A stretch of DNA of 22,435 nucleotides from IMG/VR virus record IMGVR_UViG_3300005264_000203, positions 1 through 22,435 of that record; one strand, 5' to 3'. Positions within the stretch are counted from its first letter, which is position 1; each line of letters starts with the position of its first letter. The notes under the pieces were generated by a model. That model was not told where the DNA came from, made no database searches, and saw only the letters and a program-made list of their open reading frames with translations. The position numbers were made by a program, and so were the translations under genes. Shown here piece by piece: positions 1-22,435 of the stretch. Origin of the DNA: a virus.

Positions 1-281
1 TCGGTAACCCTGTAAGGTTGTTCACAATATTTGCAGTATGCAAAATGTTCATTTTCGTTAACGTTTAAAATGCCAAGTAGTTTGGAAATTTCCAGAACCG
101 GGTCTATATCTGAGCAAATAACGTTAACCGCTAAATCTTGCAATTCCTTTTCCTTTTCGTCCATACCTTCTTGCTTTGCTTGCTTCGTTAATTTACGGAC
201 TTTATCAATTGACAAATGGCTTACAGCCAATTCTGAATTCAAAAGCCCTGAGAGTTCCGGCAGTTCGTAATAATCAGTCAT
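1..281 (-). CDS. Small unknown protein with C-terminal CxxC, partial at left edge
   Basis: The reading frame starts at ATG 281-279 on the minus strand and is open to the window edge, giving 93 residues without a stop. The protein is acidic and helical, with a charged, probably coiled-coil stretch around residues 25-50. It ends in a YCKYC motif (Cys83, Cys86) that could be the first half of a zinc site completed beyond the edge. It shares 8 bases (ATGACTGA) with the end of the gene upstream, so the two are probably translationally coupled. It is the last visible gene of the leftward unit. I do not recognise a family. Confidence 0.7.
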   Translation of the reverse strand, partial: MTDYYELPELSGLLNSELAVSHLSIDKVRKLTKQAKQEGMDEKEKELQDLAVNVICSDIDPVLEISKLLGILNVNENEHFAYCKYCEQPYRVT

Positions 282-456
282 TGTTAATCACCCTTGTATA
301 TTTGATATAAATATTATGTTGGTTTGGCGTCAGGTTATGGACTTTCAAAAATCCAATTTCGAATAATATTGATTCGGTTTCATCGGTCGTATTATGTGGG
401 TTAACCAACTTAATAAACAAATCAGCTACCATCTCTTTTTTGCTCAACTTTTCCAT
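274..456 (-). CDS. Small unknown early protein, 60 aa
   Basis: This short frame lies in the leftward unit between two other minus-strand genes. It is 13 bases downstream of the 93-residue gene, and its stop overlaps the next start by 8 bases. The protein is soluble and mixed in charge, with no Cys pairs, membrane segment or motif that I recognise. Coding status rests on tight packing, shared direction and the coupled overlap. Confidence 0.6.
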   Translation of the reverse strand: MEKLSKKEMVADLFIKLVNPHNTTDETESILFEIGFLKVHNLTPNQHNIYIKYTRVINND

Positions 457-469
457 TTCCGTTCCCTTA

Positions 470-751
470 TTAGTTATTGATTGAATTATTATAATCGGCG
501 ACTATTTGGCTGTAATGTTCTTTAGTTATTTTAGCAAGTTCCATGTAGTCAGAAGATGCTAAATATATATTATGTTTTCTGAATTGACTCGACACTCTTT
601 GTGGCTTTTCTTTTAAATAACCATCTAATAATAAAAGATGAGCTACCTCTGAATGCAATGTATTTTCTTTATATAGTGCTACGCCGTGACGGTTTATTTC
701 TTTGATAATATTTATAATTGCACGGTTGACAGATTTAATTGTTGTTTCCAT
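470..751 (-). CDS. Unknown early protein, possibly winged-helix-like, 93 aa
   Basis: The predicted protein is helical at the N-terminus (residues 3-25) and then has a pattern of short helices and hydrophobic positions (roughly 28-60) that could form a small helical or winged-helix domain. No residue pattern is clear enough to name a family. It sits in the middle of the leftward unit, with a 61-base gap on its upstream side in which I see no promoter, so it is probably read from the promoter at 1079-1110. A regulatory role is only a guess from position beside a divergent promoter region. Confidence 0.6.
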   Translation of the reverse strand: METTIKSVNRAIINIIKEINRHGVALYKENTLHSEVAHLLLLDGYLKEKPQRVSSQFRKHNIYLASSDYMELAKITKEHYSQIVADYNNSINN

Positions 752-812
752 TTTTCGGCTTCCTTATTAGTTTACAAAAAAGCAGTTTGGAATCTTACTC
801 GGGATTTTTTTA

Positions 813-1040
813 TCATCGGGCATATTGTTTTCTGATTTCTACGGATGCAATATCACTTATCAGCCTTGGTATATTGTTGTATTCTTTTATTTTATCGGCA
901 TATTTATTCTTGAATTCGTTCCGATAATTTTTATCAGTCCTGATCTTATTTAATGCTTCTTCAGCTAATTTTATTTGATCTTGTTTCATTTGTGTAAGTA
1001 AGTTTAAAAAGTTTTGAGTTTCTTTTGTTAAGTTTTTCAT
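813..1040 (-). CDS. Small charged helical protein, first gene of leftward unit, 75 aa
   Basis: This is the first gene behind the strong leftward promoter at 1079-1110. With a transcription start near 1073, the leader is about 33 bases. The protein is rich in Lys, Glu, Asn and Gln and is probably a two- or three-helix bundle. No catalytic or metal-binding motif is visible. Being first behind an early-type promoter suggests an early host-interaction or regulatory protein, but nothing in the sequence identifies it. Confidence 0.65.
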   Translation of the reverse strand: MKNLTKETQNFLNLLTQMKQDQIKLAEEALNKIRTDKNYRNEFKNKYADKIKEYNNIPRLISDIASVEIRKQYAR

Positions 1041-1078
1041 TTACTTGCCTCTTGTTTGTTGCTCAATTAATTGTTGTA

Positions 1079-1110
1079 CAAACGTAACTATAATAATTTT
1101 AAAAAGCAAA
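1079..1110 (-). promoter_or_regulatory. Leftward Bacteroidota-type promoter
   Basis: On the minus strand the -33 box TTTG lies at 1110-1107 and the -7 box TACGTTTG at 1086-1079. The TTG of the -33 box begins 23 bases before the -7 box, the same spacing found at the other promoters in this window. Both boxes match the Bacteroidota consensus exactly. Two small palindromes, TTGTACAA (1074-1081) and CAATTAATTG (1064-1073), overlap or follow the -7 box and could be operator half-sites. Confidence 0.8.
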
Positions 1111-1160
1111 TCTTTTTTGTTTATTTTTATTTTTTTATTCCAAAAGTTTTTACTTTTTAC

Positions 1161-1168
1161 TATCTTTG
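1161..1168 (+). promoter_or_regulatory. Rightward -7 box (TATCTTTG), weak -33
   Basis: TATCTTTG is an exact TAnnTTTG -7 box located 33-45 bases before the candidate starts of the zinc-ribbon gene. At the expected -33 position (about 1137-1140) there is only a T-rich stretch ending ATTC. The box therefore looks real but may need an activator. It is divergent to the leftward promoter at 1079-1110. Confidence 0.5.
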
Positions 1169-1205
1169 TGTAAATAGTTTTTTTGAACAAGAGATGGAGA
1201 GTGAA

Positions 1206-1409
1206 ATGGTATTAATTAAATGCGACAAATGCAAAAAGGATGTTGAGAGTAACGAAGGTTACATCACCGAAAGCGTTTTTGTGACGTACGACAATATGAC
1301 AAGTATTGAATTTCACAAAAAATACAAAAGAGATGATTCTAAAGTTAGGGAATATTGTTTTGGGTGTGCCGAAAATTTGAATATAATTGAGAGGTCGGAA
1401 AATAAATAA
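1206..1409 (+). CDS. Small zinc-ribbon protein
   Basis: The 67-residue protein has two Cys pairs, CDKC near the N-terminus and CFGC in the C-terminal third. This spacing is typical of a small four-Cys zinc ribbon found in many phage early proteins of unknown role. I prefer the ATG at 1206 because GGAGAG (1196-1201) precedes it at a usable distance; the ATG at 1194 would add four residues (MESE). The longer upstream extension in this frame is low-complexity Phe/Tyr-rich sequence overlapping the promoter and is not credible. It is probably read from the TATCTTTG box at 1161. Confidence 0.65.
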   Translation: MVLIKCDKCKKDVESNEGYITESVFVTYDNMTSIEFHKKYKRDDSKVREYCFGCAENLNIIERSENK

Positions 1410-1416
1410 AAAAACA

Positions 1417-1448
1417 TTAGGATTTTAAATTCAGTTTAACTATATTTG
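1417..1448 (+). promoter_or_regulatory. Rightward promoter with TTAGG -33 variant
   Basis: TTAGG at 1417-1421 is followed, with the standard 23-base register, by the -7 box TATATTTG at 1441-1448. The expected start of transcription is near 1453, giving a leader of about 36 bases to the gene at 1489. The same TTAGG box in the same register occurs at 17383-17387 (minus) and 17420-17424 (plus). Confidence 0.75.
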
Positions 1449-1488
1449 CATAGTAATTAAATCTAACAAACAATAAAGGGAAAAGGAA

Positions 1489-1716
1489 ATGAAATATTTA
1501 GAAAAGAAAATAACGAAATTAAGTTTAATAAAAATGTTAGATAATTCTCATTATAAAATAATATACGTAGCTGGAACAAATCCTCCTTATAATTTTGGAA
1601 GTACAATAAGAAATAAAAAAGAACTTAATGGGTTACCTAATGACTTAAAAACAATCAAAGATAGATCATTTGGCAATAGACCAGCATATCAAACTATTGA
1701 CGATGGCGAATTGTAA
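1489..1716 (+). CDS. Small basic unknown protein, 75 aa
   Basis: This is the first gene of the long rightward early unit, starting about 36 bases after the expected transcription start. A strong ribosome binding site (AAAGGGAAAAGG) lies just upstream of the ATG. The protein is basic in its N-terminal half and acidic at the extreme C-terminus, with no Cys pairs, membrane segment or known motif. Function is unknown; DNA or nucleoprotein binding would fit the charge but is not supported further. Confidence 0.65.
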   Translation: MKYLEKKITKLSLIKMLDNSHYKIIYVAGTNPPYNFGSTIRNKKELNGLPNDLKTIKDRSFGNRPAYQTIDDGEL

Positions 1717-1780
1717 GATTTCCAAAATAAATATACTAAAATGAGTAAGTAATTTTTTTTAAAACCACAAAGGAAACACG

Positions 1781-2020
1781 ATGGAACTTTCAGAGCAAAT
1801 GCAAAAATTATATAATCTCAAGACTCCCGACTTTTCGGAGCTTGCAGAATCTTTTATTAATGATGTTGTTAAGGTCGTAGATATTCAAAATGGTATCATT
1901 CCTGACCTATGGAATATTATTCATTTGAATTCAGAATTTAAGATTTCAAAAGATTGCTTTAAGGTCTTGAATGAATTGTATAGAATCAAGATTAACGAAA
2001 AGGAAAAATCAAATGGATAA
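1781..2020 (+). CDS. Small acidic unknown protein, 79 aa
   Basis: The protein is mostly helical and acidic in its first two thirds, with a Lys/Glu-rich tail. AAAGGAAA lies upstream of the ATG. Its last eight bases (ATGGATAA) contain the start of the annealing-protein candidate, so the two are probably coupled. No motif is recognised. Its position immediately before the recombination pair suggests an accessory to that module, as inference only. Confidence 0.6.
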   Translation: MELSEQMQKLYNLKTPDFSELAESFINDVVKVVDIQNGIIPDLWNIIHLNSEFKISKDCFKVLNELYRIKINEKEKSNG

Positions 2021-2711
2021 CAACGAATTGATACAATTTGAAGACAACAAGGCGATTGAAAAGTTAGACCACAACCTTAATAACTTCTTGGGAATGAAAG
2101 AGATATATTCAGATAATCCTATTATCTTAGCTGAAATCAAAGGGAATATCATAAGTGAAATAAACCTATATTTTACTGATGAAAAAATTACCACAATCTC
2201 AAATGAATTTCAAAATAAAAGCTATGGATTTAGAACAGATAACCCGCGTGGATATGATAATAATACTGTTAAGGAATCTGTGATTTTTGGACTCCTTAAA
2301 GGCGTCCACTATACCGACAATGAATTAAATATCATTGCCGGGCGTGGTTACATTACAAAAGAAGGATTCCAAGGTCTGATGAGACGTAATCCAGATTTTA
2401 ATGATTTCAGTCTAATTATGAAAACAGATGAAATTGATAAAGTGAAAAAGATTGCAACTATCCATGCTAAGGCTAATTGGGTTTATCGTGGGAAAAACTA
2501 TTGCACTCCCGAAAAATTCCAAGTCTCAGTTAAATGGAATGACAAAATGTCAAATGATGCAATTATCGGCAAGGCTGAACGAAAAGTTAGACGTTACGCT
2601 TGTGAAACGTCCTTTAATGACACCTTTTCAGATGGCGAACCAGAACAAGTTGAACGAACTGTTATTGAAATAGACCATAAGGAATTATTAACAAATAACC
2701 AGGAAGTATAA
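2013..2711 (+). CDS. Probable single-strand annealing protein (RecT-like), divergent
   Basis: The 232-residue protein is placed here mainly by context: it lies directly before a RecE/RecB-like nuclease gene, the usual arrangement for phage annealing protein and exonuclease pairs. Within it, a central stretch (about residues 88-125) runs from a hydrophobic helix through Gly-Arg-Gly-Tyr-Ile-Thr-Lys-Glu-Gly-Phe. This resembles the RecT/Redbeta-type segment in which a Gly-rich turn precedes a helix followed by paired beta strands. The C-terminal third has a basic Lys-Ala-Glu-Arg-Lys-Val-Arg-Arg segment and an acidic tail. The start at 2013 is chosen because it overlaps the previous stop by 8 bases, like several other starts here. 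Family membership is inference; an unrelated DNA-binding protein is possible. Confidence 0.5.
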   Translation: MDNNELIQFEDNKAIEKLDHNLNNFLGMKEIYSDNPIILAEIKGNIISEINLYFTDEKITTISNEFQNKSYGFRTDNPRGYDNNTVKESVIFGLLKGVHYTDNELNIIAGRGYITKEGFQGLMRRNPDFNDFSLIMKTDEIDKVKKIATIHAKANWVYRGKNYCTPEKFQVSVKWNDKMSNDAIIGKAERKVRRYACETSFNDTFSDGEPEQVERTVIEIDHKELLTNNQEV

Positions 2712-2713
2712 AA

Positions 2714-2899
2714 ATGAAATTAATTAACACAACAAAAGAACACAATTACCCGCATTGCAAAAGTGGAGATATTGATTATACCACAAATGAATATATGCTT
2801 AATGAAACATTAAAAGAAAATTGGGTTTGTTATGATCGTGGTGGCACGTTTGAAAAAACATACAAATTAAAATACATAAAAACTCAGCATAATGATTAA
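2714..2899 (+). CDS. Small protein resembling an eroded zinc ribbon, 61 aa
   Basis: The protein has the shape of a phage zinc ribbon: Pro-His-Cys-Lys-Ser-Gly-Asp-Ile near the N-terminus and Trp-Val-Cys-Tyr-Asp-Arg-Gly-Gly-Thr-Phe in the middle. In the usual ribbon each knuckle is CxxC. Here the first Cys of knuckle one is Tyr and the second Cys of knuckle two is Arg, leaving only two ligands. It may have lost metal binding, use His, or dimerise to bind metal. It lies 2 bases after the annealing-protein candidate and 14 bases before the nuclease gene, in the same direction. Confidence 0.6.
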   Translation: MKLINTTKEHNYPHCKSGDIDYTTNEYMLNETLKENWVCYDRGGTFEKTYKLKYIKTQHND

Positions 2900-2913
2900 A
2901 AAGGAGGTCAACA

Positions 2914-3822
2914 ATGACGACAGCTAAATATATAAAATATAACGCTCTAAGTTTTTCGACTCTAAAAAATATTAATATTTGCGGTGCTTTTAATAAGCAC
3001 CAAAAACAACAACCTACAACCAACACGATGAAAATAGGCAATATATTTGAAGACGTGTTGTTGTCGACAATTGGTCAACATAAACAATTTAACAAACGGT
3101 ATTATTTATATGATGGTAATTTTCCAAAGGAAACGCCTGAAATATATAACCAAATTAAAAACCATGATTTTATGATGGAAAACCATATTCGATATACTAA
3201 ATCCGGCGATATTTACAAATCAGATTTAATAAAATTCAATCTATTAACCCATATGGCTGAATATTTCCCTCGGTACCCAGTATCCATACAAGACTATAAC
3301 AATCTAAAACAAATGGCTAACAACCTTTTAGAACTCGAAATATCCATATTTGACGAAAAGATTCCAATAGTTAATTTACTGCAAAGCGATAACGCTCAAT
3401 TTCAAGTTCCTTTGTATTGGGAAAATAACGGTATAGAAAAAAAGGCTCTTCTTGATTTTATGACTATCATTAAAATTGATGGTAAGGATTTTGCAATAGC
3501 TATTGATTTTAAAACAGTAGGTAATATCTTTGGATGGCAATACGAACTTAAAAAAACATACTATTTACAAGATAGGCATTACATTGAAGGGTTAAAATTT
3601 TGTTATCCTAAATTAGAAGTATATCCAATAATGCCGTTTGCTTGTGTACAAAACCAAGCTCCTTTTTTAGTGCAAGAAAACAAATTAGATTATGATGAAA
3701 ACATTTTACTAACTGCCGATTTAGCTTATATTTCAGCTCTAACCCGTTGGGAACAATGGCAAGATAACGGACGTGACGAAAGTCCTGTTTTAGAATCCAC
3801 TAATGTAAAGGTGTGGATATAA
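2914..3822 (+). CDS. RecE/RecB-like PD-(D/E)XK exonuclease
   Basis: The 302-residue protein shows the core of a PD-(D/E)XK nuclease of the RecE/DUF3799 kind. In order: an N-terminal Ser-rich motif (residues 11-17); a Gly-Asn-Ile-Phe-Glu helix (42-46) at the position of the usual GxxxH/E motif; Asp181 at the end of a strand (KALLD); Ile-Asp-Phe-Lys (197-200) supplying Asp198 and Lys200; and a QxxxY motif (Gln219, Tyr223) typical of RecB/AddB-type nucleases. Such enzymes resect double-stranded ends to give single strands for an annealing protein, here probably the product of 2013-2711. A near-perfect ribosome binding site (AAGGAGGT) precedes the ATG. The next gene starts at the stop (TAATG). 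Confidence 0.75.
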   Translation: MTTAKYIKYNALSFSTLKNINICGAFNKHQKQQPTTNTMKIGNIFEDVLLSTIGQHKQFNKRYYLYDGNFPKETPEIYNQIKNHDFMMENHIRYTKSGDIYKSDLIKFNLLTHMAEYFPRYPVSIQDYNNLKQMANNLLELEISIFDEKIPIVNLLQSDNAQFQVPLYWENNGIEKKALLDFMTIIKIDGKDFAIAIDFKTVGNIFGWQYELKKTYYLQDRHYIEGLKFCYPKLEVYPIMPFACVQNQAPFLVQENKLDYDENILLTADLAYISALTRWEQWQDNGRDESPVLESTNVKVWI

Positions 3823-4103
3823 TGTATATATTAAATGACACTAAGAATTATAATTCGATTTTTGGAGTACAGAATACAATGCCAAAAGAAAAATATTGTG
3901 TAAATATGTTTAATTCGGTATTAGCAAGATATGATATGGAGTCAGCTTACGACCGTGAAAAATTCTTGAAATTAACAAGTATATTCCCAAAGGATATTAT
4001 TAAGACTGGTAAATCATCTTTTTCCAAATGGGCTATTATCACAAACCCTCTATATAATTTATTGAAATATCATTTTGAGTTAATGCCTGTTTGGAGGGAT
4101 TAA
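3822..4103 (+). CDS. Unknown protein, 93 aa
   Basis: The start used is the ATG that shares a base with the stop of the nuclease gene (TAATG, 3820-3824), a coupling used again at terL/portal; a GTG nine bases upstream is possible. The protein is helical and neutral to basic, with several aromatic residues, and ends in a Pro-Val-Trp-Arg-Asp tail. No family is recognised. The tight coupling suggests it works with the recombination nuclease or is simply expressed with it. Confidence 0.6.
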   Translation: MYILNDTKNYNSIFGVQNTMPKEKYCVNMFNSVLARYDMESAYDREKFLKLTSIFPKDIIKTGKSSFSKWAIITNPLYNLLKYHFELMPVWRD

Positions 4104-4105
4104 AT

Positions 4106-4294
4106 ATGCCTATCTATACTTATAGGTGCAATTCATGTAAAAAGCTAATAGAACGGTTACATGGCGTCAAAAAGAAGGTTATTATGATTTGCCCTTCGTG
4201 TGGTGGGCAAATGCAAAAAACAGTATCACTTCCAAGTAAACCAAAATTTAAAGGGACTGGATTTTACGAAACTGATTACAAGGATAAAAAATGA
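4106..4294 (+). CDS. FmdB-type zinc-ribbon protein
   Basis: The 62-residue protein begins Met-Pro-Ile-Tyr-Thr-Tyr-Arg-Cys and has two CxxC knuckles (CNSC and CPSC), then a Lys/Pro linker and a C-terminal Phe-Lys-Gly-Thr-Gly-Phe-Tyr-Glu-Thr-Asp-Tyr. This matches the FmdB family of small zinc ribbons in both the N-terminal strand and the FKGxGFYxTDY tail. The cellular role of the family is poorly defined; regulation has been proposed. I use the ATG at 4106, which gives the canonical MPxYxY start, rather than an in-frame one at 4091. It overlaps the next gene by ATGA. Confidence 0.85.
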   Translation: MPIYTYRCNSCKKLIERLHGVKKKVIMICPSCGGQMQKTVSLPSKPKFKGTGFYETDYKDKK

Positions 4295-4644
4295 CAAAAC
4301 AAATATACAAAGGCGTGATTTTTATTAAAGAGTGCAATAGCTTAAATCATGTAGCGGTTGCTACTTGCTCTCAATACTTAAGAGATCTTATAATGGAACG
4401 ACTGGAAAAGAATATAAGGAAAGAACTTAATAGGCTTAAAAATGAAAGTGAAATATTTTCAATCGAGAACTATGTCGACACGTATGATATGTTTAAGTCT
4501 GGTCAGTTAAAACTTAATATGGATAGGAAGTTTTTTAATTATTATACCATAGTGAATTATACAAATGCCTTAATGTCTCACCGTTGGATTTGTGTTTATT
4601 TAGAGAAAAAAAGAATTCATTTAAATTTGAGACAAAATGGCTAA
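4291..4644 (+). CDS. Unknown basic protein, 117 aa
   Basis: The gene is coupled at both ends: ATGA overlap with the FmdB-like gene and an 8-base overlap (ATGGCTAA) with the replication initiator candidate. The protein is basic and helical, with a charged central stretch (residues 30-60) and a tail rich in Arg, Lys and Asn. No known motif is visible. Its position before the initiator and helicase genes suggests a replication accessory, as inference. Confidence 0.6.
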   Translation: MTKQIYKGVIFIKECNSLNHVAVATCSQYLRDLIMERLEKNIRKELNRLKNESEIFSIENYVDTYDMFKSGQLKLNMDRKFFNYYTIVNYTNALMSHRWICVYLEKKRIHLNLRQNG

Positions 4645-5401
4645 TAGGATATTTAACGACAAATCAGGTTTCATTAAAATATTCCGGAAAATATTAGAAA
4701 ATCCGATGTATTTCAAAAAGCCTTTTTCTAATTTCGAAGCGTTATATTACATTATCGCAAATGCAAATTATGCAGACAATGAATATACCGATGGGTTAAA
4801 ACGTGGTGAAATAATTATCAATAAAAAAGAGCTTACTTTGGTATTTGGGTGGAGTTACCAACAAACACGCACCTTTATAGCTAAGTTGCTCAAAAACAAA
4901 ACACTTAGCAATCAACAACACAATCAACAACACAATCAACAACAATACACCATTGAAAAATATAACACTTACAATCCTCAGCAACAACGTAATCAACAAC
5001 GCAATCAACAACGAAACGGGATCTTTAACCTATTGTATAAAGAAATTAAAAGAAATATAAGTCTTAGTTATAATATTTCTTTTAGTTCAATAACTAAGAC
5101 ATACGGTCGTTTTGGTTCTGAAAAAAAATCAAAGGAATTGTACGAAAAGTTATCAGATGAAATGAAATATATTGTTGTTTTTCATTTACATCATTATGTG
5201 AAAATCAAAGGAAATTATCAAGTGAATTTTGAAAAGTATATCACAAAGAAATTATTTTATGAGAATATCAGGAACGGCAATGGTGAAGTTGTATTCGATT
5301 GGAAACATATTACAATACCATACGCACTACAGAAAACAGATGACGAATTTTTTACTAAAACTAAGGAAATCGAAGGGTTAAAAGGAATTCAATATGACTG
5401 A
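4637..5401 (+). CDS. Winged-helix replication initiator / replisome organiser candidate
   Basis: The 254-residue protein has an N-terminal region (about residues 8-90) of the phage replisome-organiser type. It has a helix with Phe-Glu-Ala-Leu-Tyr-Tyr-Ile-Ile-Ala, a Gly-Glu-Ile-Ile-Ile strand, then a helix-turn-helix pair containing Phe-Gly-Trp-Ser and a recognition-type helix with Thr-Arg-Thr-Phe. A Gln/Asn hinge follows (about 90-127), made of NQQ(H/R) repeats encoded by 12-base DNA repeats, then a helical C-terminal domain. Such proteins bind origin repeats and load helicase; the DnaB-like gene follows with an 8-base overlap. The repeats in the hinge are candidate iterons, as in phage genomes where the origin lies inside the initiator gene. 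The fold and role are inferred from pattern and context. Confidence 0.65.
   Translation: MANRIFNDKSGFIKIFRKILENPMYFKKPFSNFEALYYIIANANYADNEYTDGLKRGEIIINKKELTLVFGWSYQQTRTFIAKLLKNKTLSNQQHNQQHNQQQYTIEKYNTYNPQQQRNQQRNQQRNGIFNLLYKEIKRNISLSYNISFSSITKTYGRFGSEKKSKELYEKLSDEMKYIVVFHLHHYVKIKGNYQVNFEKYITKKLFYENIRNGNGEVVFDWKHITIPYALQKTDDEFFTKTKEIEGLKGIQYD
4910..5014 (+). repeat. Two blocks of 12-base iteron-like repeats inside the initiator gene
   Basis: Block one (4910-4945) is three 12-base units: AATCAACAACAC twice and AATCAACAACAA. Block two (4979-5014) is CAGCAACAACGT, AATCAACAACGC and AATCAACAACGA. Each block is exactly 36 bases and the two are separated by 33 AT-rich bases. The units encode NQQ(H/R) in frame. 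They could be origin iterons bound by the protein encoded around them, or simply a repetitive peptide hinge. Confidence 0.75.
5061..5100. repeat. 11-bp perfect inverted repeat near the iteron blocks
   Basis: GTCTTAGTTAT (5061-5071) and ATAACTAAGAC (5090-5100) are perfect reverse complements separated by an 18-base AT-rich spacer. The repeat starts 46 bases after the second iteron block, inside the initiator gene. It could be a second protein-binding site or a structural element of an origin. Confidence 0.7.
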
Positions 5402-6782
5402 GCAAGAAATGATAAAAGATTTTTTAAGTGATGGATTAACACCGCCTTACATAAATGAAAAGATAGAACAGGCAATACTCGGAAGGCTTTTAGTGAATCA
5501 GAATTCATATTATGACACAAGGGATATATTGTCAGAGAAACACTTCTATAACGGAAACCATAAAACAATCTATAAGGCAATTTGTTATTATTATGGCAGT
5601 TCAAACAATAATAATCCTTGTGATATTTTGGTTCTATCTGAGTTATTAAAAAAATACAATAAGCTCGAAGAGGTCGGGGGAGCTTATTACTTAAATGATT
5701 TATGTAGCATGGGATTAAAGGCATATGAAGCCCGTAAAATAGCTATGTTAATTATCGAATACTATCTCAGGCGCGAAAGTAAACAAATAGCAATAAAGTA
5801 TCACCAAATAGCAGAAAATCAGATTAATGATCCTTTTGAGTTTATCAATGATGCTTTGCAAGAATATGAGGATCTATTCAATAGCGTATCACTTAGTAAG
5901 TCCGTTGAACCCGAGGACGTTACAAAGAGGACTTTTGACTATTACACTAAGGCAGTGAATGGAAAATCAGATATGTTAACATCTGGTTTTAAAGTAATTG
6001 ATTATCACACTGGAGGATTTCAACCTACTGATTTTATTATAATTGCAGCACGCCCGGGTATGGGTAAAACTTCATTTGCGTTAAAATTAGCATTGGACTG
6101 GTGTTTAAAACAAAAAAAAGCAGTAAGTTTTTTTTCTTTGGAAATGTCAGATATTCAATTAGTGAATCGAACCGCTTCGATTTATTCAGGCATTGACGGC
6201 TTAAAATTAAGAAAAGCCACGTTGAATGACAATGAATATTCAAACTATATGACATATTTAAACAAACTTGGTAGATCACATTTTTACGTTACTGATTTTG
6301 GTATTAATCAAATTGAGATGCTTAGAGCTAAGATCAAAAAACAAGTGTATAGGAACGGCGTTAAGGCGGTTATAATTGATTATTTGCAGTTGATGGATAC
6401 TAAGAAGTCAAAAGAAAACCGAGAACGTGAAATTAGTACTATCAGCAGAGCTTTAAAACAATTAGCAATTGAATTAAACATTGTGATTATTGCCTTAGCT
6501 CAGTTAAATCGAGGCTGTGAATCAAGATCAGACAAAAAGCCTATGATAAGTGACTTAAGGGAATCGGGTTCTTTGGAGCAAGATGCCGATATAGTGTTAT
6601 TAATCATGAATCCGAATCGATACGAGATGTTAGATTTTCAACACAAAGGCGAACGGGTTAGCTGTGTTAGTTCTGGTATGGAACGCGTTGAAGTAAATGT
6701 TGCAAAATGCAGAAATGGCAGTACTGGCAGCGTGTTAGTTGGGTTTATCCCTGAACAAACAAAATTCACACAATTGAATTAA
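5394..6782 (+). CDS. dnaB: DnaB-type replicative helicase
   Basis: The 462-residue protein is full length for the family and has both domains: an N-terminal helical DnaB domain (about 18-125) and a RecA-like C-terminal domain (about 190-455). Walker A is ARPGMGKT (219-226). The H1a segment is FFSLEM with Glu250. Walker B ends in Ile-Ile-Asp-Tyr-Leu-Gln (Asp329). The H3 region contains AQLNRG and the DLRESGSLEQDAD sensor segment. The H4 region AKCRNGSTG contains the Lys/Arg finger (Lys438, Arg440). It unwinds DNA 5'-3' as a hexameric ring at the fork. Its start overlaps the initiator gene by 8 bases (ATGACTGA), the usual initiator-helicase arrangement. It is the last gene before the promoter at 6807-6836. 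Confidence 0.96.
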   Translation: MTEQEMIKDFLSDGLTPPYINEKIEQAILGRLLVNQNSYYDTRDILSEKHFYNGNHKTIYKAICYYYGSSNNNNPCDILVLSELLKKYNKLEEVGGAYYLNDLCSMGLKAYEARKIAMLIIEYYLRRESKQIAIKYHQIAENQINDPFEFINDALQEYEDLFNSVSLSKSVEPEDVTKRTFDYYTKAVNGKSDMLTSGFKVIDYHTGGFQPTDFIIIAARPGMGKTSFALKLALDWCLKQKKAVSFFSLEMSDIQLVNRTASIYSGIDGLKLRKATLNDNEYSNYMTYLNKLGRSHFYVTDFGINQIEMLRAKIKKQVYRNGVKAVIIDYLQLMDTKKSKENREREISTISRALKQLAIELNIVIIALAQLNRGCESRSDKKPMISDLRESGSLEQDADIVLLIMNPNRYEMLDFQHKGERVSCVSSGMERVEVNVAKCRNGSTGSVLVGFIPEQTKFTQLN

Positions 6783-6806
6783 ATCGAAAAATAATAATAA
6801 TAAAAC

Positions 6807-6836
6807 TTGCAATTGATAAAAAAAAATAGTATATTG
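6807..6836 (+). promoter_or_regulatory. Rightward promoter, TTG-N20-TATATTG type
   Basis: TTG (6807-6809) and TATATTG (6830-6836) are in the same 23-base register as the other promoters here, and the -7 box is followed by CAAT. The same TATATTG(C/T)AAT core occurs at 17444 and 17747. It sits in the 142-base gap after the helicase gene and would drive the lysis and possibly the packaging genes. Confidence 0.65.
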
Positions 6837-6844
6837 CAATTAAC

Positions 6845-6902
6845 AAACCTGCCCCACCTCTCGAAGAAGTGCAAAAGGGCGGGTGTAGATTTTGACAGGT
6901 TT
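6845..6902 (+). other. Possible structured leader upstream of the 66-aa gene
   Basis: AAACCTG (6845-6851) and CAGGTTT (6896-6902) are a perfect 7-base inverted repeat enclosing a GC-rich stretch with GCCC (6851-6854) and GGGC (6877-6880), unusual in this AT-rich DNA. It falls in the expected leader (about 6842-6924) of the transcript from 6807-6836, and the right arm runs into a T-tract. It could be an RNA regulatory element, an operator or weak attenuator. The stem is short for its loop, so this is tentative. Confidence 0.35.
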
Positions 6903-6924
6903 TTAACAATCGCAAAAGGTAATA

Positions 6925-7125
6925 ATGGAAAACAGCAAAAGAGAAACAATGGAACGCGAGATTACGGAAATAGCAATGAGTTTAGATCGAGTTAGTCGGT
7001 CTGATGTTTCCGTGGGTGCTATTATGGGCAGTGTTTTTAAACCTTTGTATGATAAGGGATTGAAGGAATTGATGATAAAGCATTACGCTGCGTTAATCAA
7101 AGAAGCTGAAGGTGAAATGAAATGA
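6925..7125 (+). CDS. Small unknown protein, 66 aa
   Basis: This is the first gene of the unit starting at 6807. AAAGGT lies just upstream of the ATG; a second ATG at 6949 would give a shorter form. The protein is soluble and helical, with alternating acidic and basic patches. It overlaps the membrane-protein gene by ATGA, so the two are coupled. No family is recognised; a holin regulator is possible only from position. Confidence 0.6.
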   Translation: MENSKRETMEREITEIAMSLDRVSRSDVSVGAIMGSVFKPLYDKGLKELMIKHYAALIKEAEGEMK

Positions 7126-7484
7126 AAAAGATCAAAAACTGGATAAAATCCAAAGTAAATATATTAGAACCATTTAAGCGCTATACGCCTGTATTTGTTA
7201 TGACTGTGCTCGGATTGTGTGGGCATTTGATGGGTATCAAAACAACGGCGCTCGATGTTTTATTCCTCGTGATGTTGTATGTTGGATTCGCAATAATGCT
7301 TTCAGGTTTAGCGGCTTACACGTTCACAAATATTAAATTCAGCAAGGAGTTATCACAAAGCGGAACTCCAAATATTAAAAAGGTGGCATACATCGCATTG
7401 CTATCTGTAATATTCTTTTCTGTATGCAGTGTGGTTGTGGATGTTGTGAATGCAGTTTACGAAATGTTATTAATACCTAATTAA
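7122..7484 (+). CDS. Three-helix membrane protein, holin candidate
   Basis: The 120-residue protein has a short basic N-terminus and three hydrophobic segments at about residues 23-38, 45-68 and 87-113, with a charged loop between the second and third. Length and topology fit a class I-like phage holin, which forms membrane lesions that time lysis. It lies 228 bases before the endolysin start, in the same direction, and is followed by a second small membrane-anchored protein, together a plausible lysis cassette. No sequence family is recognised, so the holin call is from topology and context. Confidence 0.55.
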   Translation: MKKIKNWIKSKVNILEPFKRYTPVFVMTVLGLCGHLMGIKTTALDVLFLVMLYVGFAIMLSGLAAYTFTNIKFSKELSQSGTPNIKKVAYIALLSVIFFSVCSVVVDVVNAVYEMLLIPN

Positions 7485-7516
7485 AGATTAATTCAATAAT
7501 ATAAAATATTTAAATC

Positions 7517-7798
7517 ATGACAAAACGAGAAGTAAAATCACGATATGGGAATAACGCATTATTATTATCGGAATTAACAGACGAACGGTATTTATATAGC
7601 ACTATTGACGGCTTGATAACGATTGATGTTTTAAGGTCGGCAAAAGATAAGGCAGGATTCAAAAGCCGCGATATGTTAAAAAATATTATGACAAGATTTG
7701 AAAGCCATCCATATGTTGTTAAAATTTATTGTAAAAATACTATTGCTATGTGTGTTAATGAACCTAAATACGAAACTGTATTGTCAAGTACGATATGA
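7517..7798 (+). CDS. Unknown protein, 93 aa, C-terminus overlapped by endolysin start
   Basis: The gene starts 32 bases after the holin candidate. The protein is mixed alpha/beta in appearance, with several basic residues. No motif is recognised. Its last 86 bases are shared, in another frame, with the signal peptide of the endolysin. Both readings look usable: this frame ends in a hydrophobic strand-like stretch, the other is a classic signal sequence. Its function is unknown. Confidence 0.55.
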   Translation: MTKREVKSRYGNNALLLSELTDERYLYSTIDGLITIDVLRSAKDKAGFKSRDMLKNIMTRFESHPYVVKIYCKNTIAMCVNEPKYETVLSSTI

Positions 7799-8300
7799 AA
7801 CAAAAACAGATTCAAGTTTAGTTGCATCGGCAATATGGATAGCTTATTCACAAATTGGAATAACGAACGTTAAAAACCCCAATAGGGTAAAATCTTATTT
7901 GGAATCAGTAGGAGTTAGATATTACAACCCGTTTTGTGCAAGTGGGATATATTGGAGTTTTAAACAGGCGGTTGATATATATAATACATATTTCATCTTT
8001 TGGGAAAAATGGATAAATCCATTAAAGCGAACTGGACTGGCAAATGGACAATATAATCACATCAAACGGAAAGGCAGAAAAACAGCATATAGCCCCAAGG
8101 TCGGAGATTTTATCGTATGGAAAAAGAAAGAATCTAATTTTGGACATATTGAAATAGTTTATAAGATTCATTTAGGTGGTTGGGTTACAACAATAGCATT
8201 CAATGTCGATAAACGAAAAGTTAAAATCAAGAAAAGAAATATTTATTCACATCACGGCAGTAAATTAATAAGAGGTTTAGTGGGGTTTTATTATGATTAA
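7713..8300 (+). CDS. Secreted endolysin, CHAP/amidase-like
   Basis: With the ATG at 7713 the protein is 195 residues. Residues 1-24 form a signal peptide: Lys near the start, a Leu/Ile/Val core, and an end at Tyr-Cys before Gln25, a pattern common in Bacteroidota exported proteins. The rest fits a small cysteine peptidase/amidase of the CHAP type: Asn-Pro-Phe-Cys (Cys75) as the likely nucleophile at the start of a helix, Pro-Lys-Val-Gly-Asp-Phe-Ile-Val-Trp (128-136), and Gly-His-Ile-Glu-Ile-Val with His145 as the likely catalytic His. It would cleave peptidoglycan after export. TTG 7698 and ATG 7758 are alternative starts; the latter lacks the signal core. It overlaps the previous gene by 86 bases and the next by 8 (ATGATTAA). 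Confidence 0.7.
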   Translation: MLLKFIVKILLLCVLMNLNTKLYCQVRYETKTDSSLVASAIWIAYSQIGITNVKNPNRVKSYLESVGVRYYNPFCASGIYWSFKQAVDIYNTYFIFWEKWINPLKRTGLANGQYNHIKRKGRKTAYSPKVGDFIVWKKKESNFGHIEIVYKIHLGGWVTTIAFNVDKRKVKIKKRNIYSHHGSKLIRGLVGFYYD

Positions 8301-8784
8301 AAAGTACACATTATTAATTTTATTAGGTTTAATTATAGGTATATTGTTGTCAATGGCGTTCTTTTTTTACGTACAAGAACCTGAAAAACAAATCATTTAC
8401 AGAGATAAAGTAGTCACAACTTGTGATACGTTATGGAAAATAGACACAATAAAAAATGTACAAATCGTTTCTAAGGGTGTTTTAAGGTTCGATACGTGTT
8501 TTGTATCGGATACGGTGGTTAAAATTGATTACAGTGAGTTTGTGAGCCAAATAGACACAGTTATACAGCCGTTTAATGACACAATTTCGATAATGTATAA
8601 ATATCCGGCTAATGAATTCAATATTTTTGTAGGTTATGCTTATCGGGAATATCCAGTAATCACAAGATTGGAAACAATTGAAATTATTAAACCTGAGGAA
8701 TGGTACCAAAGTCCGTATTTTCAGGCATTGACTGGCGTAGCTTTATTTTCTGGTGGCACTTATTTAGGGAGTCGGATTAAATGA
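8293..8784 (+). CDS. Membrane-anchored periplasmic protein, spanin-like
   Basis: The 163-residue protein has an N-terminal membrane segment (about 5-26) after a short basic start, a long polar middle (30-140) rich in Asp, Thr, Val and Ile that would lie in the periplasm, and a second moderately hydrophobic Gly-rich segment (143-158) before a basic tail. It follows the endolysin with an 8-base overlap, the position at which phages of Gram-negative hosts carry spanin (Rz-like) genes for outer membrane disruption. The sequence shows no coiled coil or lipobox, so the spanin role is inference from topology and place. It overlaps the next gene by ATGA. Confidence 0.5.
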   Translation: MIKKYTLLILLGLIIGILLSMAFFFYVQEPEKQIIYRDKVVTTCDTLWKIDTIKNVQIVSKGVLRFDTCFVSDTVVKIDYSEFVSQIDTVIQPFNDTISIMYKYPANEFNIFVGYAYREYPVITRLETIEIIKPEEWYQSPYFQALTGVALFSGGTYLGSRIK

Positions 8785-9446
8785 AAAACCTTGTAATTGT
8801 GGTTGCCGGTAATTTAAATTTACATGAAATGTATAGTGAAAATACAGATCATTATGATTGTGTTGTTATAGATTACACAAAAACACACGGAACTAAATAT
8901 CCATTAATTTATGATTATTTAATAAATCCATTGTCATTAGGTATTTTAGAATATGATAATTATTTATTCCTGGATGATGATATAGCGATAACGCATTATC
9001 AAATCAAGAACATATTTAAATATATGGATAAATTAAATTTAGACATTGGGAGTCCTTCGATAAATCCACAATACATGCAACATGAAATAATGTATTCAAA
9101 TCCTGAGCTTGTAATGCACGAATCAAATTGGGTTGAAATATGTGCTACATTCATGAGCAAAAAGGCATTAACCGACGTCATAGAGTCATTTAAGGTAAAT
9201 CGGTCAGGTTATGGTTTGCCTAATATTTGGAATATTAAGTATGGTTATAGTTTCACGATACTTGATGAAATTGAAGTAATACATACTAGACCGATGGCGT
9301 ATAATTCAGATTTATACTCACAGCTTGGTAATGGTTTGGATAGTGCGATGAAGGAATTTCGCGACGTGATAGATAGCTTGGTAAATGAGTGTGGAGTTGA
9401 AAAGATGCAATCAAAAGAAATATTAATTAAAAATCATTATAAGTAA
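8781..9446 (+). CDS. DUF707-like glycosyltransferase
   Basis: The 221-residue protein has a GT-A-like layout seen in DUF707 proteins: an N-terminal beta strand (MKNLVIVVAG), a strand ending in Tyr-Leu-Phe-Leu-Asp-Asp-Asp-Ile (61-68) with the metal/nucleotide-sugar binding DxD (Asp65-Asp67), then Asn-Trp-Val-Glu-Ile (116-120). Next come Ser-Gly-Tyr-Gly-Leu-Pro-Asn-Ile-Trp (142-150) and a late Val-Ile-His-Thr-Arg-Pro (166-171), the expected position of a second metal-binding His. It probably transfers a sugar. Targets could be host surface polysaccharide, a virion protein or phage DNA; the sequence does not say which. It lies between the spanin-like gene and small unknowns. Family call is by remembered motif order. 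Confidence 0.65.
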   Translation: MKNLVIVVAGNLNLHEMYSENTDHYDCVVIDYTKTHGTKYPLIYDYLINPLSLGILEYDNYLFLDDDIAITHYQIKNIFKYMDKLNLDIGSPSINPQYMQHEIMYSNPELVMHESNWVEICATFMSKKALTDVIESFKVNRSGYGLPNIWNIKYGYSFTILDEIEVIHTRPMAYNSDLYSQLGNGLDSAMKEFRDVIDSLVNECGVEKMQSKEILIKNHYK

Positions 9447-9447
9447 T

Positions 9448-9636
9448 ATGAATAAACAAGCTGAAATATTAATAGACAAGATTAATGAATTGGAAGTGAT
9501 AATTATTTCATTGGTGTCAGTATTGCAGAAGCGGAATCTATACTCATCTCGGGAATTGCAGGATGAAATAGATCATACGGTCAAAGCAATGGAAATTAAC
9601 GATTTGTGTAATAAATATCCACCACACGCTAATTAA
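9448..9636 (+). CDS. Small helical unknown protein, 62 aa
   Basis: The start is one base after the stop of the glycosyltransferase-like gene. The first half is a long amphipathic helix with a hydrophobic core, probably coiled-coil or peripheral membrane, followed by an acidic helix. No family is recognised. Confidence 0.55.
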   Translation: MNKQAEILIDKINELEVIIISLVSVLQKRNLYSSRELQDEIDHTVKAMEINDLCNKYPPHAN

Positions 9637-9645
9637 GAGGATGTT

Positions 9646-10005
9646 ATGGAAGGTGCAATGGGATCACAAAAGGAAATAAATTTCGCTGGCACTCAGGGCG
9701 TGTCGCTTTCGTCTTTTGGTGTAGGGTTGCAAAATTATAACCTTGAATTACGCCCTCGCGAATTCTTAGTTACTATTAATACTACTGAATATAAAAATTC
9801 ATCCGAGCCACGGAGATCAAAACGTACAATTGGGATGACTCCGATGGAGGTATACCGTGATGTTAGTTGTAAGCAACATTATCAGCCGTTGACATTGCAG
9901 GGTATTGTGAAGTGGTATCAATACATTTGGTTATTAATTTTTGATAAGCCATATATAGACAAAGCGAGAAAGAGAATTCAAGAAATCAACAAAAGTAATT
10001 CATGA
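9646..10005 (+). CDS. Unknown protein, 119 aa
   Basis: AAGAGGA precedes the ATG; a second ATG four codons later is also usable. The protein begins with a Gly/Ser-rich stretch (residues 5-30), then has a beta-like segment (residues 36-47) and a central basic segment with Arg-Arg-Ser-Lys-Arg. The C-terminal part has an aromatic stretch (Trp-Tyr-Gln-Tyr-Ile-Trp-Leu-Leu-Ile, about 90-98) that could be membrane-associating, and a basic tail. It overlaps the next gene by ATGA. I do not recognise it. Confidence 0.55.
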   Translation: MEGAMGSQKEINFAGTQGVSLSSFGVGLQNYNLELRPREFLVTINTTEYKNSSEPRRSKRTIGMTPMEVYRDVSCKQHYQPLTLQGIVKWYQYIWLLIFDKPYIDKARKRIQEINKSNS

Positions 10006-10217
10006 TGATATGTTTCCACAATAAAAATATAGAATGTGAAAGGATAGGCAATTACTACGGACTTATTGAGTCTTTATGTGATAATTGTCAATATGATCCT
10101 AATATATCAGAACAGCAATATAAGTATAATAATACAATATTATTAGAGAATATATATAATGTTTTATTGGATATAAAGGACGGAATTGAGCAAGTACTCC
10201 ACAAGGCAAAAACTTAA
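10002..10217 (+). CDS. Small Cys-containing protein, 71 aa
   Basis: The N-terminal half has four Cys (CFHN, ECE and a CDNC pair, residues 4-30) that could bind zinc. The C-terminal half is a helix rich in Asn, Leu and Ile. The start overlaps the previous stop by ATGA; a second ATG immediately follows. Its last 32 bases are shared with a TTG-start gene in another frame. Function is unknown. Confidence 0.55.
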   Translation: MMICFHNKNIECERIGNYYGLIESLCDNCQYDPNISEQQYKYNNTILLENIYNVLLDIKDGIEQVLHKAKT

Positions 10218-10356
10218 AATACTAATTGAGATATATTCTGATACTCTGGAGTCAAAAGGGAAAATCCCTAAAAACTTCATCAGTGAGATTGAAACACATT
10301 TTTTTTTAGTTATCGGGAGCTTTAATAATGGCAAAGGCAAAGAAACAAAAGGTTAA
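10186..10356 (+). CDS. Small protein with TTG start, 56 aa, overlapped on both sides
   Basis: This frame fills what would otherwise be a 110-base gap. TTG at 10186-10188 follows a good ribosome binding site (AAAGGA, 10175-10180) at 5 bases. The protein is Lys-rich at the start, then Leu-Ile-Glu-Ile-Tyr, a polar Ser-Lys-Gly-Lys linker and a hydrophobic Phe-Phe-Leu-Val-Ile-Gly segment, which looks like real coding sequence. It overlaps the previous gene by 32 bases and the next by 29, each in another frame. No family is recognised. Confidence 0.5.
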   Translation: MSKYSTRQKLKILIEIYSDTLESKGKIPKNFISEIETHFFLVIGSFNNGKGKETKG

Positions 10357-10681
10357 ATCTATACCAAAGAAGAAAATAACTTTAGACGAATATCTATATG
10401 GTTTATTTGATAAAATTTATAGCATTATTGGAATATGTGAATATGATACCCAATATAGAAATAACAATATGTATTTTTCTTTTATAATTAAATCAAGAAA
10501 TGAATTTATAGTTAATGGTGTAGAAGATTCATTTAATTATATAAAATTAATACCTAAAGAAATTAATTTAAAACAATATGGTTATATAATAAATTTAGAT
10601 TTAGGTAAATTAATTAATAATAAATTGTTATATATAGAATATAAAGTAAAAGAATATAATAATACTAAATATAAAGTATAA
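10328..10681 (+). CDS. Very AT-rich unknown protein, 117 aa
   Basis: The protein starts with a Lys-rich tail (about 20 residues) and continues as an alternating hydrophobic/charged, probably alpha/beta domain with many Ile, Tyr, Asn and Lys. Counting by hand, 46 of the 300 bases from 10381 to 10680 are G or C, against 41 of 120 just downstream (10741-10860). Codons are almost exclusively AT-ending. This suggests a recent arrival from a more AT-rich genome or strong mutational drift. The product is not recognised. It lies just upstream of the terminase small subunit, a common place for cargo genes. Confidence 0.6.
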   Translation: MAKAKKQKVKSIPKKKITLDEYLYGLFDKIYSIIGICEYDTQYRNNNMYFSFIIKSRNEFIVNGVEDSFNYIKLIPKEINLKQYGYIINLDLGKLINNKLLYIEYKVKEYNNTKYKV

Positions 10682-10709
10682 TAGGATTATAACTAAGGAA
10701 CTACAGATT

Positions 10710-11144
10710 ATGGAAAAGACTGGAATTATAAGCAAACGTGATTATAGCAAAGCACAAAACTTTTATCACATGGCGAATTATAGACCAAGGAAGTACAGTG
10801 ATAACCACGAGGATTTAAAACGATTTGTTGAAAATGTTGATGCATATTTTCGGTCGTGTTATCAACAACAAGAACCTCCGAACTTATTTGATTTATCTAT
10901 TTCGCTTGGGTTTGCTTGTACTGAGAACTATTTAAATTACTTGGATAAGCCGTTATACTCAGATATGGTAAGGGCAACTAAAACAATCATTGCTGGTCGA
11001 TTGGTAACTGGTTCGTTGTTAAAGCAATTATCTGAGCAGATGGCAAAATATATGCTAAGTAACCAACATGGATTAGAGGACAAGCGAGTTATAGATAATT
11101 CGCAAGATGTTGTTATCACAGTTGGAAATAAGGAGATAGAATGA
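10710..11144 (+). CDS. Terminase small subunit
   Basis: The 144-residue protein lies upstream of the large subunit and shows the usual layout of small terminase subunits of this kind: a basic N-terminal region (Tyr-Arg-Pro-Arg-Lys-Tyr), a helical DNA-binding domain with a helix-turn-helix-like segment (about residues 48-68), an oligomerisation helix (about 80-118), and a C-terminal Asn-Gln-His-Gly-Leu-Glu-Asp-Lys-Arg segment like the LKN-x-GW-xDK motif. It recognises packaging sites and recruits the large subunit. Five accessory genes separate it from terL, which is unusual. It overlaps the next gene by ATGA. Confidence 0.75.
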   Translation: MEKTGIISKRDYSKAQNFYHMANYRPRKYSDNHEDLKRFVENVDAYFRSCYQQQEPPNLFDLSISLGFACTENYLNYLDKPLYSDMVRATKTIIAGRLVTGSLLKQLSEQMAKYMLSNQHGLEDKRVIDNSQDVVITVGNKEIE

Positions 11145-11350
11145 TAGAAATAAACTTTTGTGATCGAGTGTCTATAAAAAAACTCCATAAAGTAATAGCG
11201 AGTTATAAAAAACCACATATGGTTACAGAGTGGACTGAGGACTATTCGATGTATAATATTAGCGATGGTGTTATCATATTGCCCTACACTTACACAGGCA
11301 CTAATGATGTTTACGATCATCTCGATAAGGTTGATAAATGGGTGTTATGA
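11141..11350 (+). CDS. Small unknown protein, 69 aa
   Basis: The gene is coupled to the terminase small subunit by an ATGA overlap. The protein is compact, with alternating strand- and helix-like stretches, and Asp- and Tyr-rich in its second half. No motif is recognised. It overlaps the start of a small Cys-rich frame by about 20 bases. Confidence 0.55.
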   Translation: MIEINFCDRVSIKKLHKVIASYKKPHMVTEWTEDYSMYNISDGVIILPYTYTGTNDVYDHLDKVDKWVL

Positions 11351-11459
11351 CTGTGGGGGATATATCAATAATCAGCCTGGCACCGTGACGGCTTTTTGTA
11401 GTGACTGTTCAGATTGTATCCAAATCAATAAAAACATTTGGAATTTAGGAGTATTGTAG
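11331..11459 (+). CDS. Tiny Cys-rich (zinc-knuckle-like) protein, 42 aa
   Basis: The frame contains five Cys as CYDC then, about 15 residues later, CSDCSDC, a pattern unlikely by chance and suited to one zinc ion. The start is unclear: TTG at 11331 gives 42 residues, and an ATG at 11265 would overlap the previous gene by 86 bases. I prefer TTG 11331 because the residues upstream of it look like out-of-frame reading of the previous gene. Its end overlaps the promoter at 11437-11468. Confidence 0.45.
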   Translation: MINGCYDCGGYINNQPGTVTAFCSDCSDCIQINKNIWNLGVL

Positions 11460-11468
11460 TTATCTTTG
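11437..11468 (+). promoter_or_regulatory. Consensus promoter before the 78-aa gene
   Basis: TTTG (11437-11440) and TATCTTTG (11461-11468) match both boxes of the Bacteroidota consensus, and the TTG begins 23 bases before the -7 box as at the other sites. Transcription should start near 11473, about 30 bases before the ATG at 11503. It is an internal promoter inside the packaging unit. Confidence 0.8.
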
Positions 11469-11502
11469 TAGGAATGTTTTTTTTGAGTAAGGAGGGTGAG
11501 GT

Positions 11503-11739
11503 ATGATTGTGTATCATTGTTGTTCTGTAAAGAAGCTAAATAGATACAAAGCCACAGGGGGGATAATGCCTCCTGTGAGAGCTTGGGAAACAATTGAACA
11601 AGCTAATCGAATGTCGATTTCAACTGGCAGAAAAGTAATCTTAAGGCTTAAATTTCCTAATGACGCCGATAAGTTGGAAGGGCATTTTAATCAGGCAAGA
11701 GTTATTAATAAAATTTACGAATGGAGTAAGATTGTATGA
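11503..11739 (+). CDS. Small protein of a phage-recurrent family, possibly ADP-ribosyltransferase-like
   Basis: The 78-residue protein starts Val-Tyr-His-Cys-Cys-Ser, then Leu-Asn-Arg-Tyr, Gly-Gly-Ile-Met-Pro-Pro-Val-Arg-Ala-Trp, a helix with Ala-Asn-Arg-Met, Thr-Gly-Arg-Lys-Val-Ile-Leu-Arg-Leu, and Glu-Gly-His-Phe-Asn-Gln-Ala. From memory, similar small proteins recur in phages and prophages. The opening (beta strand ending in His, a helix, then Gly-x-Ile) resembles the start of ADP-ribosyltransferase folds such as DarT or Tpt1. It is too short for a full enzyme of those kinds, so the activity is speculative. It has its own consensus promoter and a strong ribosome binding site (AAGGAGGGTGAGG), marking it as an independently expressed accessory gene. 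Confidence 0.55.
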   Translation: MIVYHCCSVKKLNRYKATGGIMPPVRAWETIEQANRMSISTGRKVILRLKFPNDADKLEGHFNQARVINKIYEWSKIV

Positions 11740-11936
11740 GTAACCAAGAAAACCAAAAGAGGTATAGTGTCATTATTGACAAATACGGCGAGCTATATGA
11801 TCATGTAGATGAAACAATACAATTCTATAAAGATATGGTAAAAATCAACCCTGAGAATAAAGGGTTTGCGAATACCTTGGAAATGTGTTTAGAATTTCGG
11901 CAAAAGGTTGACGAATTAGATAATATAGGGGGCTAA
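11736..11936 (+). CDS. Small acidic helical protein, 66 aa
   Basis: It is coupled to the previous gene by an ATGA overlap and so is probably read from the same promoter at 11437. The protein is acidic and helical, possibly a partner or antidote-like companion of its neighbour, though nothing in the sequence shows this. No family is recognised. Confidence 0.55.
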   Translation: MSNQENQKRYSVIIDKYGELYDHVDETIQFYKDMVKINPENKGFANTLEMCLEFRQKVDELDNIGG

Positions 11937-12021
11937 TTGTATGAGTATTCAGTTGGCAAGCTGCTCAAAAGGTATATACTTAAATTCAAAGCCAAATTAA
12001 CAACGAAAAAGAGTGCAAAAA

Positions 12022-12306
12022 ATGAAAATATTTGATAAGGATTTGATTTTAATTTGTGCTTTTCGGTATGCGCTTGGAAGGCGAACATATGTTGTTGGTA
12101 CCGTAGTTGATGAAATTGTCAATAATTGGGATTTGTTAAGCCTTAGATCGCAGGCATTATATCAAAGGGAAATCAAAGAACATGAAAAGCAATACGGGAA
12201 TTTAGGGATGGATATGGATAAGGAACAATGGTATAAAATAAAAGTGGTTTTGATAACACGTACGAAAGGCGTACAAAGTTTCATAACGATCAGTGTATAT
12301 GTTTAG
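12022..12306 (+). CDS. Small phage protein with AFRYALGRRTYVV motif
   Basis: The protein opens with a hydrophobic strand and the segment Ala-Phe-Arg-Tyr-Ala-Leu-Gly-Arg-Arg-Thr-Tyr-Val-Val, then a helix with Asn-Asn-Trp, an Arg-Glu-Ile helix and Asp-Lys-Glu-Gln-Trp. From memory this is a recurrent small phage protein of unknown function, usually ending shortly after the last Trp. Here it continues about 20 more residues in a hydrophobic, atypical tail, while a more protein-like reading exists in the -1 frame over the same DNA. I use ATG 12022; GTG 12013 is possible. The tail may reflect loss of the original stop or a frameshift. Confidence 0.6.
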   Translation: MKIFDKDLILICAFRYALGRRTYVVGTVVDEIVNNWDLLSLRSQALYQREIKEHEKQYGNLGMDMDKEQWYKIKVVLITRTKGVQSFITISVYV

Positions 12307-12431
12307 AGTCGCATTTTAGTTATGGTTCAGGTGTGATGGAGTATAATATTAGCATTCCTGATGTTTGCGAGCCAATAGTTCGAGGCTTAATGGATTCAAT
12401 ACAAGGATATGTAAGGAAACGATTTAAGTGA
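12237..12431 (+). pseudogene. Frame without a start codon, probably a frameshifted or decayed small gene
   Basis: In the -1 frame relative to the gene at 12022, a 64-residue reading runs from just after a TAA (12234-12236) to TGA 12429-12431. Its middle (Cys-Ile-Cys, His-Phe-Ser-Tyr-Gly-Ser-Gly, then Ile-Pro-Asp-Val-Cys) resembles small phage proteins with a FGYGS-type segment between Cys motifs. No ATG, GTG or TTG lies before the conserved part; the first is GTG/ATG at 12333-12338, which would leave only about 31 residues. It may be reached by a -1 shift from the gene above (around the A-rich stretch 12234-12243), or be a remnant. Confidence 0.4.
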
Positions 12432-12474
12432 TTAGTGGAAGAGATAGGATAATGTAATTAATGGATAAAACAAT

Positions 12475-14589
12475 ATGAAATTCCACTTTCCACAGGAACT
12501 ATTTAACGATTCGTATATTCCAATGCTGAATAACACGAGTCGTTATATGGTTTTATATGGTGGTGCTGGCTCTGGTAAGTCTGTATTTGCGGCTCAGAAA
12601 ATACTAATCAAAATGCTATCAAAGAATAAACATAAATTGCTATTTGTGAGAAAAGTACAAAGGACTATTAAAGGGTCTCAGATAGCTTTATTCCTGGATC
12701 TGTTAAACCAATATAATATATCGCGCCGGTTTACTTTCAGGACTTATGATTTATCTATTGAATGCGAGAACGGAAATAAAATCGTTTCAGCTGGTTTAGA
12801 TGATGTCGAAAAGTTAAAATCTATTCACGGTATAACTGGCACTTGGATTGAAGAGGCGACTGAGCTTGACAAGGAAGATTTCAATCAGTTAGACTTGAGA
12901 TTAAGAGGTAATACAGATAGTTATAAACAGCATATACTTAGCTTTAATCCAATTAATGACCAGCATTGGTTGAAGCGGAAATTCTTTGATAGTGATTGTG
13001 ATAATGCAATGGTACTTAGAACGACCTACAAGGATAACAGTTTTATTGACAATGAGTACAAAGCGTTATTAGAGAATCAAGAGGGCAGATTTCGCAATGT
13101 GTATACTTTGGGTGAGTGGGGTCAATCTGAAAGTTTAATTTACCCTAAGTACACAATATATGATGAATTGCCGGAAGATTCCGAAACGTTATACGGACTT
13201 GATTTTGGTTACGAGAATCCATCGGCGTTAGTTCAGGTGAATATAATCAACAAATCGATATATGCCAAAGAGTTATTGTATGAATCGAAATTAACACCAA
13301 GCGACTTAATAGCTAAATTAAAAGATTTAATCCCAAACAAATCGGATTACATAATTGCCGATAGTGCAGATCCGGCAATGATAGCAGAGATTGAACGTGA
13401 GGGATTCAATATAAGAGAGTGTTTAAAGGGGGCTGGTTCTGTTAATGCCGGTATTAACAAAGTGTTAGATCATAAATTGTATTTACATTGTGATAGTAAG
13501 AATCTTTTGAAAGAGATTCGAGGATACGAACGTAAACAGGATAGGAATGGGAATATTTTAGAAGAACCAGTCAAGCTGAATGATCACGCTTGTTTAATAG
13601 CTGGTACGCAAATTACTACATTGCAAGGTGATAAACCAATAGAAGATATTTCAATTGGTGACTATGTATTAACACGCAAAGGGTATAGGTGTGTAATGGA
13701 TTCGGCGTTAACGGGTTATGCCAATGAGTTATATAAATTAGATTATAAAGGTAATACATTGATAGGTACTGGAAATCACAACATAATAATACAGAATAAC
13801 GAAAAATCGTTAAAGGATTTGATGCAAAGCGATATTTTATGTGTATTGCAAGATAACGAATTGCATCAAGAAGTAAAGGGAGTATTATGTTGCAAGGATA
13901 TCCAGCAGATATTACGTTTAATGGTATCACATTCTAATGTTGCCCAAATGGTAAAAACGTATCTGACGGAAAATATTATAGAAGTAATTCCAGTAACTTT
14001 AAAGACGGCAATAGATACTTACACTATGTTATATGGAAATATTCAAATGGCGAAATACCCGAAGGCTGTCATATCCACCATAAAGACTTTAATGCTTTTG
14101 GTGACTCAGCTGACAATCTTGAATGCATTTCGCCGGGGAGGCATCTCGGATTACACGCTACGGCAAATGAATATTACGGTTCAGAAAAAAATCGGCAACG
14201 CCTTAGTAGTATCAGGGCACTTGCAATCAAATGGCATAAATCAAAAGAAGGTAAATCGTGGCATAGTAAACACGCAAAGAAACAAAAGTGCAATGAGCCC
14301 AAAACTATTTACAAGGTGTGTAAGCAACGCGGGGCGTCATATTGGGCAACTAAATTACGCAAAACATCCTCAAGGTTCTGTAGCAACAAATGCAGTAAAA
14401 CCCGCGGCAGTAAGATGCGAAGTGAAAGAACCAGTTCCTGTGTATAACCTAACAATTGAAGATCGGCATGAATACTATGCTAATGGTATTTTGGTCGCTA
14501 ATTGTGATAGTCTGCGGTATGCCGTTTACACATATTATAACAAAATAATAGCGAATGAATTTAAAATAATAGATTATAGGAAATTGTAA
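12475..14589 (+). CDS. terL: Terminase large subunit, intein-containing precursor
   Basis: The 704-residue precursor should splice to 400 residues, normal for TerL. The ATPase domain has Walker A GGAGSGKS (29-36), Walker B Thr-Trp-Ile-Glu-Glu (123-127) and the coupling motif Leu-Ser-Phe-Asn-Pro (155-159). The RNase H-like nuclease domain has Asp243 (GLDFGYENPSA) and Asp296 (IIADSADP), and the third acidic residue, Asp678, lies just after the intein in Cys-Asp-Ser-Leu-Arg-Tyr. Joining residue 372 to 677 restores the usual NDHAxDSLRY motif, which confirms the splice points. The protein cuts and pumps DNA into the prohead. The stop overlaps the portal start (TAATG). Confidence 0.95.
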   Translation: MKFHFPQELFNDSYIPMLNNTSRYMVLYGGAGSGKSVFAAQKILIKMLSKNKHKLLFVRKVQRTIKGSQIALFLDLLNQYNISRRFTFRTYDLSIECENGNKIVSAGLDDVEKLKSIHGITGTWIEEATELDKEDFNQLDLRLRGNTDSYKQHILSFNPINDQHWLKRKFFDSDCDNAMVLRTTYKDNSFIDNEYKALLENQEGRFRNVYTLGEWGQSESLIYPKYTIYDELPEDSETLYGLDFGYENPSALVQVNIINKSIYAKELLYESKLTPSDLIAKLKDLIPNKSDYIIADSADPAMIAEIEREGFNIRECLKGAGSVNAGINKVLDHKLYLHCDSKNLLKEIRGYERKQDRNGNILEEPVKLNDHACLIAGTQITTLQGDKPIEDISIGDYVLTRKGYRCVMDSALTGYANELYKLDYKGNTLIGTGNHNIIIQNNEKSLKDLMQSDILCVLQDNELHQEVKGVLCCKDIQQILRLMVSHSNVAQMVKTYLTENIIEVIPVTLKTAIDTYTMLYGNIQMAKYPKAVISTIKTLMLLVTQLTILNAFRRGGISDYTLRQMNITVQKKIGNALVVSGHLQSNGINQKKVNRGIVNTQRNKSAMSPKLFTRCVSNAGRHIGQLNYAKHPQGSVATNAVKPAAVRCEVKEPVPVYNLTIEDRHEYYANGILVANCDSLRYAVYTYYNKIIANEFKIIDYRKL
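13591..14502 (+). other. Intein in TerL (304 residues), Hint splicing domains in the terL frame
   Basis: Residues 373-676 of the precursor form a Hint-type intein. Block A begins with Cys373 (CLIAGTQI, then Ile-Glu-Asp-Ile-Ser-Ile-Gly-Asp-Tyr-Val). Block B contains TxxH (Thr432-Gly-Asn-His435). The C-terminal blocks are Val-Tyr-Asn-Leu-Thr-Ile-Glu-Asp, His-Glu-Tyr-Tyr-Ala-Asn-Gly-Ile-Leu-Val-Ala-Asn676, followed by the +1 Cys677. The residue before the terminal Asn is Ala rather than the usual His, a variation known in some inteins. The Hint halves are about 99 and 24 residues. The stretch between them (about residues 472-652) has no recognisable fold in this frame; it is where the HNH gene lies in another frame. 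Confidence 0.92.
13887..14447 (+). pseudogene. HNH homing endonuclease in the -1 frame inside the terL intein, one internal stop
   Basis: Read in the -1 frame relative to terL, this stretch encodes a recognisable HNH homing endonuclease. ATG 13887 follows a ribosome binding site (AAAGGGAG, 13875-13882). The protein has an N-terminal Phe-Asn-Gly-Ile-Thr-Phe (11-16), Tyr-Leu-His-Tyr-Val-Ile-Trp (44-50), Asn-Gly-Glu-Ile-Pro-Glu-Gly (54-60), His62-Ile-His64-His65-Lys-Asp, Asn77-Leu-Glu, and Arg-His86-Leu-Gly-Leu-His90. The C-terminal part has basic, Cys-containing segments (including Arg-Phe-Cys-Ser-Asn-Lys-Cys). Codon 17 is TAA (13935-13937) and no later start precedes the HNH core, so the gene is probably inactivated unless the stop is read through. 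Its ends fit closely between the two Hint halves of the intein. Confidence 0.85.
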
Positions 14590-16625
14590 TGAGTGTATTT
14601 AAGAGAATCACAAGTAAGTTATTCGATAGTGTTATTTCAGAACGCTTAAGGGATATTATCACATCAAGTAGTTATGCAAGTAGTCCGATAAGTAGTAAAG
14701 CTACGTTGAGTGATATATATGCGTCGGTTTATGCCTTTGCGTGTATAGAAAAGCGAGCTAAGGGCATTTCAGGTATTGAAACTAAGATAGGCAAGGCAAA
14801 GGGCGAAGAAGTAATTCAAATGGAACAGAAACACTGGCTAAGTAAGTTAATGGCACAGCCTAACAATGTAATGGGTGTCACATTTAGCGACATTAAGAAC
14901 CTACTGCAGCAATGGTTAGATACAACTGGAAATGCTTATTTGTATACTCCGTTAGACGGGGCGAAGTACCCTAATATATTGTGGGTTTTACCAGCGACAA
15001 CGGTTGAAGTTAAGTATGATGATAGAGCTATTTCACATTACGAAATAAATGGCTCAACTGGTATTAAGAAAATACCAACGGAAGAAATATTGCACCTGAG
15101 AACATACCAACCAAGTCTGAATGCATCGGCGCAATATGTTATGGGTACTCCTAAGTATATCAATGCAGTATCACAGCAGATACTGGCTGATCCTGAAACG
15201 ATTAAGTACTTCCGTGAGTTTATGTCACAAGATGCAATACCTCCATCAGTTTTAATGTCATCAAGTAATATACACGAATCGAAATGGGCGGTATTAAAAC
15301 AGCATTTAAAAGAAACAATCGGAACTCATGCACCATTGGCAATTTTAGAAGGTGGAATTAAGATCGAAAAATTGCCAGTTAGTGATACTATCTTAAAAGA
15401 TATTTACGGAAGTCATAAAGGTGGTTTACGTGAAAGTATTGCACGTGATATTTGCATGGCGTTTGAAACTCCATATCCATTGTTAACGGCTGAGTTTGCC
15501 AATAGGTCAGTTAGTGAAAATACGGACTTAAGATTTAGGCGTGATGTTGTAGATCCTTTGTTAACCAATATGGAACAATCATTTATACAACATTTCAGCC
15601 AGTGGGAATCAGATATAGTTATATACCATGACAAAATGTTATTAGTTGACTCAGATGTTGCATTAAAACAACAAGACATAGACTATAAATATGGCGTGAT
15701 AACACGCAACGAAGGCAGGAAATCACGAGCCCTGGAGCCTATCGATGGTGGTGATGAGTTGTTAATTCCGGCTGGTTTAGTGCCAATTAATGTGATATTA
15801 GAGCCTACGACACTGGAAAAGTTCTACAAATCGTGGGAAAATGGCATACATTGGAAGACTTTAGATACAATATTGAATCCATATAGGGAAAAAATAGGCA
15901 AAAAGATGAAAAAGTATTTCAATAAGTTAACTAAAAGGGTAATTGAGAATATCCAAGTAGGTGCTAAGGACTTAAAACGCGTTGAAATAAAGAGTGGTAT
16001 TGCTGAGGGAATGTTCTTGTTCGACTTTAATGAGTGGTATTCTGAGCTCTTGAAGGATTTAGATCCCGAATTTAGCCGTATGATTAAAGAGATATTACAG
16101 TTTGAGTTGGATACTTTAGGCTATGATGTTGGGTTAACTGAATTCGAGAAGGAACAAAGGAATGCATTAAGAGAATTAAATGCTAAAATGAGAACTCCAT
16201 TAAACACGGTTGCCCAAGAGATACGCAAAAAGATACAAGACGTGATAACAAGTAATCAGGGCGCAACCAAAACTGAGTTACTGCAATTGATCGAAGCTGA
16301 AATAAGCCATTTAAATAGCAGTGTTTATACAAAGTCACGTTCTGAAATGATAGCCACAACATCGGCAACTTTTGGAGCTGGTCAAACACAAAGCCAAATA
16401 TATAAACGCCTTGGATTTAATAAAGAATGGATTACACAACGCGACAAGAAGGTAAGAAAAACTCACAGATATGCTGATGGTCAAAAAGCTGACGATGCTG
16501 GTAATTTCCATATTGGCACGGATGTAATGAAACATCCGGCTGGTGGCTCGGAGGCTGCTGAAAATGTAAATTGTAGATGTTACACAAAAGCAACTGGAAG
16601 CCCTAATAGCTTGGTCAATTTTTAG
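14589..16625 (+). CDS. HK97-type portal protein fused to a MuF-like C-terminal domain
   Basis: The 678-residue protein is much longer than a typical portal. Residues 1 to about 400 match the HK97/lambda-like portal layout: the start of the clip/wing with Tyr-Ala-Ser-Val-Tyr-Ala-Phe-Ala-Cys-Ile, a Gly-Asn-Ala-Tyr-Leu core strand, Pro-Pro-Ser-Val-Leu (218-222 region), and Ile-Ala-Arg-Asp-Ile-Cys-Met-Ala-Phe helix. After a helical linker (about 420-570), residues about 590-668 resemble the Mu gpF head-morphogenesis domain: Glu-Met-Ile-Ala-Thr-Thr helix, Trp-Ile-Thr-Gln-Arg-Asp, Val-Arg-Lys-Thr-His, Pro-Ala-Gly-Gly-Ser, and Asn-Cys-Arg-Cys. The portal is the DNA entry gate of the head; MuF proteins sit near it and help head assembly. 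The start overlaps terL (TAATG). Confidence 0.88.
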   Translation: MSVFKRITSKLFDSVISERLRDIITSSSYASSPISSKATLSDIYASVYAFACIEKRAKGISGIETKIGKAKGEEVIQMEQKHWLSKLMAQPNNVMGVTFSDIKNLLQQWLDTTGNAYLYTPLDGAKYPNILWVLPATTVEVKYDDRAISHYEINGSTGIKKIPTEEILHLRTYQPSLNASAQYVMGTPKYINAVSQQILADPETIKYFREFMSQDAIPPSVLMSSSNIHESKWAVLKQHLKETIGTHAPLAILEGGIKIEKLPVSDTILKDIYGSHKGGLRESIARDICMAFETPYPLLTAEFANRSVSENTDLRFRRDVVDPLLTNMEQSFIQHFSQWESDIVIYHDKMLLVDSDVALKQQDIDYKYGVITRNEGRKSRALEPIDGGDELLIPAGLVPINVILEPTTLEKFYKSWENGIHWKTLDTILNPYREKIGKKMKKYFNKLTKRVIENIQVGAKDLKRVEIKSGIAEGMFLFDFNEWYSELLKDLDPEFSRMIKEILQFELDTLGYDVGLTEFEKEQRNALRELNAKMRTPLNTVAQEIRKKIQDVITSNQGATKTELLQLIEAEISHLNSSVYTKSRSEMIATTSATFGAGQTQSQIYKRLGFNKEWITQRDKKVRKTHRYADGQKADDAGNFHIGTDVMKHPAGGSEAAENVNCRCYTKATGSPNSLVNF

Positions 16626-16805
16626 TTAACCACTTCATAGCCAATAATTTTTTTTATCTTTGTTGAAAATCAGGGTGTCGGGTTTTTCTCTTGTGTAATT
16701 TTCAATTGCTGTAAATGATTTTTCTTTACTGGACAATCTATAAATTTGATTTAACGCAAAAAGATAGTGCGATCTTGTACAAATATAGATGTAGTTTTTA
16801 TTGTT
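16626..16805. other. Intergenic gap between convergent genes
   Basis: No gene is visible on either strand. The gap separates the rightward portal gene from a leftward accessory gene, yet I find no clear terminator hairpin. It contains an exact plus-strand -7 box TATCTTTG (16655-16662) with no good -33 box, and a minus-strand TATATTTG (16787-16780), also without a -33 partner. A short non-coding transcript is possible but not supported further. Confidence 0.4.
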
Positions 16806-17060
16806 TTATTTTCGCATTCCTTTTTTAATATCTTCTTTTGTCCAGTCAGATCGCTTTTCGCCAAAATATTGCCGTCCGTCTTTTTGGTAAGACCATATTT
16901 TGCAGATCTCAAAATATAGCTTTAGATTGTCGGACGACAAATCTCTATTGAGAATTACTTTATTAATATTCCTAAAAGACCTATTGGCAAATTGTTTACT
17001 TTTTTTATCAGAGACTCCACAATTGCCACTAGCGGGAAACTTCTTTTTTGATCTTGACAT
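16806..17060 (-). CDS. Small phage protein of the MSRSKKK type, 84 aa
   Basis: The protein starts Met-Ser-Arg-Ser-Lys-Lys-Lys-Phe-Pro, continues with Asp-Lys-Lys-Ser-Lys-Gln-Phe-Ala-Asn-Arg-Ser-Phe-Arg and ends with a segment around Trp-Ser-Tyr-Gln-Lys-Asp-Gly-Arg-Gln-Tyr. From memory this matches a recurrent family of small basic phage and prophage proteins of unknown function with exactly that opening. The start at 17060 has a good ribosome binding site (AAAGGG) upstream; a longer form from 17090 is less likely. It is the second gene of the leftward unit driven from 17356-17387. Confidence 0.7.
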   Translation of the reverse strand: MSRSKKKFPASGNCGVSDKKSKQFANRSFRNINKVILNRDLSSDNLKLYFEICKIWSYQKDGRQYFGEKRSDWTKEDIKKGMRK

Positions 17061-17112
17061 ATTTATCCCTTTGCTTTTGTGTCGATTCAATACAAGCTGA
17101 GAATCATTATTT

Positions 17113-17316
17113 TTATTTTCTATTTTTTAGTAGTTCAAACATGCAACCTTTTTGGTGGGCATATTTAATAGCTCTCTTTGCGGTTGTATATCTTTTGGAT
17201 TCCAATACTTGTGAATCTTCATCGGCGTTATTAATTTGGCAATATAGACAATAATAAGAGCCGTCTTGATGATTAATCGATACTTCTTTTTTCCCTGATT
17301 CGTTTACTAATTTCAT
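17113..17316 (-). CDS. Small unknown protein with CxxC, 67 aa
   Basis: The start at ATG 17316 has AAGGAAA upstream; an ATG at 17343 would add nine residues but lies too close to the start of transcription. The protein has a Tyr-Tyr-Cys-Leu-Tyr-Cys segment (a CxxC), an acidic loop and a basic helix with Thr-Ala-Lys-Arg-Ala. It is the first gene of the leftward pair in the accessory island, opposite the rightward genes. No family is recognised. Confidence 0.6.
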   Translation of the reverse strand: MKLVNESGKKEVSINHQDGSYYCLYCQINNADEDSQVLESKRYTTAKRAIKYAHQKGCMFELLKNRK

Positions 17317-17355
17317 TTTGATTTCCTTATTTATTTGTGTCAATTAATTACTATA

Positions 17356-17387
17356 CAAATATATAAATCTTTTATTTAAAAACCTAA
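17356..17387 (-). promoter_or_regulatory. Leftward promoter with TTAGG -33 variant
   Basis: On the minus strand TTAGG (17387-17383) precedes TATATTTG (17363-17356) in the same 23-base register as the other promoters. It drives the two leftward accessory genes and is divergent to the promoter at 17419-17450; their -33 boxes lie about 32 bases apart in a very AT-rich stretch. Confidence 0.78.
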
Positions 17388-17418
17388 TATTATTTTAAAA
17401 AAAATAAATAAAAATAAA

Positions 17419-17450
17419 ATTAGGAATATTAAAAAGAATGTATTATATTG
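17419..17450 (+). promoter_or_regulatory. Rightward promoter, TTAGG -33 and TATATTG -7
   Basis: ATTAGG (17419-17424) precedes TATATTG (17444-17450, followed by CAAT) in the 23-base register. It drives the gene at 17493 with an expected leader of about 38 bases. It combines the TTAGG -33 form with the TATATTG -7 form found at 6830 and 17747. Confidence 0.7.
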
Positions 17451-17492
17451 CAATCAGTTAATCAAACACAAACTAATAAACAAGGCAAGAAG

Positions 17493-17720
17493 ATGGGTAA
17501 TCTAACAATGAGGGATGTGACGATAGGAGACGTATTTTCGCCACGTGGCGCAACGTCAAAAGCTAACACTAATTCAACCGTAATAGATTTCCATATCATA
17601 ACATCGGCGTTAACAGGTGAGATAGTAAGATCAGTCGTAATAGCAATGAATACAGACGGCGTGAAATTTGAAACTGCATTCAGTACGGTTGTTAGATATA
17701 AATTAAATAATCAAAAATAA
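17493..17720 (+). CDS. Small unknown beta-rich protein, 75 aa
   Basis: The ATG at 17493 is used because it falls about 38 bases after the expected transcription start; ATG 17508 would be five codons shorter. The protein looks like a small beta-rich domain with alternating Val/Ile and Thr/Ser, and no Cys, membrane segment or known motif. It has its own promoter, and another promoter follows its stop. Confidence 0.6.
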   Translation: MGNLTMRDVTIGDVFSPRGATSKANTNSTVIDFHIITSALTGEIVRSVVIAMNTDGVKFETAFSTVVRYKLNNQK

Positions 17721-17723
17721 ACC

Positions 17724-17753
17724 TTGTTTTTTAAAAATATTCGTTGTATATTG
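17724..17753 (+). promoter_or_regulatory. Rightward promoter, TTG-N20-TATATTG type
   Basis: TTG (17724-17726) and TATATTG (17747-17753, followed by TAAT) are in the 23-base register. It lies in the 80-base gap before the gene at 17801, which has a good ribosome binding site (AAAGGAG). Confidence 0.65.
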
Positions 17754-17800
17754 TAATCAACAATTGAGACACAATTGAGAAACAAACAAAGGAGAACGAA

Positions 17801-18208
17801 ATGAAAAACCCAAGAATATATAAAAATGGATTTCCAAGTCTAACATTACTATCATTTAGAACTAATGAAGATTTAGTTAATAGAACTCATACTGAATATA
17901 CAATACATTCTAATATATGCCCAAATAATAGCTATCATCCATCGGCATTCGTGTTAACTAAACGAGTAAAGGGCGATAGCTTATTAAATAGTAGTAGTAA
18001 AGATTATACTTATTTGAGAACACCTCAGGACGTTGATAATTTTTTAAACAAACATGATGTAGATTTTAGTATAGTTGATCCTACTGACCTTATGGAATAT
18101 TTTGAAAATACTTGCAATGAAGTTGGTATGGAGTTTAACCCTGGCAGCATAAGCGATGTAATGAATTATAGATTAAGTCAAGAATATTTTAATTACCTAA
18201 CTAAATAA
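17801..18208 (+). CDS. Unknown accessory protein, 135 aa
   Basis: The gene follows its own promoter and an AAAGGAG ribosome binding site. The protein is soluble and mixed alpha/beta, with Asn/Ser-rich loops in the middle and an acidic C-terminal half. No catalytic or binding motif is recognised. It is the largest protein of the accessory island, and so the best candidate for its main function, which is unknown. Confidence 0.6.
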   Translation: MKNPRIYKNGFPSLTLLSFRTNEDLVNRTHTEYTIHSNICPNNSYHPSAFVLTKRVKGDSLLNSSSKDYTYLRTPQDVDNFLNKHDVDFSIVDPTDLMEYFENTCNEVGMEFNPGSISDVMNYRLSQEYFNYLTK

Positions 18209-18219
18209 GGGGAATGAAA

Positions 18220-18456
18220 ATGAAACTAATGTTAAACAACTTAGAGCAAAGACTGGCTGATGGGTTCGCTGGAATTAGTAATGTAGATTTAATTGAGATG
18301 TTGCCGAATTACTCAGGGTCAGTTTCAAAATCAGCAATTTATACTCTCGGTAATCGTGGATATGGATTAGATAATAAGTTCAATCCTGATGCCACGGCTA
18401 ATTTGATTATGGGATTTTATACTCCCGGACAATATGAAGCTATGGAAGGAATTTAA
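18220..18456 (+). CDS. Small unknown protein, 78 aa
   Basis: Two ATGs are possible, 18214 and 18220. I choose 18220 because AAGGGGA (18207-18213) abuts the first ATG but is well spaced from the second. The N-terminal half is helical; the middle contains a Tyr-Thr-Leu-Gly-Asn-Arg-Gly-Tyr-Gly-Leu segment. No family is recognised. Confidence 0.55.
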   Translation: MKLMLNNLEQRLADGFAGISNVDLIEMLPNYSGSVSKSAIYTLGNRGYGLDNKFNPDATANLIMGFYTPGQYEAMEGI

Positions 18457-18459
18457 AGA

Positions 18460-18642
18460 ATGAACCTATGTAATCAATGTAAATATATGAAAGCGCGTCC
18501 TACAATTGGAACTCAGTATTATATTTGCTCAAAGTTTGGCATGGCAGTTGCTAAGGGCGAATGCGAGAAGTTCAAAGAACGAACGAATAGCAAAGAGAAT
18601 ACTATGGATTACTTAAAAGATGCATTTGGGATAACGAAATGA
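18460..18642 (+). CDS. Cys-rich small protein, first of three, 60 aa
   Basis: The N-terminal part has a CNQC pair (Cys4, Cys7), then single Cys residues at about 23 and 34, a CxxC...C...C layout that could hold zinc or an iron-sulfur cluster. A charged helical tail follows. Two further small Cys-rich proteins follow in the same direction. Function is unknown. Confidence 0.6.
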   Translation: MNLCNQCKYMKARPTIGTQYYICSKFGMAVAKGECEKFKERTNSKENTMDYLKDAFGITK

Positions 18643-18648
18643 AAGCAC

Positions 18649-18858
18649 GTGGCGAAAAGATTTTTTAAGGGTTGTTTAGATTGTAGTTATGCCGTATTTA
18701 GTGGGCGTGATTTAGAAACATTTTATTGTAGAATCAATGGCGAAAAGATATGTAATCTATCAGAAGGTATATCACAATACGAAAAATATTATAATGGATT
18801 TCTTTCAAGTTGTCCAATGAAAAATAAATCAATTGTATATAAATGGAGTAATAAATGA
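18649..18858 (+). CDS. Cys-rich small protein, second of three, 69 aa
   Basis: The protein has a CLDC pair (Cys9, Cys12), then Cys at about 27, 35 and 55, again CxxC...C...C. The in-frame start is GTG 18649. An ATG at 18639, overlapping the previous stop as ATGA in the style of this phage, is one frame off and ends at TAA 18666-18668 just after a run of six T (18661-18666); one T fewer would join it to this frame. It overlaps the next gene by ATGA. Confidence 0.6.
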   Translation: MAKRFFKGCLDCSYAVFSGRDLETFYCRINGEKICNLSEGISQYEKYYNGFLSSCPMKNKSIVYKWSNK

Positions 18859-19028
18859 GATCATTCAAACCACCATTGAAAAAAATAGCTCAAAAATTAA
18901 ATCAAGTATTGCCAGTAAGAAAAGATTTATTCAAGACTTGTAAGCATACAGACGGTGGAGTTTGTCTAAAGTTGGCACTGATCCAAGGTGCTTGTCCTGC
19001 GAATTGCAAGTATCACAAACAGGAATGA
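18855..19028 (+). CDS. Cys-rich small protein, third of three, 57 aa
   Basis: The start overlaps the previous stop by ATGA. The N-terminal half is basic (Lys/Arg-rich). The C-terminal half has Cys-Lys-His, a single Cys, and a final CPANC pair, so the Cys pattern is the reverse order of the two preceding genes. A small zinc or iron-sulfur site is likely. Function is unknown. Confidence 0.6.
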   Translation: MRSFKPPLKKIAQKLNQVLPVRKDLFKTCKHTDGGVCLKLALIQGACPANCKYHKQE

Positions 19029-19068
19029 CACAAAATATAAAAATATTTTCATAAAATCACAAAATAAA

Positions 19069-19100
19069 TTTGCAAGTATCATTTTTATTTTGTATCTTTA
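19069..19100 (+). promoter_or_regulatory. Consensus promoter immediately before a start codon
   Basis: TTTG (19069-19072) and TATCTTTA (19093-19100) are in the standard 23-base register; the -7 box deviates only in its last base. The ATG at 19105 begins five bases after the box, so the message is expected to start at or next to the start codon and lack a leader. Confidence 0.75.
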
Positions 19101-19104
19101 CGGT

Positions 19105-19257
19105 ATGACTGAAAATAAACAATACAATTACACTGGTGATTTTTACAAAAAGAAAAACCCATTGCGCAATAAGTGCATTAAGGGTGTGCAAAAATTACAA
19201 GACGGCAAAGATGAGAAGAAGTTAAAACAAATTAAAGATATTATTTTCGCATCGTGA
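19105..19257 (+). CDS. Small basic protein, probably leaderless message, 50 aa
   Basis: The protein is strongly basic (many Lys) with one Cys and a helical C-terminal half. It starts five bases downstream of a promoter and has no room for a ribosome binding site, so translation probably begins on a leaderless message. A longer in-frame reading from 18988 runs through the promoter and is unlikely. A terminator follows. Its function is unknown; a nucleic-acid-binding role would fit the charge. Confidence 0.6.
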   Translation: MTENKQYNYTGDFYKKKNPLRNKCIKGVQKLQDGKDEKKLKQIKDIIFAS

Positions 19258-19297
19258 TGTTAATATAAAAAATCTGTTATTCCGCTCTCCTGCGTGT

Positions 19298-19330
19298 AGG
19301 CAGTAATCATTCGTGGTTATTGCCTTTTTT
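19298..19330 (+). terminator. Rho-independent terminator closing the accessory island
   Basis: AGGCAGTAA (19298-19306) and TTATTGCCT (19317-19325) form a 9-base stem with one G-U pair around a 10-base loop, and the stem runs into six T residues (19325-19330). This is a standard intrinsic terminator for rightward transcription. It lies 15 bases before the prohead protease start, so it ends the accessory transcripts from reading into the head genes. Confidence 0.88.
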
Positions 19331-19344
19331 AATATGGAGTAGAT

Positions 19345-20082
19345 ATGGAACATAAGACAGAGCCTGCTAATACTGGCGTTTTTCAATCTCGGTATATCGG
19401 TAAAAAAACAATTCGTTTAGATAGTACCGAGTACAAAGAATACCAACCAACCTACGAAAAGCAACTTACCAAAGAGTTGCCGGAATCTATTGATGTATAT
19501 ACTTTTGCAGTTTCAACTGATGACGTTGACCGAATTGCTGATAAAATACTGGTCAGTGGAATTGATACATCTGAGTATATGCAAAATCCTCAAGTGCTTA
19601 GAAATCATTCAGGTTTAACGATTGGTAATACTTTACGGATATATGTAGAGGATGGTAAATTGTTTGCCGATGCGTGGTTCGATGAAGTAGAACAATCCTC
19701 AGTTAACACAAAACGACAATTGGACTTAGGTACTATTAACAAAGCGTCTATAGGTTTTGAAATATTGGAAACAGAATCACAGCCTATGAATGAAATAGAA
19801 ACATTACGCTTTAAAGGGACTTGGTATGAAGATCAACCGATTAGAGTTATAACAAGATCACGATTAGTTGAATGGTCGGTCGTTGACATTCCGGCTAATA
19901 TCTCAGCAGAGCGAGTAAAGGGACTTGCCAAAAAGCAATTTGAAGCTATCGAGGACGCCAAAAAGCACGTACAAACACTATCAAAGGATGAAATAAAGTC
20001 CATTTGTTTCGATAAAATTAACATAATCGAAGAGTCATATAGATTGAATACAGAACAAATAAAACAAATTATTAATATATAG
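19345..20082 (+). CDS. Prohead protease, HK97 type (peptidase S78)
   Basis: The 245-residue protein has the conserved order of the HK97-type prohead protease: a start strand with Phe-Ala-Val-Ser-Thr and Asp-Asp-Val-Asp-Arg (53-63), Asn-Pro-Gln-Val-Leu-Arg-Asn-His (81-88) with catalytic His88, Asp-Gly-Lys-Leu-Phe-Ala (103-108), and Asn-Lys-Ala-Ser-Ile-Gly-Phe (132-138) with catalytic Ser135, then Trp-Ser-Val-Val-Asp-Ile-Pro-Ala-Asn (177-185). It cuts the capsid precursor scaffold during head maturation. The gene precedes the capsid gene, as usual. I see no promoter between the terminator at 19298-19330 and this start. Confidence 0.92.
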   Translation: MEHKTEPANTGVFQSRYIGKKTIRLDSTEYKEYQPTYEKQLTKELPESIDVYTFAVSTDDVDRIADKILVSGIDTSEYMQNPQVLRNHSGLTIGNTLRIYVEDGKLFADAWFDEVEQSSVNTKRQLDLGTINKASIGFEILETESQPMNEIETLRFKGTWYEDQPIRVITRSRLVEWSVVDIPANISAERVKGLAKKQFEAIEDAKKHVQTLSKDEIKSICFDKINIIEESYRLNTEQIKQIINI

Positions 20083-20094
20083 CAAGGATTAATC

Positions 20095-21369
20095 ATGCCT
20101 AACACAATTAAGGTGGGTAAAGATGAGCTAGCTGAAGTGGTGGCTGGTGTTATTACTGATAAAACAAGGGATTTAACTGACAAGGTTGACGGCATTGAAG
20201 GTGTTATTGATGCCAAATTACAGACAATTAAAGACGAGATTAAAAACGAAATAAAATCAGAAAAAACAAAGAGTGAATTCCCTGATGTAATTGCTGATGA
20301 AATTAAAACATCACAAATTGCAGTGAAACCAGATAACAAATATCCAATTGGTAAAATGATGCTGGCAACTGCTCAAAAACAAATGGGTAAATTTGCAAAT
20401 GTCGATGATGCTATTAAGCATTTCGGACGTGAGCCGTCTAACTACTTATCACAAGACGTGAGAGATGCGATTGACGGTAAAAGTTTGAATACTTCCGTAT
20501 CTAGTGACGGTGGTTTTTTAATTGCTGATACGATAGTTCCTGAGTTTGTTCCATTGTTAGAAGCTGCAAGTGTTGTAAGGAATTCAGGAGTACCTGTTTT
20601 TAATACTCCTACTGGTAATGCAACATTTAACAGAATGACAACTGGCTCAACTGGTTATTGGATTGGTGAAAACGATAACGCCACACCAAGTAATGAAAAA
20701 TTTGACCAAATAGTTTCGACTGTGAAAAAGGGCGTTGTACAAGTTCCAATATCTAACGATTTGTTGAGATATACTTCAATGTTAAACGAAGCGGGTGTAC
20801 AAAATGAAATGATTGGTCATATGTCAAGACTACAAGATATTGCATTCTTGAAGGGCACTGGTTCGGCATATCAACCAAAAGGAATGTTATTGTGGGCTGG
20901 CACAACAACGAACGGAACATCAACCGCAACGGCTGCACAGATTAAATCTGATTTAATCACAAAAGCGGCTGCCTTATTAAGCGCTGATAACGTGCCTATC
21001 ATCAAACCTACTTGGTTTATGAGTCCTAAGTTAGCGTGGCATATCAAAAAGCAAGTAGACGCTAATTCTAACGCTATGGATTACGCAAAGGAATTCACAG
21101 AGCAAGGCACTTTACTTGGTTACCCGGTGGAAATCACAACTCATATGATAAATACTAATATCTTTTTAGTTGATGTTGGTTATTGTACTATTATTGATGG
21201 TCAATCTGTGAGTTTGGAATTTGAGCAAAATGGAACGTGGTATGAATCAGGTGCCGTTCAGTCTGGTACCGCAAAAGATATGTCGGTATTTACAGTAAGG
21301 TCACAAACTGATTTTATTGTTAAGCATCCTAAAGCTATCGCGGTAATTGATTCTTTAAATTGGGTATAA
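20095..21369 (+). CDS. Major capsid protein, HK97 fold
   Basis: The 424-residue protein lies 12 bases after the protease gene. Residues 1 to about 65 are a charged helical segment that acts as the built-in scaffold (delta domain) in this family. From about 137 the sequence has Ser-Asp-Gly-Gly-Phe-Leu-Ile, Val-Pro-Glu-Phe, Gly-Val-Pro-Val-Phe, Gly-Tyr-Trp-Ile-Gly-Glu (the E-loop/core strand region), Val-Pro-Ile-Ser-Asn-Asp-Leu-Leu, and Asp-Ile-Ala-Phe-Leu-Lys-Gly-Thr-Gly, which is the HK97 core order. It forms the head shell. The protease probably cuts between about residues 100 and 137; the exact site cannot be read from the sequence. Confidence 0.94.
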   Translation: MPNTIKVGKDELAEVVAGVITDKTRDLTDKVDGIEGVIDAKLQTIKDEIKNEIKSEKTKSEFPDVIADEIKTSQIAVKPDNKYPIGKMMLATAQKQMGKFANVDDAIKHFGREPSNYLSQDVRDAIDGKSLNTSVSSDGGFLIADTIVPEFVPLLEAASVVRNSGVPVFNTPTGNATFNRMTTGSTGYWIGENDNATPSNEKFDQIVSTVKKGVVQVPISNDLLRYTSMLNEAGVQNEMIGHMSRLQDIAFLKGTGSAYQPKGMLLWAGTTTNGTSTATAAQIKSDLITKAAALLSADNVPIIKPTWFMSPKLAWHIKKQVDANSNAMDYAKEFTEQGTLLGYPVEITTHMINTNIFLVDVGYCTIIDGQSVSLEFEQNGTWYESGAVQSGTAKDMSVFTVRSQTDFIVKHPKAIAVIDSLNWV

Positions 21370-21392
21370 TAATAACAAATTGGAGTAAATAA

Positions 21393-21845
21393 ATGTCATT
21401 TGCAAAAAGAAAAAATTCAGGGGCGTGGTTTAATAGTGATGTCCTTGATGTAAGGGACACTATTACAGCAGCAGCGGGTACTGATAATTCATTAACAACC
21501 AGTGCAGCGGTGGATAGATTGGGTTATGGTTCTGGAGAATTCGCAATTGTTTATAACCACACGTTAGCGGATACTGAAACATTAACGGTATCAATGACCA
21601 TTATGGATTGTGCAACTCCCAACGGTACTTATGCAGCATATGCAACTGTTTTCGCTGATGAAGTTGTTGCAACTGGACTATCAACGGCGGACGTAGGTGT
21701 AAATTCGCTCAATGTTGATTTGTCGGGTGCCGAAAGATATATTAAGGTACAGACTTGTACTGATTTAAGTGCAAGTGGAACCGATACGGCAACTTGGACG
21801 GCTCATTGGGTAAAAGGTGGAGCTGACGTTAATCCAGTAACTTAA
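21393..21845 (+). CDS. Probable structural protein, 150 aa
   Basis: The protein is rich in Ala, Thr, Ser and Val, with alternating strands and almost no helix after residue 40, like a small jelly-roll or Ig-like virion protein. Following the capsid gene in the same direction suggests a decoration or head-tail joining protein. No family is recognised. It shares low-complexity Thr/Ser/Gly composition with the next gene. Confidence 0.65.
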   Translation: MSFAKRKNSGAWFNSDVLDVRDTITAAAGTDNSLTTSAAVDRLGYGSGEFAIVYNHTLADTETLTVSMTIMDCATPNGTYAAYATVFADEVVATGLSTADVGVNSLNVDLSGAERYIKVQTCTDLSASGTDTATWTAHWVKGGADVNPVT

Positions 21846-21861
21846 ATTATAAGGAATTGAA

Positions 21862-22257
21862 ATGGCGAACGGTAGATATTTCAGTATAGATTCAGTGGGT
21901 TCGGTCGATACAACCGAGTCCACGGACGTAAACGGCAATGTAGTATATTTGATTTGTGCTTTGGTATCATTTGACGTCGTTCTGAATACGAGCGGCTTAG
22001 ATCGCTGGAGCTTCCAAGCGGTCGGAACTGGCATTGATAATAATATTTCAGGTCAGTTATATGAATCGGTTGACAATGTAAATTATTTCAATTCAAAAAA
22101 ATCAGACGGTACAACAAATGTGACATGGACTTTAACAACATCTGTTTCAGGTATTAAAATTAATAACTTATCGACTGATGCAAATTTCTACAAAGCCAGT
22201 TTTGATATAGGCTCGAATAGTACGGGTACTGTGAAATTTTTAGTACAAAGGAAATAA
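21862..22257 (+). CDS. Probable structural protein, 131 aa
   Basis: This is a beta-rich protein with Asn, Ser, Thr, Gly and Asp dominating, without Cys clusters or a membrane segment. It lies 16 bases after the previous structural gene and has a similar composition, so the two may be related head or decoration proteins. No motif is recognised. Confidence 0.65.
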   Translation: MANGRYFSIDSVGSVDTTESTDVNGNVVYLICALVSFDVVLNTSGLDRWSFQAVGTGIDNNISGQLYESVDNVNYFNSKKSDGTTNVTWTLTTSVSGIKINNLSTDANFYKASFDIGSNSTGTVKFLVQRK

Positions 22258-22261
22258 CAGA

Positions 22262-22435
22262 ATGGGTAATTATGACAATACGTTAATCATTGATCAACGT
22301 GGCGGCGGTGGCAGCGGTGGCGGTACTGTAAATTATGGCAATACTTTAATGGTTGCAAAGTCAGGGGCTGCTTATTCAACAATCCAATCAGCTATTAACG
22401 CCGCAAGCTCAGGCGATACCATTTTAATATATGAT
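22262..22435 (+). CDS. Beta-helix-like structural or fibre protein, N-terminal fragment at right edge
   Basis: The frame is open from ATG 22262 to the window edge (58 residues). After a short start it has a Gly-rich hinge (RGGGGSGGGT), then Val-Ala-Lys-Ser-Gly-Ala-Ala-Tyr-Ser-Thr-Ile-Gln-Ser-Ala-Ile-Asn-Ala-Ala-Ser and Gly-Asp-Thr-Ile. This Thr-Ile-Gln-x-Ala-Ile-xx-Ala-xx-Gly-Asp-Thr-Ile pattern opens right-handed beta-helix (pectate-lyase-like) proteins, often tail spikes, fibres or head fibres. The rest is outside the window. Confidence 0.65.
   Translation, partial: MGNYDNTLIIDQRGGGGSGGGTVNYGNTLMVAKSGAAYSTIQSAINAASSGDTILIYD

Follow-up and report, generated by a model that had tools for sequence, protein, structure and literature searches.

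A phage TerL intein carrying a probable HNH endonuclease relic in an overlapping frame, and the widespread architecture to which it belongs

Large inteins are understood as splicing and endonuclease domains fused in one reading frame, and a penultimate histidine is usual in inteins but not essential. The endonuclease I-HmuI is encoded by a group I intron. In the fractured genes reportedly described by Dassa et al. in 2009, a free-standing endonuclease lies between the halves of a split intein. The inteins of mycobacteriophage TerL proteins are located in the ATPase domain (Kelley et al., 2016, PMC5050341). A close precedent for the out-of-frame insertion of an HNH gene, in this case without an intein, is the ShiLan domain, which together with the Pacc40 gp60 insertion is known from mycobacteriophage DNA methylases (Arsenault, Gosselin and Gogarten, 2025, PMC11855218).

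The window analyzed here is a 22,435-nucleotide stretch of viral DNA (IMG/VR record IMGVR_UViG_3300005264_000203) harboring a terL ORF (12475-14589) that is uninterrupted throughout (Table 1). Intein residues 1-304 are encoded at 13591-14502 (CLIAGT...GILVAN^C), and the N-extein junction falls in the conserved nuclease motif DHA^CDSLRY, common to the relatives. Pfam identified Intein_splicing (1.2e-7) and Hint_2 (2e-5), and Foldseek of the Hint model retrieved gp41-1 and other inteins (best E 6e-6). Cys1, the C-terminal Asn followed by Cys, the Hint fold and the block B TxxH were all found, T60 and H63 being invariant in the A3 alignment; the penultimate residue is Ala (VAN), not His as in most relatives (VHN). 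The placement of two Hint halves in the terL frame by the preliminary description is confirmed by Pfam, AF2 and Foldseek.

Table 1. Coordinates of the features of the terL gene, its intein and the overlapping HNH frame in the window.
Feature	Position	Strand	Basis
TerL N-extein: ATPase and most of the nuclease domain, C-terminal end ...LNDHA	12475..13590	+	Pfam Terminase_3 7.7e-45
N-terminal Hint half of the intein: Cys1, block B T60-x-x-H63	13591..13854	+	Pfam Hint_2/Intein_splicing; AF2 pLDDT ~90
terL-frame filler linker, intein residues 89-268: open, no fold	13855..14394	+	AF2 pLDDT <50 throughout
Weak SD-like AAAGGGAG preceding the probable ancestral HNH start	13875..13882	+	sequence
Probable HNH homing endonuclease relic, -1 frame: probable ancestral ATG 13887, stop 14445-14447	13887..14447	+	
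TAA interrupting the probable HNH relic; no stop in the terL frame	13935..13937	+	
HNH_3 core LHYVIW...HIHHKD...DNLE	14013..14132	+	PF13392, residues 26-65 of the 13938 translation
Zinc-ribbon region C128...C152	14319..14393	+	conservation
C-terminal Hint half of the intein: blocks F/G, terminal Asn	14395..14502	+	Pfam, conservation, AF2
TerL C-extein CDSLRYAVYTYY... up to TAA 14587	14503..14589	+	

The terL-frame filler between the Hint halves returned no significant domain of its own in a Pfam search. AF2 gave a mean pLDDT of 85 for the HNH frame, ~90 for the Hint halves and below 50 for the filler, which is accordingly predicted to be a disordered, unstructured linker, as the absence of a recognizable fold had already suggested in the preliminary description. 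The filler matches phrog_30251 and phrog_35162. Its signature NGIxxKK mirrors EWHKSEEG of the HNH, so that these two groups appear to be partly translation shadows of an HNH gene, a warning that some "protein families" may have such an origin.

In the -1 frame, positions 13938-14444 matched HNH_3 (PF13392, 1e-10; 41.5 bits against a curated cut-off of 24.8) and phrog_15471 (4e-19), which bears out the claim of an HNH encoded between the Hint halves in that frame. The endonuclease is hence not continuous with the splicing domain in a single frame. Across the HNH, the terL frame contains no stop and the third frame contains 26. Recoding of the HNH with the gene's own codon usage predicted ~4 terL-frame stops, with a probability of none of ~0.003 or less, in agreement with the openness noted earlier. 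The HNH ORF itself was found not to be open from ATG 13887 to its stop at 14445 as had been described, since a TAA (13935-13937) closes the frame after 16 codons, and no ATG, GTG or TTG was found in the HNH frame between this TAA and the catalytic core. ATG 13887 lies 63 codons upstream of the catalytic HH, within the family range, and probably served as the start codon before the gene was broken. The ribosome binding site proposed for it is present as AAAGGGAG but is a weak SD match.

A functional HNH in the phage, with the TAA being a sequencing error or bypassed, is unlikely. The catalytic H, N and H residues are retained and a single base could explain the TAA; however, there are three changes at conserved positions, two of which are 99% conserved (Asn56 of the HNH core to Asp, and the second zinc ligand Cys131 to Arg at 14328-14330), and these two replacements favor real decay over sequencing error. 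Judged from its sequence, the window copy is most likely a decayed relic and not a working gene. As the protein could not be made at full length as sequenced, homing belongs to the past for this copy, and we infer the mobility of the window's own intein from its family.

Comparison of the HNH family profile with the PDB gave I-HmuI (1U3E, E 0.0045) as the only match, and Foldseek of the HNH model gave weak matches (best E 0.17; I-HmuI 0.27). HNH ORFs are common in phage introns and the nearest solved relative is intron-encoded, which would suit a self-splicing group I or II intron carrying the HNH ORF, the openness of the terL frame then being due to chance. Such an origin is almost certainly wrong, as an Rfam search of 12400-14700 at E up to 1 showed no match and no conserved intron RNA core, the intein splice residues and Hint fold are present, and the terL frame stays open in the relatives.

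In tblastn searches, the intein frame and the HNH frame hit identical phage terL genes with an unchanged offset; both frames matched MT838676, Acinetobacter phage Highwayman and Tetrasphaera phage TJE1. The same layout of an HNH in an intein was found in Rhodobacteraceae phage MD07. With the HNH profile, 88 of the fetched loci, 75 of them distinct, were found to have an HNH ORF inside a large open ORF, and in 74 of the 75 distinct nested loci of this HNH-seeded set the terL frame was +1 relative to the HNH. Pfam analysis of 56 large ORFs identified Intein_splicing in 49, Hint_2 in 38, Terminase_6N in 34 and Terminase_3 in 26, and HNH_3 was above cut-off in all 30 family members checked. Those junctions that were located map to the motif DH^C..^(x)DAxRY of the TerL nuclease, or one residue further. 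An intact HNH ORF with a start codon, lacking in the window, is present in most relatives; these ORFs typically span 160-300 codons and are not continuous with the Hint halves.

For an independent sample, IMG/VR was scanned for the DNA of the intein N-junction, DH(x)C-F/L-V-A-G-T, regardless of the endonuclease, a Hint-only alignment being too poorly conserved as a query. Among 98 non-identical loci, the HNH was present at the same offset in 70 and ~20 were mini-inteins of 124-146 residues at the same site, the remainder being truncated contigs or unresolved. None of the 98 had an HNH in frame or in the other alternative frame, within a search that extended 30 codons beyond the open terL frame and that loci with a broken terL frame could escape. 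The two samples have a few contigs in common, and no in-frame member of the same HNH family was found in the ~210 loci of both. The preliminary description had named related inteins with the same HNH in frame as evidence that would overturn it, and this check came out in its favor. Rather than a single oddity, the same layout at one TerL site in ~140 related phage inserts is, by sequence, a widespread architecture.

For the 75 nested HNHs, 394 terL-frame stops were expected by synonymous recoding with the extein codon usage of each locus and 207 by shuffling their own codons, against 0 observed; the sum is partly circular because "nested" in the HNH-seeded set means zero terL-frame stops. The junction-seeded sample and the contrast with free-standing genes are free of this circularity. 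The 25 free-standing HNH relatives contained 1-13 stops in the corresponding frame, observed numbers being close to those expected by shuffling. In close nested pairs, dN/dS was mostly 0.06-0.4 in the HNH frame and mostly 0.5-1.4 in the terL frame, with substitutions concentrated at HNH third positions, so that the analysis of both frames proposed in the preliminary description supports overprinting in the relatives. On these substitution patterns, the HNH frame in the relatives is under purifying selection, and the terL frame across it appears to be held mainly to staying stop-free. By recoding, a few stops per gene are expected in the family's usual frame, whereas the other frame usually holds 10-40. 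Far fewer changes would be needed to enter the usual frame, and this may be enough to account for its prevalence, with no special mechanism involved. For the window itself, a search of viral_contigs for close relatives of its terL gave a single distant locus (31%) and no empty site; its portal has matches at ~23% identity only, which leaves the Bacteroidota phage label of the preliminary description tentative. By eye, the portal ORF (14589-16625) appears to end in a fused MuF-like head morphogenesis domain, and a glycosyltransferase-like ORF with a DDD motif was noted by eye at 8781-9446.

An uninterrupted ATG, GTG or TTG 48-70 codons before the catalytic HH, mostly at 58-61, was present in 66 of 73 nested HNHs compared with 3.9% of control anchors. 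An SD match of at least 5 nt preceded 27 of these 66 starts compared with 4.4% of control starts. The start-to-HH distance of free-standing HNHs is similar. Independent initiation of the nested HNH is supported, though not proven, by these sequence signals. They also bear on programmed -1 frameshifting out of terL (e.g., at A-AAA-A, 13952-13956), by which Hint and HNH would be made as a fusion even in the window. It is true that the HNH lies in the -1 frame and a P-site A AAA slip would be possible 3' of TAA 13935; nevertheless, nearly all relatives have their own uninterrupted start at a conserved distance, often with an SD, the losses at conserved sites in the window HNH point to disuse, and one TerL intein (L096:371-2584) has its nested HNH in the opposite alternative frame (+2), with 0 stops against 10-17 expected. 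Frameshifting is therefore very unlikely, and the L096 arrangement points to a separate overprinting event. The decayed state of the window HNH (TAA 13935, zinc Cys and Asn lost) would also agree with a canonical in-frame HNH intein in which a compensating frameshift pair, or sequencing indels, left the HNH as dead out-of-frame sequence. This is extremely improbable, considering that the nested HNHs share their frame offset with one exception, are mostly intact with purifying selection and their own starts, form ORFs separate from the Hint halves, and are never in frame in two independent samples.

Evidence bearing on homing was obtained from relatives that have a sporadic distribution, empty sites and co-conversion. 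Many Acinetobacter phages have a continuous TerL with ~99% identity to the spliced TerL of Highwayman. Compared with the DNA of the inteinless Acba_21, that of Highwayman has 8 differences 5' of the intein, all within 163 bp, and 7 within 13 bp 3' of it; beyond these tracts, no difference was found in ~1.05 kb of terL 5' and ~1.3 kb 3'. Together with its near-identical inteinless relatives, Highwayman offers a system in which homing can be tested. Highwayman and BP10 had also been considered as an empty-site pair and were dropped, their TerLs not being close homologues. A second phage group contains both intein-bearing and empty TerLs, which interleave at 95-99% identity. L120 and L122, a near-identical empty-site pair from IMG/VR, differ at 13 positions in 1,344 bp of N-extein; all 13 fall within 84 bp of the intein, with 0 differences in the other 1,260 bp, and L130 and L131 differ at 5 positions, all within 115 bp. 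Differences confined to the neighborhood of the intein are the co-conversion signature that homing would be expected to leave in sequence. Ordinary recombination around an insert also gives such tracts; the confinement to 84-163 bp fits homing.

Several other states of the same system were observed. Free-standing HNHs of the nested family adjoin terL in many phages. In Brevundimonas phage Poludnitsa, a free-standing HNH ORF (2423-2995) between terL and portal is absent from the record annotation. In two loci (L087 and L098), terL carries a mini-intein and a free HNH follows next to it, and an inteinless sister locus (L097) has the same neighborhood, which looks like collaborative homing. In L014, L110 and L112, the two halves of a split TerL intein flank an HNH of the same family, in the order TerL with IntN, free HNH, and IntC with C-extein downstream. 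The first of these is Lactobacillus phage CL2, the record of which annotates TerL and HNH only; L107 and L093 are also split TerL inteins as judged by their N halves. Over the Hint, the mini-intein L301 and the overprinted L295 share 96% identity; L301 has lost 573 nt but retains the final HNH codons in the HNH frame, and the mini-intein L300 keeps both HNH ends around a 390-nt loss; both losses are multiples of three and in frame. GCAAAAAC is present at both ends of the deletion between L301 and L295. By these sequence remnants, the two mini-inteins are in-frame deletion derivatives of overprinted inteins, and loss therefore runs as well as gain. The proposal that a free homing gene invaded a mini-intein is made plausible by the free HNHs beside terL, beside a mini-intein and between split halves; at least two of the mini-inteins are products of deletion. 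On the HNH tree, ~8 changes between nested and free are needed, at least 6 being forced by starred branches, and a single HNH origin without later changes is rejected by this tree. The window, with its endonuclease apparently dead, filler kept and terL frame open, fits a stage before loss by in-frame deletion.

The architecture and its prevalence, selection, empty sites with co-conversion, decay and deletion derivatives, all established by sequence, are very likely explained by a widespread type of mobile TerL intein that uses one frame for splicing and another, overlapping one for homing. A TerL-Hint precursor would be made from the terL frame, and the Hint halves would excise themselves from it together with ~180 structureless residues and ligate the TerL nuclease domain. 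Translation of the central DNA in the -1 frame, beginning at a separate start codon, would give a free HNH_3 zinc-ribbon endonuclease that would cut intein-less terL at the conserved DHxxDAxRY codons, and the intein would be copied into the cut gene together with flanking sequence. Protein-level selection would act on the HNH frame, with the overlapping terL frame mainly avoiding stops. In the window, the HNH would have decayed by nonsense and missense changes while the terL frame stayed open, ahead of in-frame deletion. We infer splicing, HNH translation and DNA cutting in these loci.

It is also likely that inteins with a separately translated endonuclease from an overprinted frame form a widespread class in which splicing and homing are genetically uncoupled. 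If so, the host protein is unaffected when the endonuclease dies, disappears or is replaced, and the TerL-giving frame is constrained at the HNH chiefly to remain open. The related loci would then be states of one system: a free HNH beside terL, a mini-intein with an adjacent HNH, a split intein around an HNH, an overprinted intein, a decayed relic and a deletion-derived mini-intein, so that stages of the homing cycle become comparable at a single site. In many phages, an endonuclease gene placed out of frame, where the intein acts as a linker that tolerates it, would be an alternative to fusion. In this way, a free homing gene could become part of a mini-intein with no need for a fusion to evolve. 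The loci are also natural overlapping genes with directly measurable constraints.

A full-text literature search found no out-of-frame endonuclease inside inteins, a novelty conditional on the report on non-canonical actinobacteriophage inteins by Gosselin, Arsenault and Gogarten (bioRxiv 10.1101/2025.01.02.630785). On that condition, the view that the arrangement was undescribed stands for inteins, but not for out-of-frame HNH insertion as such, which is known without an intein from ShiLan (PMC11855218). With canonical large inteins, including those of mycobacteriophage TerL (PMC5050341), the loci share the Hint domain, the TerL host and the mid-intein position of the endonuclease, which is a fused domain there and overprinted here; the site also differs, being the ATPase domain in mycobacteriophages (PMC5050341) and the C-terminal nuclease motif DHxxDAxRY here. 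The HNH core is held in common with I-HmuI (1U3E), which comes from a group I intron, whereas the present HNH lies within intein coding sequence. The split loci L014, L110 and L112 resemble the fractured genes, while the window and the main family differ in that the terL frame continues through the HNH. Similar to the TerL inteins, ShiLan and Pacc40 combine a zinc-finger HNH out of frame with an insert open in the frame of the host gene, a disordered in-frame product and a sporadic distribution. Pacc40-like HNHs are also free-standing beside related methylases, as the HNHs here are beside terL (PMC11855218). Of the two marks of a ShiLan-type insertion, the out-of-frame HNH in an open insert is found here, and the absence of a self-splicing domain is not: without an intein or intron, the ShiLan/Pacc40 insert is thought to remain as a loop of the protein, whereas here a Hint splicing domain is present. 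The TerL system further differs from ShiLan/Pacc40 in its host protein, in its ~140 loci and in the mini- and split-intein forms that occur alongside.
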